Shown here: positions 1 to 64,000 of the stretch, one piece after another
How positions within the stretch are numbered: the first letter of the stretch is position 1
Layout: every line of letters starts with the position of its first letter
DNA from: Acidimicrobiales bacterium
GTDB taxonomy: Bacteria; Actinomycetota; Acidimicrobiia; Acidimicrobiales; DATDAH01
Assembly: GCA_016794585.1 (NCBI GenBank)
Contig: JAEUJM010000047.1
Span: 1 to 64,000 of the forward strand
Length of the DNA stretch: 64,000 bases
Direction of reading: 5' to 3'
The notes under the pieces: model-generated
The model's input: the letters and a program-made list of their open reading frames with translations, nothing else
Database searches by the model: none
What the model was told of the DNA's origin: nothing
Translations under genes and position numbers: made by a program

Positions 1-123
1 ACCACCGCCGCAACCGAGCTCGGCACCCACCCATCGCGCATCAGCGAACTCGAACGAGGCACCCGCCGACCCCGCGAGCTCGAACACCGCTACCGCACCT
101 GGCTCGACCAACAAGCCTCTTGA
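1..123 (+). CDS. C-terminal fragment of a helix-turn-helix protein, possibly a transposase tail
   Basis: The window opens inside this gene; only the last 40 codons before a TGA are visible. The residues look like a short helix-turn-helix (TELGTHPSRISELERG) followed by a basic tail ending in TWLDQQAS. Tails of this sort occur in actinobacterial transposases and in Xre-like proteins. The bases just after the stop (TTCATAGGAGCATC, about 126-139) remind me of sequence that follows some IS110-family transposases, but this is from memory. Function is not established; the missing upstream part would decide it. Confidence 0.4.
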   Translation, partial: TTAATELGTHPSRISELERGTRRPRELEHRYRTWLDQQAS

Positions 124-201
124 CCATTCATAGGAGCATCAAGAAAGAGTGCTGTCGAGGGGTCAGCCTCGGCTCGACCTGGCGCTGATCGAAGCGCCCG
201 T

Positions 202-729
202 TCAGCGGGTCCGGTGGCGCGGGTCGAGGAGCCACGCGCTCGCCCCGGTCATGCAGAGCGAACCGAGGAAGACCAGCCACCAGCCGACGCTCGGAACCGC
301 CCAGAGGTCGGGGTGGGCCCTCGCCCAACCGTCCAGGCGACCGAGGTCGTACACGGCGAGGGCCAACGTGAGGAGCGAACAGGCGAACGCAATCGCGTAG
401 CGCCACGAGCGCAGCGGCCTGACGGCAAGGAACGCGATCGCGGCGATGGCGAGTATCGCGGCGGCCTGGAAGGTCATCGGGTCGACGGCTGGGAGCCCTG
501 GTGGCGTGGCCGTGAACCGCGGGAGGTGGCCGGCGATCGCGACCACGATGCTCGATGCCAGCAGCACGTAGCCGGCGATGGGGATCGAGGGTGCGGCGGG
601 CGGAACCGGCGCAGCGTCGAGCGGCGACTGCGGTTCGATCGGCGCCGCGGGAGCATCGAAGCCCCACCACGCCCACCGGGAGGGGTGTGCGTCGTCCTCG
701 GCGATGCGTCGGCCGGTCCTCACCACCAC
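202..729 (-). CDS. Hypothetical four-pass membrane protein
   Basis: About 175 residues. After a polar Pro/Ala-rich N-terminal stretch there are four hydrophobic segments: one beginning IAGYVLLASS, one MTFQAAAILA, one WRYAIAFACS and one VGWWLVFLGS, ending in a short basic tail. No catalytic motif is visible and I do not recognise the family. Three consecutive GTG codons at 729-721 are possible starts; the first is used here, and the true start is uncertain. It lies 19 bp downstream of another unknown gene on the same strand, so the two may be cotranscribed. Confidence 0.55.
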   Translation of the reverse strand: MVVRTGRRIAEDDAHPSRWAWWGFDAPAAPIEPQSPLDAAPVPPAAPSIPIAGYVLLASSIVVAIAGHLPRFTATPPGLPAVDPMTFQAAAILAIAAIAFLAVRPLRSWRYAIAFACSLLTLALAVYDLGRLDGWARAHPDLWAVPSVGWWLVFLGSLCMTGASAWLLDPRHRTR

Positions 730-748
730 AGTCTGCCGACCCGCCGCC

Positions 749-1243
749 TCACACGCCGCGGAGGTGGCGGAGGGGCGCCACCGGTTCCGGTGTCGGGTCG
801 TCGATCTCGGGCGCCGGGTCGTCGTCCCACGGCATCGCCCGCTCGAGCCACATCGTGTCGAGGTAGGTGGGAAGGTCGGCGCGCCACAGGGCGGTGCGCA
901 GCTCGCACTCGATGAAACGGCCGGCACTGCGGCCACTGGACGCCCAGGCGAAGCGGAAGGCCTGGCCGTCGGGCCCGAGGCAGAGCTCGCCGCCGCCGGC
1001 GTGGTGGCGGTAGATCGAGACGGTGGGCAGGCGGTCGCGGGCCACCGAGCCGAGGAAGTCGAAGTCCTCGATGTAGATCGCCCAGGGGAACTCGTCGATG
1101 CGGCACCGGCGGGCGTAGCCGACGAGGGGCCGCCACCACTCGACGAGCGGTGACTGCGACGGCGGCGGCGTCCAGAGGCGGTGGCGCACCGCGGCGGTGA
1201 TGGGGCAGTCGGCGATGGGCAGGGAGACGACGTGGTTGGGCAT
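749..1243 (-). CDS. Hypothetical soluble protein
   Basis: 164 residues, rich in Trp, Arg and acidic residues, with no signal peptide or membrane segment. The C-terminus is an acidic Pro-rich tail (WDDDPAPEIDDPTPEP). I do not recognise the family. The ATG at 1243 was chosen because a -10-like TACGTT lies six bases upstream, which fits a leaderless transcript; longer in-frame versions read through low-complexity sequence antisense to the phosphatase gene. It is divergent from that gene, with only about 70 bp between the starts. Confidence 0.6.
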   Translation of the reverse strand: MPNHVVSLPIADCPITAAVRHRLWTPPPSQSPLVEWWRPLVGYARRCRIDEFPWAIYIEDFDFLGSVARDRLPTVSIYRHHAGGGELCLGPDGQAFRFAWASSGRSAGRFIECELRTALWRADLPTYLDTMWLERAMPWDDDPAPEIDDPTPEPVAPLRHLRGV

Positions 1244-1249
1244 GCCCCG

Positions 1250-1255
1250 AACGTA
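1250..1255 (-). promoter_or_regulatory. -10 element, leaderless start of the 749-1243 gene
   Basis: TACGTT on the minus strand, six bases before the ATG. There is no Shine-Dalgarno between it and the start. Inferred from the TANNNT pattern that recurs in this window. Confidence 0.5.
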
Positions 1256-1302
1256 CGGAGGGGGTCTGACGGGAATCCCCGCCCTGCCCCGCCGCCGACC
1301 CC

Positions 1303-1308
1303 TAGATT
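1303..1308 (+). promoter_or_regulatory. -10 element, leaderless start of the PhoD-like phosphatase
   Basis: TAGATT ends eight bases before the ATG at 1317, leaving no room for a Shine-Dalgarno and a leader, so the transcript probably begins at or next to the start codon. Confidence 0.5.
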
Positions 1309-1316
1309 CCTCGCCC

Positions 1317-2942
1317 ATGGCGGACACCCCGAGCACCCCGAGCACCCCGAGTACCCCGACCAGACCTGGGATCTCCCGTCGCGCCTTCCTGGTCGGGACC
1401 GTGGCCTCGGGCGCGCTGCTCGCGGTGGGCTGTTCGAGCGACGGCGGCGGCAGCGGCAGCGGGGGAGCGGCGGCCACCACCACGACGCTCCCCGTGCCCG
1501 ACCTCCCCGGCGACCCGTTCACCCTCGGCGTCGCGTCGGGCGACCCTCTGAGCGACTCGGTCATCCTGTGGACCCGTCTCGCTCCCGAGCCCCTCGCCGC
1601 CCGTGGAGGCATGCCGCGTGGCGTCGACGTCCCGGTCCGCTGGGAGCTCCAGACCGCCGACGGCGGCGAGACCGTCGACGAGGGCGTCACCGTCGCCCCG
1701 GCCGACCAAGGCCACACCGTCCACCTCGATGCCCAGGGCCTCGAGCCCGACACCGTCTACCGCTACCGCTTCTCGGTCGGCGACTTCACCTCGAACTGGG
1801 GCCGGGCCCGCACCCTTCCGGCCGAGGGCACGTCGCCCGAGCAGTTCGTCATCGCCCAGGTCAGCTGCGCCCAGTACGACAGCGCCCGCTACGCCGCGTA
1901 CCGGGACCTCGCCGAGCAGGAGCCCGATCTCGTCCTCTGCCTCGGCGACTACCTCTACGAGCATCCCGGCGGCGACGTGCGCCCCGGCGTCATCACGGCC
2001 ATCGACCTGGCCGACTACCGCTACCAGTACGCCCTCTACCGCACGGACCCGCAGCTGCGCCGGGCCCACGCGGTGGCCCCGTGGATCGTCACCTGGGACG
2101 ACCACGAGGTGTCCAACAACTACGTGTCGGACACCCCCGACCCCGAGAGCGAGTCGCCGAACGCGGCGGCGCTGCTGGAGCGGCGGGCCGCGGCCTACCG
2201 GGCCTGGTGGGAGAACATGCCGGTCCGCCTCGACCCGCCCGACGGGCCCGACCTCGCCATCCACCGCCGCTTCGCGGTGGGCGACCTGGCCGCCATCCAC
2301 GTACTCGACACCCGCCAGTACCGCACCCCCCTCGACTGCGAGACCGCGGCCGGCATCTCCGCCGGCCGGCGGTGCGACACCAGCGTCGCCGCGTCCACGA
2401 CCGTCCTCGGCGAGGAGCAGGAGGCCTGGTTGGCCGAGGGGCTCGCCGAGGAGGCGACCTGGCACGTGCTCGCGCAGCAGATCGTCACCCACCAGTGGCG
2501 CTTCGGCCCCGGCGACGACACCGTCTGGAACCTCGACCAGTGGGACGGCTACCCGACGGCCCGCGAGCGCCTCTTCGCCGACCTCGCCGACGCGGCCGGC
2601 GCCCCCGTCGTGCTGACGGGCGACGTCCACACGAGCTGGGCCGCCGACCTGCTCGAGGACTTCGACGACCCCGACTCGGCGCAGGTGGGCGTCGAGCTGG
2701 TCGCTCCGGGCATCGGCTCGTCGGGCGACGCGCTCGCCGGGATCCAGCAGGTGCTCCTCGACAACAACCCGCACATCGTCTACTCCGAGGTGGGCCACCG
2801 GGGCTGGATCAAGAACACCCTCACGCCCGACGACTGGACCGCCGAGTTCCGCCTGGTGGCCGACCACACCGACGCGGCCAGCCCGGTGACCGTCGACGCC
2901 ACCCTCGTCACCCGCCCGGGCGAGGGCTTCACGCCGACCTGA
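1317..2942 (+). CDS. phoD: PhoD-like alkaline phosphatase/phosphodiesterase, Tat lipoprotein
   Basis: 541 residues. The N-terminus carries a Thr/Pro/Ser repeat, a twin-arginine signal (ISRRAFLVG, about 19-27) and a lipobox-like LAVGC (Cys39), so the protein should be exported folded and lipid-anchored. A PhoD N-terminal domain follows (FTLGVASGDPLSDSVILWTR), then the metallophosphatase domain with LCLGDYLYE, TWDDHE and the late LTGDVHTSWAA metal-ligand motif. Family members release phosphate from phosphomonoesters and phosphodiesters outside the cell using Ca/Fe centres. The 3' end overlaps the convergent yaaA gene by 14 bp. Phosphatase class is clear; substrate is not. Confidence 0.9.
   Translation: MADTPSTPSTPSTPTRPGISRRAFLVGTVASGALLAVGCSSDGGGSGSGGAAATTTTLPVPDLPGDPFTLGVASGDPLSDSVILWTRLAPEPLAARGGMPRGVDVPVRWELQTADGGETVDEGVTVAPADQGHTVHLDAQGLEPDTVYRYRFSVGDFTSNWGRARTLPAEGTSPEQFVIAQVSCAQYDSARYAAYRDLAEQEPDLVLCLGDYLYEHPGGDVRPGVITAIDLADYRYQYALYRTDPQLRRAHAVAPWIVTWDDHEVSNNYVSDTPDPESESPNAAALLERRAAAYRAWWENMPVRLDPPDGPDLAIHRRFAVGDLAAIHVLDTRQYRTPLDCETAAGISAGRRCDTSVAASTTVLGEEQEAWLAEGLAEEATWHVLAQQIVTHQWRFGPGDDTVWNLDQWDGYPTARERLFADLADAAGAPVVLTGDVHTSWAADLLEDFDDPDSAQVGVELVAPGIGSSGDALAGIQQVLLDNNPHIVYSEVGHRGWIKNTLTPDDWTAEFRLVADHTDAASPVTVDATLVTRPGEGFTPT
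1326..1361 (+). repeat. Four tandem copies of a 9-bp unit inside the phosphatase signal region
   Basis: Consecutive units ACCCCGAGC, ACCCCGAGC, ACCCCGAGT and ACCCCGACC encode a TPS-like tripeptide repeat just upstream of the twin-arginine motif. The copy number could vary by slippage and would only lengthen the polar n-region. Confidence 0.8.
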
Positions 2943-3645
2943 TCTCCTCCACGTCGAGGAGCAGGGGACCGGCGTCGAACGACGAGAGCACCTCGTCCAC
3001 GTCGTCGCCCAGCAGCAGGGCGCGAGCCAGCTCGCCCTTGGCCGCCTTGGCGCCGTGTCCGCCGGGCTTGCCGTCGGCAGTGGTGAACGCCGGGCGCAGC
3101 AGGCGGTAGCGGGACGGGTCGGGCACCCAGGCGGCCCGGTGCTCGAGGGGCAGCAGGTCGACGACGGTGCGGCGCGCCAGGTGTCGGTTGAGCGCCGCCG
3201 ACAGTGGCTCGCGCCAGAAGGCGTCGAGGCGTCCCAACCCCGGCGGGGCGACCGAGAGCTTGAGGCGGAAGTCGGGGACCGGGTCGCTCCACGCCGTGAG
3301 CCCCGTCAGCGCCGAGACCACGACCACCGAGGACCGGGCCCGCGCCTTGGCCTCCGGGGGCAGATCCGCCGCTCCGAGCGCCGTCCACACGACCCCGGTG
3401 AAGCGCCGCCACGCCGGCAACGTCGGTGCGCCGAGCACGGACCGGTTGGCCTCCCGGGCCCGCTCGAGCAGCTCGCCCCTCGCTCCGAGCAGCTTCTCGC
3501 TGCCGCCGCCGACGGCGACGAGCGCGTCGGCCACGGCCCGGCGTTGCTCGGCCAGGCGCCGGAACCGGCCCGAGGCCGGGTCCCACCCCGCGCCCCGCCC
3601 GCCCGGCGCCTTGCCCTCCGAGGGGGGCAACAGGATGGTCAGCAC
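2929..3645 (-). CDS. yaaA: YaaA family peroxide-stress protein (UPF0246)
   Basis: 238 residues starting at a GTG (3645) that gives the family's typical N-terminus VLTILLPPSEGK; an upstream start would add an unrelated tail. The rest has the mixed, slightly basic make-up of YaaA proteins, with a conserved-looking PDFRLKLSVAPPGLG segment and a late FTTADGK. YaaA binds DNA and limits free iron during hydrogen peroxide stress in E. coli; that role is inferred here. It converges on and overlaps the phosphatase gene by 14 bp. Confidence 0.85.
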   Translation of the reverse strand: MLTILLPPSEGKAPGGRGAGWDPASGRFRRLAEQRRAVADALVAVGGGSEKLLGARGELLERAREANRSVLGAPTLPAWRRFTGVVWTALGAADLPPEAKARARSSVVVVSALTGLTAWSDPVPDFRLKLSVAPPGLGRLDAFWREPLSAALNRHLARRTVVDLLPLEHRAAWVPDPSRYRLLRPAFTTADGKPGGHGAKAAKGELARALLLGDDVDEVLSSFDAGPLLLDVEEIRSA

Positions 3646-3696
3646 CCAGCGATCATGGCCGCACGACCGCATTCCGGTGGAACCCAGGGGATGCGA

Positions 3697-3702
3697 TACC
3701 TT
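3697..3702 (+). promoter_or_regulatory. -10 element and Shine-Dalgarno for the DUF35-thiolase operon
   Basis: TACCTT at 3697-3702 is followed after about 20 bases by a strong Shine-Dalgarno, GGAGG at 3720-3724, six bases before the GTG at 3731. Unlike many genes here, this operon has a true leader. Confidence 0.4.
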
Positions 3703-3730
3703 CGGCCTCCCCGACGACCGGAGGTTGGAC

Positions 3731-4132
3731 GTGGCCGAACAGGTCCCCCTGGTGGACTACCTCGTCTTGGGAGACGAGCCCCACCTGCAGGCGAACGAGT
3801 GCACCGCGTGTGGTGCGCGCTTCTTCGACCGGCGCAACGCGTGCGCCTCGTGTGGCAAGACCGAGTTCACCAAGGCGGCCATCGCCACCGAGGGTGTGCT
3901 GCGGTCGTTCACCATCGTGGCCTTCGCTGCGCCGGGCATCCCCGTGCCCTTCGTGGCCGGCATCATCGACTGCGACGGCACGCAGGTGCGGGCCAACGTC
4001 GTGGACGTCGAGCCCGACCCCGAGCACGTCACCCTGGGCATGAAGCTCAAGCTCACCACCTTCCCGATCGGCGAGGACAGCGCCGGCACCGAAGCGATCG
4101 GCTTCGGCTTCGCACCCCTGGAGGCGAACTGA
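3731..4132 (+). CDS. DUF35 zinc-ribbon/OB-fold protein, thiolase partner
   Basis: 133 residues. The N-terminal zinc ribbon is visible as two CxxC pairs (CTACG and CASCG, about residues 26-42), followed by an OB-fold-like C-terminal half (VLRSFTIVAFAAPGIPVPFVAGIIDCDG). DUF35 proteins form complexes with SCP-x type thiolases or with MaoC hydratases in steroid and fatty-acid side-chain degradation. The stop overlaps the start of the next gene (TGATG), so the two are translationally coupled, which supports a complex with the thiolase. Confidence 0.88.
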   Translation: MAEQVPLVDYLVLGDEPHLQANECTACGARFFDRRNACASCGKTEFTKAAIATEGVLRSFTIVAFAAPGIPVPFVAGIIDCDGTQVRANVVDVEPDPEHVTLGMKLKLTTFPIGEDSAGTEAIGFGFAPLEAN

Positions 4133-5334
4133 TGGCAAGTGACGACATCTGGATCCTCGGCATCACCATGACCAAGTTCGGCAAGCGGCCCGAGGACGAC
4201 GTCGTCGACCTCGCCGCCGAGGCCGCGCTCGGCGCGCTCGCCGACGGCGGGGTCACCATCCAGGAGATGGGCGTGCTGGCCGCCGGCAACCTCATGGGCG
4301 CGGCCGCGGGCATCGGCCAGCAGCTCCAGAAGCAGATCGGCCAGACCGGCATCCCCGTCTACAACGTGGCCAACGCCTGCGCCACCGGGGCCACCGCACT
4401 GCGCACGGCGATCATGGCGGTCAAGGCGGGCGAGTGCGACATGGGCCTGGCCGTCGGTGTGGAGAAGCTCTCCGGTGCCGGCCTGCTCTCCGGCGGCAGC
4501 CGCAAGGAGGACGCCGACACCTGGACGCCCAAGGGTCGCTACGGCGCCGTGGCCGGCCTCGACGGCCGCGTCGGCACCGAGATCATGCCGGGCGTCTTCG
4601 CCCAGGTGGGCATGGAGTACGGCTACGAACACGGCGGCGCCACGTTCGAGCTCTTCGCCCGCATCAGCGAGAAGAACCACTCGCACTCGACGCTCAACCC
4701 GCTGGCCGCCTACTCGAAGGCCATGACCCTCGAGCAGATCATGGGCGACATCATGATCGCCTACCCGAACACCCGGCCGATGTGCTCGGCCAACTGCGAC
4801 GGCGCCGCCGCCGCGGTCGTGGTGTCCGACGCCAAGCTCAAGACCCTCGACCCCGACCAGCGCCGGCGGGCGGTCAAGGTGTCGGCGTCGGTGCTCACCA
4901 GCGATCCCTGGGACGAGGGCTGCCAGCAGCTCCCCAACGTGAACACCCTGACCCGCCGGGCCGCGGTCCAGGCCTACGAGCAGGCCGGCGTGGCCCCCGA
5001 GGATCTCGACCTCGTCGAGCTCCACGACTGCTTCGCCACCGCCGAGCTCGTCCACTACGACAACCTCCAGCTCTGCGCGCCGGGCGAGGCCGTCCCGTTC
5101 TTCGAGTCGGGCGCCACGTGGCGCACGGGCAGCACCCCGGTCAACGTGTCCGGCGGCCTCGAGTCCAAGGGCCACCCGATCGCCGCCACGGGCATCGCCA
5201 ACATCTGGGAGGTGTGCCACCACCTCCGCGGCGAGGCCGGCGACCGCCAGATCGAGGGCGCGAAGGTGGGCCTGGCCCACGTCATCGGCCTCGGCTCGGC
5301 TTGCGGCGTGCACATCCTCGAGAAGGCCGCCTGA
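4132..5334 (+). CDS. SCP-x type thiolase (lipid-transfer/acetyl-CoA acetyltransferase family)
   Basis: 400 residues, full length for the family. The nucleophilic cysteine sits in NACATGATAL (Cys83); the second half has LVELHDCFA and VSGGLESKGHPIAATG, which supply the catalytic histidines. It should cleave a 3-ketoacyl-CoA or a sterol side-chain intermediate, or condense acyl groups. The coupled DUF35 gene before it is the usual arrangement for thiolases of the cholesterol side-chain type (Ltp/FadA5-like). The exact substrate cannot be read from the sequence. Confidence 0.88.
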   Translation: MASDDIWILGITMTKFGKRPEDDVVDLAAEAALGALADGGVTIQEMGVLAAGNLMGAAAGIGQQLQKQIGQTGIPVYNVANACATGATALRTAIMAVKAGECDMGLAVGVEKLSGAGLLSGGSRKEDADTWTPKGRYGAVAGLDGRVGTEIMPGVFAQVGMEYGYEHGGATFELFARISEKNHSHSTLNPLAAYSKAMTLEQIMGDIMIAYPNTRPMCSANCDGAAAAVVVSDAKLKTLDPDQRRRAVKVSASVLTSDPWDEGCQQLPNVNTLTRRAAVQAYEQAGVAPEDLDLVELHDCFATAELVHYDNLQLCAPGEAVPFFESGATWRTGSTPVNVSGGLESKGHPIAATGIANIWEVCHHLRGEAGDRQIEGAKVGLAHVIGLGSACGVHILEKAA

Positions 5335-5353
5335 GCCTGATCGTCTGACGGCT

Positions 5354-5390
5354 CGGCGCCGCCGCCCCCCCGTGCGGGTCGGCGGCGCCG
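5354..5390. terminator. Bidirectional terminator between thiolase and MFS genes
   Basis: Perfect 11-bp stem: CGGCGCCGCCG at 5354-5364 pairs with CGGCGGCGCCG at 5380-5390, with a smaller CCCG/CGGG stem in the loop. It fills the gap between two convergent genes. No U-tract is present, as is common in GC-rich actinobacteria. Confidence 0.65.
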
Positions 5391-5397
5391 GGTCCAC

Positions 5398-6759
5398 TCA
5401 GTCCTCGGCGCCCGCCGGGAAGCTGTCGACGTCGCGCAGGGCGGGGAAGAAGACCCACCACCCGGCGGAGATCAACACGGTGGCGATGCCGCCGAGCACC
5501 ACCGCGCCGCCGGCGCCGAAGAACTGGCCGGCCACGCCGGACTCGAAGGCGCCGAGCTCGTTGGATCCCCCGATGAAGACGTTCTCGACCGCGAGCACCC
5601 GCCCGCGCTTGTCCCGCGGCGTGACCAGGGGGACGAGCGTGGCCCGGATGAACACGCTGATGGCGTCCGACCCGGACAGCACGAGCATGGCCACGAACGC
5701 GACCGCGTAGCTGGTGGTGGCGCCGAGCACGATCGTGCCGAGGCCGAAGATGGCGACGACCACGAGCAGGATGCGCCCCACGTGGCGCTTCAGGGGATGC
5801 CGGGCGAGGCGGAGGGTGACGACGCCGGCGCCGATGCCGCCGGCCGCCCGCAGCCACCCGAGGCCGACGGGGCCCACGCCGAGGCGCTGCTCGGCGAGCG
5901 CCGGCAGCAGGGCGATGGCCCCGCCGAAGAGCACCGCGAAGAGGTCGAGGGAGATGGCCCCGAGCAGGATCGGGGTGCGGCGGATGAAGCGGAGCCCCTC
6001 GAGCGCCTCGTGGCCCACTCGGGCGGGCGCCACCCCGGCCGTCGCCGAGGGCGCTTCGAGGGCTTCGACGGCGGCGGCGTCGACGGGGTCCTCGAGCAGG
6101 GGCGCCCCCCGAAGGAGCGTCTCCTGCGCCTCGGCGGCTTCGGACACCGGGTGGTGGGCGTCGGGGCGGATGCGCACGAGGCTCACCGAGACCGCCGCGG
6201 TGAAGAGCAGCACGGCCATGGCGGCGTACGGCAGGGCCGGGTCGACGGCGTAGAGGGTGCCGCCCAGGACGGGCCCGAAGATGATGGCCAGCTGCCAGGT
6301 GGCGGAGTGGCGGGCGACCAGCCACGGCAGGTCCTCTGGTGCCATCAGGTCGGCCGGCAGCGAGCGGGAGGTGGGGGCGACGAAGGCGCGGGCGGTGCCG
6401 AAGAGCACCACCAGCACGAAGATGGGGGCGACCGCAGTCGGGTCGCTGGCGGCGTACCAGGCCAGGACGACGGCCACCGCCCCCTCGGACAGCGCGCCGA
6501 TGGCGGTGACCCGCCGGCGGTCGAAGCGGTCGGCCACCGAGCCCGTGACGAGGACGAGCAGGAGGGCCGGCGCGAACTCGGCGAGGCCGAGCAGGCCGAG
6601 GTCGATCTCGCGGCCGGTGAGGTCGAACACCTGGATGCCGAGGGCGGTGACGCCGGCGAAGGCCGCCGACGAGGCGCAGAAGACGCTCAGCAACAGCGCG
6701 GTGACCGAGCGGTCCCAGTGGCCGGTCGGCGCGGCCGCCTCGTCGCCCGACTCGCTCAT
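5398..6759 (-). CDS. MFS transporter, EntS/DUF894-like exporter
   Basis: 453 residues with about twelve hydrophobic helices. The N-terminal half has FCASSAAFAGVTALGIQVFDLTG and the MFS loop GSVADRFDRRR between helices 2 and 3; a central polar loop (about 205-245) separates the two six-helix bundles. The layout resembles the EntS/macrolide-efflux group of exporters. The start at 6759 avoids an upstream extension that lacks a ribosome site. Substrate unknown. It is divergent from the sulfatase gene to its right, so the two could share control sequences. Confidence 0.85.
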   Translation of the reverse strand: MSESGDEAAAPTGHWDRSVTALLLSVFCASSAAFAGVTALGIQVFDLTGREIDLGLLGLAEFAPALLLVLVTGSVADRFDRRRVTAIGALSEGAVAVVLAWYAASDPTAVAPIFVLVVLFGTARAFVAPTSRSLPADLMAPEDLPWLVARHSATWQLAIIFGPVLGGTLYAVDPALPYAAMAVLLFTAAVSVSLVRIRPDAHHPVSEAAEAQETLLRGAPLLEDPVDAAAVEALEAPSATAGVAPARVGHEALEGLRFIRRTPILLGAISLDLFAVLFGGAIALLPALAEQRLGVGPVGLGWLRAAGGIGAGVVTLRLARHPLKRHVGRILLVVVAIFGLGTIVLGATTSYAVAFVAMLVLSGSDAISVFIRATLVPLVTPRDKRGRVLAVENVFIGGSNELGAFESGVAGQFFGAGGAVVLGGIATVLISAGWWVFFPALRDVDSFPAGAED

Positions 6760-6854
6760 GCGTGGCTCACCGGCGCATCTTCGCGGGGTCGATGCCAGGC
6801 GGCGAATCCCTTTCGGTGGCAGCATGCGCCCGTGCCGTGCCCCGGGTGCCCGTC

Positions 6855-8303
6855 GTGAGACTCCTCTACGTCGACATCGACACCCTGCGGGCCGACCACC
6901 TGGGCTGTCACGGATACCACCGGGACACGACGCCCACCATCGACGCGCTGGCGGCCGACGGTGTGCGCTTCACCAACGTGTACGCGTCCGACGTGCCGTG
7001 CCTGCCCAGCCGCACCGCGCTGAGCACCGGCAGCTTCGGCATCCGCAACGGCGTGGCCAACCACGGCGGACTCGCCGCCGACCTGCGCCCGGTCGGGGCC
7101 CGGCGGGGCTTCTTCAGCCAGTGGGCGGTCAATGCCTGGGCCAGCCGCTTCTACTGGTCGGGGTGGACTACGGCGTCGATCTCGAGCTTCCCGTTCCGCC
7201 ACTCCGCGACGTGGTGGAACGCCGGGTTCATGGAGTCGATGAACCTCATGCGGGGGATGGGCATCGAGCGGGCGGACCAGGTGCTGCCCAGCGCCCTCGA
7301 CTGGCTGGACCGCCGGGGCCGGGACGACGAGTGGTTCCTCCACGTGCACCTCTGGGACCCGCACACGCCCTACAACACGCCCGAGGACTACGGGAACCCG
7401 TTCGCCGGCGACCCCGTCCCGGCCTGGCACACCGAGGCGGTCCGCGCCCGGAACTGGACCCTGTCCGGGCCGCACTCGGCGCAGGAGCCCTGGGGCTTCC
7501 GCCCCGACGAGTGGGGCGACCCTCCACCCCGCCAGCCCTGGGACGCCTCGTCGATGGACGCGGTCAAGGCCATCTTCGACGGCTACGACGTCGGGGTGCG
7601 CTACGCGGACGACGCGCTGGCCACGCTGCTGGACAAGCTCGACGGCCTCGGAGTGCTGGACGAGACCGCCGTGCTCGTCAGCAGCGACCACGGCGAGGCC
7701 TTCGGGGAGCTGGGGGTCTACGCCGACCACCAGGCCGCGGACGAGGCCACCGCGCACATCCCGGCCGTCCTGCGGTGGCCCGGCGTCGCCCCCTCGGTGC
7801 ACGACGGCCTGCAATACCACCTCGACATCGCGGCCACGACGCTGGCCCTGGCCGGGATCGAGCCCGGCCGTCAGTGGGACGGGAAGGCGGTCGACATCGG
7901 CGGGCCCGGCCGCGAGCACCTGGTCATCTCCCAGGGAGCGTGGTCGTGCCAGCGGGCCGTGCGGTGGGACGACCACCTGTACCTGCGCACCTGGCACGAC
8001 GGCTACCACGGCCATTGGGCCGACGAGATGCTGTTCGACGTCGCCCGCGACCCCCACGAGACCGAGGACCTCGCCCCCTCGGCGCCGGAGCGCACCGCCG
8101 AGGGCGCGCGGCTCCTCGAGACCTGGACGGCCGAGCACCTCGAGCGCAGCGGCCAGGAGGACCCCCTCGACGCCGTGCGCCGCGAAGGCGGGCCGTTCCA
8201 CGTCCGCCACCACCTGGGCCCCTACCTCGAGCGCCTGCGGTCGACGGACCGTGGCGAGTGGGTCGAGGTGCTCCTCGCCCGCCACGCCGACGAGCTGGGC
8301 TGA
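6855..8303 (+). CDS. Sulfatase family hydrolase, cytoplasmic
   Basis: About 482 residues beginning VRLLYVDIDTLRADHLGCHGY, where the Asp pair binds the metal. The formylglycine motif CxPxR is present as CLPSR (about residues 56-60), so a Cys-type sulfatase is expected and needs a formylglycine-generating enzyme, which is not in this window. Other metal ligands are in SSDHGEAFGE. There is no signal peptide. GTG at 6837 and 6846 are alternative starts in frame. Such enzymes hydrolyse sulfate, or sometimes phosphonate, esters; the substrate is not readable. Confidence 0.82.
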   Translation: MRLLYVDIDTLRADHLGCHGYHRDTTPTIDALAADGVRFTNVYASDVPCLPSRTALSTGSFGIRNGVANHGGLAADLRPVGARRGFFSQWAVNAWASRFYWSGWTTASISSFPFRHSATWWNAGFMESMNLMRGMGIERADQVLPSALDWLDRRGRDDEWFLHVHLWDPHTPYNTPEDYGNPFAGDPVPAWHTEAVRARNWTLSGPHSAQEPWGFRPDEWGDPPPRQPWDASSMDAVKAIFDGYDVGVRYADDALATLLDKLDGLGVLDETAVLVSSDHGEAFGELGVYADHQAADEATAHIPAVLRWPGVAPSVHDGLQYHLDIAATTLALAGIEPGRQWDGKAVDIGGPGREHLVISQGAWSCQRAVRWDDHLYLRTWHDGYHGHWADEMLFDVARDPHETEDLAPSAPERTAEGARLLETWTAEHLERSGQEDPLDAVRREGGPFHVRHHLGPYLERLRSTDRGEWVEVLLARHADELG

Positions 8304-8334
8304 GCGCACCCGGCGGGAGAGCGCTGCTCGCACC

Positions 8335-8340
8335 TAGGGT
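8335..8340 (+). promoter_or_regulatory. -10 element, leaderless start of the alpha/beta hydrolase
   Basis: TAGGGT ends six bases before the GTG at 8347, with no Shine-Dalgarno. Confidence 0.45.
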
Positions 8341-8346
8341 CGCGCC

Positions 8347-9141
8347 GTGCCCACCGCCGCGCTGAACGGGATCGAGGTCTACTACGAGCAGCGGGGGACC
8401 GGGCCCCGCGTGCTCTTCGCGAACGGCTCGGGCTCCACGCTGGCGGAGGCGGCCCTCATCGTCGACGTGCTGGCCGCCGGGTGCGAGGTGGTGGCCCACG
8501 ACCAGCGGGGATTGGGAAAGACCGAGGTGCCACCCGGGCCGTACACGATGGCCGACTACGCCGCCGACGCCATCGCCCTGCTCGACCACGTCGGCTGGGA
8601 GCGCTGCCGGGTGCTGGGCATCAGCTTCGGCGGGATGGTGGCCCAGGAGCTCGCGGTCACGGTGCCCGAGCGGGTCGAGCGCCTCGCCCTGCTCTGCACC
8701 TCTCCCGGTGGCGAGGGTGGCTCGTCGTACCCGCTGCACGAGCTGGGTGACCGCCCGCCGGCCGAGCAGGCGGCCATCGGCCTGAGCATCCTCGACACCC
8801 GCTTCACGCCGGAGTGGCTGGCGTCGCACCCGAGCGACCAGGCGTTGGTCGAGATGATGGTGGCGCGCCGCTCGCAGCCCGATGATCCCGAGCAGGCCCG
8901 CGGCAAGGCCGAGCAGCTCGGTGCCCGCCGCAACCACGACGTCTGGGATCGCCTCGGCCGCATCACCTGCCCGACGCTCGTCGCCGGCGGCCGCTACGAC
9001 GGCATCGCCCCGCCCGCCAACAGCGAGGCCATCGCATCGCGGATCGCCGATGCCGATCTGCGCTTCTACGAGGGCGGCCACGCCTTCCTGGCCCAGGACC
9101 CGGCGGCGTTCCCCGACGTCCAGGCCTTCCTCAAGAGCTGA
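8347..9141 (+). CDS. Alpha/beta hydrolase
   Basis: 264 residues with GTG start. The nucleophile elbow is GISFGG (Ser about 96), the oxyanion region is FANGSGST, and the late acid and histidine are in GGRYDGIAPP and EGGHAF. These are the features of the haloperoxidase/ester hydrolase branch (3-oxoadipate enol-lactonase-like). It has no signal peptide and acts in the cytoplasm. It is not in an operon; its end overlaps the convergent metallophosphoesterase by 11 bp. Substrate unknown. Confidence 0.85.
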   Translation: MPTAALNGIEVYYEQRGTGPRVLFANGSGSTLAEAALIVDVLAAGCEVVAHDQRGLGKTEVPPGPYTMADYAADAIALLDHVGWERCRVLGISFGGMVAQELAVTVPERVERLALLCTSPGGEGGSSYPLHELGDRPPAEQAAIGLSILDTRFTPEWLASHPSDQALVEMMVARRSQPDDPEQARGKAEQLGARRNHDVWDRLGRITCPTLVAGGRYDGIAPPANSEAIASRIADADLRFYEGGHAFLAQDPAAFPDVQAFLKS

Positions 9142-10273
9142 GGTCGGCGACTCCGAGCTCGATCAGCCCGACGTCCGGGGGCGCGAGGAAGCGGATCTGG
9201 GGCGCTCCCTGCTGCTCGTGGCCGACCCCGTGGCTCACGTAGATCGGGGTCCCCTCGATGTCGTGGAGCCCTCCGGCGGCGACGTCGCGAGGCACGTCGG
9301 TCAACGTCATCAGGGGCCCGATGAGGGGCAACTGGATCTGGCCACCGTGGGTGTGGCCGGCGACCATGAGGTCCACGGCGCCAGGGGTCCCGGGGACCTC
9401 GGTGATCCAGTCCGGCCGGTGGGTGAGGGCGAGGCGGACCGTCGTCGGTGGCGCCGCCGTCAGCTCGGCCAGCGCGGCCCGTCCTTCGCGGCCCCGACCG
9501 AGCCCCAGGCCGGCGATGCGCACCCTGCGGTCAGCGACCTGCGTGTCCACGACCTGGTTCCAGAGGTACGTCACCGAGGTTCCCGCGAACAGCTCGGCGA
9601 GCGTCGGCCCGTCGTCGGTGTCGCCCTGCACCACGTACACGCCGCCGGGTGCGTCGATGCCGGTGAAGAGGTCGCGCAGCGCCTCCCGGTTGGCCGCGAA
9701 CTGGCCGGGGGTCCCCTGGAAGAGGTCGCCGCACACGAAGACGATGTCCGGGCGCTCTTCCTGGAGCAGGCGCACGGCCCGCCGCTCGTAGCCACCGATC
9801 TCGGTGGTCTGGAGGTCGGTGAGCACGCCGACGCGGATCACGTCGTCGCCCGAGCGTTCGGCGGGCAGGGCGAGCGAGGCGCGGTCCACCGAGACCGCGT
9901 AAGGCTCGACGTGGGTGGCGTAGAAGCCGAAGAGGGGCAGCGCCACGAGCACGAGCACGGCGAGGATCGACGCGACCCGGCCGAGGCGGGGGAGCCCCCA
10001 CCGCCGACCCACCAGGCCACCGAGGAGGAGGATCAAGGCTATGAGCGGCAGGGCGACGACGACGTCCAGGTACACCACCGACATGGCGTCGAAGTTGTTG
10101 CCCCCGACCGCCAGGACCACGGCCAGCTGACCCACCCCGATCAGCACGGCGAGACCCAGCTCGAAGGCCGCCGCCTCGATGCCGTGGTGGCGGCGGGCGA
10201 TGGCCCATACCCCGCCGACGAAGACGGGGACCGCCAGCAGGGCCAGCAGGAGGCTCAGCGTCGACGGGGCCAC
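9131..10273 (-). CDS. Membrane-anchored metallophosphoesterase
   Basis: 380 residues. Roughly the first 150 hold five hydrophobic helices, after which the calcineurin-like domain begins: GVLTDLQTTEIGG, FVCGDLFQG, VQGDTDDG and the final VAGHTHGGQ. The usual DxH of the first motif reads D-L-Q here and the GNHD motif reads GDTDD, so two metal ligands differ from the textbook pattern. Proteins with this architecture (YkuE/YaeI-like) act on UDP-lipids or phosphodiesters outside the membrane. It sits five bases after the EamA transporter gene, so the two form an operon. Confidence 0.8.
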   Translation of the reverse strand: MAPSTLSLLLALLAVPVFVGGVWAIARRHHGIEAAAFELGLAVLIGVGQLAVVLAVGGNNFDAMSVVYLDVVVALPLIALILLLGGLVGRRWGLPRLGRVASILAVLVLVALPLFGFYATHVEPYAVSVDRASLALPAERSGDDVIRVGVLTDLQTTEIGGYERRAVRLLQEERPDIVFVCGDLFQGTPGQFAANREALRDLFTGIDAPGGVYVVQGDTDDGPTLAELFAGTSVTYLWNQVVDTQVADRRVRIAGLGLGRGREGRAALAELTAAPPTTVRLALTHRPDWITEVPGTPGAVDLMVAGHTHGGQIQLPLIGPLMTLTDVPRDVAAGGLHDIEGTPIYVSHGVGHEQQGAPQIRFLAPPDVGLIELGVADLSS

Positions 10274-10278
10274 GGGAA

Positions 10279-11181
10279 TCAGACGGGAGCGACCGCGGCC
10301 TCGGCGTCCAGCTCGGACATCGGCTCGTCGCGCCGTCCCGCCAGCCAGCAACCGGCCAGCACCACGGGGAAGCCGAGCAGCAAGCCGACGGTGAGGGCCT
10401 CGCCCAGGACGATGACCCCCAGCGTGACCGCCACCGCGGGATTGGCGAAGGTGATGAGCGTCGACCGGGCCGGGCCGATCTCGTCGATGAGGGCGAAGAA
10501 CACGATGAAGGCGATGGCGGTGCAGAGCACGCCGAGGCCGACCATGGCCCAGAGCGCGTCGGCGGGCGGGGTGGTGTCCGGCCGTTGCACGACGGCCGCT
10601 GGCAGGTAGAGGAAGGCCACCCCGCCGATGGCGGCCGTCACCACGCCGAGCGTCGGCACGTCGGAGAGGCGCCGGTCGGCCACGAACGGGGCCGTGGCGT
10701 AGAGGACGGCCACGATCAGCACCTGCACGACGCTGCGGACGTCGACCGTGCCGCCTTCACCACCGAAGCCGACGAGCAGCCCGACGCCGGCCATGCCGAG
10801 CGCCAGCCCGGCGAGGCGCCGCGGCGCGAGCACCGAGCGGTCGCCGAGCCCCAGGGCGGCCATGGCGCCGAAGAGCGGCACGGTGGCCACGAGCAGGCCG
10901 GTGAGCGACGACGGCAGGCGCTGCTCGGCGTCCGTGAGCAGCAGCCACGGGATGGCCATCTCCATGGTGGCGAACAGGACGAGCCACGGCCAGCGGGCGA
11001 GCACGGGGCGCAACGCCTTGCGGTGGATTGCGACAGGGAGCAGCAGGACGAAGGCGATCATGGTGCGCCCGGCGACCACGACCGACGGGTCGAGGTCCTC
11101 CACCGCGATCTTGATGAAGAGGTACGGCAGGCCCCAGATCACCGACATCGCGGTGAAGAGCACCCAGCCTCGTCGGGTCAC
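10279..11181 (-). CDS. EamA/DMT superfamily transporter
   Basis: 300 residues with ten predicted helices and two EamA repeats; the N-terminus MTRRGWVLFTAMSVIWGLPYLFIKIA is typical. Family members export metabolites, amino acids or drugs. It is the first gene of a two-gene unit with the metallophosphoesterase. The C-terminal residues are acidic. Substrate cannot be read. Confidence 0.87.
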   Translation of the reverse strand: MTRRGWVLFTAMSVIWGLPYLFIKIAVEDLDPSVVVAGRTMIAFVLLLPVAIHRKALRPVLARWPWLVLFATMEMAIPWLLLTDAEQRLPSSLTGLLVATVPLFGAMAALGLGDRSVLAPRRLAGLALGMAGVGLLVGFGGEGGTVDVRSVVQVLIVAVLYATAPFVADRRLSDVPTLGVVTAAIGGVAFLYLPAAVVQRPDTTPPADALWAMVGLGVLCTAIAFIVFFALIDEIGPARSTLITFANPAVAVTLGVIVLGEALTVGLLLGFPVVLAGCWLAGRRDEPMSELDAEAAVAPV

Positions 11182-11194
11182 CTCGTCGCCCCGT

Positions 11195-11830
11195 CTACCA
11201 GCGCTCGGCCGGCGCCGGCACGGTGACGTGGATCTCCTCGCCCAGGGAGGCTCCGGCGGACAGGTCGAGCTCGTCGCCGCTCCAGAAGCGCCCCGGGTCG
11301 TACCAGTTCACCGGCCGCTTGGCATCGAGCAGGCCCATGCGCTGGTAGGTCAGGGCGACGAGCTCGGCGCAGTAGATGTCCTCCAGGGGCACGCCGCGCC
11401 GCACCCGGCCGAGTAGCCAGTGCTTCGCCAGGGTGCCCGTGTGGGGGAAGCGATGGCCGTCGAACTCGTTCACCACCCGCAGGACCTCGTCCTCCATCTC
11501 GCGGGTGACCTCGTGGTCGAGCTGGCGGAAATAGGGCGTCTGGCCGTACTTGTGGACCCAGGTCATCACGGCGTCTTCCAAGCGGTGCAGCTGGGCGCCC
11601 CGGTGGGGCTCGCCCGTCCATGCGTCCGGAAGGGACTGGCCCAGCTCTGCGTGCCAGAGCAGTGGCGGCAGGTCGTCGATGGTCACCGCCATGGCGACGT
11701 GGTTGACGGGACTGTTGGTGAACACCCGGATGGCGCGGTCGGCGGCCTTGCGTCCCCGGAAGAGCCAGAGGTCGCCGGTGGAGGTGACGTCGGCCGCCTC
11801 GGCGAGGGAGAGGGTCGTCGGGGCGGACAT
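11195..11830 (-). CDS. Permuted papain-fold (NlpC/P60, YiiX-like) amidase-like protein
   Basis: 211 residues starting MSAPTTLSLAEAADV. Two blocks suggest a circularly permuted papain fold: NHVAMAVT (candidate His, about residue 45) and EDIYCAELVALTYQRMGLL (candidate Cys, about 160), the order His-then-Cys being that of the YaeF/YiiX/LRAT group. Members hydrolyse amide or ester bonds in peptides or lipids. There is no signal peptide. The gene starts 19 bp from the divergent small gene and appears to share its -10 region. Family call is by motif only. Confidence 0.62.
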   Translation of the reverse strand: MSAPTTLSLAEAADVTSTGDLWLFRGRKAADRAIRVFTNSPVNHVAMAVTIDDLPPLLWHAELGQSLPDAWTGEPHRGAQLHRLEDAVMTWVHKYGQTPYFRQLDHEVTREMEDEVLRVVNEFDGHRFPHTGTLAKHWLLGRVRRGVPLEDIYCAELVALTYQRMGLLDAKRPVNWYDPGRFWSGDELDLSAGASLGEEIHVTVPAPAERW

Positions 11831-11836
11831 GACGGC

Positions 11837-11843
11837 TACGTTA
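11837..11843. promoter_or_regulatory. Overlapping divergent -10 elements (shared promoter core)
   Basis: TACGTTA reads as TACGTT on the plus strand (11837-11842, seven bases before the GTG at 11850) and as TAACGT on the minus strand (11843-11838, seven bases before the ATG at 11830). Both starts would be leaderless, and the polymerase could use only one direction at a time. Confidence 0.55.
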
Positions 11844-11849
11844 CGTGTC

Positions 11850-12014
11850 GTGCGCGTCTGGAAGCTCCTCGGGATCGCCGGCATCGTCGGCGTGGCCGCC
11901 ACCGGCTACGTGCTGGTCCGGCGGCGCCGGGCCTGGCAGCACTACGACGCCGACGAGCTGCGCGACCGCCTCCGTGGCCGCCTCGCCGAAGCCGACGAGC
12001 GCGCCGCTTCCTAG
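11850..12014 (+). CDS. Small single-pass membrane protein
   Basis: 54 residues from the GTG at 11850. A hydrophobic helix (LLGIAGIVGVAATGYVLV) is followed by a basic stretch RRRRAW and a charged amphipathic tail (DELRDRLRGRLAEADERAA), the layout of a small bitopic protein with a cytoplasmic coiled tail. An ATG at 11829 is also in frame, but the -10 spacing favours 11850. Its TAG stop and the CorA stop share the tetranucleotide CTAG. I do not recognise a family. Confidence 0.55.
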   Translation: MRVWKLLGIAGIVGVAATGYVLVRRRRAWQHYDADELRDRLRGRLAEADERAAS

Positions 12015-12982
12015 AACCAGCCCCGCCGCTTCAGCAGCACGAGCACCGCGGCGACGCTCACGACCTGGAGGCCGACACCGAGCGCCAGGAAGGGCGCCGG
12101 CCCCTCGACGTTGCGGACCATCCAGGCGAAGTTCATGCCGAAGAAGCCGGTGAGGAACATGAGGGGCAGGAAGAACGTGGACACGGCGGTGAGCTGCTTC
12201 ATGACGTCGTTCTGCTTGTTGCTGACCGTCGAGAGGTAGACGTCCATCACCGAGGCGGCGTGCTCGCGCTCGCTGTCGACCTGGTCGGCCACGTGGACCA
12301 GGTGGTCGTAGAGGTCGCGGAAGTAGCGCCGGGCCTCGTCGCTCATGCCCGGCAGCTCCTCGATGGCGAGGCTGGTGCCCCCGCCCAGCGTGTCCCGGCC
12401 CGGGATGACTGCCCGGCGCAGGTGGCTGAGTTGGCGCTTGAGCGACGTGAGCACGGCCATGTGGCTCGGATCCGGGTCGGCGAGGATCGCGTCCTCGAGC
12501 TCGACCAGTCGTTCGTCGATCTCGTCGAGCACCGGCGGGAAGCTGCCCGCCAGCGAGTCGAGCAGGCGGTAGAGCAGGAAGAGGCCCGGAGCGTCGAACT
12601 CGTGCTCGAAGCCCTTGGCCAGCCACTCCTCGACCGCAGGGCAGGGCTCGCGGTGCACGGTGACGATGACGCCCGGGCGGTAGTAGGCGTGGACCTCGGT
12701 CCGGTCGTGCTCGCTGTCGACGTTGGCCGCGAACGCGACGACGAACGCGTGGTCCTCGTAGACCACGAGCTTCGCTCGCTGCGAGAAGCGCTGGCTGTCG
12801 TCGATGGCGAGGCGGTGGAAGCCGAAGAGGTCACCGACCCGGTCGATGTCCTCGTCGGACGGATCCTGGAGGTCGAGCCAGATCGTGGTGCCCGCGTCGC
12901 GGTGCTGGGCGATCACCTCCCAGGACGGGTCGACCTCGATCCCGCCGGCGTCGACGAGTGTCACCCGCGGACCCGCATCCAT
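12011..12982 (-). CDS. corA: CorA family divalent-cation (Mg2+/Co2+) channel
   Basis: 323 residues. A large cytoplasmic N-terminal domain with long charged helices precedes two C-terminal membrane helices. The CorA signature GMN is present in FLTGFFGMNFAW, and the preceding helix has the usual SNKQNDVMKQLTAVSTFFLPL sequence. The protein ends in a basic LLKRRGWF. CorA channels are pentamers that admit Mg2+ and Co2+. The start at 12982 was chosen over upstream frame extension because the conserved domain begins at once. Confidence 0.93.
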   Translation of the reverse strand: MDAGPRVTLVDAGGIEVDPSWEVIAQHRDAGTTIWLDLQDPSDEDIDRVGDLFGFHRLAIDDSQRFSQRAKLVVYEDHAFVVAFAANVDSEHDRTEVHAYYRPGVIVTVHREPCPAVEEWLAKGFEHEFDAPGLFLLYRLLDSLAGSFPPVLDEIDERLVELEDAILADPDPSHMAVLTSLKRQLSHLRRAVIPGRDTLGGGTSLAIEELPGMSDEARRYFRDLYDHLVHVADQVDSEREHAASVMDVYLSTVSNKQNDVMKQLTAVSTFFLPLMFLTGFFGMNFAWMVRNVEGPAPFLALGVGLQVVSVAAVLVLLKRRGWF

Positions 12983-13045
12983 GCCGAGATGGTGCCACGG
13001 CCCCGTCCCTGTCGAGGGGAGGCGTGCACCCACGTGGCAGAAAGT

Positions 13046-13066
13046 AGTTAGCTTGGTAAACTAACT
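13046..13066. promoter_or_regulatory. MarR operator overlapping a leaderless promoter
   Basis: Perfect inverted repeat AGTTAG (13046-13051) and CTAACT (13061-13066) with a 9-bp spacer. A -10 candidate, TAAACT (13057-13062), lies inside it and ends seven bases before the ATG of the marR gene, so a bound repressor would cover the promoter. Size and symmetry suit a MarR dimer. Confidence 0.68.
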
Positions 13067-13069
13067 TCC

Positions 13070-13597
13070 ATGCCAAGCGCCGCCCTCCAGGATGACCGGC
13101 TCGATGGCCGCGACCGCAGCGGTGACGAGGCGCCCGACACGACCGACAGGACCGACACGACCGAGTTGGCCGGGCAGCTGCGGGTGGTCGTCGCCCGCCT
13201 GGCCCGCATCCTGCGCCAGCAGGATCAGAGCGGCATGCCGCCGACGCTGCTGGCGGCGCTCACCACCATCGGCCGCTCGGGCCCGCTCACCTTCGGTGAG
13301 CTGGCCGCCCACGAGCAGGTCGCCGCGCCGACCATCACCAAGGCCGTGCAGAAGCTCGAGGCCAAGGGCCTCGTGAGCCGCCGGCCCGATCCCGACGACG
13401 GCCGGGTGTGCCGGGTGGCCATCACCGCAGCCGGGCGGCGCCACCTCGAGCGGGCCCGTCGTCGCCGCACCGCCTGGCTCGCCACCCGCCTGACCGAGCT
13501 CGACGAGGACGACGTCCGCCGCCTCGCCGACGCGGTCGACGTCCTGGAGGCCCTCACCAACGCCGAGGCACCTGCCTCTGAAAGACCCGCCACATGA
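13070..13597 (+). CDS. MarR family transcriptional regulator
   Basis: 175 residues. A polar, acidic N-terminal 30 residues is followed by the winged-helix domain: LAALTTIGRSGPLTFGELAAHEQVAAPTITKAVQKLEAKGLVSRRPDPDDGRVCRVAIT holds the recognition helix and the wing. MarR proteins repress efflux or stress genes until a small aromatic ligand binds. Its ATG overlaps nothing upstream but its stop overlaps the MFS start (ATGA), so the pump is translated with it, and the palindrome directly before its start suggests autoregulation of both. Confidence 0.9.
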   Translation: MPSAALQDDRLDGRDRSGDEAPDTTDRTDTTELAGQLRVVVARLARILRQQDQSGMPPTLLAALTTIGRSGPLTFGELAAHEQVAAPTITKAVQKLEAKGLVSRRPDPDDGRVCRVAITAAGRRHLERARRRRTAWLATRLTELDEDDVRRLADAVDVLEALTNAEAPASERPAT

Positions 13598-14859
13598 CCC
13601 GATTCCGACTCGCCACGCGCGAGACCTTCAGCTCGCTGGCCATCCGCAACTTCCGCCTCTTCTTCGTCGGCCAGGGCATCTCCCAGGTGGGCAACTGGCT
13701 CACGCTGGTGGCCCAGAGCCTCCTGGTCCTCTCCATCACCCGTAGTGGCGTCGCCTTGGGCCTCCTGACCGCCTTCCAGTTCGGTCCGGTGCTCCTGCTC
13801 GGTGCCTGGGCCGGTCTGGTGGCCGACCGCTCCGACAAGCGCAAGCTCCTGATGATCGTGCAGGTCGGCGCGATGGTGCAGTCCTTCGTCCTGGCCGCCC
13901 TCGCGTTCATGGACGAACCACCGCTCGTCGCCATCTACGCCGTGGCCGCCCTCGGCGGGCTCGCCATGGCCTTCGACAACCCGGCCCGACGGGCCTTCGT
14001 GGTCGAGATGGTGCCGGAGGAGGCCGTGCCGAACGCCGTCGGCCTCAACTCCGCGGTCATGACCAGCTCGCGCATCGTCGGCCCGGCGCTGGCGGGCCTG
14101 CTCACGGTCACGGTCGGCTTCGGGTGGGCCTTCGTGGTCGACGGCCTCTCCTACGTCGCCGTGCTGGTTGCGCTGGCCATGATGCGCACCACTGAGCTGC
14201 GCCCGAGCGCGGTGGCCGAGCGGGCGAAGGGACAGGTCCGCGAGGGTCTGCACTACGTCCGCCGGGCCCCCGACCTGTTCATCCCGCTGGTGATGATGGG
14301 TGTGATCGGTGCGCTGGCCTTCAACTTCCAGGTGGTCCTGCCCTTGTTCGTGACCGACACCTTCGACGGGGCGCCGTCGACGTTCACCCTGCTGCTGTCG
14401 GCCATGTCGGCCGGCTCGCTCGTCGGTGCCCTCGTCGGCGCGAGGCGCACGCAGGTCGAGACGCCCCACGTCGTCGTGTCGGCCGCGTTCTTCGGACTGG
14501 CCATGCTGGCGCTCGCGCTGTCGCCCGTGTTGTGGATCGCCTTCCCGCTGGGCTTCCTCGTCGGCGTCGCCAGCATCACCTTCCTGACGACCTCCACGGC
14601 GATCGTCCAGATGAAGTCGGACCCCTCCATGCGAGGGCGGGTCCTCGCGCTCCAGGCCATCCTCTTCCTGGGCAGCACGCCCGTCGGCGGCCCCATCCTC
14701 GGCGTGGTGTGCGATGTCCTCGGGGCCCGCGCCGGTCTCGCCCTCGGCGGGTTCGCCGCCCTCGGCGCCGCCGCCTGGGGACGCGCCGCCCACCAGCGGG
14801 CCGCGGCCGGGGCCGACGATGCCGACCTGCTGGTGGCACCGGGGACGCAACCGGCCTGA
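13594..14859 (+). CDS. MFS exporter controlled by the adjacent MarR
   Basis: 421 residues, about twelve helices, beginning FRLATRETFSSLAIRNFRLFFVGQGISQVGNWL, the hallmark of the EntS/DUF894 group. The helix 2-3 loop reads GLVADRSDKRK. It overlaps the marR gene by four bases. The C-terminal half contains FLVGVASITFLTTSTAIVQMKSDPSMRGRVLAL. Such pumps export siderophores or antibiotics; the pairing suggests a drug or metabolite exporter induced by its substrate. Confidence 0.88.
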   Translation: MTRFRLATRETFSSLAIRNFRLFFVGQGISQVGNWLTLVAQSLLVLSITRSGVALGLLTAFQFGPVLLLGAWAGLVADRSDKRKLLMIVQVGAMVQSFVLAALAFMDEPPLVAIYAVAALGGLAMAFDNPARRAFVVEMVPEEAVPNAVGLNSAVMTSSRIVGPALAGLLTVTVGFGWAFVVDGLSYVAVLVALAMMRTTELRPSAVAERAKGQVREGLHYVRRAPDLFIPLVMMGVIGALAFNFQVVLPLFVTDTFDGAPSTFTLLLSAMSAGSLVGALVGARRTQVETPHVVVSAAFFGLAMLALALSPVLWIAFPLGFLVGVASITFLTTSTAIVQMKSDPSMRGRVLALQAILFLGSTPVGGPILGVVCDVLGARAGLALGGFAALGAAAWGRAAHQRAAAGADDADLLVAPGTQPA

Positions 14860-14897
14860 CCGTCGGCGCTCGTGCCCTGTGGCCGGCGCCGCTGGCT

Positions 14898-14903
14898 TAG
14901 GCT
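14898..14903 (+). promoter_or_regulatory. -10 element of the VOC-sulfotransferase operon
   Basis: TAGGCT followed by a short leader of roughly 20 bases that ends in a G-rich run (GGGGGG) which may serve as ribosome site before the GTG at 14931. Confidence 0.4.
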
Positions 14904-14930
14904 CCTGGCCCACACGACAACGGGGGGACC

Positions 14931-15365
14931 GTGAGCACAGTGCTGTCACACGTGGGGGTCTGCGTGAGCGACGTCGAGGCATCGACGCGCTTCTACTGCG
15001 AGGCCCTGGGATTCGAGGCCGCCGAGGCCTTCGACGTCGGCGACGAGTTCGGTCCGCTGATGGAGCTCGACGGGGTCCAGCTGCACTCGCAGTTCCTGCG
15101 CCGAGACGGCCAGGCCATCGAGCTGCTGTCGTTCGCGGCGCCCGAGCCGGGCGGCACCAAGGAGCGCCGACCGATGACCCAGTTCGGCCTCACCCACCTG
15201 TGCTTCCGGGTGGACGACGTGGAGGCGGTGGCCGCAGCGGTCGCCGCCCACGGGGGGACGGTGCTGGACCACACCCGCACGACGCTCGCCGACGGAGCCC
15301 TCGACTTCGTCTACTGCACCGACCCCGACGGTGTCCGTCTCGAGCTCATGAGGATGCCGTCGTGA
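14931..15365 (+). CDS. VOC (glyoxalase/dioxygenase fold) protein
   Basis: 144 residues with two beta-alpha-beta-beta-beta halves. Metal-ligand candidates are His8 (LSHVGVCVSD), Gln/Glu residues near the middle, the His in LTHLCFRV and the terminal Glu in DPDGVRLELMRMP. Family members are glyoxalases, epimerases, dioxygenases or drug-binding proteins. The stop overlaps the start of the sulfotransferase gene (GTGA), so both are made together; the VOC protein could act on the same small molecule. Reaction unknown. Confidence 0.82.
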   Translation: MSTVLSHVGVCVSDVEASTRFYCEALGFEAAEAFDVGDEFGPLMELDGVQLHSQFLRRDGQAIELLSFAAPEPGGTKERRPMTQFGLTHLCFRVDDVEAVAAAVAAHGGTVLDHTRTTLADGALDFVYCTDPDGVRLELMRMPS

Positions 15366-16552
15366 GCGCCCCCGAAGTGGACCTCACCCCGCTCGACGCC
15401 GACGCCCTCATCACCGAGGTCGTCGAGGCCACCGGCTTGGACGACTTCGGCGAGCCGTTCTGGCGGGAGGGCTTCGAGCGCCTGCTGGACTCCCAGCGCA
15501 CCGAGTCCCGCCTGCACGAGATCGGGGTCTTCGTCGCCGCCGACGACGCCCGCATGAACCTGACCAACCGCCTGGAGGTCACCGACTGGCACAAGCGCCA
15601 CCCGGACATGGCCGAGCGCGACGTCACCCCGCCGATCGTCGTGGTGGGTCAGGGCCGCACGGGCACGACCATCCTCCTCGATCTGCTGGCGCAGGACCCC
15701 GCCCACCGGGTGCCCCTCACCTGGGAGGTGGACCAGCCCTGCCCCCCGCCCGAGACGGCCACCTACGACACCGATCCCCGCATCGCCATCTCCCAGGCCA
15801 AGGGCGACGCCAGCGAGCTGCTCATCCCCGGCTTCCAGGCCATCCACCCCATGGGCGCCCTGCTGGCCCAGGAATGCGTGCGCATCACCTGCGGCGACTT
15901 CCGCAGCCTCCTGTTCCCCACGCTGTTCCGGGTGCCGTCATACGCCCAGTGGCTGCTGAACGAGGCCGACATGGCGCCGGCCTACCGCTGGCACCGGAAG
16001 GTGCTCCAGCTGCTCCAGTGGCACCACCCCGGCGACCGCTGGGTGCTGAAGTCGCCAGGGCACATCTGGTGCCTGGACGCGCTGCTGGCCGAGTACCCCG
16101 ACGCGCTGCTCATCCAGACCCATCGCGACCCCCTGCGCATCATCGCCTCGCTCGGCTCGCTGCTGGCCACCCTGCGCCAGATGACGAGCGATCACCACGA
16201 GATCACCGAGGCCGCCGAGGAGTGGTCCGAGTACGTGCTCGACGGGCTGGACCGGTCGGTCGACGCCCGGGAGGACGGCACGGTCGCCCCTGGTCGCATC
16301 GTGGACGTGCAGTTCCGCGACTTCATGGCCGACCCCTTCGGCACCATCGGTGGCATCTACGACCGCTTCGGCCTGGAGTACACCGCCGAGGCCGAGGCCG
16401 CCATGCGCGAGTTCCTCGCCGCTCACCCCGGCGACGGTTACGGCACCCATCAGTATTCGTTCGCCGACACCGGCCTCGACGAGGGCGCGCTGCGCGAGCG
16501 CGCCAAGCGCTACCAGGACTACTTCGACATCCCCTCGGAGAAGCTGGGCTGA
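15362..16552 (+). CDS. Sulfotransferase family protein
   Basis: 396 residues. The PAPS-binding loop is visible as VVVGQGRTGTTILLDLLA (about residues 95-112), and a second conserved block (WVLKSPGHIWCLDALLAEYPDALLIQTHRDP) carries the 3'-phosphate-binding Arg and the family's lysine. Related actinobacterial proteins (Sulfotransfer_3) are common in mycobacteria and act on lipids or glycolipids. No signal peptide. It is translationally coupled to the VOC gene. Acceptor unknown. Confidence 0.85.
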   Translation: MSAPEVDLTPLDADALITEVVEATGLDDFGEPFWREGFERLLDSQRTESRLHEIGVFVAADDARMNLTNRLEVTDWHKRHPDMAERDVTPPIVVVGQGRTGTTILLDLLAQDPAHRVPLTWEVDQPCPPPETATYDTDPRIAISQAKGDASELLIPGFQAIHPMGALLAQECVRITCGDFRSLLFPTLFRVPSYAQWLLNEADMAPAYRWHRKVLQLLQWHHPGDRWVLKSPGHIWCLDALLAEYPDALLIQTHRDPLRIIASLGSLLATLRQMTSDHHEITEAAEEWSEYVLDGLDRSVDAREDGTVAPGRIVDVQFRDFMADPFGTIGGIYDRFGLEYTAEAEAAMREFLAAHPGDGYGTHQYSFADTGLDEGALRERAKRYQDYFDIPSEKLG

Positions 16553-16561
16553 CGGGGCGAG

Positions 16562-16588
16562 CGCCGGCCCCGGTGCCCGGGGCCGGCG
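16562..16588. terminator. Bidirectional terminator between sulfotransferase and FKBP genes
   Basis: A 12-bp perfect stem, with CGCCGGCCCCGG pairing with CCGGGGCCGGCG around a TGC loop, fills the convergent gap. No U-tract. Confidence 0.68.
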
Positions 16589-16594
16589 GTGCGA

Positions 16595-16984
16595 TCAGCC
16601 CACGCCGAGCAGGTCGACGATGAACACGAGGGTCTCGTCGCCCTTGATGACGCCGCCGGCGCCGGCCTTGCCGTAGCCCTTGTGGGGCGGGATGGTGATG
16701 CGGCGGCGGCCGCCCACCCTCATGCCGGCGACACCCTCGTCCCAGCCGGTGATGACCTGGCCCTGGCCGAGGCCGAACGAGAAGATGTCGCCGCGGTCCC
16801 AGGAGGCGTCGAACTGCTGGCGGGTGCTCCACGCCACCCCGACGTAGTGCACGTTGACGTTCTGGCCGGGCGTGGCCTCGGGGCCGTCACCCACGACGAG
16901 GTCCTCCAGCACCAGGTCGGCCGGTGGAGCCTCACCCGGGGGGACGTAGACGTGGGGCTTCTCGTTGAGATCGTGGTCGGGCAT
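16595..16984 (-). CDS. FKBP-type peptidyl-prolyl cis-trans isomerase
   Basis: 129 residues, the length of a single-domain FKBP. The pocket residues are visible in VNVHYVGVAWSTRQQFDASW, GQVITGWDEGVAGMRVGGRRRITIPPHKGYG and ETLVFIVDLLGV, where Tyr, Phe/Trp and the IIP-like edge strand are placed as in human FKBP12. It has no export signal and should speed proline isomerisation in cytoplasmic proteins. The ATG at 16984 is six bases from a minus-strand -10, consistent with a leaderless message. Confidence 0.93.
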   Translation of the reverse strand: MPDHDLNEKPHVYVPPGEAPPADLVLEDLVVGDGPEATPGQNVNVHYVGVAWSTRQQFDASWDRGDIFSFGLGQGQVITGWDEGVAGMRVGGRRRITIPPHKGYGKAGAGGVIKGDETLVFIVDLLGVG

Positions 16985-16990
16985 CCGCCG

Positions 16991-17027
16991 AACCTACCGG
17001 GTGATGGGAGGGAGGTCACCCGATAGG
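16991..17027 (-). promoter_or_regulatory. Inverted repeat containing the leaderless FKBP promoter
   Basis: Arms CCTACCGGGTGA (16993-17004) and TCACCCGATAGG (17016-17027) match at 11 of 12 positions around an 11-base spacer. The minus-strand -10 TAGGTT (16996-16991) overlaps the proximal arm and ends six bases before the ATG. It may be an operator. Confidence 0.45.
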
Positions 17028-17108
17028 TCCGGCGGGCCCGGAGACGCCGTGGCGGGAAGGGAGGGGACCCGCCCGGCGGTGGTGGAGATCAGTGGCGGCG
17101 GATCGCGA

Positions 17109-17366
17109 TCAGTTGGCGTGGATCACGGTGTCGAGCATGGCCAGCTGGAGTGATGTGGCCGCACGGGTGGCGGCGAGACCCCGGTGGTCGCCGCTCTCGG
17201 CGTCGAGTCGGCGCAGTGCGGCCTCGAGCACCTTGCGGTCGCCGTGGGCGACCCGGGTGACCTCGTCGACCCGGGCGTCACCGGAGATGGTCGGGTCGAG
17301 GGCGGTGGAGAGGGCTCGTGCGAGCACCCGTTCGGTCCGGATGGGGTGGGGGTGGTTCGCATCCAT
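17109..17366 (-). CDS. Hypothetical small helical protein
   Basis: 85 residues, predicted mostly alpha-helical and charged (VLARALSTALDPTISGDARVDEVTRVAHGDRKVLEAALRRL). No motif recognised. The ATG at 17366 gives a compact protein; a -10-like CATCCT lies six bases upstream. It is divergent from the DUF952 gene with a 60-bp gap. Confidence 0.5.
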   Translation of the reverse strand: MDANHPHPIRTERVLARALSTALDPTISGDARVDEVTRVAHGDRKVLEAALRRLDAESGDHRGLAATRAATSLQLAMLDTVIHAN

Positions 17367-17426
17367 GGGCCCAGGATGTCGACCTCGGCGTAAAGCTGGG
17401 TGAAAACCAGGCGGCATGCTGGTGTC

Positions 17427-17750
17427 GTGCCCGAGAACATCTTCCACGTCACCCGCGCCACGGACTGGGCCGAGGCCGCCGCCGCCGGCGAGTACCGGCG
17501 CTCGACCGTCGACCGCACGCTCGAGGAGGAGGGCTTCATCCACTGCTCGACGGCGGCGCAGGTGCCGGGCACCCTCGGCCGGTTCTACCGGGGCCTCCCC
17601 GACCTGGTGCGCCTCGAGATCGACCCGGCCCGCCTCGGCGACGTCGAGCTGCGGTGGGAGGGCGAGCCGGAGGCCTTCCCCCACGTGTACGGCCCGCTGC
17701 CGGTGGCGGCGGTGGTCTCGGTCGACCCCATCGAGGCGCCACCGGCCTGA
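17427..17750 (+). CDS. DUF952 family protein
   Basis: 107 residues from the GTG at 17427. The family signature is clear: IFHVTRATDWAEAAAAGEYR at the N-terminus, GFIHCSTAAQVPGTLGRFYRG in the middle and FPHVYGPLPVAAVV at the end. DUF952 proteins have an ADP-ribosyltransferase-like fold and no established activity. An in-frame GTG at 17400 would add nine residues with no family match. Confidence 0.85.
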   Translation: MPENIFHVTRATDWAEAAAAGEYRRSTVDRTLEEEGFIHCSTAAQVPGTLGRFYRGLPDLVRLEIDPARLGDVELRWEGEPEAFPHVYGPLPVAAVVSVDPIEAPPA

Positions 17751-17769
17751 GGGCGGCGGGCCGTGCCCC

Positions 17770-19785
17770 TCAGTCGAAGGGGTCGGACGCGAGTTCCGGC
17801 TGGCCACCGTTCGCCTCCAGCACGAAGCGGTGGCGGCGGTCGCCGGCGAAGGCGGGATCGTGCCAGCGGACCCGGTAGTGGTGGCGGTCGTCGTCCTGGC
17901 GGAGGAACGTGATCTCGACCGCCCACCCCTGGTCGTCCACGGGGCGCCCCCGGAAGCGGGCCGGCTCCCAGGGGCCCTCGCCGGAGGATGCCTCGACCCG
18001 CAGGAGGGGCCGGTGCCACTCGAGGTTGCCGGGGGCGACGTCGACCCACTCGGCCTCCCACCAGCCGTCGCTGCGGGGCGTGGGGTCCACGAAGCGGGCC
18101 GGCCCCACCCAGCACCGTTCGACGTCCACGGGGAGGGGCTCGGGCAGGTAGCGGTGGACCCGCAGGTCCCACCGGCGCTCGTGGGCCACGTCGCTCACCC
18201 GGCCGGCGCCGCCCAGGTCTCGCGCCAGGCGGGCCAGCTGCGCGGCGAGGAAGGCCTGGGTGTTCGGGCCGTACAGGGTGTGGCCGCCCTCGTAGTGCTG
18301 GAGGCGGTACTCCTCGGCGGTGGCGACGTAGCCCGAGTACTCGTTGGCCAGCGACGACACCGCCACCCGTTCGACGGCCAGGTCGGACGAGGTCAGGGCC
18401 GCCGCGGCCGCGGCCTCGATGCGCCGCCCCGACTCGACGGTGATCTCGAAGGGCAGGCCGACCACGGCCGTGCCGTCGATGACGAGGAGCTGGGCGGGCA
18501 GGATGCGGGGGAACGAGCGGGGCGGCACGAACAGGGGCTGGAGCCACCGGGTGCCGAGGACCCATTTCTCGCCCTGCGGGTTCGGCTTGCCCCAGCGCTT
18601 CGGTGTGCCCGGCTTGAACGGCGGCAGGCGGTGGATCACCGGGGTGAGGTTCTCGTGGGCACCGGCGACCAGCGCGGCGCCGACCGCGGGCCGCTCGGGC
18701 AGCTCGACGCCGTCGATGCGTCGGTCGGCCCTCAGGTCGATCTCCCGGAAGGCGGTGGCGAGGCGGACCTCGGACCGCAACTCGTCACCGAGGCGCTGGT
18801 GGAGAGCGGCTGCCTCCGCGCCGACGCCACGGCCGATGCGGGCCGCCTCCAAGGGTCCCGGCGCGCCCGGGCGGATGGCGGGAGCCACGTCGGCATGGGT
18901 CCCCTCGATGGCGCCGACGACGGCCCGGGTGCCGTGCGCCTCCTCGATGCGGTGGTCGAGCTCGCCGACGAGGTACGCCCAGACGTCGGCGTTGTACTCG
19001 GGGGCCTTCATCGAGATGCCGGTGCCGTGGACCGAGAAGATCACGGTGGCGGCGAGCGGTTCGGTGGCCCCGTCAGGGCGCTCGCGGTCGACGCGGATCA
19101 GGTGGAGCCACGGGTTGACCGACACGTACTTGCGCTGCGGCTCGGTGCGCTTGTCAGCCACGGTCTCGTTGTCGACGTGGGGGTCGAGCGAGCGGTTGCG
19201 GGTGAGCCCCCACACCTCGGTGCGGCCGGTCGCGAGCACGGCGGGGGAGCGGGACTCGACGGCCTCGATCACCGCGCCGGCGATCTGGCGCACGAGGAAG
19301 TCGGTGTAGGCGGGGTCGAAGCCCGACCGGTTGGAGGCGAAGCGGTTGTAGAAGTCGGTGCCGAGGAACTGGCCGGGGCCGGCGTGGGTGTGGGTCGCGC
19401 CGATCATCAGCCCGGCCAGCGGGACGTCGGTGCGACCGGCGACGGCCTTGGCCACGAGGTGCTGCACCACCGACGAGCCGCCCAGGAGGTCGCACTGGAC
19501 GATGGCGAGCGAGGCCGTGCCCGCCCGCAGGTGCAGCACGCGAGCCCGGAGTCGGGTGCGCACCCCCTGCCCGTCCTGGGCGTTGGCCGAGTAGCCCGCC
19601 TTGGGCATGCCCGGGGGAGGGGTCAGATCGGCGACCGCGGCGCCGGCCAGGAGGCGGGGCTCGTGGGGCAGGGTCGGCATCGGGGTCGGCCGCACCGAGA
19701 AGCGGGCCCGACGGGTGTGGCCGTCGACGAAGGCCGCCAACGGCGTCGACAGGAACGCTTCTGGCCGCGCTGGATCTTCCGCCAT
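17770..19785 (-). CDS. Neutral ceramidase-like protein
   Basis: 671 residues, full family length. Zinc-site blocks are recognisable: ATHTHAGPGQF (His132, His134), FSVHGTG (His253) and the later NEYSGYVATAEEYRLQHYEGGHTLYGP. However, in the motif that carries the catalytic serine in neutral ceramidases (GDVSPN), the sequence reads ADVAPA, with Ala301 where Ser is expected, judging by eye. There is no signal peptide. True ceramidases hydrolyse the amide of ceramide; this protein may be altered or inactive, or use another nucleophile. It is divergent from the 19854 gene. Confidence 0.78.
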   Translation of the reverse strand: MAEDPARPEAFLSTPLAAFVDGHTRRARFSVRPTPMPTLPHEPRLLAGAAVADLTPPPGMPKAGYSANAQDGQGVRTRLRARVLHLRAGTASLAIVQCDLLGGSSVVQHLVAKAVAGRTDVPLAGLMIGATHTHAGPGQFLGTDFYNRFASNRSGFDPAYTDFLVRQIAGAVIEAVESRSPAVLATGRTEVWGLTRNRSLDPHVDNETVADKRTEPQRKYVSVNPWLHLIRVDRERPDGATEPLAATVIFSVHGTGISMKAPEYNADVWAYLVGELDHRIEEAHGTRAVVGAIEGTHADVAPAIRPGAPGPLEAARIGRGVGAEAAALHQRLGDELRSEVRLATAFREIDLRADRRIDGVELPERPAVGAALVAGAHENLTPVIHRLPPFKPGTPKRWGKPNPQGEKWVLGTRWLQPLFVPPRSFPRILPAQLLVIDGTAVVGLPFEITVESGRRIEAAAAAALTSSDLAVERVAVSSLANEYSGYVATAEEYRLQHYEGGHTLYGPNTQAFLAAQLARLARDLGGAGRVSDVAHERRWDLRVHRYLPEPLPVDVERCWVGPARFVDPTPRSDGWWEAEWVDVAPGNLEWHRPLLRVEASSGEGPWEPARFRGRPVDDQGWAVEITFLRQDDDRHHYRVRWHDPAFAGDRRHRFVLEANGGQPELASDPFD

Positions 19786-19841
19786 GCCCTCACCCTCGCG
19801 CGCTCGGGGAGCGTCGTGCCTCTCGCCGCCGCCCAGGGCAC

Positions 19842-19847
19842 TACGTT
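19842..19847 (+). promoter_or_regulatory. -10 element, leaderless start of the AttH-like gene
   Basis: TACGTT ends six bases before the ATG at 19854, with no Shine-Dalgarno in between. Confidence 0.5.
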
Positions 19848-19853
19848 GCCCGC

Positions 19854-20978
19854 ATGCCCGTTCCTGCCGACGAGTACCCCCTGCACCAGACGTCGTTGTC
19901 GCTCCAGTACCCCGCCACGAGCGACCGCAACGCCTACGACCGGTGCTACCTGAACGCCCACGACCGCACCGGCGACATCTTCCTCGTCACCGGCCTCGGC
20001 TACTACCCGAACCTCGGCACGATGGACGCCTACGCCACCGTGCGCCGGGGCGACCGCCAGCACACCGTGCGCATCTCCGACGCGATCAGCGAGGACCGCC
20101 TGAACCAGCAGGTCGGGCCCTACCGCATCGAGGTGGTCGAGCCGCTGAACGTGATCCACCTGGTGTGCGACGCGGATGACCACGGCCTCGGGTTCGACCT
20201 CACCTGGACCGGCTCGTTCCCGGTGGTCGAAGAGCCGCACCACGTCATGCGCCAGGGCCCCAAGGTGATCCTCGACGCCTGCCGCTTCGCCCAGGTGGGC
20301 AGCTGGGAGGGCACCCTGCGCCTCGACGGCGAGGAGATCGCCGTCACCCCCGATGTGTGGCTGGGCACCCGTGACCGCTCCTGGGGCATCCGCCCGACCG
20401 GCGAGGCCGAGCCTGCCGGTCGCACCGCCGCGGAGACGCCTCCGGACTACGGGTTCTGGTGGATGTACGTGCCGCTGCGCTTCGACGACTTCGCGGTCGT
20501 GCTCATCGCCCAGGAGGACGGCGACGGCCACCGCACCCTGAACGACGCCGTGCGCGTCTACGCCGACGGCAAGGTCGAGCAGCTCGGCTGGCCCCGCGTC
20601 GACATCCGCTATGCGTCGGGTACCCGCCACCCGGAAGGCGCCCGCCTGACCATGGCCAAGCACGACGGGACGCCCGTGGTGATCGACGTCGAGACCCTCG
20701 GCTTCGTCGCCCTCAACGCCGGGCCCGGCTACGGCGGCGACCCCGACTGGAACCACGGCCAGTGGTTCGGCCGCGACCACATCGACTCGCTCACCTTCGA
20801 CATGTCCGACCCTGCCGTGATGGGCCGCGTCCCCTTCGGCGTGATCGACCACGTCGCCCGCGCCACGTGCACCGACGGCGACGGCCCGACCGTCGAGGGC
20901 TGGGGCATGTTCGAGCACGGCACCTTCGGCCGCCACGACCCCACCGGCTTCGCCGACTTCGGCTCCGTCGCCCCCTGA
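19854..20978 (+). CDS. Hydroxyneurosporene synthase/AttH-like (lipocalin-type) protein
   Basis: 374 residues of mostly beta-strand character, with two repeat-like halves each holding an aromatic-rich strand (LGYYPNLGTMDAYATVRRGDRQHTVR and YGFWWMYVPLRFDDFAVVLIAQEDGDG). The segment WLGTRDRSWGIRP is typical of the CrtC/AttH double-lipocalin fold found in mycobacterial proteins of unknown function. Members act on, or bind, terpenoid or steroid-like hydrophobic molecules. No signal peptide. It heads a probable catabolic operon with the epoxide-hydrolase-like and alpha/beta hydrolase genes. Confidence 0.68.
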   Translation: MPVPADEYPLHQTSLSLQYPATSDRNAYDRCYLNAHDRTGDIFLVTGLGYYPNLGTMDAYATVRRGDRQHTVRISDAISEDRLNQQVGPYRIEVVEPLNVIHLVCDADDHGLGFDLTWTGSFPVVEEPHHVMRQGPKVILDACRFAQVGSWEGTLRLDGEEIAVTPDVWLGTRDRSWGIRPTGEAEPAGRTAAETPPDYGFWWMYVPLRFDDFAVVLIAQEDGDGHRTLNDAVRVYADGKVEQLGWPRVDIRYASGTRHPEGARLTMAKHDGTPVVIDVETLGFVALNAGPGYGGDPDWNHGQWFGRDHIDSLTFDMSDPAVMGRVPFGVIDHVARATCTDGDGPTVEGWGMFEHGTFGRHDPTGFADFGSVAP

Positions 20979-20993
20979 ACCAGGAGACCTGCC

Positions 20994-21371
20994 ATGCCCG
21001 AGCCCATCGAGATCGTGCAGCAGTTCTGCGACGCGTGGGGGACGCCCGATGAGATCGAGGCGTCGATCGCGCTGTTGTCGGACGACTGCGTGTACCACAA
21101 CATCCCCGTCGACCCCGTGGTGGGGATCGAGGCCATCCGGGAGTTCGTGGCGAACTTCGCCGCCGGCGTCGAGTCGGTGACGTTCGCCACGAACGCGATC
21201 GCCGCCAACGGTTCGACCGTGCTCACCGAGCGGGTGGACACGTTCCTGTACCCGGGCGGCAAGCGCATCGACCTGCCGGTGATGGGCACGTTCGAGGTGA
21301 ACGCCAGCGGGAAGATCAGCGCCTGGCGGGACTACTTCGACCTCAACCAGTTCATGTCGCAGATGGGCTGA
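20994..21371 (+). CDS. Limonene-1,2-epoxide hydrolase-like protein
   Basis: 125 residues. The catalytic arrangement of the LEH family is visible: Arg80-x-Asp82 in TERVDTF and a second Asp in WRDYFDLNQF (113 or 116), matching the Asp-Arg-Asp triad that activates water to open epoxides. The fold is an NTF2-like cone. A ribosome site GGAG lies nine bases upstream (20983-20986). It sits 15 bp after the AttH-like gene and before a hydrolase, which suits opening of an epoxide from an oxygenated terpenoid or steroid. Confidence 0.82.
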   Translation: MPEPIEIVQQFCDAWGTPDEIEASIALLSDDCVYHNIPVDPVVGIEAIREFVANFAAGVESVTFATNAIAANGSTVLTERVDTFLYPGGKRIDLPVMGTFEVNASGKISAWRDYFDLNQFMSQMG

Positions 21372-21385
21372 GGTAGGGGAGCGGC

Positions 21386-22189
21386 GTGACCTCGTTCGCA
21401 CCGTCGGGAGCCGCCCAGATCGCCTACGACGACGAGGGCTCGGGCCCGCCCGCGCTGTTCCTCCACGCCGGCGTGACCGACCGCCGCTCCTGGCGCGCGG
21501 TCGTGGACGACCTGCAGGGGTCGCGGCGCTGCCTCGCCTTTGACCAGCGGAAGTTCGGCGAGACCTCGTACACGCCCGAGCCCCACTCGACGCCGGCCGA
21601 CGCCGTCGCCGTGCTGGACCACGCCGGGGTCGACGAGCCGGTGGCGGTGGTCGGGTGCTCGATGGGCGGGACCGCGGCGATGGACCTCGCGCTCCTGCAC
21701 CCCGAGCGGGTCGAGCGCCTCGTCCTGATGGCGCCTGGCGTGCGCGTCGAGGGGGTCTACCCCGACACGATCCCGGACTCGTGGCGCGACCTCGTGGCGT
21801 CGCTCGAAGCGGCGGAGGAGGCCGGTGACCTCGACGAGGTGAACCGCCTCGAGGCCCACCTGTGGCTGGACGGGCCGACGGCGCCCGAGGGCCGGGTCGG
21901 CGGCGCCGCCCGGGAGCGGTTCCTCGCCATGAACGGGCGGGCGCTCGCCGCCGAGGACCCCGGCGGGACCGTGGGCGTGCCCGAGCTCTGGGAGGGACTG
22001 GAGCAGCTCACGATCCCGGTCCTGGTCCTCGTCGGCGACCTCGACACCGACGAGGAGCAGGGCGCCGCCGAGCAGCTCGCGGCGATGATCCCCGGCGCCC
22101 GCTTCGAGCGCCTCGATTCCACCGCCCACCTGCCGCAGATCGAGGCCCACCCCCGGCTGCTCGAGGTCGTCGCCGAGTTCCTCGCCTGA
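21386..22189 (+). CDS. Alpha/beta hydrolase
   Basis: 267 residues starting at a GTG 14 bases after the epoxide-hydrolase-like gene. The nucleophile elbow is GCSMGG (Ser about 93), the oxyanion loop is FLHAGVTDRRSW, the acid lies in VGDLDTDEEQG and the histidine in TAHLPQIE. This set fits the haloperoxidase/C-C hydrolase subfamily. With its neighbours it may hydrolyse an ester or lactone in the same pathway. It ends in a gap with a long inverted repeat shared with the convergent Rieske gene. Confidence 0.85.
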   Translation: MTSFAPSGAAQIAYDDEGSGPPALFLHAGVTDRRSWRAVVDDLQGSRRCLAFDQRKFGETSYTPEPHSTPADAVAVLDHAGVDEPVAVVGCSMGGTAAMDLALLHPERVERLVLMAPGVRVEGVYPDTIPDSWRDLVASLEAAEEAGDLDEVNRLEAHLWLDGPTAPEGRVGGAARERFLAMNGRALAAEDPGGTVGVPELWEGLEQLTIPVLVLVGDLDTDEEQGAAEQLAAMIPGARFERLDSTAHLPQIEAHPRLLEVVAEFLA

Positions 22190-22197
22190 ACGGCAGT

Positions 22198-22260
22198 CGC
22201 TCTCACTCACTGGAGGGAGTTGTCGCCACTGCGGCCCACTCCCTGCAGGCGGTGAGAGCG
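22198..22260. terminator. Long inverted repeat between convergent hydrolase and Rieske genes
   Basis: CGCTCTCAC (22198-22206) pairs with GTGAGAGCG (22252-22260), and AGGGAGT (22214-22220) with ACTCCCT (22238-22244). Together they form a nested stem exactly filling the convergent gap, a likely bidirectional terminator. Confidence 0.65.
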
Positions 22261-23616
22261 TCAGCGGCCGGTGATCTCGGTGGGGGAGATGCCCAGCCAG
22301 GCCTCGAGGTTGCGGTGGAGGTTCCAGATGCGGCACTCCTCGTTGGAAAGGGTGACGCGGGTGAACCCGGGTTGGTGCAGGCCCCGCTGGGCCCGCTCGG
22401 CGTTGGCCACGTCCTGGCTGAGGACGAGGCCGATGGGCAGGTCGCCGTCGGGCGGCAGGGTGACGTCGAGGGGCGGCGTGCGGGGCGGCGCCGGCTCGGT
22501 GGGCACCCGGTCGAAGACGAACACGTCCATGACGCCCTCGTCGGGGGTGGCGCCGGGGCGGGCCCGCACCACCGAGAGCAGGTCGGGGAACACCACCATG
22601 GTGATGTTGGGGAACAGGTTGTACTGCGACATGGTCAGCAGGCGGTCGTCGTCGTAGGCCGAGAAGTCGAGCCCTTGGGCCTCGTTGTGGGCCCGCAGGC
22701 GGCCCGCCAGCACGTCCCGCAAGGAGGAGCCCTCGGGCACCTCGGGCGCCGGCCCCGCGGTGGCTTTGTCCGAGATGCCGATGCGCTCGCCCATGACCTC
22801 GACGAACGACTGCCACACGCCCTCGTCGTCGGGGCGGTTCCGAAGGCGCGGCGACGGCAGGCCGTAGCGCTGCTCGAGCTTGCCGTGGTGGTCCCAGATG
22901 GTCTGGGGGCCGTCCACGTCGTCGACGCTGCCGAGCATCTCGCGGTGGATCCCCTGCACGTGGTACGTCTCGCTGAAGCCGTCGATGATCGTCTTCCAGT
23001 TGGCGGCCAGCGGGATGCTGACCAGGTAGCGGCAACGGAAGTCGTCGAGGCCCGCCCAGGCCACGTCGGCGGGCACCTCGCCGAGGAACTCGGCCAGGTC
23101 GGGGTGGTCGCCGTCGGCGGGCCCCGGGTGGACGAAGACCAGCGGCCCCCAGGTGGCGACCGCCACCGTGCGCAGCGCGTAGTCCTCCGGCGGGAGCACA
23201 CCGAAGCCCTTGCGCGACGGCACCTCGCGCAGGCGGCCGGTGAGGTCCCAGCTCCACCGGTGGTACGGGCAGCGCAGTTCGTCGAGACCCGTGGCCGAGC
23301 CGGGGCACAGCTCGCTCCCACGGTGGAGGCACACGTTCTCGAAGCCCCGCAGCTCGCCGTCCTGGCCGCGCACGATCAGCACGGACCGGTCGGCGAGGCG
23401 GTAGTCGAAGACCGACCCGGGCTCGGCCACGTGGTCGACCGTGCAGGCGAGCTGCCAGACCCGGGGCCACAACCGCTCGTGCTCGAGGGCGGCGAAGGCC
23501 GGCGAGGTGTACCGGTCGGCCGGCACCGTCACCGGTCCGGTCGCGCCGATGCCGGTGCGGATGGTGGCGCCGAGCGGCGCCTCGTCGGTGTGGACGGCCT
23601 CGTGGAGGTCGGTCAT
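22261..23616 (-). CDS. Rieske non-heme iron oxygenase, alpha subunit
   Basis: 451 residues. The [2Fe-2S] site is CLH (Cys96, His98) and CPYH (Cys116, His119). The mononuclear-iron domain begins with NWKTIIDGFSETYHVQGIHREML, which supplies the two histidine ligands. These enzymes use O2 and electrons from a ferredoxin/reductase (not seen here) to hydroxylate aromatic rings, steroids or quaternary amines. It follows the SDR gene by 25 bp on the same strand, so the pair is probably one operon (SDR first). Confidence 0.9.
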   Translation of the reverse strand: MTDLHEAVHTDEAPLGATIRTGIGATGPVTVPADRYTSPAFAALEHERLWPRVWQLACTVDHVAEPGSVFDYRLADRSVLIVRGQDGELRGFENVCLHRGSELCPGSATGLDELRCPYHRWSWDLTGRLREVPSRKGFGVLPPEDYALRTVAVATWGPLVFVHPGPADGDHPDLAEFLGEVPADVAWAGLDDFRCRYLVSIPLAANWKTIIDGFSETYHVQGIHREMLGSVDDVDGPQTIWDHHGKLEQRYGLPSPRLRNRPDDEGVWQSFVEVMGERIGISDKATAGPAPEVPEGSSLRDVLAGRLRAHNEAQGLDFSAYDDDRLLTMSQYNLFPNITMVVFPDLLSVVRARPGATPDEGVMDVFVFDRVPTEPAPPRTPPLDVTLPPDGDLPIGLVLSQDVANAERAQRGLHQPGFTRVTLSNEECRIWNLHRNLEAWLGISPTEITGR

Positions 23617-23641
23617 CGCGGGTCCCCCTCGTCCGGTCCGG

Positions 23642-24436
23642 TCAGAGCACCCAGTTGTTCGGGACGTCGTCGGGGCGCAAGAGCGCGTCCGTGCCGCCGT
23701 CCACGAAGAGCAGCGAGCCCACGAAGAACTTCGCCTCGGGGCCGAGCAGGAAGGCCACGAAGGCGGCCAGCTCCTCCGCCTTGCCGGGCCGGCCCACCGG
23801 GAGGGGGAAGTCCTTCAGGAAGGGGGCGAGCATCGGGTCGGCCAGGCCCTCGTCCACCAGGGCGGTGGCGACCATGCCGGGGGCGACCACGTTGAGGTTG
23901 ATGCCGGCGCCGATCCACTCGTCGGTGACCGCGGCGCGACGGCACCAGCGGGCGATGGCGGTCTTCGTGGCCGGGTAGGCGCCGAAGGACCCGTCGGCCT
24001 CGCTCGCCGCCCGGGCGGCAGCCTCGTCGCCGCTGAGGCAGGCCTCGACCACGGCGGCGGGCACACCGGGCTGGACCGTGGTCGAGTTGGAGCTGATGGC
24101 CACGGCGGCGGCGCCGTCGGGGGCTGCGGCGAGGGCCGGGCGCAGGCCCTCGAGGAGCGTGATGGCGCCGAAGTAGTTGACCGACACGACGATGGGTCCC
24201 GGACGGTCGGGGAGGGGACCGAGCCCGGCGAAGGGGACGAAGCCGTCGAGCACCCCGCCCGACGCGGCGAGGACGCCGTCGATGGCGGCCTGGCGGCCCT
24301 CCGGCGTGCCCAGGTCGGCTTCGATGTCGGCGTCGTGGAGGTCGACCCCGATGACCGTGTGCCCGTCTGCCTGGAGGCGTGCCCGCGTGGCCGCCCCCAT
24401 GCCCGACGCCGACCCCGTGATGGCGATGGTTCCCAT
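23642..24436 (-). CDS. Short-chain dehydrogenase/reductase
   Basis: 264 residues. The nucleotide motif is TGSASGMG (about residues 7-14), Asp at the end of strand 2 (GVDLHDADIEADLG) points to NAD(H), and the active site has SSNSTTV and YPATK (Tyr and Lys, about 155-159). The family oxidises alcohols such as hydroxysteroids. Placed before the Rieske gene in one operon, it may oxidise the diol or alcohol produced. The start at 24436 is the first that aligns with the family's N-terminus. Confidence 0.88.
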   Translation of the reverse strand: MGTIAITGSASGMGAATRARLQADGHTVIGVDLHDADIEADLGTPEGRQAAIDGVLAASGGVLDGFVPFAGLGPLPDRPGPIVVSVNYFGAITLLEGLRPALAAAPDGAAAVAISSNSTTVQPGVPAAVVEACLSGDEAAARAASEADGSFGAYPATKTAIARWCRRAAVTDEWIGAGINLNVVAPGMVATALVDEGLADPMLAPFLKDFPLPVGRPGKAEELAAFVAFLLGPEAKFFVGSLLFVDGGTDALLRPDDVPNNWVL

Positions 24437-24491
24437 GCGTCCATCATGGCTGTTGGCGGCGGGCGGCCCGGTCGGAGCACACTGCCGGGCG

Positions 24492-25349
24492 ATGATGCCC
24501 ACCGACATCCGTGCCATCGACCTCATGATCGGCTTCCCCTCGGCCGAGTCCCGGGAGAAGTACGACTACCTCCGCAAGAACCTCCGCGACGCCGAGTCGG
24601 CCGAGATGGAGATGCCCGCCGAGTACATGTTCAAGGACATCCCGGACCACAAGGAGCCCGAGGACGACGCGGTGGCCATCACCCTCGCGGCGATGGACCA
24701 GTGCGGCGTCGAGATCGGCCTTGTCGGCGTCCAGTCCGACGCCGCGAAGCGGGCCCTGCGCCAGCACCCCGACCGCTTCGCGCCCAGCCTCGAGATCGAC
24801 CCGAACGCGATCACGAAGGCGGTCCGACAGATCCGCGAGGCCCACGAGGAGTGGGGGCTGAAGGCGGTCACGACGTTCCCCTCGGGCTGCAACCCACCGG
24901 TGCCCGTGAGCGACCGTCGCTACTACCCGATCTACCAGACCTGCATCGACCTCGACATCCCGATCGTGGCCAACGCCGGCATCGCCGGGCCCCGCCTCCC
25001 GTCCGACGTGCAGGACGTCATGCACTTCGACCAGGTCTGCTACGACTTCCCCGAGCTGCGCATCGTCATGCGCCACGGCGCCGAGCCGTGGGAGGCGCTG
25101 GCGGTGAAGCTGATGCTCAAGTGGCCCGGCCTGCACTACATGACCAGCGCGTTCGCCCCGAAGTACTACCCGCAGGCCATCGTCGACTACGCCAACACCC
25201 GGGGCGCCGACAAGATCCTCTACGCCGGCTACTTCCCGATGGGCCTGAGCCTCGAGCGCATCTTCGCCGAGCTGCCCGACGTGCCCTTCCGCGACCACGT
25301 GTGGCCCAAGTTCCTCCGGGAGAACGCCCAGCGGGTCTTCAAGCTGTAG
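24492..25349 (+). CDS. Amidohydrolase-2 family protein lacking the usual HxH
   Basis: 285 residues (ATG 24492, or 24495). The TIM-barrel amidohydrolase-2 fold is suggested by LKAVTTFPSGCNPP, IPIVANAGIAGPRLPS, LRIVMRHGAEPWE and the late KILYAGYFPMGLSLE. At the N-terminus, where decarboxylases and hydrolases of this family have DxHxH, the sequence reads IDLMIGFP, so the metal pair is absent or moved. Divergent from the SDR gene with 55 bp between. Reaction unknown. Confidence 0.72.
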   Translation: MMPTDIRAIDLMIGFPSAESREKYDYLRKNLRDAESAEMEMPAEYMFKDIPDHKEPEDDAVAITLAAMDQCGVEIGLVGVQSDAAKRALRQHPDRFAPSLEIDPNAITKAVRQIREAHEEWGLKAVTTFPSGCNPPVPVSDRRYYPIYQTCIDLDIPIVANAGIAGPRLPSDVQDVMHFDQVCYDFPELRIVMRHGAEPWEALAVKLMLKWPGLHYMTSAFAPKYYPQAIVDYANTRGADKILYAGYFPMGLSLERIFAELPDVPFRDHVWPKFLRENAQRVFKL

Positions 25350-25367
25350 CGCTGGCCGAAGCGCGAT

Positions 25368-25679
25368 TCAGAGCGCGTCGAGCGCGACCAGCACCGCCAT
25401 CCCCACCACCAGGGTGAGGATGGAGTTCCTCGTCTTCCAGGCCACGCCGGCCGCGACGAGGCCTGCAGCGAGCTCGGGGGTCGACAACGAGAACTGGCCA
25501 TCGGGACGCAGGAACGCCGGTACCACGATCGAGGCGAGCGCCGCCGGTGGGATCTGGCGCAGGATGCGCTGCACGAACGGGGGCACGTCGGCCATGCGGT
25601 GGGCGGCCATCAGGAACGACGCCCGCATCGAGAAGGTGCCGATGCCGCCGAGGATCACCGCGAACCAGAGTCGGCTCAC
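25368..25679 (-). CDS. azlD: AzlD, small subunit of branched-chain amino-acid exporter
   Basis: 103 residues with four hydrophobic helices and the family's motif RILRQIPPAALASIVVPAFL. It overlaps the azlC gene by four bases (ATGA), the standard arrangement for the two-part exporter of branched-chain amino acids and azaleucine. Confidence 0.9.
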   Translation of the reverse strand: MSRLWFAVILGGIGTFSMRASFLMAAHRMADVPPFVQRILRQIPPAALASIVVPAFLRPDGQFSLSTPELAAGLVAAGVAWKTRNSILTLVVGMAVLVALDAL

Positions 25680-26434
25680 GGCACCTCCTCCTCGCCTGGG
25701 CCCGCCTCGTCGGGCTCGACCGCCGGCGTGCTGGTCGCGGGACCGTCACGGCGGTACTCGGCGACGACGCCGGCGGTGATGCCCGCCGCTGCGCCGGCCA
25801 CCGTGGCCAGGTGGGGGTCGCCGAACTGGGCGCACAGCACTGCGGCGATCCCACCGAACAACGCGGCCAAGACCGCGGGTGACGAGTTCAGCGTGGGGAT
25901 GAGCAGCACGAGGAAGACGAGCGGGACGGCGAACTCGATGGGCAGCGAATCCGGGATGGCACCGCCGATCAGGACGCCGACCACGGTGCAGATCTGCCAG
26001 TTGACCCACAAGGCCAGTGCGGCGCCCAGGTAGAAGGGCACTCGCCGCTCGGGCTCGGCGCCGTGGCCGCCGCCGGTCCAGCGGGTGATGGACACGGCGT
26101 AGGCCTGATCCGTGAGCACGTAGGCGATGCCCGCCCGGTGGGCGTGTGACTCGCGGGCGAGGAAGGGCGAGAGGGACGCCGAGTAGAGCATGAGGCGCAG
26201 GTTGATGGTCCAGGCGGTGAGCACGGCCACGGCGACCGAGCCGCCGCCGCCCAGCACGTCGACCATCGCGAGCTGGCTCGCGCCCGCGAACACGATGCTG
26301 CTGAGACCGACGGCGATGCCGCCGCCGAGACCTGCGTCGACCGGGGCGGCCCCGGCTACGAGACCGAAGGGGATCACGCCGACGAGCAGGGGCGTGACGG
26401 CGATCACCCCGGCCCGGAACTCCTCCCTCCTCAC
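25676..26434 (-). CDS. azlC: AzlC, large subunit of branched-chain amino-acid exporter
   Basis: 252 residues from a GTG (26434). The N-terminus FRAGVIAVTPLLVGVIPFGLVAG and the internal VLTDQAYAVS are family signatures, followed by several membrane helices and a polar acidic C-terminus. Together with AzlD it exports branched-chain amino acids. The region upstream up to 26605 shows no convincing gene. Confidence 0.9.
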   Translation of the reverse strand: MRREEFRAGVIAVTPLLVGVIPFGLVAGAAPVDAGLGGGIAVGLSSIVFAGASQLAMVDVLGGGGSVAVAVLTAWTINLRLMLYSASLSPFLARESHAHRAGIAYVLTDQAYAVSITRWTGGGHGAEPERRVPFYLGAALALWVNWQICTVVGVLIGGAIPDSLPIEFAVPLVFLVLLIPTLNSSPAVLAALFGGIAAVLCAQFGDPHLATVAGAAAGITAGVVAEYRRDGPATSTPAVEPDEAGPGEEEVP

Positions 26435-26605
26435 CCGCTCTGTTTAGCGCCGCGCTGGCGCGCGCCCGGCACCGGATTCCGCCCAGGACCCCGATGGGTC
26501 GCCGCGGGCCTTGTTCCGGTCCCTCCCCGGCAACACCCCTGTGTAGCCAACTCGCTACCAGAACGCTGATGGGGGACGGGGACGTGCCGAGCGGGCGTCG
26601 GGGGC

Positions 26606-27499
26606 TCAGGTGCCGTGGGGGCCGAGCTGGGCCACGCCGCACACCACGTCGGCGTTGATGCAGTAGCGCACGTCGGTGGCGAGGGCCTCGGGGTCCCACG
26701 CGTTGAAGAAGTCGGCGTGGGCGGTGAAGGTCTCCCCGGAGGCGAGGCGGAGGTTGGAGGCGTCGCCGTGGAACGGGTACTCGATGATGAACTCGAGCTG
26801 CGGCACGGCCACCGGATGGCTGTCCGGGCAGCCGTCGGCATCGCTGTAGGCCATGTGGCTGGTGTGGTCGATCGGGTCGTCGAGGCGCTCGCCGTCCCAA
26901 CAGTCGGGATAGGTGATGCGGACCCGCAGCGGCGAGCCCTCACCGCAGTCCGGGGGAGCGGCGTGACGGCGGGGGTTGAACCCGCACGACCAGCCCACGA
27001 TCGCCGTGTCCTGCTCCTCGGTCGAGAACTGGTCGCCGCCCAGCATCTTGAGCCCGAGCGGGAAGGGCACGACGGTCGCCGGGTCCACCCCGGGGGCGGC
27101 CCGGTAGTAGGCGTTGGAGCCGGACGGCTCGATGCGTCGGTCGCCGTCGTAGAGCGCCGGCGCCCAGTAGCTGGCCCGGTCCTCCTTGTTGCGACAGGTG
27201 GTGTCGGCGTCGACGAGGTCGTCCACGGTCGTGGAGGCGTTCACCCCGACGGCGCCGAAGAACTCGTGGAGGTGGGACATGCCCTCCATGCCGTAGTGGA
27301 CGATGGGGTCGGCCGGGGCCGCGTGGGACCACGAGCACTCCACCACGAAGCGACCCTGGTGGGGTGGCACCGGGCCGGCCTGCTCGTCGGACGAGCCGGA
27401 CGACCCGAACGACGACGGCCGCGTCAGCGCGACCGCGGCCGCCACCGCCACGAGGGCGATGGCGGCCGCGGCCACGACGACGGTGCGGCGTCGGGTCAA
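26606..27499 (-). CDS. DUF1996 domain secreted protein
   Basis: 297 residues from TTG (27499), whose last bases overlap the stop of the beta-helix gene (TTGA). An N-terminal hydrophobic signal-anchor (RTVVVAAAAIALVAVAAAVAL) is followed by the DUF1996 domain: HYGMEGMSHLHEFFGA, CRNKEDRASYWAPALYDG, GLKMLGGDQ, then a Cys-rich block with SCGFNPRRHAAPP, YPDCWDGE and DHTSHMAYS. The His/Cys-rich pattern suggests disulfides and possibly a metal site. DUF1996 is found in fungi and actinobacteria, often with carbohydrate-related domains; activity unknown. Last gene of the secreted locus. Confidence 0.82.
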   Translation of the reverse strand: MTRRRTVVVAAAAIALVAVAAAVALTRPSSFGSSGSSDEQAGPVPPHQGRFVVECSWSHAAPADPIVHYGMEGMSHLHEFFGAVGVNASTTVDDLVDADTTCRNKEDRASYWAPALYDGDRRIEPSGSNAYYRAAPGVDPATVVPFPLGLKMLGGDQFSTEEQDTAIVGWSCGFNPRRHAAPPDCGEGSPLRVRITYPDCWDGERLDDPIDHTSHMAYSDADGCPDSHPVAVPQLEFIIEYPFHGDASNLRLASGETFTAHADFFNAWDPEALATDVRYCINADVVCGVAQLGPHGT

Positions 27500-28896
27500 T
27501 CCGTGGGCGCCGGCGGCACCTGGATCGCGTCGACGTCGATCTCCTCGGTCGGGCCGCGGGCGGGCTCGGTCGGGGCGGTCGCGGCGTCGGGCATGTTCTC
27601 GAGGTCGCCCGGGTCGGGCAGCTCGACGGTCTCGAAGTCCGCGGGCTCGGCCTGGTTGGCGTCGAGCAGGCCGATGAGCGCGGCCGACTCGGCGTTCACG
27701 ACGCCGAAGGGCCCGCCGCAGGGGGCGACCGTCTCGAGGTCGGCCGGGCTGAACACCGCGGCGTCGTTGTCCGCGAAGCAGTTCTCCTTGTCCTCGGGCT
27801 CGACGCTCATGATGTCCCAGCCGCCGTTGGCGTCGTTGCCCTGGGCGACGTTGCCGACGACCTGGTTGCGGTGGGCGTGCCAGACGAGCGGGTTGGGCAG
27901 CTCGGCCAGCTCGGCATCGGACACGGGCACCGAGTCCTCGACGCAGTTCGGGTCGGGCTCCTCGATCAATGGCCCGATCGGGTCCGACTCGGGGGTCGGC
28001 GCCACGAGGATGCCGGCCACCGGGTTGTTGTCCACCCGGTTGCGCTCGACGATGTTGTCGTTCGAGCCGGTGATGATGATGCCCACGCCGGGGAACTCGG
28101 CGGCCACCGCGATGGCACTGGTCTCGAGGTTGCCGTTGTCCGAGGCCACGTTGCCCACGATGGTGTTGCGAATCGGGGGCGCACAGCCCTCGTAGCTGCC
28201 GGCGTTGGGGACGATGCCCGAGCGGTTGTGGCGGAACGTCGAGTTGACGATGGTGACGTTGGTCGAGTTGGTGCCGGAGTAGCCCAGGCCGTTCCATTCG
28301 GACGTGAAGTCGTCGATGACCGCGTTGCAGTCCCCGCACTGGCCGATGTAGATGCCGGCGTCGGGGCTGCCCGAGCCGTACGAGTGCTCGAACACGCCGT
28401 TGACCGAGCCGTAGGCGTAGACGCCGTAGTCGCCGTTGCGGATGGCGGTCAGGTACGAGCCCCGGTAGCCGTCGGCGCCGGTCCAGAAGAACCCGTTGCC
28501 GGTGTAGTTCTGGGCGGTCATGTTCTCGACCACGACGCCGTCGGTCTCGAGGATGCGGATGCCGTTCTCGAGCTCGAAGCCGCCCTCGAGGATCACCTCG
28601 TTGCGGTCGATGCCGCGCAGTGTGATGTCGGGGCAGGTGACGTTGACGGCCTCTTCGTAGGTGCCCTCGGCGATCAGCACGAGCGCGCCGGGTGCGGCGG
28701 CGTCGGCCGCGGCCTGGATGGTGTCGAAGTCCTCGGGCACGTTGAGAGTGCCCTCGGTGTCACACGTCGGCGTCGCGGGCGCGTCGCCCCCGCTGCTGCT
28801 CTCGTCGCCGCCGTCGCCGCCATCGCTGCCGCAGGCGGCGGCGAAGAAGACGACGGCCAGCAGCACGGCCAGCAGTCGTTTGGTGGTGGTGGTCAT
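27496..28896 (-). CDS. Right-handed parallel beta-helix lipoprotein (NosD/pectate-lyase-like)
   Basis: 466 residues. The lipobox is AAACG (Cys22) after an 18-residue hydrophobic stretch, so it is a lipoprotein. After a Ser/Gly linker comes a beta-helix with repeats such as DFDTIQAAADAAAPGALVLIAEGTYEE, ITLRGIDRNEVILEGG, NYTGNGFFWTGADGYRGSYLTAIRNGDYGVYAYG and NIVERNRVDNN, each a coil with Asn-stacking positions. The C-terminal 70 residues are Pro/Asp/Glu-rich. Such helices bind or cleave polysaccharide, or (in NosD) help copper delivery. The neighbouring cupredoxin keeps the copper reading open. Confidence 0.82.
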   Translation of the reverse strand: MTTTTKRLLAVLLAVVFFAAACGSDGGDGGDESSSGGDAPATPTCDTEGTLNVPEDFDTIQAAADAAAPGALVLIAEGTYEEAVNVTCPDITLRGIDRNEVILEGGFELENGIRILETDGVVVENMTAQNYTGNGFFWTGADGYRGSYLTAIRNGDYGVYAYGSVNGVFEHSYGSGSPDAGIYIGQCGDCNAVIDDFTSEWNGLGYSGTNSTNVTIVNSTFRHNRSGIVPNAGSYEGCAPPIRNTIVGNVASDNGNLETSAIAVAAEFPGVGIIITGSNDNIVERNRVDNNPVAGILVAPTPESDPIGPLIEEPDPNCVEDSVPVSDAELAELPNPLVWHAHRNQVVGNVAQGNDANGGWDIMSVEPEDKENCFADNDAAVFSPADLETVAPCGGPFGVVNAESAALIGLLDANQAEPADFETVELPDPGDLENMPDAATAPTEPARGPTEEIDVDAIQVPPAPTD

Positions 28897-28926
28897 CGGT
28901 GCAGGTCTCCCCCTGGTGTGCGGCCG

Positions 28927-29325
28927 TCAGCCTTCGACGGTGATGGAGCCGATCATGCCCGCCGTGGCGGTGCCGTGGATCGAGCAGAAGTAGTCGTAGG
29001 TACCGGGCTCGTCGAACGCGATCGGGGCCGCCTCGGTGCCGGGCTTGAAGTCGTCGACTTCGATGGTCCAGTCCTCGTCGGGGTCGGCCGGGATCACGTT
29101 GTGGTCGTTGCGGCCCCGGTTGGTGAAGACGATCTCGGTGCCGGCCTGCACGGTGATCTCCTCGGGAGCGAAGGAGTTGTCGAGGGCGTCGACGTTCTCG
29201 GTGACGCCTTCCACGAGCTCGACGTCGTCGCCGCCGCTGCCACAGGCGGTGAGGCCGAGGCCGGCCACGAGCAGCGTCGTGGCGGCGAGGCCGAGCAGGC
29301 GGCGGGGGGTCGAGTGGGATGGCAT
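28927..29325 (-). CDS. Cupredoxin (blue copper) lipoprotein
   Basis: 132 residues. The lipobox LTACG (Cys28) follows a typical signal peptide. The copper ligands of the plastocyanin-like fold are His75 (in NDHNV), Cys114, His117 and Met124 (in YFCSIHGTATAGM). It should shuttle electrons or bind copper on the outer membrane face. It ends 30 bases before the beta-helix gene on the same strand, and both are lipoproteins, so they probably act together. Confidence 0.9.
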   Translation of the reverse strand: MPSHSTPRRLLGLAATTLLVAGLGLTACGSGGDDVELVEGVTENVDALDNSFAPEEITVQAGTEIVFTNRGRNDHNVIPADPDEDWTIEVDDFKPGTEAAPIAFDEPGTYDYFCSIHGTATAGMIGSITVEG

Positions 29326-29405
29326 GGTCGAGCGTCCTCCGGAGATCACGGGCCGGGTGATGGTAGTGGCTCGGTCGCAACCCGTCGGTGCGGGTCGGGT
29401 GGAGC

Positions 29406-30938
29406 TCAGTTGCCGCGCACCGCGCCGTCGAGCATCGGTGGCCGGTTGGGCCACTTGTGGAACGTCTTGCGGTGCGCCGCCATGGCCGACTGGATCAGCT
29501 CGATGTAGACGAGCTTGCGGATCAGGTAGCTGTGCTGCTCCTTCGGGTCCAGGTAGAGGTTGAACATCTTCCCGTAGCCGTACTGCTGCATCACGCCGCT
29601 GAAGCCGCCCGAGTTCACCACGTCGGTGTCGTTGTCGGAGATCGACGCGATCATGTACTTGTACTCGGCCACCCGGATCGCCGAGAAGGTGGCCGTGAGC
29701 CAGTAGTAGTGGAACTTGCGGTTCGACAGGCCCTCGTCGCCCAGCAGGAACGAGGTCTGGTCGATGGAGTCGATGAAGCGGTCGCCCGGCAGGGTGTGAT
29801 CGGCGCCGGCGAGGTGCAGAAGCGTCGCGAACAGGTCGAGCTGGTCGAACAGGCCGTCCGAGGCCCGGGGCGCGATCATCCCCGGCCACGAGAAGATGCC
29901 GGGCACGCGCACGCCGCCCTCCCACGTCGAGCCCTTGGCGCAGCGGAACGGGGTGTAGGCCGCGTCGGGCCACGTCTCCATCTCGGGGCCGTTGTCCGAC
30001 GAGATGAAGATCATGGTGTTGTCGGCCTGGCCGGTGGCTTCGAGGCGGGCGACGAGGCGCCCCACGATGTCGTCGAGCTCGACGATGGTGTCCTTGTAGG
30101 GGTGCTTCGCCGGGGAGGAGCCCTGGAACTTCTCCAGCGGGTAGTTGTCGAAATGGGCACCGCGGGTGCAGTGGTAGAGGAACCACGGCCGCTCGTCGCC
30201 GGCCATCCGGTCGATGAAGGCCTCTGAGTACTCGGCCCAGCGGTCGTCGAGGGTCGAGAGCACCGGGATGGTGACCTCCTCGACGTTCTCGGGGTCCCCG
30301 CCGCGGGTGGCGTGCACCCAGCACTTGTTGAAGCGCTCGTTGCGCACCCACTCGGTGCGCTCCTCGCTGTAGACCACCTCCGGGAAGAAGTAGGGGTCGC
30401 GCCACTCGGTGTACATGTCCGACACGCTGAGGAAGCCGTAGAAGTCGTCGAAGCCCACGTGCTGGGGCTGCGAGCCGATGTTCTCGCCCATGTGCCACTT
30501 GCCCACGGCCTGGGTGACGTACCCCGCCTCGCTCAGCTTCTCAGCCAGGGTGACCTCGCCTTCGAGCCCGCCGGGCATGCCGTACATGGGCGGGATGAGC
30601 AGGCCGTGGCGCATCGGGAGGCGGCCGGTCATGATCGAGGCGCGCGACGGCGTGCAGGACGGCTCGGAGTAGCAGGACGTGAGGAGCAGCCCGTCCCGGG
30701 CGAGGCGGTCGATGTGCGGGGTGGGCGCCCCGGCCATGACCCCACCGCCGTAGCAGCCGAAGTCGCCCCAGCCGACGTCGTCCATGAGCACGATGAGCAC
30801 GTTCGGCTTCTTGCCGGTCCGGGCCTCGAGGGCGGCCAGCTTGTCGGCGACCTCCCGCTCCTGGTCCGCGTGCACGAAGCGGGGCTCGCGGTTGTCGGCC
30901 ACCGGCGTGGTGGCAGCGGTGATCGGATCGTGGGCCAT
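29406..30938 (-). CDS. Arylsulfatase family protein
   Basis: 510 residues. The metal site starts VLIVLMDDVGWGDFGC, and the formylglycine cysteine is in CTPSR (about 101-105), with the downstream AVGKWHMG and SSDNGPEME motifs that complete it. A strong ribosome site, GAGGGGGG, lies three bases before the ATG. No signal peptide is visible, although its neighbours are secreted. Family members hydrolyse sulfate esters of sugars or aromatics. It is the first gene in the four-gene minus-strand locus, separated from the cupredoxin gene by 80 bp. Confidence 0.88.
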   Translation of the reverse strand: MAHDPITAATTPVADNREPRFVHADQEREVADKLAALEARTGKKPNVLIVLMDDVGWGDFGCYGGGVMAGAPTPHIDRLARDGLLLTSCYSEPSCTPSRASIMTGRLPMRHGLLIPPMYGMPGGLEGEVTLAEKLSEAGYVTQAVGKWHMGENIGSQPQHVGFDDFYGFLSVSDMYTEWRDPYFFPEVVYSEERTEWVRNERFNKCWVHATRGGDPENVEEVTIPVLSTLDDRWAEYSEAFIDRMAGDERPWFLYHCTRGAHFDNYPLEKFQGSSPAKHPYKDTIVELDDIVGRLVARLEATGQADNTMIFISSDNGPEMETWPDAAYTPFRCAKGSTWEGGVRVPGIFSWPGMIAPRASDGLFDQLDLFATLLHLAGADHTLPGDRFIDSIDQTSFLLGDEGLSNRKFHYYWLTATFSAIRVAEYKYMIASISDNDTDVVNSGGFSGVMQQYGYGKMFNLYLDPKEQHSYLIRKLVYIELIQSAMAAHRKTFHKWPNRPPMLDGAVRGN

Positions 30939-31093
30939 GGTCCCCCCTCGAGGCGTCGCCAAGGACGTCTCCGGTCTAGTCGATGGGCCGCAGGGGCCCG
31001 GACGGCGCCGCGAGGTCAGCGGGGCGTCATCGTTCGTTCACGAGAATTAGGTCGATCGCCCTATCACAAGTCGGCTGCAACCGGTCGATACAA

Positions 31094-31145
31094 GTGTTTG
31101 TCAGAACACGGGTCCAGCAGGATCTCGTGCCGAAAGTACAAACAC
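31094..31145 (+). promoter_or_regulatory. Inverted repeat in the flp 5' region
   Basis: GTGTTTGT (31094-31101) and ACAAACAC (31138-31145) are exact inverted copies 36 bases apart. The second ends next to the ribosome site GGAG (31146-31149), six bases before the ATG, so a stem could influence translation, or the arms could be a regulator's sites. Confidence 0.35.
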
Positions 31146-31155
31146 GGAGAAACCG

Positions 31156-31344
31156 ATGATCCTCACCTACGAGTTCCTCGCCAACTGGATGCGTGCCCGC
31201 TTCGCCGATTCCGAGCGTGGTGCCTCGCTCGTGGAGTACGCGCTGCTGGTGGCCCTGATCGCCGTCGTGTGCATCGCCGCCGTCACCATCCTCGGCAACA
31301 ACGCCTCGAAGAAGTTCGACAGCGTCGGCACCTCGATCAGCTGA
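31156..31344 (+). CDS. flp: Flp/Fap-type IVb pilin
   Basis: 62 residues. The prepilin-peptidase site is Gly-Ala with the pilin motif GASLVEYALLVALIAVVCIAAVTIL: the mature protein starts with a Glu at position 5 and a long hydrophobic helix that forms the filament core. A polar tail of about 15 residues follows. In other actinobacteria such pilins belong to tad clusters; here no tad ATPase or prepilin peptidase gene is in view. It has a GGAG ribosome site and its own terminator, so it is probably transcribed alone. Confidence 0.9.
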   Translation: MILTYEFLANWMRARFADSERGASLVEYALLVALIAVVCIAAVTILGNNASKKFDSVGTSIS

Positions 31345-31367
31345 TCGACCGCTCGCAAGAGCTTGGC

Positions 31368-31399
31368 AAAGGGGGCGGGCCTTCGGGCCCGCCCCCTTT
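31368..31399 (+). terminator. Strong intrinsic terminator of the flp gene
   Basis: AAAGGGGGCGGGC pairs perfectly with GCCCGCCCCCTTT (13 bp), and the closing loop is the very stable C(TTCG)G tetraloop. The A-tract before and T-run within the stem make it bidirectional in principle. Confidence 0.9.
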
Positions 31400-31457
31400 C
31401 CGCGTCCCTGCAGGGGCCCGCGCTGGCCCGGCAGGTCGGCGACCGGTGGGCGCACCC

Positions 31458-32927
31458 TCAGGTGCGCTTGACCTTGGCCCGCACCACGTCGGTGGCGCCG
31501 GCGTCGTTGCTCGAGGTGACCCGGACGTCGGCGTTGTGCCCCGAGCCACGCACGGAGGTCGTGGTGGCCTTCACCTTCACCCGCAGCGTGGTGGTGGCCC
31601 CGGGTGCGAGGTCGGGGACGACGTAGGTCCCGGCCTTCACCGCGGCGGTGATGTTGGTGCCGACGGCGTCGAAGTAGGACACCTTGTAGCCGGCGGCGCC
31701 CGAGTCGACGCCCCGGACGGTCAGCGAGTCGGTGGCGTCACCGTCGTTGCCGATGCGGACGTAGAAGTTGCGGGCTGCGCCCCTCGCCACGTTGGCCTTG
31801 GCGGTCTGGGCGGGGGTGACGGCGGGGGAGTAGGTGCCGTTGACCGCGAAGGGCCCGGCGAGCGCAGTGCCCACCTCGGCGTCGGCCGCTCGACGCGGGT
31901 TCACCGTCGTGCTCACCGCGTTGGTCGTGGTCCCCGTCGTCTCGGCGGTGTCGACCGAGGCCGTCCGGGTGAAGGAGCCGATGTCGGCGACGGTCGCAAT
32001 GCGGGTGCACGCCACGTGGGCGGTCTCGCCCACCGCCACCGAGCTCGGCGGGGTGGCGCAGGTCGCGCCCGGGATCGTGGCCGTTACGCCGGTCAGGCCG
32101 ATGTCGCCGGTGTTCGCCACGGCCACGTCGTAGTGGATGGTCTCGCCGACCTTCACGGTCGCCTCGGTTCGGCTCAAGGTCGCGGTCATCGCGGGGCTGG
32201 CGATGAGGGTCGAGACGATCACCTGGTTCGGGTCGTCGGGGATGCAGGGCGTGTTGGCGTCGTTCCAGTTGACGTCGATGAGCCCGAACACGTTCCGCTG
32301 GTACTTCACCACCGCGTTGAGGGTGGGGGCCTTCCAGTTGATCGAGTTGCCGCGTGCTCCCGTGACCACCGCATCGACGTCGACGCTCGGGACGAAGTCC
32401 AGGGGCTGCCAGTTCCCCGACGTCACCTCGATCTCGATGGTGGGCGGCGTCGCGTCGGCGTTGACCCGGATGTAGGAGCCGGGGACAGCGCTCTCGATCC
32501 GGACCTTGAGGTTGCCGCCTTCGCGGGCCACGGTGGCCCAGTTGGGCGACGGTGAGAGCGTGGCGGTCACGGTGTTCCAGTTGATGCCCGCCGGGAGCGG
32601 CTGCCAGATGTCGACCCGCTTGATGTAGAAGAAGCCGTAGCTGATCCCCACGTCCGGCAGGCTGGTCGTGATGTCCGGGAAGGGGACGTCGAGGTCCAGG
32701 TGGGTGGTCCCGCCCTGCAGCACCGGATCGGGGCTGTCCACCACGGTCACGTCGAACGAGTCCGTGATGGTGTCCGGGATCTGCGCGGCGAGGACCCCGG
32801 TCGCCCCGGCGGGCAGGTCGCAGGTGTAGGAGACCGCGGTGGTGTCGGCGCCGGCGGGCGCGAGGCCCCCGAGGGCGAGCACCCCCACGAGTCCGATCGT
32901 GGTCGCGACGGCGCGCAGCTTCTGCAT
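31458..32927 (-). CDS. Secreted protein with DUF11-like repeats
   Basis: 489 residues. A signal peptide (AVATTIGLVGVLALGGLAPAGA) is followed by an N-terminal domain with YTCDLPAG, an aromatic strand (YGFFYIKRVDIWQPLPAG), the block GNSINWKAPTLNAVVKY and CIPDDP. About 100 residues later comes a DUF11-like immunoglobulin domain (VKVGETIHYDVAVANTGDIGLTGVTATIPGATC), then a further beta-rich domain ending KVKRT. No anchor is visible. The N-terminal domain resembles that of the SLH protein at 50032. It probably acts at the cell surface; exact function unknown. Confidence 0.75.
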   Translation of the reverse strand: MQKLRAVATTIGLVGVLALGGLAPAGADTTAVSYTCDLPAGATGVLAAQIPDTITDSFDVTVVDSPDPVLQGGTTHLDLDVPFPDITTSLPDVGISYGFFYIKRVDIWQPLPAGINWNTVTATLSPSPNWATVAREGGNLKVRIESAVPGSYIRVNADATPPTIEIEVTSGNWQPLDFVPSVDVDAVVTGARGNSINWKAPTLNAVVKYQRNVFGLIDVNWNDANTPCIPDDPNQVIVSTLIASPAMTATLSRTEATVKVGETIHYDVAVANTGDIGLTGVTATIPGATCATPPSSVAVGETAHVACTRIATVADIGSFTRTASVDTAETTGTTTNAVSTTVNPRRAADAEVGTALAGPFAVNGTYSPAVTPAQTAKANVARGAARNFYVRIGNDGDATDSLTVRGVDSGAAGYKVSYFDAVGTNITAAVKAGTYVVPDLAPGATTTLRVKVKATTTSVRGSGHNADVRVTSSNDAGATDVVRAKVKRT

Positions 32928-32994
32928 CCCAGCCCCTTTGCTCGTTCCCGCCCCCGCACGTCGTGAACGGTGTTCAGATACTAGACACCCGTGG

Positions 32995-34572
32995 CTACAC
33001 CGGACCCACGAGCTGGCTCACCTCGAACAGCTCGTTCAGGTCGAGCACGCCGCCGGCGGCCTCGATCTCAGTCCGGCTGATCGGGGCCGGCTCGAACTCG
33101 CCCTCGCTGTCCTCGAGGGTGACGAGGTAGTCGTCGGCCCCGGCCACCTGGGTGAACTCGACGGTGTACTCGCAGTCGTCGAAGAGCCCTCCCGCGACCT
33201 GCTCGCCCTCCGGGAAGGGAGTGGGCGCCACCACGACGGTGCCGTCGGCCGTCTCGAGGCCGACGCTGGCCCCAGGGGCGATGCACTCGGCGTCGCCGGT
33301 GAAGATCTGCCCGAAGATGTCCCCGAGGTCGTCGGCGCTCAGCGTCAGGACGGCGGTGGCGTCGAGGGGGGGCGGGGGCGGCTCGGTGGTGGTCGTCGGT
33401 GCCGCGGTGGTGGACGGCGCAGCCGGCCCCTCGGCGGGCCCCGAGGTCGCGGTGTCGTCCGCCGGGTCCGAGTCGTCACCACCCGAGAGCAGGAGCGCGG
33501 CACCCGCGCCCAGGGCCAGGCACACGAGAGCCACGATCAGCACGACTGGCCACACCCTTCGGTGCGGCTCGGGCGGGGTCGGTGCGGCGGCCGGGGCACC
33601 AACGGCCATCGGCGGCGAGGAGGAGGGTGGGGAGGGTGGCGCCGGAGCGACCGGCTGCACCGGGGTGGCCTCGGCCGACGCGGGCCACCCGGTCACCGGG
33701 AGGACCCAGGTGTGCTCGATGAGGTTCGTGGTCTCCTCGACGAGCTCGTCGGTGGACGCCTCGTCGGCGCCGCCGACCAGGCCGGACAGGACGGCACGGG
33801 CGGAGGGCCGCCGGGTCGGGTCCTTGATGAAGGCGGCCTCGACGAACGGGCGCACCTCCTGCGGCAGGCCGGCGAGGTCGGGCTCGCCCGAGAGGATCCG
33901 GGTGGTGACCTCCTCTGGCCCGCCCATCCCGAACGGCGGCCGGGCCGTGCCGGCGAACGCCACCAGGGAGGCCCAGGTGAAGACGTCCACCGCCGGCGTG
34001 GAGACCTCGCCGGCCGCCTGCTCGGGGGCCATCCATCCGGCCGAGCCGATCACCGTGCCGACCATCGTCAGCGGCATCGAGCCGGCGGCGGCGGCGATCC
34101 CGAAGTCCACCAGCTTGGGTTGGTCGGCGGCGAGGATCACGTTGCTGGGCTTCAGGTCCCGGTGGATCACGCCCACCTCGTGGATGAGGACCAGCGCCTC
34201 CGCCAGCGCGGCGGCGAGCGCCCGCAGGCGCGGGCCGTCGAGGGGGCCGTCCTTCACGACGCTGTCGGCGAGGGTGGGCCCGTCGACGTACTCGACGACG
34301 AGATACGGCTGCTCGGCCTCGGTGTCGGCCGCCACCAACGCCGCGACCCGGGGTCCGGACACCCGGCGCAGCGCCTCGACCTCGCGACGGAAGCGCTCGC
34401 GGAAGGTCGGGTCGTGGGCCAGGTCGGCGCGGACGAGCTTCACCGCCACCTGCTCGCCGGCGGGGTCCTCGCCGAGGTACACGACGCCCATGCCGCCGGC
34501 GCCGAGCCGTCCCGTGAGCACGAAGTCGCCGAGGCGCTGGGGGTCGCTCGGCTCGAGGGGGGTGACCGCCAT
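32995..34572 (-). CDS. Membrane-bound Ser/Thr protein kinase (PknB-like)
   Basis: 525 residues. The kinase has the glycine loop GRLGAGGMGVVYLG, Lys45, HRDLKPSN (137-144) and DFG (156-158), followed by GWMAPEQ, so all catalytic residues are present. A membrane helix (about 340-362) leads to a Pro/Thr-rich extracellular linker and a C-terminal domain of about 150 residues with two Cys and no PASTA repeats. The extracellular part is a likely sensor. A -10-like CAGACT lies seven bases before the ATG. Signal and targets unknown. Confidence 0.93.
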   Translation of the reverse strand: MAVTPLEPSDPQRLGDFVLTGRLGAGGMGVVYLGEDPAGEQVAVKLVRADLAHDPTFRERFRREVEALRRVSGPRVAALVAADTEAEQPYLVVEYVDGPTLADSVVKDGPLDGPRLRALAAALAEALVLIHEVGVIHRDLKPSNVILAADQPKLVDFGIAAAAGSMPLTMVGTVIGSAGWMAPEQAAGEVSTPAVDVFTWASLVAFAGTARPPFGMGGPEEVTTRILSGEPDLAGLPQEVRPFVEAAFIKDPTRRPSARAVLSGLVGGADEASTDELVEETTNLIEHTWVLPVTGWPASAEATPVQPVAPAPPSPPSSSPPMAVGAPAAAPTPPEPHRRVWPVVLIVALVCLALGAGAALLLSGGDDSDPADDTATSGPAEGPAAPSTTAAPTTTTEPPPPPLDATAVLTLSADDLGDIFGQIFTGDAECIAPGASVGLETADGTVVVAPTPFPEGEQVAGGLFDDCEYTVEFTQVAGADDYLVTLEDSEGEFEPAPISRTEIEAAGGVLDLNELFEVSQLVGPV

Positions 34573-34662
34573 CGCCCCCAGTCTGCCCGGTCGGGGGCCG
34601 GTGGGCGCTGCACGGGCAGCCACCCGCTTTGTTCCTGCGCCGCACGCGAGCACACTGGGCCC

Positions 34663-35838
34663 ATGGCATCGCTCCCGGTGGACGACCCCCGTGACTTCCT
34701 CGGCCTCGACCTCCTCCTCGACGAGGAGGAGCGCCAGATCCGCGACACCGTCCGGGCCTTCGTCAATGACCGGGTGCTCCCCGACATCGGCGAGTGGTTC
34801 GACGAGGGCACCTTCCCCCGCGAGATGGCCAAGGAGATGGGGGCGCTCGGCCTGCTCGGCATGCACCTCGAGGGCTACGGCTGCGCCGGCACGAACGCCG
34901 TGAGCTACGGCCTGGCCTGCCTCGAGCTCGAAGCCGGCGACTCGGGCTTCCGCAGCTTCGTCTCGGTGCAGGGCTCGCTGGCCATGTTCCCCATCCACGC
35001 CTTCGGCAGCGAGGAGCAGAAGCAGGAGTGGCTGCCCAGGATGGCGGCGGGCGAGGCCATCGGGTGCTTCGGCCTCACCGAGCCGGACTCGGGCAGCGAC
35101 CCCTCCAGCATGCGCACGAACGCCCGTCGCGACGGCTCCGACTGGGTCCTCAACGGCACCAAGATGTGGATCACCAACGGCGGCATCGCCGACGTGGCGG
35201 TGGTCTGGGCCCGCACCGACGAGGGCATCCGCGGCTTCGTGGTGCCCACCGACACCCCCGGGTTCTCCACCAACGACGTGCACCGGAAGGTCTCGCTCCG
35301 AGCGTCGGTCACCTCCGAGCTCGTCATGGACGACGTGCGCCTGCCCGCCGAGGCCGTGCTGCCCGGGGTGGCGACCATGCGGGGCCCGCTGTCGTGCCTC
35401 AACGAGGCCCGCTTCGGCATCCTGTTCGGCGCGGTGGGCGCGGCTCGGGCCTGTTACGAGGCCGCCCTCGACTACGCCGGGGAGCGCGAGCAGTTCGGCA
35501 AGCCCATCGCCTCGTTCCAGCTCACCCAGCGCAAGCTCGTCGAGATGATGGTCGCGGTCAATCGGTGCGCGCTCGTGGCGCTGCACCTGGGCCGACGCAA
35601 GGACGCCCACGAGCTGACCCCGGCACAGGTCAGCTTCGGCAAGTTCGACAACGTCCGTCAGGCCCTCGAGATCGCCAGGGAGGCCCGGAGCGTCCTCGGG
35701 GCCAACGGCATCACCCTCGAGTACCCGGTGATCCGCCACATGAACAACCTCGAGTCGGTGTTCACCTACGAGGGGACCAACGAGATCCACACGCTCGTCC
35801 TCGGCCAGGCCATCACCGGCCTCCCCGCCTTCCGCTGA
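34663..35838 (+). CDS. gcdH: Glutaryl-CoA dehydrogenase-type acyl-CoA dehydrogenase
   Basis: 391 residues. The C-terminus TYEGTNEIHTLVLGQAITGLPAF is the hallmark of glutaryl-CoA dehydrogenases, with the catalytic Glu in YEG. FAD-binding blocks GCFGLTEPDSGSDPSS and WITNGGIADVAVVWA are present. Such enzymes oxidise and decarboxylate glutaryl-CoA to crotonyl-CoA in lysine and tryptophan breakdown. It is followed within 26 bp by a second acyl-CoA dehydrogenase, an operon. Confidence 0.9.
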   Translation: MASLPVDDPRDFLGLDLLLDEEERQIRDTVRAFVNDRVLPDIGEWFDEGTFPREMAKEMGALGLLGMHLEGYGCAGTNAVSYGLACLELEAGDSGFRSFVSVQGSLAMFPIHAFGSEEQKQEWLPRMAAGEAIGCFGLTEPDSGSDPSSMRTNARRDGSDWVLNGTKMWITNGGIADVAVVWARTDEGIRGFVVPTDTPGFSTNDVHRKVSLRASVTSELVMDDVRLPAEAVLPGVATMRGPLSCLNEARFGILFGAVGAARACYEAALDYAGEREQFGKPIASFQLTQRKLVEMMVAVNRCALVALHLGRRKDAHELTPAQVSFGKFDNVRQALEIAREARSVLGANGITLEYPVIRHMNNLESVFTYEGTNEIHTLVLGQAITGLPAFR

Positions 35839-35864
35839 TCCGCCGCCGCACAGGAGCCGAACCC

Positions 35865-37010
35865 ATGGAGTTCACCGAAGACCACGCCATGTTCCGCAAG
35901 ACGGTGCGGGACTTCGTCGAGCGGGAGATCAACCCTCACGTCGACGAGTGGGAGTCCGCCGGGATCTTCCCGGCCCACGAGCTGTTCCCGAAGCTCGGCG
36001 CCCTGGGCCTGCTCGGCCTCGAGTACGACGAGGCCTATGGCGGCCAGGGCGCCGACCACTCGTACACGGTCATCTTCGGTGAGGAGCTCGGCCGCATCCA
36101 CTGCGGGGGCGTGCCCATGGCCATCGCGGTGCAGTCCGACATGGCCACGCCGTCGCTGGCGCAATTCGGCACCGAGGAGCTGAAGCAGCGGTACCTCGTG
36201 CCGGCCATCAGCGGCGAAGCGGTGGCGGCCATCGCCGTGACCGAGCCCGACGCCGGCTCGGACGTGGCCTCGCTGCGCACCCGTGCGGTGCGCGACGGCG
36301 ACGACTGGATCATCAACGGCACGAAGCTCTACATCACCAACGGCACCCAGGCCGACTGGCTGTGCCTGCTCGCCCGCACCTCCGACGAGGGCGGGTCGCG
36401 CGGGATGTCGCAGATCATCGTCCCCACCGACACGCCGGGCTTCCACGTCAGCCGCAGCCTCAAGAAGATGGGGATGTGGTCGTCGGACACCGCCGAGCTC
36501 AGCTTCGACGACGTGCGGGTGCCCGTGGCCAACACCATCGGGGAGGAAGGCCGCGGCTTCCAGCAGCAGATGGCCCAGTTCCAGAACGAGCGCATGATCG
36601 CCAACTACCTGGCGGTGGGCTCCATGGAGCTCGCCATCGAGCGGACGGTGGCCTACCTGCGCGAGCGGGTGGTCTTCGGCAAGCCGCTCGCCGAGAGCCA
36701 GCACATCCAGTTCGAACTGGCCGAGCTGGTCGCCGAGCTCGATCTCGTCCGCCACTACAACTACGCCTGCGCGGCGGCCTACCTGCGCGGCGAGGACACC
36801 ACCCGCTTCGCCACCATCGCCAAGCTCGTGGCGCCCCGACTGGCCCGGCGGGTGGCCGACACCTGCCTCCAGTTCCACGGCGGCATCGGCTACATGGACG
36901 AGACCTGGGCGTCGCGCTACTTCCGCGACAGCCGCCTGTGGTCGATCGGCGGCGGCGCGGACGAGGTCATGTTGCGCACGATCGCCCGCATGGACGGCAT
37001 TGGCGGCTGA
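35865..37010 (+). CDS. Acyl-CoA dehydrogenase
   Basis: 381 residues preceded by a ribosome site AGGAG (35852-35856). Motifs for FAD and substrate: AVTEPDAGSDVASL, LYITNGTQADWLCLLA and the C-terminal QFHGGIGYMDETWASRYFRDSRLWSIGGGADEVM, where the catalytic Glu position differs from the TYEGT of the upstream enzyme. It resembles long- or branched-chain acyl-CoA dehydrogenases. It overlaps the next gene by 11 bp. Substrate not readable. Confidence 0.9.
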   Translation: MEFTEDHAMFRKTVRDFVEREINPHVDEWESAGIFPAHELFPKLGALGLLGLEYDEAYGGQGADHSYTVIFGEELGRIHCGGVPMAIAVQSDMATPSLAQFGTEELKQRYLVPAISGEAVAAIAVTEPDAGSDVASLRTRAVRDGDDWIINGTKLYITNGTQADWLCLLARTSDEGGSRGMSQIIVPTDTPGFHVSRSLKKMGMWSSDTAELSFDDVRVPVANTIGEEGRGFQQQMAQFQNERMIANYLAVGSMELAIERTVAYLRERVVFGKPLAESQHIQFELAELVAELDLVRHYNYACAAAYLRGEDTTRFATIAKLVAPRLARRVADTCLQFHGGIGYMDETWASRYFRDSRLWSIGGGADEVMLRTIARMDGIGG

Positions 37011-37674
37011 CCAGCGGGCGCCCACCCCGAACCACCCCGCGGGACGCGCGCTCGTCATCGCCGGCGGCGACCCGCCCCGCCCCGACGAGCTGGCGGGCGA
37101 GGCGGCCTGGGAGTGGGTGGTCGCCGCGGACTCGGGCCTCGATCACGCGGAAGCACTCGGGTTGGCCGTCGACCGGGTCGTCGGCGACCTGGACTCGGTG
37201 TCGGCCCCGGCGCTCGCCCGCGCCCGGGCCGCCGGCGTGGCCGTGGACGAGCACCCCCGTGACAAGGACGCCACAGATCTCGCCCTGGCGCTCGATGCCG
37301 CGCTCGACCTCGGCGCCGCGGAGCTGCTCGTCGTGGGGCTGGGGGGCGGCCGTCCGGACCACCTCCTGGCCAACCTCCTGCTGCTGGCGGCGCCGGCGTA
37401 CGCCGAGGCCGAGATCGACGCCCGCACGGCCGACGCCCGCTACACCGTCGTGCGGTCCCGCCCGCGGGCCCTGCGTGGTCGGGCAGGCGACGTGGTCACG
37501 CTGCTGCCGCTGCACGGCGTCGCCCGCAAGGTGCACACCGAGGGCCTGCGCTGGCGCCTCCACGGCGACGACCTGGCGCACGGGTCCACCCGGGGCGTGA
37601 GCAACGAGATGACGGGCACCGACGCCTGGGTGCTCGTCGGTGAGGGCGTGGCGCTCGCGATCCAGCCACGGTGA
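37000..37674 (+). CDS. Thiamine pyrophosphokinase
   Basis: 224 residues from TTG (37000), which overlaps the acyl-CoA dehydrogenase by 11 bp. Family motifs: WVVAADSGLDHAEALGLAVDRVVGDLDSV, KDATDLALALD, GLGGGRPDHLLANLLLL and a final domain with GVARKVHTEGLRW and STRGVSNEM. The enzyme transfers pyrophosphate from ATP to thiamine to give thiamine diphosphate. No thiamine gene neighbours it, so it probably follows the dehydrogenases only by chance of packing. Confidence 0.88.
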   Translation: MAADQRAPTPNHPAGRALVIAGGDPPRPDELAGEAAWEWVVAADSGLDHAEALGLAVDRVVGDLDSVSAPALARARAAGVAVDEHPRDKDATDLALALDAALDLGAAELLVVGLGGGRPDHLLANLLLLAAPAYAEAEIDARTADARYTVVRSRPRALRGRAGDVVTLLPLHGVARKVHTEGLRWRLHGDDLAHGSTRGVSNEMTGTDAWVLVGEGVALAIQPR

Positions 37675-37682
37675 CCCGTGCG

Positions 37683-37726
37683 TAGACCATCTGGCGGGTA
37701 GGCCGCGGACGAGTAGGCCATCTGGC
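37683..37726 (+). repeat. Spaced direct repeats upstream of the M23 peptidase
   Basis: Two copies, TAGACCATCTGGC (37683-37695) and TAGGCCATCTGGC (37714-37726), differ by one base and lie 31 bp apart; a partial copy TAGGCC is at 37699. The half-helical spacing (16 and 15 bp) suggests binding sites for a regulator of the peptidase gene. Confidence 0.5.
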
Positions 37727-37761
37727 TCAGGTGGCGCACGGAGCTGCCGATAGCGACAACG

Positions 37762-39036
37762 ATGTCCCGCCACGCCACGCGTGCGCTCCTCGTCGTCGTC
37801 TGTGCATCCGTCCTGCTCGCGCCGCCGGCGATGGCGGAGCGCCGTCCCCACACCGCCACGCGCGTCGACGACCCGGCCGGCGACACCACCACCTCCACGA
37901 CGGCACCGCCGCCGCCCTCGTCGACCACGTCGACGACCGCCCCGTCCGGCACCAGCACGAGCACGACGTCGACCACCGTGTCGCCGACCGACCCGGGCGC
38001 CGGCGGCGACGTGACCGGCGGGGTGGTCCCCGACGTCGACGTCTCGGTGCCACCGCCCGGCGACCTCGACGGCACCCACGTGCCCAGCGTCGCCATCGTC
38101 GGCGACCTCTCGTCCGCCCGTGCCCTGCTCGACGAGGCCGTCGCCCGCGCCGACGCCGCCCGGCAGCGGGTCGACGACCTGCACCGCCGACTCGACGACG
38201 TCGACGCCCGGATCGTGGCGCTCACCGACGAGGAACGCCAGGCGGTGAAGCGGGTGGAGGAGTCCCAGAACGTCCTGGCCGAGCGGGCCGTCGACGCCTA
38301 CATCCGGGGCAACTACGGCGATCTCGCCGCCACCCTCACCGCCGAGGACCCCAACGAGGCGAGCAGGAACGAAGCGATGATGGAGAGCGTCCTCGACGCC
38401 GACCACGACGCGGTGGGGGACTACCGCTCCGCCCGGCGCGAAGTCTCCGGTGAGCTCGTCGAGCTCGGGGAGCAGCGGGTCGAGGTGGCCGGTGACCTCG
38501 TGCAGGCCAAGGACTGGGACAAGGCCATGCGGGCAGAGGTGCGAGACGCCCGCGTGCAGCTCCTGGCCTTCGAGGCGGGCAGCGAGATCTTCGTCACCGG
38601 CATGCACTTCCCGGTGGACGATCCGCACGACTACATCGACTCGTGGCTCTCGCCGCGATCGGGCGGACGCCAGCACCAGGGCATCGACATCTTCGCCACG
38701 GCGGGCACCAATCTGTTCGCGGTCGAGCGGGGCGTGATCACCAACATGGGGAGCAACTCGCTCGGGGGCATCAAGCTCTGGCTCTACGGCGAGAGCGGCA
38801 CGACCTACTACTACGCCCACCTGTTGCGCTTCGCGCCGGGCATCACCGAGGGCATGGTGGTCGAGGCCGGCGACGTGGTCGGCTTCGTCGGGAACACCGG
38901 CAACGCCGCCACGACCCCGTCGCACCTGCACTTCGAGATCCACCCGAACAACGGGCCCGCGGTCAACCCCACGCCGCTCCTCCGCGTCGTCGACGCCCTC
39001 GACGACGCCAGCGTCGCGTCGGTGGCCCGGCGCTGA
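37762..39036 (+). CDS. Secreted M23 (LytM) endopeptidase with coiled-coil
   Basis: 424 residues. A signal peptide ends near AMA (about 26), then a Thr/Ser/Pro-rich linker of about 70 residues, then a long alpha-helical coiled-coil (about 105-270, ARALLDEAVARADAARQRVDDLHRRLDDVDARI), and the peptidase domain with HQGIDIF (zinc His and Asp), HLHFEIHP (catalytic and zinc His). LytM peptidases cut peptidoglycan cross-bridges or activate amidases. The layout resembles EnvC/NlpD-type proteins of cell division. Paralogous to the 43474 gene. Confidence 0.88.
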   Translation: MSRHATRALLVVVCASVLLAPPAMAERRPHTATRVDDPAGDTTTSTTAPPPPSSTTSTTAPSGTSTSTTSTTVSPTDPGAGGDVTGGVVPDVDVSVPPPGDLDGTHVPSVAIVGDLSSARALLDEAVARADAARQRVDDLHRRLDDVDARIVALTDEERQAVKRVEESQNVLAERAVDAYIRGNYGDLAATLTAEDPNEASRNEAMMESVLDADHDAVGDYRSARREVSGELVELGEQRVEVAGDLVQAKDWDKAMRAEVRDARVQLLAFEAGSEIFVTGMHFPVDDPHDYIDSWLSPRSGGRQHQGIDIFATAGTNLFAVERGVITNMGSNSLGGIKLWLYGESGTTYYYAHLLRFAPGITEGMVVEAGDVVGFVGNTGNAATTPSHLHFEIHPNNGPAVNPTPLLRVVDALDDASVASVARR

Positions 39037-39100
39037 GCTGCGCCACCGCCGGCACACGTCGCGCGACGCGTTGGCGGTCGGATCGGGTGGAATGAGGGCC

Positions 39101-39547
39101 ATGGGCATGGATGTGACCGAGACGCTCGAGGTGGCGTGCGCCCCCGAGGCGCTGTTCGCCTGGGTCGAGACGTTGGACCGCTACCCCGAGTGGCTCGACA
39201 TCGTCACCCGTGCCGAGCCGGCCGAGGCGGTCGAGGGTGACCCGGGGCCGGCCTGGTCGATCGACCTGAAAGGGCGCCTCGGGCCGTTGTCGCGGGCCAA
39301 GCGCCTGCGCATGGTCCGCACCCGGCACACCGCACCGACGCGAGCGGTCTTCGAGCGTCGCGAGCTCGACGGGCGGGCCCACTCGCCCTGGGTGCTCGAC
39401 GCCACCGTCGAGGCCACGTCCGGCGGCGCCCGCCTCACGATGCTCCTGCACTACGGCGGCGGGCTGTGGGGACCGGTGCTCGAGCGCATGCTGCGCGACG
39501 AGGTCGAGCACAGCCGCCCCCGCCTGGCCGCCGCCGTCGAGAGCTGA
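39101..39547 (+). CDS. SRPBCC (START-like) protein
   Basis: 148 residues of the helix-grip fold: it starts VTETLEVACAPEALFAWVETLDRYPEWLDIVTRAE and continues with antiparallel strands (WSIDLKGRLG, TRAVFERRELDG, ATVEATSGGARLTMLLHY) and a long C-terminal helix. Such pockets bind lipids or aromatics; the closest group is polyketide-cyclase/CoxG-like. An ATG at 39107 and a TTG at 39071 are alternative starts. No operon partner. Confidence 0.75.
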   Translation: MGMDVTETLEVACAPEALFAWVETLDRYPEWLDIVTRAEPAEAVEGDPGPAWSIDLKGRLGPLSRAKRLRMVRTRHTAPTRAVFERRELDGRAHSPWVLDATVEATSGGARLTMLLHYGGGLWGPVLERMLRDEVEHSRPRLAAAVES

Positions 39548-39575
39548 CCGCCGGCCACCCGACGGGTGTGGGGCG

Positions 39576-40106
39576 TCAGGGGGCGCGTCGGGCCAGGCGG
39601 GTGAGGGAGGCGGCGAGGGCGTAGATCACCCCGGCGTAGACGAGGACGAACTTCACGTAGGCGCACGCCGCCGCCACCTGGGGCGCCGGGGACTCGACCG
39701 GGCCCCGGATCATGTCGAGGAGGGCCACGTTCTCGACGGCGTCGAGGGCGCCGCCGACCCAGGCGGCCCACGCCAGCGCCCCACCCAGGGCGACGAGCCA
39801 CGCGTGGCGGAACACGCGGCGTCCCCAGATGCACGCCAGGGCGATGGTGGACGAGTACGCCACGAGGAAGAGGTAGTCGAGGCCCGTCCCGAAGGCGGCG
39901 TGGATCACGTCGCGGTCGTCCCACGGCGCCATGACCTCGCGCGCCGCCTCCACGCTGCCCGCCACCTCGAGGCCGACGATGCCGTCCCCGCCCGGGTCGA
40001 GGAGGAGCAGTGCGGCGCCCACGACGACCGTGAGGCCGAGGAGGGGGAGGAACCACACCCGCAGCCGTCCGGGGGCGATCTCGTCGAACGGGTGGTGGAA
40101 CCTCAT
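39576..40106 (-). CDS. Hypothetical four-helix membrane protein
   Basis: 176 residues with about four hydrophobic segments (PLLGLTVVVGAALLLL, DYLFLVAYSSTIALACIWG, HAWLVALGGALAWAAWVGGAL, VKFVLVYAGVIYALAA). No known family. Its start overlaps the stop of the ABC ATPase gene (ATGA), so they are translated together. It is not an obvious ABC permease; it could be a partner of the ATPase. Confidence 0.7.
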   Translation of the reverse strand: MRFHHPFDEIAPGRLRVWFLPLLGLTVVVGAALLLLDPGGDGIVGLEVAGSVEAAREVMAPWDDRDVIHAAFGTGLDYLFLVAYSSTIALACIWGRRVFRHAWLVALGGALAWAAWVGGALDAVENVALLDMIRGPVESPAPQVAAACAYVKFVLVYAGVIYALAASLTRLARRAP

Positions 40107-40933
40107 CGGGCCCCAGCCTCGTCGTCGATCGCCTGTGCCGTCCACCGCCGGCCGCGCCGTTCGACGGCGAGGGGCAGCCCGAAGCACGCCGACAGCGCGT
40201 CGTCGGTCAGGACCTCGTCGGCGTGCCCCGCCGCCTGCACCTCGCCGTCGCGCAACAGCAGGACGTGGTCGAACGCCGGGGGGATCTCCTCGACGTGGTG
40301 GGTGACCAGCACCACGGGCGGGGTGGTGGGATCGCCGGCGAGGTGGCCGAGGCGACGGACGAGGTCCTCGCGGCCACCGAGGTCGAGGCCGGCCGTCGGC
40401 TCGTCCAGGAGGAGGAGGCCGGGGTCCCCCATGAGGGTCCGGGCGAGTTGCACCCGCTGGCGCTCACCGGAGGACAACGTGCCGAAGCGCTGCCCGGCGA
40501 GGGCCGCGCAGCCCAGCCGGTCGAGCAGGCCCAGGGCCCGCTCCCGATCGGCGTCGTCGTAGGTGTGCCACCACGGTTCCAGGGCGGCGTGCTTGGCCGT
40601 CATCACCACGTCGGTGGCGGTGAGGCCGGGGCGCAGGAGGTCGGCCATGGCGGCGCTTGCCACCCCGATGCGGGTGCGCAGGCGTCGCACGTCGGTGCGA
40701 CCGAGTCGCTCGCCCAGCACCTCGACCACCCCCTCGGTGGGGTGGAGGTACAGCGAGGCGATCCGCAGGAGCGACGTCTTTCCCGACCCGTTGCGGCCGA
40801 GCACCACCCAGCGCTCGCCGGGCGCGACCGACCACGTGACGTCTCGCAGCACCCTCCGCCCGTCGATGGCGAGGCCGACCCCCTCGAGGTGCAGGGCCGG
40901 GCCGGTCGCCGGGCTCGGACGTGGGCCACCCAT
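40103..40933 (-). CDS. ABC transporter ATP-binding protein
   Basis: 276 residues with all nucleotide-binding motifs: Walker A GRNGSGKTSLL, signature LSSGERQRVQLARTL, Walker B LLLLDEPTAGLD and switch His in LVTHHVEEI. The sequence is closest to ATPases of the iron/manganese-like and YfmF types. No substrate-binding protein or permease of the usual kind is next to it; the following membrane protein overlaps by four bases. Start ATG at 40933 has a TAGCGT -10 eight bases away. Confidence 0.88.
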   Translation of the reverse strand: MGGPRPSPATGPALHLEGVGLAIDGRRVLRDVTWSVAPGERWVVLGRNGSGKTSLLRIASLYLHPTEGVVEVLGERLGRTDVRRLRTRIGVASAAMADLLRPGLTATDVVMTAKHAALEPWWHTYDDADRERALGLLDRLGCAALAGQRFGTLSSGERQRVQLARTLMGDPGLLLLDEPTAGLDLGGREDLVRRLGHLAGDPTTPPVVLVTHHVEEIPPAFDHVLLLRDGEVQAAGHADEVLTDDALSACFGLPLAVERRGRRWTAQAIDDEAGAR

Positions 40934-40941
40934 CCGAGGGG

Positions 40942-40947
40942 ACGCTA
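40942..40947 (-). promoter_or_regulatory. -10 element of the ABC ATPase gene
   Basis: TAGCGT on the minus strand ends eight bases before the ATG at 40933. Confidence 0.4.
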
Positions 40948-40997
40948 CCGGCCGCCGAGTACCGTGATCGGGACCCTTCGACGCCCTCGGACGCACC

Positions 40998-42317
40998 CTG
41001 CTCACCACCGCGCTCGGCCTGCTGGCCGTCCTGCTCCTGATCCTCGCAACGGCGTTCTTCGTCGCGGCCGAGTTCGCTCTCGTGGCCGTCGACCGGAGCC
41101 GGGTCGAGCACCTCGCCGGTGAGGGGTCGCGCCGGGCGAAGATCACCCTCAGCGTCCTGCGCCGCCTGTCGTTCCACCTCTCCGGAGCGCAGCTCGGCAT
41201 CACCATCGTGTCCCTCGTGCTCGGCTTCGTGGCCGAGCCGACCATCGCGGCCCTCATCGAGCCGGCCCTCGAGCCGCTGGTGGGCGCCAGCTCCCGAGGT
41301 GTCTCGGTGGCCATCGCCCTCGCCCTGGCCACCGTCTTCCAGATGGTGGTGGGCGAGCTCATCCCCAAGAACGTGGTCATCGCCCGACCCACCCGTTCGG
41401 CGCTGCGGCTGGCGGCGCCCTTCCGGGCCTATGCCGTGGTGTTCGGGCCGGTGATCTCGGTGTCGGAGCGCGCCGCGAACTGGGCGGTGCGCAAGCTGGG
41501 CGTCGAGCCGCAGGAGGAGCTCTCCGCGGTGCGCTCGTTGCCCGAGCTCGAGCTGCTCTTCCGGACCTCGGCCGCGCAGGGGAGCCTCGAGCCGCGTGCC
41601 GCCGACCTGCTCACCCGGTCGATCCGCTTCGGGGAGAAGACCGCCGACGACGCCCTCACCCCACGGACGGCCCTCCAGGCCCTGGAGTCCGAGGCCACCC
41701 TCGCCGAGCTCACCGAGCGGAGCCTCGAGACCGGGTTCTCCCGGTTCCTCGTCTTCGGCACCGACCTCGACGACGTGCGCGGCGTGGTGCACGTCAAGTC
41801 GGTGTACGAGATCCCCCCGCAGGAGCGGGCCACGACGCCCGTGGCGGCGGTCATGAGTGAGGCCTTCGTGGTCCCCGAGAGTCGACCGCTGAGCTCGCTC
41901 CTCGGCGAGCTGCGCGAGGTGGGCACGCACCTCGCGGTCGTGGTCGACGAGTACGGGGGCACCGCCGGCATCGTCACGATGGAGGACCTCATCGAGGAGA
42001 TCGTGGGCGAGATCGACGACGAGTGGGACCCCGAGCCGCCCGAGCTGTCGGTGGCGCAGCCCTCGGGTGCGTTCGTGCTGTCCGGGGGGCTCCACCCGGA
42101 CGAGGTGCGGGACGCCTGCGGGTTCGTGATGCCCGACGGCGAGTACGAGACCCTCGCCGGCTTCGTCCTGGACCGGCTCGGCCACCTGCCGGTGCCGGGC
42201 GAGTGGGTGGCGCACGACGGCTGGGAGATCGAGGTCGTCGAGCTCGACCGCCGCCGCATCGACCGGGTCCGGGTCGTGCCGCCGGCCCCGCTGCCCGACT
42301 CCGAGGACGTGCCCTGA
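40998..42317 (+). CDS. CNNM/CorC-type transporter with CBS domains (hemolysin C family)
   Basis: About 439 residues if a CTG at 40998 is used. The DUF21 membrane domain begins with a full first helix (LLAVLLLILATAFFVAAEFAL), then QLGITIVSLVLGFVAEPTI, and the cytoplasmic part has paired CBS domains (LTPRTALQALESEATLAELTER and VVDEYGGTAGIVTMEDLIEE) and a CorC-HlyC C-terminal domain. The open frame begins just after a TGA at 40965 and contains no ATG, GTG or TTG before the first helix ends; GTG at 41082 would lose it. Family members move Mg2+ or other cations. Coupled to the next gene (TGATG). Confidence 0.82.
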   Translation: MLTTALGLLAVLLLILATAFFVAAEFALVAVDRSRVEHLAGEGSRRAKITLSVLRRLSFHLSGAQLGITIVSLVLGFVAEPTIAALIEPALEPLVGASSRGVSVAIALALATVFQMVVGELIPKNVVIARPTRSALRLAAPFRAYAVVFGPVISVSERAANWAVRKLGVEPQEELSAVRSLPELELLFRTSAAQGSLEPRAADLLTRSIRFGEKTADDALTPRTALQALESEATLAELTERSLETGFSRFLVFGTDLDDVRGVVHVKSVYEIPPQERATTPVAAVMSEAFVVPESRPLSSLLGELREVGTHLAVVVDEYGGTAGIVTMEDLIEEIVGEIDDEWDPEPPELSVAQPSGAFVLSGGLHPDEVRDACGFVMPDGEYETLAGFVLDRLGHLPVPGEWVAHDGWEIEVVELDRRRIDRVRVVPPAPLPDSEDVP

Positions 42318-43435
42318 TGGACGTCCCGGCGCTCCTCCTCACCGTCGCCCTGCTCGCGCTCAACGGATGGTTCGTGGCCGTCGAGTTCGCCCTCATCACG
42401 GCCCGACGCACCAAGCTCGAACAGGACCGCCAGGCCGGCAGCCGCGCCGCCGGTGTGAGCATCGGGCTCATCGACGAGCTGTCGGTGCAGCTCGCCGGCG
42501 CGCAGCTGGGCGTGACCGTGGCGTCCCTGGTGTTGGGCTACGTGGCCGAGCCGGCGGTGTCGCACCTGATCGAGTCGGCCATCTCCACCTTCGTGACCCT
42601 GCCCGAGGGGGTGCTGCGGACCATCGGCTTCGTCACCGGCCTGTCGCTCGTCGTGCTCGCCCACATGGTGCTCGGAGAGATGGTGCCGAAGAACCTCACC
42701 CTCGCCGCGCCCGAGCGCACGCTGCGGCTGCTGGCCCTCCCCACCCGGGCCCTCACGACCGTCCTGCGCCCGGTCATCGCCTCCCTCAACGCGATGGCGA
42801 ACGTCGGCGTGTGGCTGCTCCGGGTCGAGCGTCGCGACACCCTGTCGGACATCCACTCGGCGGCGGAGCTGGCCACCATGCTCGAGGCCTCGCGCGAGGA
42901 GGGGCTCATCGCCGACGATCAGCACGAGCTGCTGGCGAGTGCCCTGGACTTCGGTGCGGCGCCGGTGTCGACGGTGATGGTGCCCCGTGACCGGGTGGTG
43001 CACATCCGTCGGGGCCAGACCCCGGCCGAGATCGAGGAGGTGATCCGCAGCAGCGGGCACAGCCGGCTCCCGGTCGTCGGGCGCGACCTCGACGAGGTGG
43101 TCGGGTTCATCCACGCCAAAGACCTCCTGACCCTTCGCCCCGACGCCCGGGACCTCCCGCTCCCCGAACGCCTGCTGCGGACCGAGCTGGTCGAGCTGGA
43201 CGAGGCCGGCACCGTCGAGGACGCCATGGTCGAGATGCGGCGGCGGCGCCGCCACCTGGGGATCGCCCGGGACCGAGCGGGCCACACCACCGGCCTCGTG
43301 ACCCTCGAGGACCTCGTCGAGGAGCTCGTCGGCGACATCCGCGACGAGTCCGACCGAGACGAGCCCGACCGGGGCACCGACGCCGTCGAGCCGCCGGCCG
43401 GGGCCGGTGACGACGGCGACGGCGGGCCCCGATGA
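42317..43435 (+). CDS. Second CNNM/CorC-type transporter with CBS domains
   Basis: 372 residues starting at ATG overlapping the previous stop. The DUF21 membrane domain is intact ([27 protein letters not shown]), followed by two CBS motifs ([36 protein letters not shown] and the later [27 protein letters not shown]). It lacks the C-terminal CorC-HlyC domain of its neighbour and ends in an acidic tail. Tandem CNNM pairs of this kind are common in actinobacteria and may form heterodimers. Confidence 0.88.
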
Positions 43436-43460
43436 CCAGCCGCAACGGTCAGGCACTGGG

Positions 43461-43466
43461 TAGCCT
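43461..43466 (+). promoter_or_regulatory. -10 element, leaderless start of the second M23 peptidase
   Basis: TAGCCT ends seven bases before the GTG at 43474. The adjoining TCTGGCGGGT also occurs in the region upstream of the first M23 gene. Confidence 0.5.
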
Positions 43467-43473
43467 CTGGCGG

Positions 43474-44544
43474 GTGCGGATGGCGTCGAGACTCCTCGTG
43501 GCCGCCCTCCTGTCGGTGGGCAGCGTGGCCGTGGTGACGGACGCCTCTGCCTCCGACGTCGACGAGGCCCGTGCCCGTGCCGAGGCGACCATCCGCGAGC
43601 TGGACGAGGCGCAAGAGGACCTCGGTCGCCTGGAGCAGCGCGTCTCGGAGGTGGAGCACCGCCTCGAGGTGGCCTCGAACGGCATCGAGGGGCTCGAGGC
43701 CGAGGTGCAGGCCATCGCCGTGGACCAGTACATGCGGGCGGGCGAGCCGCCCGCGCTGGTGCCCCTCGACGCCGACGTGGGCGACCAGCTCCTCGGCAAC
43801 GAGCTGGCCCGCTTCGTCACCGAGGGCGACACCGACGCCATCGACGCCTACGCCGGCCAGCGGGCCGATCTCGAGGACGCCGCCGCCGAGCTCGACGCGC
43901 TCCGGGCCGAGCAGGAAGGCGCCGTCGAGCGCCTCGAGCAGCGCAACCGTGACCTCCAGGCCGAGGTGGCCCGCCTCGAGGAGCTCGAACGGGCCCGCAT
44001 CGAGGCCGAGCGCCGTCGCATGGAGGAGGAGCGCCGCCGCCGCGAGGCCGCCGAGGCCGCCGCCGCGGCGGCAGCTGCGGACGCCGCCGACGATGCCGCC
44101 GACGACGCCGACCCGACCACCCCCTCCAGCGGGGGACCGGCCCCCGCGCCTCCCTCGGGGGGAGGCGACTTCCTGTGTCCGGTGCCCGGCTCGACCTTCA
44201 TCGACTCGTGGGGCGCCCCCCGTTCCGGAGGCCGCAGCCACCAGGGCGTCGACATGATGGCCTCGTCCGGGACGCCGATCTACGCCCCCGTGACCGGCAA
44301 CGTCTCGCACCGCGGGGTGAGCCTCGGCGGGCTCTCGTTCTTCCTCTACGGCGACAACGGCAACACGTACTTCGGCACCCACCTCAGCGGGTACGCCGCC
44401 TCCGGGCACGTCGTGGCGGGCACCGTCATCGGCTACGTCGGCGCCACGGGCAACGCCAACGGCATCAACCACCTGCACTTCGAGATCTGGCCGGGTGGGG
44501 GCGCCCCGGTCAACCCGTACCCGACCGTTGCCGCGGCCTGCTGA
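43474..44544 (+). CDS. Secreted M23 (LytM) endopeptidase with coiled-coil
   Basis: 356 residues from GTG at 43474. A signal peptide ([24 protein letters not shown]) precedes a coiled-coil of about 170 residues with Arg/Glu-rich heptads ([21 protein letters not shown]), a short Ser/Pro/Gly linker, and the LytM domain with SHQGVDMM (zinc site) and NHLHFEIWP. The architecture matches the 37762 protein. It probably remodels peptidoglycan during division or growth. The phosphotransferase gene starts inside its 3' end. Confidence 0.88.
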
Positions 44545-45544
44545 CGAGGCGCTGGCGACAGCGCTCGAACAGGTCCTCGTCGACGCGCTCGGCGGTGCGG
44601 CCCGGGTCGAGGGGCTCCATCGCCTCTCGGGTGGTGCCTCCCGGGAGACCTTCGCATTCGACGCCGTGCTCGCCGACGGCACCACCTGCCCCCTCGTGCT
44701 CCAGCGCGAACGCCCGGGCGGGGCCATCAACACCGGCGGGGGCACGAGTACCGAGGCGGGGCTGCTGCGGGCCGCGGCGGCGCAAGGCGTCCCCGTGCCG
44801 GCGGTCGTGGCCACCGGGCCCGCCGACCCCGCCAGGACGGGGGAGGGGGAGGGCGAGCCGCTCGGGGCCGCCTACCTCGTGGTCGAGCGGCTCGAGGGTG
44901 AGACCATCCCCCGGCGCATCCTGCGCGACGATCAGTACGCGGCCGCCCGCGAGGGGCTCGCCGCCCAGTGCGGGCGGGCCCTCGCCGGCATCCACGCCAT
45001 CCCCGTCGAGGACGCCCCCGGCCTCCACGACCTCGACCAGATCACGCAGTTCCGAAACCTGCTCGACGCGTTGGGCGAGCCTCACCCCGCCTTCGAGCTG
45101 GCCTTCCGCTGGCTGGAGGCCAACCGCCCGCCCGTCGGGCCCACGCGGGTCGTCCACGGCGACTTCCGCAACGGCAACCTGATCGTCGGACCCGAGGGGC
45201 TGCGGGCCGTGCTCGACTGGGAGCTGGCCCACCTCGGCGACCCCATGGAGGACCTCGGCTGGCTGTGCGTCAAGGCGTGGCGCTTCGGTGGCACCCCGCC
45301 GGTGGGGGGCTTCGGCGAGTACGAGGATCTCTTCGCCGCCTACGCCGACGCGGCGGGCCTGGCCGGCGGCGTCGATGCCGACGTGGTCCGGTGGTGGGAG
45401 ATCCTCAGCACCGTGAAGTGGGGCGTCATGTGCATCATCCAGGCGGCGTCGCACACGCGGCGGGTCTCACGGTCGGTGGAGCTGGCGGCCATCGGTCGGC
45501 GCACCTGTGAGAACGAGCACGACGTGCTGGCGCTGCTGCCATGA
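44528..45544 (+). CDS. Phosphotransferase family protein (APH/ACAD10-like)
   Basis: 338 residues from TTG (44528), overlapping the peptidase by 17 bp; a GTG at 44495 is an alternative. Kinase-like motifs are [14 protein letters not shown] (catalytic Asp in HGD) and [19 protein letters not shown] (Mg-binding Asp). These proteins, found beside acyl-CoA genes, may phosphorylate hydroxyacyl chains or other alcohols. Its stop overlaps a tiny ORF (ATGA) that in turn overlaps the DUF6285 gene, so all three are translated in line. Confidence 0.85.
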
Positions 45545-45609
45545 GGCCCACGGGAGCGGGCAGGGCCCGAGCGGCCCGGCGCCGGAGCAGCCAGGAGGGG
45601 GTGGAGTGA
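45541..45609 (+). CDS. Small arginine-rich coupled ORF before the DUF6285 gene
   Basis: 22 codons. Its ATG overlaps the phosphotransferase stop (ATGA) and its TGA overlaps the start of the next gene (GTGA), so it fills the whole junction without a gap. It contains ARAARRRSSQE, the same motif as the small ORF before thrS. Over a 33-bp shared stretch the two copies differ at four bases, three of them synonymous, which favours coding function. It may also merely carry ribosomes to the next gene. Confidence 0.5.
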   Translation: MRPTGAGRARAARRRSSQEGVE

Positions 45610-45950
45610 CCGCACCGCACGACTCGCCCACCGCCGCCGAGCTCGTCGAGGCCGTTCGGGAGTTCCTCGAGAACGACGTCCTCGGAGCCACCGAGGGCCG
45701 GGTGCAGTTCCACACCCGCGTGGCCATCAACGTCCTCGGCCAGGTGCAGCGCGAGCTCGAGTCGGGGGCGGCCATGGCCGACGCCCACCACGACCGCCTC
45801 GCCGCGCTCGGCTTCGCCGACGACATCGAGCTGGCCGCGGCGATCCGCTCGGGGGCCCTCGACGACCGTTACGACGAGGTGAAGGCGGCGGTCTGGGCCA
45901 CCGTGCGGGACAAGCTGGCCGTGGCCAACCCCCGCTACCTCGAGTCGTGA
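45606..45950 (+). CDS. DUF6285 domain protein
   Basis: 114 residues from GTG. The family motif AAELVEAVREFLENDVLGATEGRVQFHTRVAINVLGQVQREL is present, followed by a charged C-terminal half. DUF6285 genes usually follow a phosphotransferase of the ACAD10 type, as here, which implies a shared, unknown step in CoA-linked metabolism. A GGAG ribosome site lies in the preceding small ORF, nine bases upstream. Confidence 0.8.
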   Translation: MTAPHDSPTAAELVEAVREFLENDVLGATEGRVQFHTRVAINVLGQVQRELESGAAMADAHHDRLAALGFADDIELAAAIRSGALDDRYDEVKAAVWATVRDKLAVANPRYLES

Positions 45951-45997
45951 TCGCGCACCGGCGGTCCGCGGCGCCGCACGCGGGGTAGAGGGGGACG

Positions 45998-46771
45998 ATG
46001 CGGCGCCTGGTCGACGGCCCACCGGTGGCTGACGTGCTCGGGCCCTACCGCGAGGTAGACCGGGTTCGTGCCGAGGGGGGCTGCTGGGTGCTCGCGAACA
46101 TGGTCGGCGGGCTCGACGGGAGCGCGGCCGTGGGTGGTCGCGTCGGCGCCCTCACCGGGGGCGCGGACGCCGTGCTGTTCCGGCGCCTGCGCGCCCTGGC
46201 CGACGTGGTGCTCGTCGGCGCCCAGACGGTGCGGGCGGAGGGCTACGGCCCCGTGCGCCTCCCGGACGACCTGCGCGCCGAGCGCGAGGCGGCCGGGCGG
46301 CCGCCGGTGCCGCCGGTGGCGGTGGTGAGCCGGACGCTGCGGCTGGACTGGGAGAGCCCGTTGTTCACCGAGGCGGACGCTGCCAGTCCGACCTTCGTGG
46401 TGACCGGACCCGGTTCGGCGGAGGGGCCGGACGCACCGGCGGCCCGCCGAGGTGCGGAGCTCGTCGTGGTGGATCCCCCGGTGGACGCTCCCGACGCCGG
46501 CGTCTCGGTCCCGGGCATGCTCGCCGCCCTCGCCGATCGCGGCCACGAGGTCGTGTTGTGCGAGGGCGGCCCCACCCTCCTCGGCGAGCTCGTCGCCGCC
46601 GGCCGTCTCGACGAGCTGTGCCTCACCGTCGCCCCCGTCATCGGGGGAGACCCGCTGCCGGTGGTCACGACCGTCCCGGGCGCGTCCCTGCGGTCGTTCA
46701 CGCTCGGCCACGTGGCGACCGATGAAGGCTCCCTGTTCCTGCGCTACGAGGCGAACCGCGATGGACGCTGA
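45998..46771 (+). CDS. RibD C-terminal domain protein (dihydrofolate-reductase fold)
   Basis: 257 residues. Motifs: NMVGGLDGSAAV and ADVVLVGAQTVRAEGYGP near the N-terminus and VLCEGGPTLLGELVAAGRLDELCLTVAPVIGG later, which form the NADPH and pyrimidine pockets of RibD reductases. It is a stand-alone reductase domain without the deaminase, so a riboflavin role is not certain; similar domains serve as drug or flavin-linked reductases. It overlaps the flavin reductase gene by 11 bp. Confidence 0.82.
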   Translation: MRRLVDGPPVADVLGPYREVDRVRAEGGCWVLANMVGGLDGSAAVGGRVGALTGGADAVLFRRLRALADVVLVGAQTVRAEGYGPVRLPDDLRAEREAAGRPPVPPVAVVSRTLRLDWESPLFTEADAASPTFVVTGPGSAEGPDAPAARRGAELVVVDPPVDAPDAGVSVPGMLAALADRGHEVVLCEGGPTLLGELVAAGRLDELCLTVAPVIGGDPLPVVTTVPGASLRSFTLGHVATDEGSLFLRYEANRDGR

Positions 46772-47306
46772 TCCCGCCGAGACGACCACCGACGACTCGG
46801 TCGCCGAGGACTTCGACGAGCTCATGGCCCAGGTCGCCACGGCCATGGTGATCGTGACCGTCGCGGTCGACGGCGAAGCCTCCGGTTGCCTCGTGGGCTT
46901 CCACACCCAGTGCAGCATCAACCCCCGCCGCTACGCGATCTGGCTGTCGAAGGCGAACCACACCTACGAACTGGCCCTGCGGGCCCACACCTTCGCCGTG
47001 CACTTCCTCGACGACGGCGACGAGCAACTGGCGGCCCTCTTCGGCGGGCTGACCGGTGACGAGGTCGACAAGTTCGGGCGGACGGGCTGGGCCCCGGGCC
47101 CGGACGGGGTGCCGCTCCTCGACGACTGCGCCCACCGCCTCGTCCTCGCCCGCCACGCCCTCTTCGACGCGGGCGAGGACCACGTCTGCCTGGTGGGGGA
47201 CCCGGTCGCCGCCACCAGCGCCGAAGACTTCATCCCCCTGCGCCTCCCGGACGTCGACGACATCGAGCCCGGCCACGAGGCCGAGGAGGAACGCCACGAG
47301 GGCTGA
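46761..47306 (+). CDS. Flavin reductase-like protein
   Basis: 181 residues with the flavin-reductase-like split barrel: ATAMVIVTVAVDGEASGCLVGFHTQCSINPRRYAIWLSKANHTYELALRAHTFAVHFL. It binds FMN or F420 and passes electrons to partner oxygenases. It starts inside the RibD-C gene, so the two products probably work together. The C-terminus is acidic and His-rich. No oxygenase is adjacent. Confidence 0.85.
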   Translation: MDADPAETTTDDSVAEDFDELMAQVATAMVIVTVAVDGEASGCLVGFHTQCSINPRRYAIWLSKANHTYELALRAHTFAVHFLDDGDEQLAALFGGLTGDEVDKFGRTGWAPGPDGVPLLDDCAHRLVLARHALFDAGEDHVCLVGDPVAATSAEDFIPLRLPDVDDIEPGHEAEEERHEG

Positions 47307-47358
47307 GGTGGGGCAACGGGAGGCGCCGGACGCCGGCGACGCGGGGTCGGTGCCGGGG

Positions 47359-48126
47359 TCAGGCCCCGATGGCGTGGTAGCCGCCGTCCACGTGCACGAT
47401 CTCGCCGGTCGTGGCGGGGAACCAGTCCGAGAGCAGCGCCACGCACGCCTTGGCCACCGCCGAGCTGTCGGTCACGTCCCAGCCGAGCGGGGCGCGGGCG
47501 TCCCACACGTCCTCGAAGGCCGAGAAGCCGGGGATGGAACGGGCCGCGAGGGTCTTGATGGGGCCTGCGGCGACGAGGTTGACGCGGATCTGGCGCTCGC
47601 CGAGGTCGCGGGCGAGGTAGCGCGAGGTGGACTCGAGCGCGGCCTTGGCCACGCCCATCCAGTCGTACGCGGGCCAGGCCACCCGGGCGTCGAAGTCGAG
47701 GCCCACGATCGAGCCACCCCCCGCCATCAGGGGCACGACCGCGTCCGCGACGGCCCGGAGCGAGTAGGCGGACACTTGCACCGCGACCGAGACGTCGGCC
47801 CAGGTGGTGTCGAGGAACTGGCCGCCGAGGCAGGCCTCGGGGGCGAAGCCGATGGCGTGCAGGGCGCCGTCGACCTCGCCCCACCGCTCGGCGAGGGCGT
47901 CGCGCACCGCCGCCGGGTGGGTGTCGTCGGTCACGTCGAGCTCGAGGACGTCGGCCTCGTTCGGCAGCTTCCGGGCGGTGCGCTGAGTGAGGCGCATCCC
48001 GCGCCCGGCGCCGGTGAGGACGACCTCTGCGCCCTCCTCCTGGGCGAGCCTGGCCACCCCGAACGCGAGGGAGGCGTCGGTGAGCACGCCGGTGATCAGG
48101 AGACGCTTGCCGTCGAGGAGGCCCAT
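47359..48126 (-). CDS. inhA: Enoyl-ACP reductase (InhA-type)
   Basis: 255 residues. The NAD site is in LLITGVLTDASLAFGVARLAQEEGAEVVLTG, and the active site has Tyr154 and Lys161 in YDWMGVAKAALES, the InhA/FabI Y-x6-K pattern. The loop GPIKTLAARSIPGF is diagnostic. It reduces the double bond in the last step of fatty-acid elongation and could be a target of isoniazid- or triclosan-like agents in principle. Start at 48126 has a -10 seven bases upstream. Confidence 0.9.
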   Translation of the reverse strand: MGLLDGKRLLITGVLTDASLAFGVARLAQEEGAEVVLTGAGRGMRLTQRTARKLPNEADVLELDVTDDTHPAAVRDALAERWGEVDGALHAIGFAPEACLGGQFLDTTWADVSVAVQVSAYSLRAVADAVVPLMAGGGSIVGLDFDARVAWPAYDWMGVAKAALESTSRYLARDLGERQIRVNLVAAGPIKTLAARSIPGFSAFEDVWDARAPLGWDVTDSSAVAKACVALLSDWFPATTGEIVHVDGGYHAIGA

Positions 48127-48133
48127 GGCCGAG

Positions 48134-48139
48134 ACAGTA
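48134..48139 (-). promoter_or_regulatory. -10 element, leaderless start of the enoyl reductase gene
   Basis: TACTGT on the minus strand ends seven bases before the ATG at 48126. Confidence 0.5.
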
Positions 48140-48178
48140 CGGCGCACGGCGGATGCGCGTGTCGGGAGAGGCCACCGA

Positions 48179-48184
48179 TAACCT
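48179..48184 (+). promoter_or_regulatory. -10 element, leaderless start of the F420 reductase gene
   Basis: TAACCT ends seven bases before the GTG at 48192. It is divergent from the enoyl reductase promoter, with 39 bp between the two -10s. Confidence 0.5.
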
Positions 48185-48191
48185 CACCGCC

Positions 48192-48848
48192 GTGAAGATC
48201 GGAGTGTTGGGAGGAACCGGCCCGGCCGGTCGGGCGATGGCTGCCCGGCTCGCCTCGGGTGGGTTCGATGTCGTCATCGGGTCGCGTTCGCGCTACCGGG
48301 CCATGGAGGAGCGGGACCGCCTGCTCGAGCGGTGGCCCGAACGCAACCTGTCGGTGGATTCCGAGGACAACGAGGGTGCGGCGGCCGCAGACGTCGTGGT
48401 CATCGCCACCCCGTGGGACGCCGCCGCGTCGACCGCGGCATCGGTGTCACGCCAGCTCCGCGGGAAGGTCGTGATCTCGATGGCCAACGCGCTCGCGAAG
48501 GTCGGCCACGAGTTCCAGCCACTTGTGCCGCCCCGCGGGTCGGTCGCGGCGAGCGTGCAGGCCGCGGTCCCGAAGTCGCTGGTCGCCGCCGCGTTCCACC
48601 ACGTGCCCGCCAAGGAGCTGGGCGACCTCGACCACCCGGTCGAGAGCGACGTCCTCATCTGCTCCGACCACCCGTCGGCCACCGAGACGACGGCCGAGAT
48701 CGTGCGCAAGCTCGCCGACATGCGCCCTCTGGACGCCGGAGAGCTCTCGAACGCGGCGCCCATCGAGGCCTTCGCCGCCGTGCTGCTCCAGCTCAACGTG
48801 CGCTACAAGACCCGCGCCGCGGTGAAGTTCACCGGCATCGACGAGTGA
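48192..48848 (+). CDS. F420-dependent NADP reductase
   Basis: 218 residues from GTG. The Rossmann motif is GVLGGTGPAGRAMAARLASGGFDVVIGSRS, where Gly/Arg/Ser fits NADP. The middle block (DVVVIATPWDAAASTAASVSRQLRGKVVISMANALAK) and the C-terminal PLDAGELSNAAPIEAFAAVLLQLN are typical of F420H2:NADP oxidoreductases. It moves hydride between F420 and NADP. Its stop overlaps the mshC start (GTGA), which ties the two to one transcript. Confidence 0.87.
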   Translation: MKIGVLGGTGPAGRAMAARLASGGFDVVIGSRSRYRAMEERDRLLERWPERNLSVDSEDNEGAAAADVVVIATPWDAAASTAASVSRQLRGKVVISMANALAKVGHEFQPLVPPRGSVAASVQAAVPKSLVAAAFHHVPAKELGDLDHPVESDVLICSDHPSATETTAEIVRKLADMRPLDAGELSNAAPIEAFAAVLLQLNVRYKTRAAVKFTGIDE

Positions 48849-49990
48849 CCACGCCGGGGGGCGAGCCGCCTCTGCGGCTGTACGACACGGCACGGCGCGA
48901 GGTCGTCGACTTCGCCCCGGGGCCCATCGTCACCATGTACACGTGCGGCATCACGCCGTACGACTCCTCCCACCTCGGCCACGCCGCGGTCTACCTGGCC
49001 TACGACGTCCTCCAGCGACGGCTCCGCGACCGGGGTCACGAGACCCGCTGCGTCCGCAACGTCACCGACGTGGACGACGACATCTTGCGCAAGGCCCGCG
49101 AGCTCGGCGTCCACTACCTCGACCTCGCCGCCGCCGAGATGACCAAGTTCGACGCCGACATGGACGCCCTCGGCATCGTGCCCTGCTGGAGCGAGCCGCG
49201 GGCGACCTCCGCCATCGCCGACATCCGTGGATTCATCGGCATGGTCCTCGACCAGGGCTACGCCTACGAGTCCGGCGGGGCCGTGTACTTCGACGTCGGC
49301 TCGTTCCCGCGGTTCGGCCAGATCAGTCACCTGTCACGCGAAGAGATGCTGGCGCTGGCGGCCGAGCGGGGCGGCAACCCGGACGACCCCAACAAGCGCG
49401 ACCCCCTCGACTTCATCCTGTGGCAGCCCTCGGCCGAGGACGAGCCCGCGTGGGAGTCGCTCTGGGGCCCCGGTCGTCCCGGCTGGCACATCGAGTGCTC
49501 TGCGTTGGCCCTGCGCGAGCTCGACACCACCATCGACCTGCACGGCGGGGGAGCGGACCTGATCTTCCCCCACCACGAGTGCGAGGCGGCGCAGTCCGAG
49601 GCCGCCACGGGTCAGCCGTTCGTGCGCCACTGGATGCACCAGGCCATGGTGAGGATGGACGGCGAGAAGATGTCGAAGTCGCTCGGCAACCTCGTGTTCG
49701 TCCACGACCTGCTCGAGGACTACGACGCGCGGGCCATCCGCCTTGCGGTCGTCGCCCACCACTACCGCGATTCGTGGGAGTGGAACGAGGCGCTGATGCC
49801 CGCGTCGGCCGCTCGTCTCGAACGCTGGCTGGCCGCCGGCGCCGGTGACGGGGCACTGAGCGAGGTGCGAGCCGCGCTCGACGACGACCTCGACACCCCG
49901 ACCGCGGTGGCGGCCATCGACGCCGCCGCGGCAGCGGGGGTCGGCGTGTCCTCGGCAGCCGCCCTCCTCGGCGTCCACCTCACCGGCTGA
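48845..49990 (+). CDS. mshC: Mycothiol ligase MshC (cysteine:GlcN-Ins ligase)
   Basis: 381 residues. The N-terminus MYTCGITPYDSSHLGHAAVYLAYD (Cys34 binds zinc) matches MshC rather than cysteinyl-tRNA synthetase, and RNVTDVDDDIL and the late KMSKS-type MDGEKMSKSLGN confirm the class I synthetase fold. MshC joins cysteine to GlcN-inositol in mycothiol synthesis. It is shorter than the typical 410 residues, mainly at the C-terminus. GTG start overlaps the F420 reductase stop. Confidence 0.88.
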   Translation: MTTPGGEPPLRLYDTARREVVDFAPGPIVTMYTCGITPYDSSHLGHAAVYLAYDVLQRRLRDRGHETRCVRNVTDVDDDILRKARELGVHYLDLAAAEMTKFDADMDALGIVPCWSEPRATSAIADIRGFIGMVLDQGYAYESGGAVYFDVGSFPRFGQISHLSREEMLALAAERGGNPDDPNKRDPLDFILWQPSAEDEPAWESLWGPGRPGWHIECSALALRELDTTIDLHGGGADLIFPHHECEAAQSEAATGQPFVRHWMHQAMVRMDGEKMSKSLGNLVFVHDLLEDYDARAIRLAVVAHHYRDSWEWNEALMPASAARLERWLAAGAGDGALSEVRAALDDDLDTPTAVAAIDAAAAAGVGVSSAAALLGVHLTG

Positions 49991-50031
49991 CTACGCTCGC
50001 CGTTTCGGCGGAGTCGACCTGGAGGTCAACG

Positions 50032-51297
50032 GTGCGGGCAACGGTGCGGGCAATCTTGGCGGTCGTGATCGGGGCGGGTGCGCTGCTCGCCGCCGCACCC
50101 GCGGGCGCGGGTGCCCCGGTGTCGCTTCCCTACTCGTGCGAGACGGGTGTGCCCGCGATCGGGACCCTCTCCGCACCGATCGACGTGTTGACGGCGACGA
50201 ACCCCCAGCCCGTGGACGTGTTCGAGAAGGTCACCTACACCGCCGACCTCTCGTTGCCCGACATCGCCCCGCAGGCGTTCGCCCTCAACTTCAACTACTT
50301 CAACGTCGACATCGCGGTGCCACCGGGGCTGCGTGCGGTGAAGGTCAAGATCCAGAACCCGGCGGCAGGCGCAGCCAACCCGGCGGTCACCGAGGTCTCG
50401 GCCACCGTCAGCGACGGCATGGTGCAGGTCAACCTCCCCGCGGTGCCCGCGGCCAACAAGCGGTTCCATTTCGGCACCGACGGCAGCTTCGTGTACCCGT
50501 TCAACACGAACACGAACCAAGGCGGGGCGCCGATCGTGCTGCCCCGCATCAAGATCACGGCCATGCCGACGTTCGCGGCCCGGGGCGCCACCGTCGACTG
50601 GGCCGCTCCCGAGGTCGAGACCTTCACCGGGTTCTTCAACATCGGGGTCATCCCGTGCACGCCGGACGATCCGGGCGACGTGCTCTTCTCGAGCGCCGTC
50701 ACCACCGCCGTGGCCATCCCGGCCAACGGCTACCCGGACGTCCCGGCCTCCCTGGACGCCGCGGTCAACTGGTCGAAGCACCTCAAGGTCACGACCTTCC
50801 CCGGCACGACGTACCGCCCGAGCCAAGCCATCACCCGCGCCGAGGCCGTGCAGGCGCTCTGGAACATGGTCGATCGACCGGCGGCGACCAGCCAGCACAC
50901 GTTCACCGATGCGCCCCGCACGGCCCCCTACGACGCCGCCCTCGACTGGGCCTTCAGCGAGGGTGTGGTCACCGACAACGGGAACCACAAGTTCAAGCCG
51001 TCCAACCCCGCGCTCCGGGGTGCGCTGGTCGACATGGTGTTCCACATGATCGAGGCGGAGGAGGGCAGTCCCTGGCCAGCCGAGCCGTACACCGACGTCG
51101 CGTCGACCGCTCCCTACGCGGAGGCGATGGGCTGGGCCAACGCCACCAACACCATCAACGAGTTCGCCGGCGGCACGCAGGTCAAGCCGACCGTGGCGGC
51201 CACCCGGGCCGACCTCGCCCGGATCCTGTTCAAGACGGCCAAGAACCCCACCTGGTTCCGTCCCTTCCCGACCACCGTGCTGGTCGCCCCCGCCTGA
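50032..51297 (+). CDS. Secreted SLH-domain surface protein
   Basis: 421 residues from GTG, with a good ribosome site GGAGG at 50021-50025. A signal peptide (AILAVVIGAGALLAAAPAGAGA) precedes an N-terminal domain of about 220 residues (YSCETGVPAIG, FNYFNVDIAVPPGLRAVKVKI, GATVDWAAPEVETFTGFFNIGVIPCTPDDP) related to that of the 31458 gene. The C-terminal half holds three SLH-like motifs (YRPSQAITRAEAVQALW, FKPSNPALRGALVDMVF, VKPTVAATRADLARILF) that bind cell-wall polymers. Probably a cell-surface protein. Confidence 0.82.
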   Translation: MRATVRAILAVVIGAGALLAAAPAGAGAPVSLPYSCETGVPAIGTLSAPIDVLTATNPQPVDVFEKVTYTADLSLPDIAPQAFALNFNYFNVDIAVPPGLRAVKVKIQNPAAGAANPAVTEVSATVSDGMVQVNLPAVPAANKRFHFGTDGSFVYPFNTNTNQGGAPIVLPRIKITAMPTFAARGATVDWAAPEVETFTGFFNIGVIPCTPDDPGDVLFSSAVTTAVAIPANGYPDVPASLDAAVNWSKHLKVTTFPGTTYRPSQAITRAEAVQALWNMVDRPAATSQHTFTDAPRTAPYDAALDWAFSEGVVTDNGNHKFKPSNPALRGALVDMVFHMIEAEEGSPWPAEPYTDVASTAPYAEAMGWANATNTINEFAGGTQVKPTVAATRADLARILFKTAKNPTWFRPFPTTVLVAPA

Positions 51298-51310
51298 CCC
51301 GGCCCCGCGG

Positions 51311-51316
51311 TAGCCT
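51311..51316 (+). promoter_or_regulatory. -10 element of the PlsC gene
   Basis: TAGCCT followed by a leader of about 35 bases that ends in GAGGGGGG (51341-51348), the ribosome site for the GTG at 51352. Confidence 0.4.
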
Positions 51317-51351
51317 GCCGCGGAGCAGTCGAGCGATCGAGAGGGGGGCAC

Positions 51352-52164
51352 GTGGCACGAGAGGCAGGACGTCTGTACCACGTGGCCCGCGCGGTCATGT
51401 CGCCGGTGTTCCGCTTCAACTGGCGCGTCTACGTGCGGGGCCTCGAGCACGTTCCCGACGACGGGCCGGCCATCTTCTGCCCGAACCACACGTCGGTGCT
51501 CGACTCGTTCTTCCTGCCCCTGGTGCTGCCGCGCCGCATCACCTACGTGGGCAAGGCCGAGTACATGGACGACTGGAAGACGAAGTTCATCTTCCCGGCC
51601 ATGGGCATGATCCCGATCGACCGGTCGGGAGGCTCGGCCAGCGAGCGAGCGCTCAACGCCGCGGCACGGGTGCTCGAGGCCGGCGAGTTCTTCGGGATCT
51701 ACCCCGAGGGCACCCGCTCCCGTGACGGCGTGCTGCACAAGGGCCACACGGGCCCCGCCCGGCTGGCCTTCCGCACCGGCGCACCCATCCTGCCGGTCGG
51801 CCTCGTGGGCACCCGCGAGGTACAACCGCCCGACGCGAAGTTCCCCAAGCCCTTCATGCCCGTGTGGGTCAACATCGGGGCGCCCATCGACCCGGCGCGC
51901 TACCGCGAACGCGAGGGCGACCGCCTCGCGCTGCGCCAGATGATCGACGAGGTCATGTTCGAGATCCGCTCCCTCTCGGGCCAGGACTACGTCGACCAGT
52001 ACGCCACGAAGAAGGACGAGACGCTCCCGGCGCGCACCGCCGGTGTGATCACGAGCGAGGGCCTTTCGGCGAACGGGTCCGGCTCGAACGGCAACGGCAA
52101 CGGCACGTCCGCCGAGGCCGCCCCGGAGCGCCGATCGTCGGCATCCGTGCTCAACTCGGCCTGA
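51352..52164 (+). CDS. 1-acyl-sn-glycerol-3-phosphate acyltransferase (PlsC-like)
   Basis: 270 residues. The acyltransferase motifs are NHTSVLD (Hx4D), FIFPAMGMIPIDRSGG, and YPEGTRSRDG, in order, plus VGLVGTREVQPPD. PlsC proteins add the second acyl chain to lysophosphatidic acid. The last 60 residues form a low-complexity Gly/Asn/Ser tail. It lies about 60 bp before the thrS leader. Confidence 0.88.
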   Translation: MAREAGRLYHVARAVMSPVFRFNWRVYVRGLEHVPDDGPAIFCPNHTSVLDSFFLPLVLPRRITYVGKAEYMDDWKTKFIFPAMGMIPIDRSGGSASERALNAAARVLEAGEFFGIYPEGTRSRDGVLHKGHTGPARLAFRTGAPILPVGLVGTREVQPPDAKFPKPFMPVWVNIGAPIDPARYREREGDRLALRQMIDEVMFEIRSLSGQDYVDQYATKKDETLPARTAGVITSEGLSANGSGSNGNGNGTSAEAAPERRSSASVLNSA

Positions 52165-52213
52165 GCAGCCGCCCACCCCGGGAATGGACTGCCGGGCGCC
52201 AGGGGCGCCCCGG

Positions 52214-52219
52214 TAAGTT
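52214..52219 (+). promoter_or_regulatory. -10 element, leaderless start of the thrS leader ORF
   Basis: TAAGTT ends six bases before the GTG of the small leader ORF (52226), so translation of the message probably begins at its first codon. Confidence 0.5.
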
Positions 52220-52225
52220 CAGGGC

Positions 52226-52285
52226 GTGAGCGAAGCGCTGGCCCGAGCGGCCCGGCGACGCAGTCGCCAGGAGCGGAGAGTATGA
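52226..52285 (+). CDS. Small arginine-rich leader ORF of thrS
   Basis: 19 codons from GTG to a TGA that overlaps the thrS ATG (ATGA). It encodes LARAARRRSRQERR and shares ARAARRRSxQE with the small ORF at 45541. A hairpin GGCGAC-GCA-GTCGCC (52254-52268) and a ribosome site AGGAG (52269-52273) lie inside it. There are no Thr codons, so classical attenuation on threonine is unlikely. It probably couples thrS translation to the leader, or senses arginine or ribosome supply. Confidence 0.55.
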   Translation: MSEALARAARRRSRQERRV

Positions 52286-54237
52286 GCGAACAGATCAACA
52301 TCGGCCTGCCGGACGGTTCCACGCGCCAGGTCGACGCCGGCGCCACCGCCGGTGAGCTCGCCGCGAGCATCGGTCGGGGCCTGGCCAAGGCCGCCGTCAT
52401 CGCCGAGATCAACGGCGAGGAGCGCGACCTCGCCACCCCGCTCGCCGAGGGCGACACGGTGGCGATCATCACCGCCGACAGCGAGCGGGGCCGCTACACG
52501 ATCCGCCACTCGACGGCGCACGTGTTGGCCCAGGCCGTGCTCGAGCTCTTCCCAGGCGCCACCTTCGCCATCGGTCCGCCCATCGAGAACGGCTTCTACT
52601 ACGACTTCGAGCTCGCCGACGGCGGCACGTTCACGCCCGAGGACCTCGAGCGGCTCGACGCGAAGATGCGCGAGATCATCAAGGAGCGCCAGCCGTTCCT
52701 CCGCGACGAGATCCCCGACGCGCAGGCCCTCGAGTTCTTCGCCGCCCACAAGTACAAGTGCGAGATCATCCGGGGCGCGGCCGACGACCCCACGTCGGCG
52801 ACGGAATCGGGTCTCGTCCGCACCTACGAGAACCCGCCGCGCTTCATCGACCTCTGCCGCGGCCCGCACGTCCCCGACACGGGGAGCCACCTCGGGCACT
52901 TCAAGCTGACGCGGGTGGCCGGCGCCTACTGGCGGGGCGACGAGCGCAACCCCATGCTCCAGCGCATCTACGGCACGGCATGGGAGTCCAAGGCCAAGCT
53001 CGACGAGTACCTCACGATGCTCGAGGAGGCGGAGAAACGCGATCACCGCCGCCTCGCCCAGGAGCTCGACCTGCTGTCGTTCCCCGACGAGCTCGGCCCC
53101 GGCCTCGCCGTCTGGCACCCCAAGGGCGCCATCGTGCGCAAACTCATGGAGGACTACAGCCGCGAGCGCCACGAGCGCGGCGGCTACCAGTTCGCCTACT
53201 CGCCCAACATCGCCAAGTCGGTGCTCTGGGAGACCAGCGGGCACCTCGGCTTCTACGCCGACGCGATGTACCCGCCCATGGAGCTCGACGACGGGGTGAA
53301 GTACTACCCGAAGCCGATGAACTGCCCGTTCCACATCCTGATCTACAAGAGCAACCAGCGCTCGTACCGCGAGTTGCCGTACCGGTTGTTCGAGCTCGGG
53401 ACGGTGTACCGGTACGAGCGCTCGGGCACGCTGCACGGCCTGTTCCGCATCCGGGGCTTCACCCAGGACGACAGCCACATCTTCTGCACGCCCGATCAGC
53501 TGGCCGACGAGCTGGCCAGCCTGCTCGACTTCGTGCTGTCGGTCCTGCGGGCCTTCGGCTTCGAGGACTTCCAGGCCAAGCTCTCCACCCGCCCGCCCGA
53601 GAAGTCCCTCGGCTCCGACGAGGACTGGGAGCGCGCCACCGGCGCGCTGCGGTCGGCCATCGACGTCGCCGGCCTCGACTACGAGGTGGACGAGGGCGGC
53701 GGCGCCTTCTACGGGCCGAAGATCGACGTCGACGTCCGCGATGCCATCGGGCGGAGCTGGCAGCTGTCGACCATCCAGGTCGACTTCCAGAACCCGCAGC
53801 GCTTCGACCTCGAGTACGTCGGCGCCGACAACCAGCGGCACCAGCCGATCATGGTGCACCGCGCCCTGTTCGGCTCGGTCGAGCGGTTCTTCGGGGTGCT
53901 CCTCGAGCACTTCGCGGGCGCGTTCCCGGTGTGGCTGGCGCCGGTCCAGGTGCGGGTCCTGCCCGTGCGCGACGACCACGAGACCTACGCCCGCCGCCTC
54001 GTCGACCGCCTCCAGAGCGAGGGCTTCCGGGCCGACATGGTCGGCGCCGACGACAAGCTCGGGGCGCGCATCCGCAAGGCCAAGGTGGAGAAGCTGCCGT
54101 ACGTGCTGGTCGTCGGTGACGACGACGTCGAGCACGGCACCGTCGGGGTCAACCCCCGTGGCGACGAGGTCGAGCGGGGCGTCACGGTCGACGACTTCGT
54201 CGCCCGACTCGGCGCCGACGTGCTCGCCCGTGCCTGA
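52282..54237 (+). CDS. thrS: Threonyl-tRNA synthetase
   Basis: 651 residues, full length. Domains in order: TGS (about 5-65), the SAD editing-type second domain with HSTAHVLAQA and CRGPHVPDTGSHLGHF, the class II catalytic core with motif 1 (FAYSPNIAKSVLWETSGH), motif 2 (FRIRGFTQDDSHIF) and motif 3 (RALFGSVERFF), the zinc Cys in NCPFH, and the anticodon-binding domain from about 550. It charges tRNA-Thr with threonine. Its ATG overlaps the leader ORF stop, and its stop lies within the next gene (HIT). Confidence 0.96.
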   Translation: MSEQINIGLPDGSTRQVDAGATAGELAASIGRGLAKAAVIAEINGEERDLATPLAEGDTVAIITADSERGRYTIRHSTAHVLAQAVLELFPGATFAIGPPIENGFYYDFELADGGTFTPEDLERLDAKMREIIKERQPFLRDEIPDAQALEFFAAHKYKCEIIRGAADDPTSATESGLVRTYENPPRFIDLCRGPHVPDTGSHLGHFKLTRVAGAYWRGDERNPMLQRIYGTAWESKAKLDEYLTMLEEAEKRDHRRLAQELDLLSFPDELGPGLAVWHPKGAIVRKLMEDYSRERHERGGYQFAYSPNIAKSVLWETSGHLGFYADAMYPPMELDDGVKYYPKPMNCPFHILIYKSNQRSYRELPYRLFELGTVYRYERSGTLHGLFRIRGFTQDDSHIFCTPDQLADELASLLDFVLSVLRAFGFEDFQAKLSTRPPEKSLGSDEDWERATGALRSAIDVAGLDYEVDEGGGAFYGPKIDVDVRDAIGRSWQLSTIQVDFQNPQRFDLEYVGADNQRHQPIMVHRALFGSVERFFGVLLEHFAGAFPVWLAPVQVRVLPVRDDHETYARRLVDRLQSEGFRADMVGADDKLGARIRKAKVEKLPYVLVVGDDDVEHGTVGVNPRGDEVERGVTVDDFVARLGADVLARA

Positions 54238-54778
54238 CGGCGGCGGCCCCGCGCTCGAGCGCCAGTGGGCGGGCTGGCGCAGCGACTACATCACCAGCGC
54301 CTTCGCGGGCGACGCCACCACACCGTCCTCGTCGGCCGACCGGGACGACGAGGGCTCGCTGTTCGAGCGCATCCTGCACTCGGGCGAGCCCGACGACGTC
54401 ACCTACGTGCTCCACCGTGGCGACCACACCTTCGCCATCTTGAACGCCTACCCCTACAACAGCGGGCATCTCATGGTGCTGCCGAACCGGGCCGTCGCCG
54501 ACCTCGAGGGCCTCACCGCCGACGAGTCGGCCGAGCTCTGGGCAACCGTGACCGACGCGGTGGCCGCCATCAAGGCCGCCTACTCGCCCCAGGGGGTGAA
54601 CGTGGGCATGAACCTCGGGCACGCCGCCGGCGCGGGCGTGCCCGACCACCTGCACGTGCACTGCCTGCCTCGCTGGTTCGGGGACACCAACTTCATCACC
54701 ACGGTGGCCGAGACCCGGGTCCTGCCTGAGGCCCTGTCCGTGAGCTGGGAGCGGCTTCGGGCCGCTTGGCCCGGGTGA
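54230..54778 (+). CDS. HIT family hydrolase/phosphorylase (Rv2613c-like)
   Basis: 182 residues from GTG, overlapping thrS by 8 bp. The HIT motif is DHLHVHCLPRW with the catalytic histidine; ILNAYPYNSGHLMVLPNRAV precedes it. The mycobacterial homolog in the same position, Rv2613c, is an Ap4A phosphorylase, which I take to be the likely role. The gene order thrS-HIT-pgsA is conserved in actinobacteria. Confidence 0.88.
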   Translation: MPDGGGPALERQWAGWRSDYITSAFAGDATTPSSSADRDDEGSLFERILHSGEPDDVTYVLHRGDHTFAILNAYPYNSGHLMVLPNRAVADLEGLTADESAELWATVTDAVAAIKAAYSPQGVNVGMNLGHAAGAGVPDHLHVHCLPRWFGDTNFITTVAETRVLPEALSVSWERLRAAWPG

Positions 54779-54790
54779 GCCGCGCCCCGG

Positions 54791-54796
54791 TACGGT
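54791..54796 (+). promoter_or_regulatory. -10 element, leaderless start of the 54805 gene
   Basis: TACGGT ends eight bases before the ATG at 54805. Confidence 0.4.
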
Positions 54797-54804
54797 CGTC
54801 GGCG

Positions 54805-55341
54805 ATGGACGACGAGACGACCCCGGGCGACGCCCCCGACGAGGAGCTCCCCGAGACGGGCGACGCGCTGCCCGACGACCTCGACGTCTCGACCTTCGTC
54901 GGCCCCTACCAGTTCCCCAACAACAACCGCCGGCGCATCCCCGGCTACATCTACCTGGGGCTCGGGGCCGTCTGCATCGCGGTGTGGGGCTTCACCCGTG
55001 GCGGCGACCCGGTGCTGGTGAACGACGGCGTCCTCTACGCGGGCCTCGCCCTCGTGGTGGTGGCCGGCTACCACTTCCTCGCGGGCGTGAGCCTCGAGCT
55101 CGACGAGAAGGACGCCCTCGTGGGCGCCACGTCCGCCGTGGGCTTCCCCGTCGGACACGCCTCGGCCCAGATGGGCTGGCGGGGCCTGCGCAGCCGCCCG
55201 ACGTGGCGGGTGCTCGTCTACTCCGCCGACGAGCCCCCGACGAAGCGCGGCCTCGTGCTCATCGACGGCGTCGACGGCGAGATCATCGACCAGTTCGTCG
55301 AGGACAACCCCGAGGACTGGACGCAGTTCCAGGACGACTGA
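54805..55341 (+). CDS. Hypothetical membrane protein
   Basis: 178 residues. An acidic N-terminus of about 40 residues is followed by FPNNNRRRIPGYIYLGLGAVCIAVWGF and a second hydrophobic helix (GLALVVVAGYHFLAGVSL), then a soluble C-terminal domain with strands around RVLVYSADEPPTKRGLVLIDGVDGEIIDQF. No family recognised. It lies between the HIT gene and the next minus-strand genes, in the middle of the PIM cluster. Confidence 0.65.
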   Translation: MDDETTPGDAPDEELPETGDALPDDLDVSTFVGPYQFPNNNRRRIPGYIYLGLGAVCIAVWGFTRGGDPVLVNDGVLYAGLALVVVAGYHFLAGVSLELDEKDALVGATSAVGFPVGHASAQMGWRGLRSRPTWRVLVYSADEPPTKRGLVLIDGVDGEIIDQFVEDNPEDWTQFQDD

Positions 55342-55362
55342 GGCGCCCGGGAGGCCCGTCGG

Positions 55363-55869
55363 TCAGCTGCGACGCACCTCCTCGAAATCCCGTTCGGCGG
55401 CGCGCAGGTCGGTGACGCCGGTGCGGACCGCCTCGCGCAGGACGTCGAGGGCCGTGACCTCCGCACCGCCGCCGGCGACGGTGGCGGTGCGACCCCAGTC
55501 GCCGGCGGGCACCCGCTCGGCCACGGCGGCGAAGGCTTCGGCGGTCTCCTCCAGGCGGGAGAGCTCGTCGACGAGGCTGCCGCGGGCCGTCGGCCAGTCA
55601 CGGGCCGCGGGATCGGTTGCCGCCGGTACGAGCACGGGGGTGTCGTGGTGGAGCACCTGCTCGAAGGCGTGGTGCAGGAGGGTGAGGCTGCGGTCGGTGT
55701 CCACGAGGTGGTCGAGGGGTGCGTGGCCGCTGGATGCGACCCGCTCGGCCCACTCGTCGAAGTCGGGATCGTCGAACGGGCGCAGCGCGCCCCGGAAGCG
55801 GCGGGGGAGCGAGCGCAGGGCCACCACCCCGTCCTGCGGGGCCATCCGGGCGAGGTCGCTGGTCTCCAT
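55363..55869 (-). CDS. DinB-like or mycothiol-dependent isomerase-type helical protein
   Basis: 168 residues, predicted mainly helical with a Trp/His-rich middle (APLDHLVDTDRSLTLLHHAFEQVLHHDTPV) that could hold three metal-binding His of the DinB/YfiT fold. The C-terminal helices are charged. The family is only suggested by helix pattern. It is convergent with the 54805 gene by 21 bp. Confidence 0.5.
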   Translation of the reverse strand: METSDLARMAPQDGVVALRSLPRRFRGALRPFDDPDFDEWAERVASSGHAPLDHLVDTDRSLTLLHHAFEQVLHHDTPVLVPAATDPAARDWPTARGSLVDELSRLEETAEAFAAVAERVPAGDWGRTATVAGGGAEVTALDVLREAVRTGVTDLRAAERDFEEVRRS

Positions 55870-55907
55870 CGTGTGTGTCTACCCCGGGCCGGGCGGCGGT
55901 GGTTCTG

Positions 55908-57962
55908 TCAGTCGTCGGTCGGGAGGGCGGCGACGAGGTGGTCGGGGAGCACGTCGTAGTGGTCGTGCTCGACCGAGAAGCGCCCCCGTCCGCCCGTCAT
56001 CGAGCGCAGGTCGATGGCGTAGCGCAGGATCTCCGAGGTGGGGACGAGGGCCACGACGACGGCCTCGCCATCGTTGCCCGAGTCGCTGCCCTGGACCCGC
56101 CCGCGGCGGGCGTTGAGGTCGCCCATCACGTCGCCCAGCTGCTCCGCGGGCACGGTGACCTCCACCCGGGACACGGGCTCGAGCACGACGGGATCGGCGG
56201 CGGCCATGGCGTCCCGGAACGCCAGCCGCCCCGCCGTCTTGAAGCTCATCTCGTCGGAGTCGACGGCGTGGAACTTGCCGTCGAGGACGGTGGCCCGCAC
56301 GTCGACCACGGGGAAGCCGTGGAGGCCGCCGCTGGCCATGGTCTCCTGGATGCCCTTGTCCACCGACGGGATGAGGTTGCGGGGGATGGCCCCGCCCACG
56401 ATGGCGTCGACGAATTCGTAGCCCGCCCCACGCTCCATCGGCTCGATGCGCACGGACGCCACGCCGTACTGCCCGCGCCCGCCGGACTGCTTCTTGTGCT
56501 TGCCCTCCGCCTCGGCCGGCCCGGTGATGGTCTCGCGGTAGGCCACCCGCACCGGCTCGGTGAGCACCTCGACCCCGAACTTCCGCTTCAGGCGCTCGAT
56601 GGTGACGTTGAGGTGGGTCTCGCCGGCGCCCCGCAGGAGATCCTGGTGGGTCTCGTCGTTGCGCTCCACGACCAGGGCCGGGTCCTCCTCGGCGATGCGG
56701 TGGAGCGCCCCGGCCACCTTGTCCTCGTCGGCCTGGGTCTTGGCCGAGATGGCGACGGCCAGGACCGGCACGGGTTGCTCGATGGCCGGCACCCGCACGG
56801 GCAGGCCCTTCGGGGCGAGGGTGTCGCTGGTCTCGGTGCCGCTCAGCTTCGCCACCGCGGCGAAGTCGCCGGCGGGGACCTCCTTCACCGGCTCCTGCTC
56901 ACGGCCCCGGACCGACAACAGGCTGTGCAGGCGCTCGTCGGTGTGCGTGCGCGGGTTCACGAGATGGTCGTCCTGGCGGATCGTGCCCGACAGCACCTTG
57001 AGCAGCGAGATGCGCCCGACGTAGGGGTCGGCGATGGTCTTGAACACGAAGGCCAAGGGGTTGCCGCCCGGGTCGGGGGCGATCTCCGCGGTGCCGTCGC
57101 CGGCGTCGACCACGACCGGCGGCCGATCCTGTGGCGCCGGGCCGATCTCGCAGATGAAGTCGGCGAGGCGGTCGATGGCCACGTCGCCCGCCGCCGATCC
57201 GCACACGACGGGGAAGACCTGGGCCCCCGCCACCCCGTGGGCCAAGGTGTGCTCGAGCGCCTCCACCGAAGGGATCTGGCCCTCGAGGTAGCCCTCGAGC
57301 AGGTCGTCATCGGCTACGACGATGCCCTCGACCAGGTTGTCGTGGACCTCGTGCTCCTGGGCCTCCATGTCGTCGGGGATCTCGCCTTGCACGGCCCTGC
57401 CCGTGTCGTAGGTGAAGGCCGTGTCGGTGAGCAGATCGGCCACGCCTCGAAACGACGACTCCTCGCCGATGGGCAGCTCGAGGGGGGCGATGCCGGCCCC
57501 GAAGCGGTCGCGCAGTTGCTCGAGGACCCGGGGGAACGAAGCCCGCTCCCGGTCGAGCTTGTTGATGAACACCATCCGGGGCACCCCGAGGTCGGCGGCC
57601 ATCTTCCAGATGACCTCGGTCTGCACCTCGACCCCCTCGACCGCGCTGACCACGAACACGGCCAGGTCGACGACCCGGAGGGCGGCGGCGACGTCGCCCA
57701 CGAAGTCGGCGTAGCCCGGGGTGTCGATCAGGTTCACCTTGTGGCCCTTCCAGGTGAACGGGGCCAGCGAGAGCGAGAGCGAGAGGCGGTGGGCCTGCTC
57801 TTCGGGGTCGAAGTCGCAGACGGTGTTGCCGTCCTCGACCCGGCCCCGCCGGGTGACGGCTCCCGCTTCGAAGAGCAGCGCCTCGGCCAGGGTCGTCTTG
57901 CCGGCGCCCCCGTGGCCGACCAGGGCCACGTTGCGGATCCGGTCCGGGCTCACTACGTCCAC
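55908..57962 (-). CDS. Elongation factor G-like GTPase
   Basis: 684 residues. The G domain has GHGGAGKTTLAEALL (P-loop), DTPGYADF (G3) and NKLDRE (G4), followed by EF-G domains II-V with HLNVTIERLKRKFGVEV and YEFVDAIVGGAIPRNLIPSVDKGIQE. This is the short EF-G2 (FusA2/Rv0120c-like) branch without classical translocation proof. Start chosen at a GTG (57962) eight bases after GGAGG. It is inserted within the PIM cluster on the opposite strand. Confidence 0.87.
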   Translation of the reverse strand: MDVVSPDRIRNVALVGHGGAGKTTLAEALLFEAGAVTRRGRVEDGNTVCDFDPEEQAHRLSLSLSLAPFTWKGHKVNLIDTPGYADFVGDVAAALRVVDLAVFVVSAVEGVEVQTEVIWKMAADLGVPRMVFINKLDRERASFPRVLEQLRDRFGAGIAPLELPIGEESSFRGVADLLTDTAFTYDTGRAVQGEIPDDMEAQEHEVHDNLVEGIVVADDDLLEGYLEGQIPSVEALEHTLAHGVAGAQVFPVVCGSAAGDVAIDRLADFICEIGPAPQDRPPVVVDAGDGTAEIAPDPGGNPLAFVFKTIADPYVGRISLLKVLSGTIRQDDHLVNPRTHTDERLHSLLSVRGREQEPVKEVPAGDFAAVAKLSGTETSDTLAPKGLPVRVPAIEQPVPVLAVAISAKTQADEDKVAGALHRIAEEDPALVVERNDETHQDLLRGAGETHLNVTIERLKRKFGVEVLTEPVRVAYRETITGPAEAEGKHKKQSGGRGQYGVASVRIEPMERGAGYEFVDAIVGGAIPRNLIPSVDKGIQETMASGGLHGFPVVDVRATVLDGKFHAVDSDEMSFKTAGRLAFRDAMAAADPVVLEPVSRVEVTVPAEQLGDVMGDLNARRGRVQGSDSGNDGEAVVVALVPTSEILRYAIDLRSMTGGRGRFSVEHDHYDVLPDHLVAALPTDD

Positions 57963-58097
57963 GTCACGCACCTCCGCGCTTCGATCACGGTGTGGCCCGA
58001 GGGACGTGTGCCCCGCGGGCTCCGGCTGCCAGGCTAGGCACGCCGGGCCGGGCGCCGTGACGAGCGGGTCGGGGTGCCCGGGCACCCACCCTGCCGG

Positions 58098-58103
58098 TAG
58101 CCT
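58098..58103 (+). promoter_or_regulatory. -10 element of the pgsA-pimA operon
   Basis: TAGCCT followed by a leader with the ribosome site AGGAG (58130-58134) four bases before the ATG at 58139. The PIM genes to the right follow with 9-14 bp gaps. Confidence 0.42.
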
Positions 58104-58138
58104 GTGCACGGCTTCGCCCACCCCCGGTCAGGAGAACC

Positions 58139-58852
58139 ATGTTCGACGGCAAGTTCCGCACGAACATCGAACGCGGACTCAAACCCGTCGGCAACAACCT
58201 GCGCAAGGTGGGCATCACGGCGGACTACCTGACCGCCACCGGCGTCATCATGGCCGGTGCCGCCGCAGTGGCCATCGCCAACGGGGCGTTGCGGGGCGGC
58301 CTCGTCCTGTTGATCCTGACCGCGCTCCCCGACGCGCTCGACGGCGCCGTGGCCAAAGCCTCCGGCACGGCCGGGCCCCGGGGCGCGTACTTCGACTCCG
58401 TGATGGACCGCGCCAGCGACGCCCTGCTCCTCGGCGGCGTCGCGTGGTACCTGATGGACACCGATCCCGGCAGCCACGTCGCCATCCTCCCGATGGCGGT
58501 GCTCGGCGCCTCCTTCCTGGTGTCGTACCAGCGGGCCAAGGCCGACTCGCTCGGCTTCGACGCCCGCGGCGGCCTGATGGAGCGGGCCGAGCGCACGATC
58601 ATGCTCGCGTTCGGTCTGCTGTTCGACTCCCTGCTCGTCGCGGTGCTGTGGGTGATGCTCGTGCTCACCCTGTTCACCGCCGGGCAGCGCTTCGTGAAGG
58701 TGTGGCGCCAGGCCAGCGCCGAGCGTCCCAAGCCCGAGCCCCTGCTCGACCGCACCCGTCGGCGCAACCGACGCACGGCACGGCCCATCGCCCAGACCTG
58801 GCGGGCCCGGGCCCGCGAGCGCGCCGAGAACCGCCGGCAGAACCCCAGCTAG
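58139..58852 (+). CDS. pgsA: CDP-alcohol phosphatidyltransferase (PgsA1-like, phosphatidylinositol phosphate synthase)
   Basis: 237 residues with six membrane helices. The CDP-alcohol motif reads DALDGAVAKASGTAGPRGAYFDSVMD, i.e. D-x2-D-G-x2-A-K-x8-G-x3-D-x3-D; the usual Arg is Lys here. It places phosphoinositol onto CDP-diacylglycerol. In this cluster position the mycobacterial PgsA1 makes phosphatidylinositol phosphate. The C-terminal 40 residues are strongly basic. It has a promoter of its own. Confidence 0.9.
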   Translation: MFDGKFRTNIERGLKPVGNNLRKVGITADYLTATGVIMAGAAAVAIANGALRGGLVLLILTALPDALDGAVAKASGTAGPRGAYFDSVMDRASDALLLGGVAWYLMDTDPGSHVAILPMAVLGASFLVSYQRAKADSLGFDARGGLMERAERTIMLAFGLLFDSLLVAVLWVMLVLTLFTAGQRFVKVWRQASAERPKPEPLLDRTRRRNRRTARPIAQTWRARARERAENRRQNPS

Positions 58853-58866
58853 CAGAGGTCGGCGAG

Positions 58867-59823
58867 GTGGATCGGGCGCTGGCGGCCTACAAGCTCGGCT
58901 CCGGGGTGGCGCGTTCGCTGCCCGGGCCGCTCGCAGCCGCCGCGTCGCGCGCCGCCAGCGTCGGGGCGGCGCAGGCCATGCGTGAGCGCCGCCTCATGGT
59001 CGAGCGCAACCTCCGGCGCGCCACGGGCCGCGACCTGCGGGGTGTGGCGCTGCGCTCGGCGGTGCAGCGCACCTTCGAGTCCTACGGCCGCTACTGGATG
59101 GAGTCGTTCCGGCTCCCGGGCATGAGTCGGGCCGAGGTCGACGCCGGCCTGTCCTACGAGGGCTTCGAGCACATCGAGCAGGCCCGTGCGGACGGGTACG
59201 GGCCCCTCATGGCCATCCCACACCTCGGCGGCTGGGAGTGGGCCGCCTTCTGGTTGACCATGGTCGCCGACATCCCCGTCACCGCCGTCGTCGAGCCCAT
59301 CGAGCCCCCGGAGCTGTTCGAGTGGTTCGTCGAGTTCCGTCGGTCGCTGGGGATGCACGTGGTGCCCCTCGGCCCGAAGGCGGGGTCGGAGGTGGTCCGG
59401 GGGGTCAAGGAGCGCCACGTGGTGTGCCTGCTGTCGGATCGTGACATCCAGGGCGGAGGCATCGAGGTGGAGTTCTTCGGCGAGCGCACCACGCTCCCGG
59501 GCGGTCCCGCCACGCTGGCCCTGCGCACGGGCGCGCCCATCCTGCCGTGTGCGGTCTACAACCGGGGCAAGGGCCACCACTGCGTGATCCGACCACCCCT
59601 CCCGGTGGAGCGTCGAGGCTCGCTCCGTGAGGACGTCACCCGCATCACCCAGCACGTGGCCACCGAGCTCGAGGTCCTCATCCGGGCCGCGCCCGAGCAG
59701 TGGCACCTCATGGCCCCCAACTGGCCCAGCGACCACGAGGCGCTCGTCGCGGCCGGGCTGCGACCTGCCGATCCGGATCCCACCGGGGGCGCCCCCGGCG
59801 AGGCCCCCGAGACGAACAAGTAG
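58867..59823 (+). CDS. Phosphatidylinositol mannoside acyltransferase (PatA-like)
   Basis: 318 residues from a GTG 14 bases after pgsA. The lipid-A acyltransferase fold shows PHLGGWEWAAFWLT (catalytic His/Glu), LLSDRDIQGGG and EFFGERTTLPGGPATLALRTGAPILPCAVY. In mycobacteria PatA (Rv2611c), next to pimA, acylates the mannose of PIM1/PIM2. The ending is low-complexity Gly/Pro-rich. Next gene starts nine bases later. Confidence 0.9.
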   Translation: MDRALAAYKLGSGVARSLPGPLAAAASRAASVGAAQAMRERRLMVERNLRRATGRDLRGVALRSAVQRTFESYGRYWMESFRLPGMSRAEVDAGLSYEGFEHIEQARADGYGPLMAIPHLGGWEWAAFWLTMVADIPVTAVVEPIEPPELFEWFVEFRRSLGMHVVPLGPKAGSEVVRGVKERHVVCLLSDRDIQGGGIEVEFFGERTTLPGGPATLALRTGAPILPCAVYNRGKGHHCVIRPPLPVERRGSLREDVTRITQHVATELEVLIRAAPEQWHLMAPNWPSDHEALVAAGLRPADPDPTGGAPGEAPETNK

Positions 59824-59832
59824 CCTCGAACG

Positions 59833-60900
59833 GTGCGCATCGGGCTGATCTGTCCCTACAGCCTCACCATTCCGGGCGGAGTGCAGGGGCAGGTGCTCGG
59901 CCTCGCCCGCTCGCTGCGGGGCATGGGGCACGACACGCGCGTGCTCGGCCCGTGCGACGGGCCGCCTCCCGACGCCGGCGTGACCCCGCTCGGCAACAGC
60001 GTCCCCACCGCGGCCAACGGCTCGGTGGCGCCCCTCGCCCCCGACCCGTCGGCCCAGCTCCGCACGATCCGCGCCCTGCGCGACGAGGCCTTCGACGTGC
60101 TCCACGTGCACGAGCCGATGTGCCCCGGCCCCACGATGACGTCGCTGCTGTTCAAGAGCGCCCCGCTCGTCGGCACCTTCCACGCCGCCGGCGTGAGCGC
60201 CGGCTACCGGTGGCTGAAGCCGGGACCCCGTCTCCTCGCCAACCGGCTCGACCACCGGTGCGCGGTGTCCGAGGACGCCCGACGGCTCGCGGCCACGGCC
60301 CTGGGCGGCGAGTACACGATGGTGTTCAACGGGGTCGAGCTCGATCACTTCGCCAAGGCCGACCCGTGGCCGACCGAGGGGCCCACCCTCTTGTTCGTCG
60401 GTCGTCACGAGCCACGCAAGGGCCTCGACGTGCTTCTCGCCGCGTTCGCCGACCTCCCCAACGACGTCCGCCTCTGGGTGGGCAGCGACGGTCCGGAGAC
60501 CGACCGCCTCAAGGCCCGCCACGCCGGCGATCCGCGCATCGAGTGGCTGGGTCGCATCTCGGACGAGGAGAAGGCCTCGCGGCTGCGCGGTGCGGACGTG
60601 TTCTGCGCTCCGTCGCTGCGGGGGGAGTCGTTCGGGGTGGTGCTGCTCGAGGCCATGGCCGCCGGGTGCGCGATCGTCGCCAGCGAGCTTCCCGGGTACG
60701 CAAACGTCGCCCGCTCCGGCCAGGACGCCCTGCTCGTCCCGCCGGGGGACGCCGCCGCGCTCGCCGCCGCCATCGAGCGCCTGCTCGACGAGCCCGGTAC
60801 CGTCGCCGACCTCGTGGCCTCGGGCGCCGAGCGGGCGGCGGGGTTCTCCATGGACCACCTCGCCGAGCGCTACGTGGAGATCTACGAGCGCATCTGCTGA
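59833..60900 (+). CDS. pimA: Phosphatidylinositol alpha-mannosyltransferase PimA
   Basis: 355 residues, GT4 family. The N-terminus has the diagnostic SLTIPGGVQGQVLGLARSL and HVHEP; the C-terminal domain has FVGRHEPRKGLDVLLAAF and SLRGESFGVVLLEAMAAGCAIVAS, the GDP-mannose site with the EX7E pair. It transfers the first mannose from GDP-Man to phosphatidylinositol on the inner membrane face. It directly follows the acyltransferase. Confidence 0.93.
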   Translation: MRIGLICPYSLTIPGGVQGQVLGLARSLRGMGHDTRVLGPCDGPPPDAGVTPLGNSVPTAANGSVAPLAPDPSAQLRTIRALRDEAFDVLHVHEPMCPGPTMTSLLFKSAPLVGTFHAAGVSAGYRWLKPGPRLLANRLDHRCAVSEDARRLAATALGGEYTMVFNGVELDHFAKADPWPTEGPTLLFVGRHEPRKGLDVLLAAFADLPNDVRLWVGSDGPETDRLKARHAGDPRIEWLGRISDEEKASRLRGADVFCAPSLRGESFGVVLLEAMAAGCAIVASELPGYANVARSGQDALLVPPGDAAALAAAIERLLDEPGTVADLVASGAERAAGFSMDHLAERYVEIYERIC

Positions 60901-60931
60901 CCAGCCGCGGCCCAGCGGTGCCGGTGGTCAG
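60897..60931 (+). terminator. Hairpin after pimA
   Basis: CTGACCA (60897-60903, overlapping the stop) and TGGTCAG (60925-60931) form a perfect 7-bp stem with a G/C-rich loop. It lies before the lemA promoter and may end the PIM operon. Confidence 0.4.
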
Positions 60932-60945
60932 GGGGGAGGCGGCCC

Positions 60946-60951
60946 TATGAT
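60946..60951 (+). promoter_or_regulatory. -10 element of the lemA gene
   Basis: TATGAT, one base from the consensus, about 45 bases before a clear ribosome site AAGGAG (60987-60992) and the ATG at 60998. No good -35 is visible. Confidence 0.5.
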
Positions 60952-60997
60952 GTCTCCGCTGTCGGCCTGACGCCGGCCCCGCCTCCAAGGAGACGAC

Positions 60998-61645
60998 ATG
61001 ACCGCAGTCCTCATCATCATCGGCGTGATCGTGCTGCTGGCGATCATCCTGATGGTCCTCTACAACGGCCTGGTCAAGCTGCGCAACCGCATCGAGAACG
61101 CGTGGGCGCAGATCGACGTGCAGCTCAAGCGCCGCTACGACCTGATCCCCAACCTCGTGGAGACGGTGAAGGGCTACGCCTCGCACGAGCGCGAGACGCT
61201 CGAGGCCGTCACCCAGGCGCGCAACATGGCCGTCAACGCCGAGGGCCCCCACGCCCAGGCCGAGGCCGAGAACGTCCTGAGCGGTGCCCTCAAGTCGCTG
61301 TTCGCGGTGTCGGAGGCCTACCCGGACCTCAAGGCCAACCAGAACTTCCTCAACCTGCAGGAGGAGCTGACCGGCACCGAGGGGCGCATCGCCTACGCGC
61401 GGCAGTTCTACAACGACTCGGTTTTCAAGTACAACACCAAGATCCAGACCTTCCCGGCGGTGCTCATCGCCGGCATGTTCCGGTTCACCGCCCGCGAGTA
61501 CTTCGAGGCCGAGGACGAGGCCCGTGGGCCCGTGCAGGTGTCGTTCGGCAACGACGCCCCCGCGGCGCCTCCGGCGGCCACGCCGCCCGCCGCGCCCCCC
61601 GCCGCCCCGCCGACGACGCCTCCGGCGCCCGGCGCGCCGTCCTGA
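60998..61645 (+). CDS. lemA: LemA family protein
   Basis: 215 residues. An N-terminal membrane helix (VLIIIGVIVLLAIILMVLYNGLV) is followed by the family's helical bundle: KLRNRIENAWAQIDVQLKRRYDLIPNLVETVKGYASHERE and FLNLQEELTGTEGRIAYARQFYNDSV. The C-terminus is Ala/Pro-rich. LemA is a membrane protein of unclear role, in many species next to an HtpX protease, as here. Strong ribosome site AAGGAG. Confidence 0.93.
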   Translation: MTAVLIIIGVIVLLAIILMVLYNGLVKLRNRIENAWAQIDVQLKRRYDLIPNLVETVKGYASHERETLEAVTQARNMAVNAEGPHAQAEAENVLSGALKSLFAVSEAYPDLKANQNFLNLQEELTGTEGRIAYARQFYNDSVFKYNTKIQTFPAVLIAGMFRFTAREYFEAEDEARGPVQVSFGNDAPAAPPAATPPAAPPAAPPTTPPAPGAPS

Positions 61646-61710
61646 GCTCCTCCGCCGGCCCCTCGGGGTGGCAGCGCGCCCGCGCCGCCACCCCGATCCG
61701 GTAACCCGCC

Positions 61711-62625
61711 ATGGCCGCCATGTACGACCAAGTCGCCGCGAACAAGCGCCGCTCCGCGGCGCTCATCGTCGTGTTCGTCCTCTTCGTGGCGCTCGTGTGC
61801 GCCGCCTTCACCTACCTGCTCCAGTGGGGCCCGATCGGCATCGTGATCGCGTTCGCCATCGCCGGCGGCTCGGCGTTCTTCTCCTACTGGAAGTCCGACT
61901 CGATCGCGCTGGCCATGAGCCGAGCGCAGCCCGCCACCGTCGAGCAGTACCCCCGTCTCCACAACGTCGTCGAGGGCCTCTGCATCGCCAGCGGGCTGCC
62001 CAAGCCCCGGCTCTACGTCATCGACGACCCGGCGCCCAACGCGTTCGCCACGGGCCGCAACCCGAAGCACGCCGCGATCGCCGTGACCACCGGCCTGCTC
62101 GAGAAGATGAACCGCATCGAGCTCGAGGGCGTGCTCGCCCACGAGCTGAGCCACATCAAGAACGACGACATCCTCGTGTCGACGTTGGCGGTCACCATGG
62201 TGGGGGTCGTCGCCCTCCTCGCCGACATCGGCGTGCGCGGGCTGCTCTTCGGCGGCCGCAACCGCAACAGCAACGACGGCGGCAACATCGTCTACCTCGC
62301 CCTGATGGCCCTCGCCCTCGTGCTGTTGGTCCTGTCGCCCGTCATCGCCCGCCTCATGCAGTTCGCCGTCTCCCGCAAACGCGAGTCGCTGGCTGACATC
62401 TCCGGGGTGGAGATGACCCGCTACCCGCCGGGGCTGATCTCGGCGCTCGAGAAGCTCCAGGCCGACCAGACGGTGGTCCACAGCGCCTCGCGCGCCACGG
62501 CCCACCTCTGGATCGAGTCGCCCCTGGCCCGCACGCCCGAAGAGGGCAAGATGTCGAAGCTCAACCGGATGTTCGACACCCACCCGCCGCTCGAGGAGCG
62601 CATCGCCGCCCTCCAGGAGCTCTGA
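61711..62625 (+). CDS. htpX: M48 family membrane metalloprotease HtpX
   Basis: 304 residues (ATG 61711; 61720 is also in frame). Two N-terminal membrane helices, then the HEXXH zinc motif in LAHELSHIKND (His144, Glu145, His148), two further helices, and the C-terminal Glu ligand in KRESLADISGVEMTRYPPGL. It degrades damaged membrane proteins. Its pairing with LemA is common. Confidence 0.93.
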   Translation: MAAMYDQVAANKRRSAALIVVFVLFVALVCAAFTYLLQWGPIGIVIAFAIAGGSAFFSYWKSDSIALAMSRAQPATVEQYPRLHNVVEGLCIASGLPKPRLYVIDDPAPNAFATGRNPKHAAIAVTTGLLEKMNRIELEGVLAHELSHIKNDDILVSTLAVTMVGVVALLADIGVRGLLFGGRNRNSNDGGNIVYLALMALALVLLVLSPVIARLMQFAVSRKRESLADISGVEMTRYPPGLISALEKLQADQTVVHSASRATAHLWIESPLARTPEEGKMSKLNRMFDTHPPLEERIAALQEL

Positions 62626-62630
62626 GCACG

Positions 62631-63788
62631 ATGTCGTACCGCCGCTGCTTCGCGCGCCTCCTCGCGCCCCTCGTCCTGCTCGTGGCGGTGACGGGGGCCT
62701 GTGCCAAGAACGTCGACGGCCCCGAGGCGGCCCCGGACGAGTCGACGACCACGACCACCGCCGCCCCCGCCGGCCCGACCTTCCCGCTCACCGGCCTGCC
62801 GAGCGACGACGAGGCGCGCCGCACCCGGCCGGCGCTGGTGGTGAAGATCGACAACAACGAAGGGGCGCGCCCGCCGGTCGGCATCAACCAGGCCGACGTG
62901 GTCTACGAGGAGGAGATCGAGGCCGGCTTCACCCGCTTCGCGGCCGTGTTCCAGAGCCAGGACGCCGATCCGGTGGGCCCCATCCGGTCGGCCCGCATCT
63001 CCGACATCGAGCTCCTCGCCAACCTGAACCGGCCGCTGCTGGCGTGGTCCGGGGCCAACCCGGTGACGGCATCGGCCATCCGGTCGGCCGACCTCGTCGA
63101 CGTGGGCTTCGACGCCGTCACCGACGAGTACGACCGCGCCACCAACCGGCCCGCCCCCTCCAACCTCTTCGCCACCACGACTGGTCTCTACGCCCACGCC
63201 GGCGACGCCCGCTTCGCCCCCGCGCTGTTCCAGTACGACACCGACACGGCGACCGCCGACGCGACGACCACGACCGCCCCCGCGGGTGCGGTGCCGTCCA
63301 CGACCGTGGCGGCGGCAGGCGCGCCGACGCCGGTCGCCGGCGGTCGGGTGGCCTTCCGGTCGCGCGACATCGCGTACGTGTGGGACGAGACGCGGGCGGG
63401 TTGGGTCCGTTTCCAGGACGGCACGCCCTACGCCGACGACAAGAACGAGGTCGCGGCGCCGGCCAACGTGGTGTTCCTCTACATCGACTACGTGTGCTGC
63501 CCGACCGTGCCCGGCACGCCGGAGGCGCAGACCGTGGGCGAGGGGGACGCCGCGGTGTTCGTGGACGGCCACTTCATCGACGCCCGCTGGTCGCGGCCGT
63601 CCGCCGCCGACGTCTGGAACCTCACCGACAAGGCCACCGGCCAGCCCGTCCTGCTCACGCCGGGGCGCACGTGGGTCGAGCTGGCCAACCCCGGCACGGG
63701 CAGCTTCGTCGAGCCGACCGAGGCGACCGAGCTACTGGCGCTCGCCGCCCAACCGATCACCTCGGATCTCGGTACCCCCGAGTTCTAG
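62631..63788 (+). CDS. DUF3048 lipoprotein (YerB-like)
   Basis: 385 residues, starting five bases after htpX. The lipobox TGAC (Cys24) follows a hydrophobic signal. The DUF3048 blocks LTGLP, RPALVVKIDNNEGARPPVGINQADVVYEE and GPIRSARISDIELL are present, and the domain is split by a Thr/Ala-rich insert (about 205-240). It ends before the pdxS promoter. Function unknown in the family; surface anchored. Confidence 0.88.
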   Translation: MSYRRCFARLLAPLVLLVAVTGACAKNVDGPEAAPDESTTTTTAAPAGPTFPLTGLPSDDEARRTRPALVVKIDNNEGARPPVGINQADVVYEEEIEAGFTRFAAVFQSQDADPVGPIRSARISDIELLANLNRPLLAWSGANPVTASAIRSADLVDVGFDAVTDEYDRATNRPAPSNLFATTTGLYAHAGDARFAPALFQYDTDTATADATTTTAPAGAVPSTTVAAAGAPTPVAGGRVAFRSRDIAYVWDETRAGWVRFQDGTPYADDKNEVAAPANVVFLYIDYVCCPTVPGTPEAQTVGEGDAAVFVDGHFIDARWSRPSAADVWNLTDKATGQPVLLTPGRTWVELANPGTGSFVEPTEATELLALAAQPITSDLGTPEF

Positions 63789-63797
63789 GTCGGGCCG

Positions 63798-63803
63798 TAG
63801 ACT
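63798..63803 (+). promoter_or_regulatory. -10 element, leaderless start of pdxS
   Basis: TAGACT ends six bases before the ATG at 63810. Confidence 0.5.
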
Positions 63804-63809
63804 CGGCCC

Positions 63810-64000
63810 ATGGCTGAGAACGAAGCAGCGAGCAGCGGATCCATCGGACGCGAAACCGGCACCGTGCGGGTCAAGCGGGGGCTGGCCGAGATGCTCAAGG
63901 GCGGCGTCATCATGGACGTGGTCGACCCCGAGCAGGCCAAGATCGCCGAGGACGCCGGCGCCACCGCGGTGATGGCGCTCGAGCGGGTGCCGTCGGACAT
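63810..64000 (+). CDS. pdxS: Pyridoxal 5'-phosphate synthase subunit PdxS (5' part)
   Basis: First 63 codons, running out of the window. The N-terminus [46 protein letters not shown] is the highly conserved start of PdxS, which forms vitamin B6 phosphate from ribose 5-phosphate, glyceraldehyde 3-phosphate and ammonia supplied by PdxT. In mycobacteria pdxS lies in this same neighbourhood. A short variable tail (first 15 residues) precedes the conserved part. Confidence 0.95.

Follow-up and report, generated by a model that had tools for sequence, protein, structure and literature searches.

A conserved gene trio of cupredoxin, beta-helix lipoprotein and DUF1996 protein in Acidimicrobiia as a probable envelope-anchored copper-redox module

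Four open reading frames located on the minus strand between positions 26606 and 30938 of the window (the whole stretch of 64,000 nucleotides of Acidimicrobiales DNA analyzed in this work) encode a sulfatase, a cupredoxin, a beta-helix protein and a DUF1996 protein, which raises the question of whether they form one functional system and what such a system would do. The first-pass annotation of this DNA had joined them in a four-gene locus and left two readings side by side, an extracellular machine for sulfated polysaccharide and a copper-handling module. The features are the following.

29406..30938, minus strand: type I sulfatase of 510 amino acids with the motif CTPSR (Pfam Sulfatase, 3.5e-59), judged a bystander
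28927..29325, minus strand: cupredoxin lipoprotein of 132 amino acids, plastocyanin/halocyanin-like (Pfam Copper-bind, 1.6e-10)
27496..28896, minus strand: right-handed parallel beta-helix lipoprotein of 466 amino acids, TIGR03805-like (Pfam Beta_helix, 1.5e-12)
26606..27499, minus strand: DUF1996 protein of 297 amino acids with a TTG start and an N-terminal membrane anchor or signal (Pfam DUF1996, 5.9e-43)

The layout described earlier, with all genes running in one direction, agrees with the coordinates: the sulfatase and cupredoxin genes are separated by 80 bp, the cupredoxin and beta-helix genes by 30 bp, and the beta-helix and DUF1996 genes overlap by the four bases TTGA. An alternative TTG start of the sulfatase gene is possible at 30962. 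The localization signals claimed for three of the products were also recovered: GLGLTACGSG is the lipobox of the cupredoxin and VFFAAACGSD that of the beta-helix protein, and the DUF1996 protein begins with a hydrophobic segment lacking cysteine; the sulfatase sequence, as had been said, contains no signal peptide.

Scanning of public species genomes with the beta-helix protein gave 80 loci, nearly all of them from Acidimicrobiia. Genes in these relatives were called with a codon-usage caller, the counts for the 80 loci were backed by six-frame searches, and in 23 of the loci a contig end lies close to the module. The beta-helix gene is accompanied by a DUF1996 gene in 71 of the 80 loci, by a cupredoxin gene in 74 and by both of them in 67; a sulfatase gene was found in none of the 80. 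Among 99 whole genomes searched in the same order, close homologs of the beta-helix protein (approximately 47-56% identity) occur in different families, and within this order all 11 wide neighbourhoods of the closest clade hold the three genes side by side, again with no sulfatase gene (0/11). The two sets overlap (for example, locus L070 is a contig of genome G074), and their counts are not independent. Most of the genomes carrying the module are metagenome assemblies.

The sulfatase carries the C-x-P-S-R formylglycine motif within its sulfatase domain. The gene located 5′ of the cupredoxin gene belongs to several unrelated families across the lineages and is a sulfatase in one of 44 loci, namely that of the window, and the orthologs of this sulfatase (73% identity) are present in 3 of the 99 relatives, elsewhere and in unrelated surroundings. 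Since it is absent from the related loci and its orthologs have other neighbours, we judge the sulfatase, a cytoplasmic protein, to be a chance local neighbour outside the module. A four-gene system was thus rejected, the sulfatase gene being missing from every related module locus. The first-pass annotation had itself proposed a search for co-occurrence in other genomes, which the trio passes strongly and the sulfatase fails; what survives of the four-gene set is a solidly conserved unit of three genes, cupredoxin, beta-helix and DUF1996, across the class Acidimicrobiia. No paper on this module was found within the open-licence coverage of PMC.

The cupredoxin contains the type-1 copper ligands H75, C114, H117 and M124, of which H75, C114 and H117 are invariant in 15 homologs and the axial position is occupied by Met or Gln, with Gln present in all five gene-called cupredoxins of the group containing DHOR proteins (L049-L052 and L054). 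Its assignment to the type-1 copper cupredoxins is based on this His-Cys-His-Met/Gln set and on a Copper-bind match above the cut-off, and its profile matches plastocyanin structures (best 1.2e-17). Along the tree of beta-helix proteins the cupredoxin gene changes its place: in one lineage it precedes the beta-helix gene and has the same orientation, in another it lies downstream and is encoded on the other strand. In both it is still adjacent to the beta-helix gene. Fusions of the two proteins, annotated with profiles built in this analysis, were found in L123 (inside the DUF1996 clade and followed by DUF1996), L133, L136 and L176; fused forms are also encoded in 20 of the 29 beta-helix loci of other actinobacterial classes. 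Taken together, all these fusions occupy three or more distinct positions on the tree. The occurrence of the cupredoxin and the beta-helix protein as one chain in some relatives and as two proteins in others strongly indicates that the two function jointly. No adjacent cupredoxin was found in the haloarchaeal plasmid relatives.

The third position of the module is exchangeable. It is held by DUF1996 in most of the Acidimicrobiia loci found, by a di-haem DHOR protein in one lineage of this class (L049, L052 and L054), and in other actinobacterial classes a two-domain multicopper oxidase is encoded within three genes of the beta-helix gene in 15 of 29 loci. All 10 of the oxidases tested match Pfam Cu-oxidase_2 and Cu-oxidase_3, and their nearest solved structure is 3gdc. 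In Ruegeria pomeroyi a TIGR03805 protein comes after a c-type cytochrome, an adjacent di-haem enzyme of the MbnH family and a TPR protein. We take TIGR03806, following its NCBIfam description, to be the di-haem partner paired with TIGR03805; it has no match in the genome studied here, but the control genomes were likewise silent, so that this result does not demonstrate absence. What these alternatives to DUF1996 have in common is redox chemistry with copper or haem outside the cytoplasm, and the conserved theme is thus not one of sulfated glycans. We propose that the locus probably consists of a three-gene envelope-anchored copper-redox module and an unrelated upstream sulfatase gene; judging from the partners, a redox function of the trio is likely.

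The DUF1996 domain (PF09362) is present in full length (148.1 bits against a cut-off of 27, profile positions 1-237 of 237), and its AF2 model has a pLDDT of approximately 98 over the domain. Foldseek gave no match to this model at E ≤ 0.001 in PDB or in the viral library, and a profile search of PDB returned matches at chance level only. Across 53 DUF1996 sequences there is no variation at H76, H78, D107, H261 and D263, which include the motifs H76-x-H78 and H261-x-D263, and these invariant His and Asp residues fit, with slightly different spacing, the signature D-X4-P...HXH-X3-G...DXSXYWXP...CP...HXDX3GW described for fungal proteins (PMC4738358). It has been reported that Cu2+ sensitivity is unchanged in fungal DUF1996 deletions (PMC4738358). 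Metal binding by this domain is put forward here from the conservation of its His and Asp residues and is not an established feature of the family. Tentatively, DUF1996 may be a metal-dependent redox enzyme that replaces the multicopper oxidase or di-haem enzyme in Acidimicrobiia and exchanges electrons via the cupredoxin, for which the beta-helix protein would be a docking platform and would also present an envelope substrate. DUF1996 is also encoded in relatives with no closely related beta-helix gene (G008, G015, G024, G070 and G088), so it can work alone, which is a point against the module.

The beta-helix protein scores 75.6 bits (3.6e-21) with TIGR03805, below the curated cut-off of 141.5, and by this profile is best regarded as a relative outside the curated family; it also matches Pfam NosD (6.9e-09). 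Its AF2 model has a pLDDT of 86.6 and a pTM of 0.86. The most conserved residues in 176 aligned segments are the Gly/Asn ladder positions and Y80, E82, D97, R98, E124, N125, Y157, D179 and Y183, the conserved cysteines comprise a CxxC motif (C187-x-x-C190) and C373/C393, and no His or Met is conserved among these segments. The lack of conserved His and Met argues both against a His/Met copper chaperone and against an active site of the AlgE type.

Could the locus act on glycans instead? In the polysaccharide reading the beta-helix protein would be a lyase, DUF1996 a binding protein and the sulfatase the final, cytoplasmic step of an extracellular machine for sulfated polysaccharide. The sulfatase gene, codirectional with the trio and 80 bp ahead of it, an FGE-family protein in the genome and a fold nearest to alginate epimerases and lyases agree with this reading, but the co-occurrence counts for the sulfatase (0/80 module loci, 1/44 in the upstream position) largely refute it, its orthologs lie in unrelated neighbourhoods, and in the window neither a sugar importer nor a glycoside hydrolase family is found beside the trio, which makes this reading very improbable. 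The beta-helix protein could also be a surface glycan-active enzyme of the epimerase or lyase type, with the redox proteins as accessories that oxidize the glycan, in partial analogy to an oxidative polysaccharide system. The best Foldseek matches of its model are the A-modules of the AlgE4 and AlgE6 epimerases (E 3.1e-09 for that of AlgE4), its sequence profile weakly matches pectin methylesterases, and the conserved residues listed above include a patch of Asp, Glu, Tyr, Arg and Asn. However, the sequence identity to AlgE4 is approximately 17%, and the AlgE enzymes require Tyr149, Asp152, His154 and Asp178 (PMC7385640), whereas no His is conserved in the beta-helix family, a comparison made at the level of residue conservation. 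No recurring glycan-utilization genes were seen adjoining the module, and we consider an enzyme of this type improbable.

In another form of the copper reading the beta-helix protein would be a NosD-like copper chaperone or maturation scaffold loading the cupredoxin and a partner enzyme. Its Pfam NosD match and the copper proteins among its partners are consistent with this role, as is the presence of a cupredoxin lipoprotein gene near NosD in the nos cluster of the same genome. That cluster, complete and located on a separate contig (C27), encodes a Sec-type NosZ (756.8 bits against 625), the cupredoxin lipoprotein, a NosD-family beta-helix protein (284.9 bits, just below the cut-off of 300) and an ABC pair. 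Because the genome has this cluster the beta-helix protein of the window is not the NosD of nitrous oxide reductase, and its candidacy as the missing NosD of the genome was rejected. With the NosD profile TIGR04247 it scores 23.2 bits against the cut-off of 300, BLASTP of the C27 NosD against it is not significant (E 0.28), no NosZ and no NosF/NosY-like ABC pair is encoded next to the trio, and no NosD structure appears among the 50 fold matches listed. Moreover, the C27 NosD is rich in Met and His at its N-terminus, whereas the family of the window protein conserves neither Met nor His, although it does conserve the CxxC and the other cysteines. We regard delivery of the NosD type as rather unlikely. 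The NosD-like helix of the first-pass annotation holds at the level of fold and fails as an identity, and its copper-handling reading is strengthened by the cupredoxin fusions and the multicopper-oxidase and di-haem partners.

In the three-gene envelope-anchored copper-redox module that we prefer, the beta-helix lipoprotein would serve as a platform whose long conserved face docks a substrate or a partner protein, and the cupredoxin would carry single electrons to or from this platform. The protein in the third position, a multicopper oxidase or DHOR elsewhere and DUF1996 here, would perform the chemistry on the substrate, a role suggested by gene order, and for this DUF1996 would probably rely on a metal that its HxH and HxD residues bind. 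The conserved gene order ties DUF1996, a domain that crosses kingdoms, to a copper-redox context, and defines across Actinomycetota a beta-helix and cupredoxin core with exchangeable third partners. It leads to the prediction that DUF1996 binds metal by HxH/HxD and exchanges electrons with its partner cupredoxin, and it sets right the reading of the locus as one for sulfated-glycan utilization, which was plausible but mistaken.

Several known systems resemble the module in part. The NosD of the nitrous oxide reductase cluster is likewise a right-handed beta-helix lipoprotein beside copper proteins, but the beta-helix protein of the window scores below the NosD cut-off and has no NosF, NosY or NosZ adjoining it. 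The AlgE-type mannuronan C-5 epimerases provide the nearest solved fold, yet no relationship to them was detected at the sequence level and no His is conserved in the family of the window protein. The fungal DUF1996 proteins, localized in the vacuole (PMC4738358), share the Pfam domain and the HxH ... HxD ... W motif, whereas those of bacteria are probable envelope proteins whose genes lie in a redox cluster. The TIGR03805 systems with di-haem partners have a beta-helix protein of the same family (by a weak profile match) and extracytoplasmic redox neighbours; in the window the beta-helix gene is accompanied by genes for a cupredoxin and a DUF1996 protein and by none for a haem protein. The two-domain multicopper oxidases of other actinobacterial classes are encoded in the third position, next to fusions of cupredoxin and beta-helix, and are missing from the module of the window, where DUF1996 stands in their place.

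Three loci (L069, L072 and L075) carry the genes of the module in the order beta-helix, DUF1996, beta-helix, the second beta-helix gene being a tandem paralogue within the module. In two further loci the fusion of cupredoxin and beta-helix has additional C-terminal hydrophobic segments, which are probably transmembrane:

L180:5924-7891, cupredoxin-beta-helix fusion of ~650 aa with added C-terminal hydrophobic segments
L191:5749-7713, cupredoxin-beta-helix fusion of ~650 aa with added C-terminal hydrophobic segments

The cupredoxins of L049-L052 and L054, a group that takes in those linked to the di-haem enzyme DHOR, have Gln in place of the axial Met ligand, and because of this replacement their reduction potential is predicted to be lower.

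More distant beta-helix genes, without cupredoxin, occur in L053, L056 and L057 and are adjoined by small secreted proteins (~160-260 aa) that resemble one another; this is a further recurring pairing. A different neighbour, named from its sequence, adjoins the beta-helix gene in two loci belonging to different families:

L049:6639-8843, putative CocE-like X-Pro dipeptidyl peptidase gene
L060:8135-10750, putative CocE-like X-Pro dipeptidyl peptidase gene

Two adjoining genes were also found in the window:

31156-31344, plus strand, small Flp-type pilin-like gene
31458-32927, minus strand, large secreted protein with DUF11/B_ant_repeat

In the relative G094 (contig C1, L175) a second sulfatase copy is partial and has an in-frame TAA, which suggests duplication followed by decay.

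The Acidimicrobiia-type module is also present in public records titled Thermoanaerobacterales (L070), Acidobacteria (L084) and Bifidobacterium breve (L099), whose taxon labels are probably wrong; L070 is a contig of G074, a genome from the window's own order.

On contig C27 (L220:5133-11361) the window's genome also possesses a gene set made up of a Sec-type nosZ, a cupredoxin lipoprotein, a NosF/NosY-like pair and a NosD with an N-terminus rich in Met/His; N2O reduction is predicted from this nos gene set.
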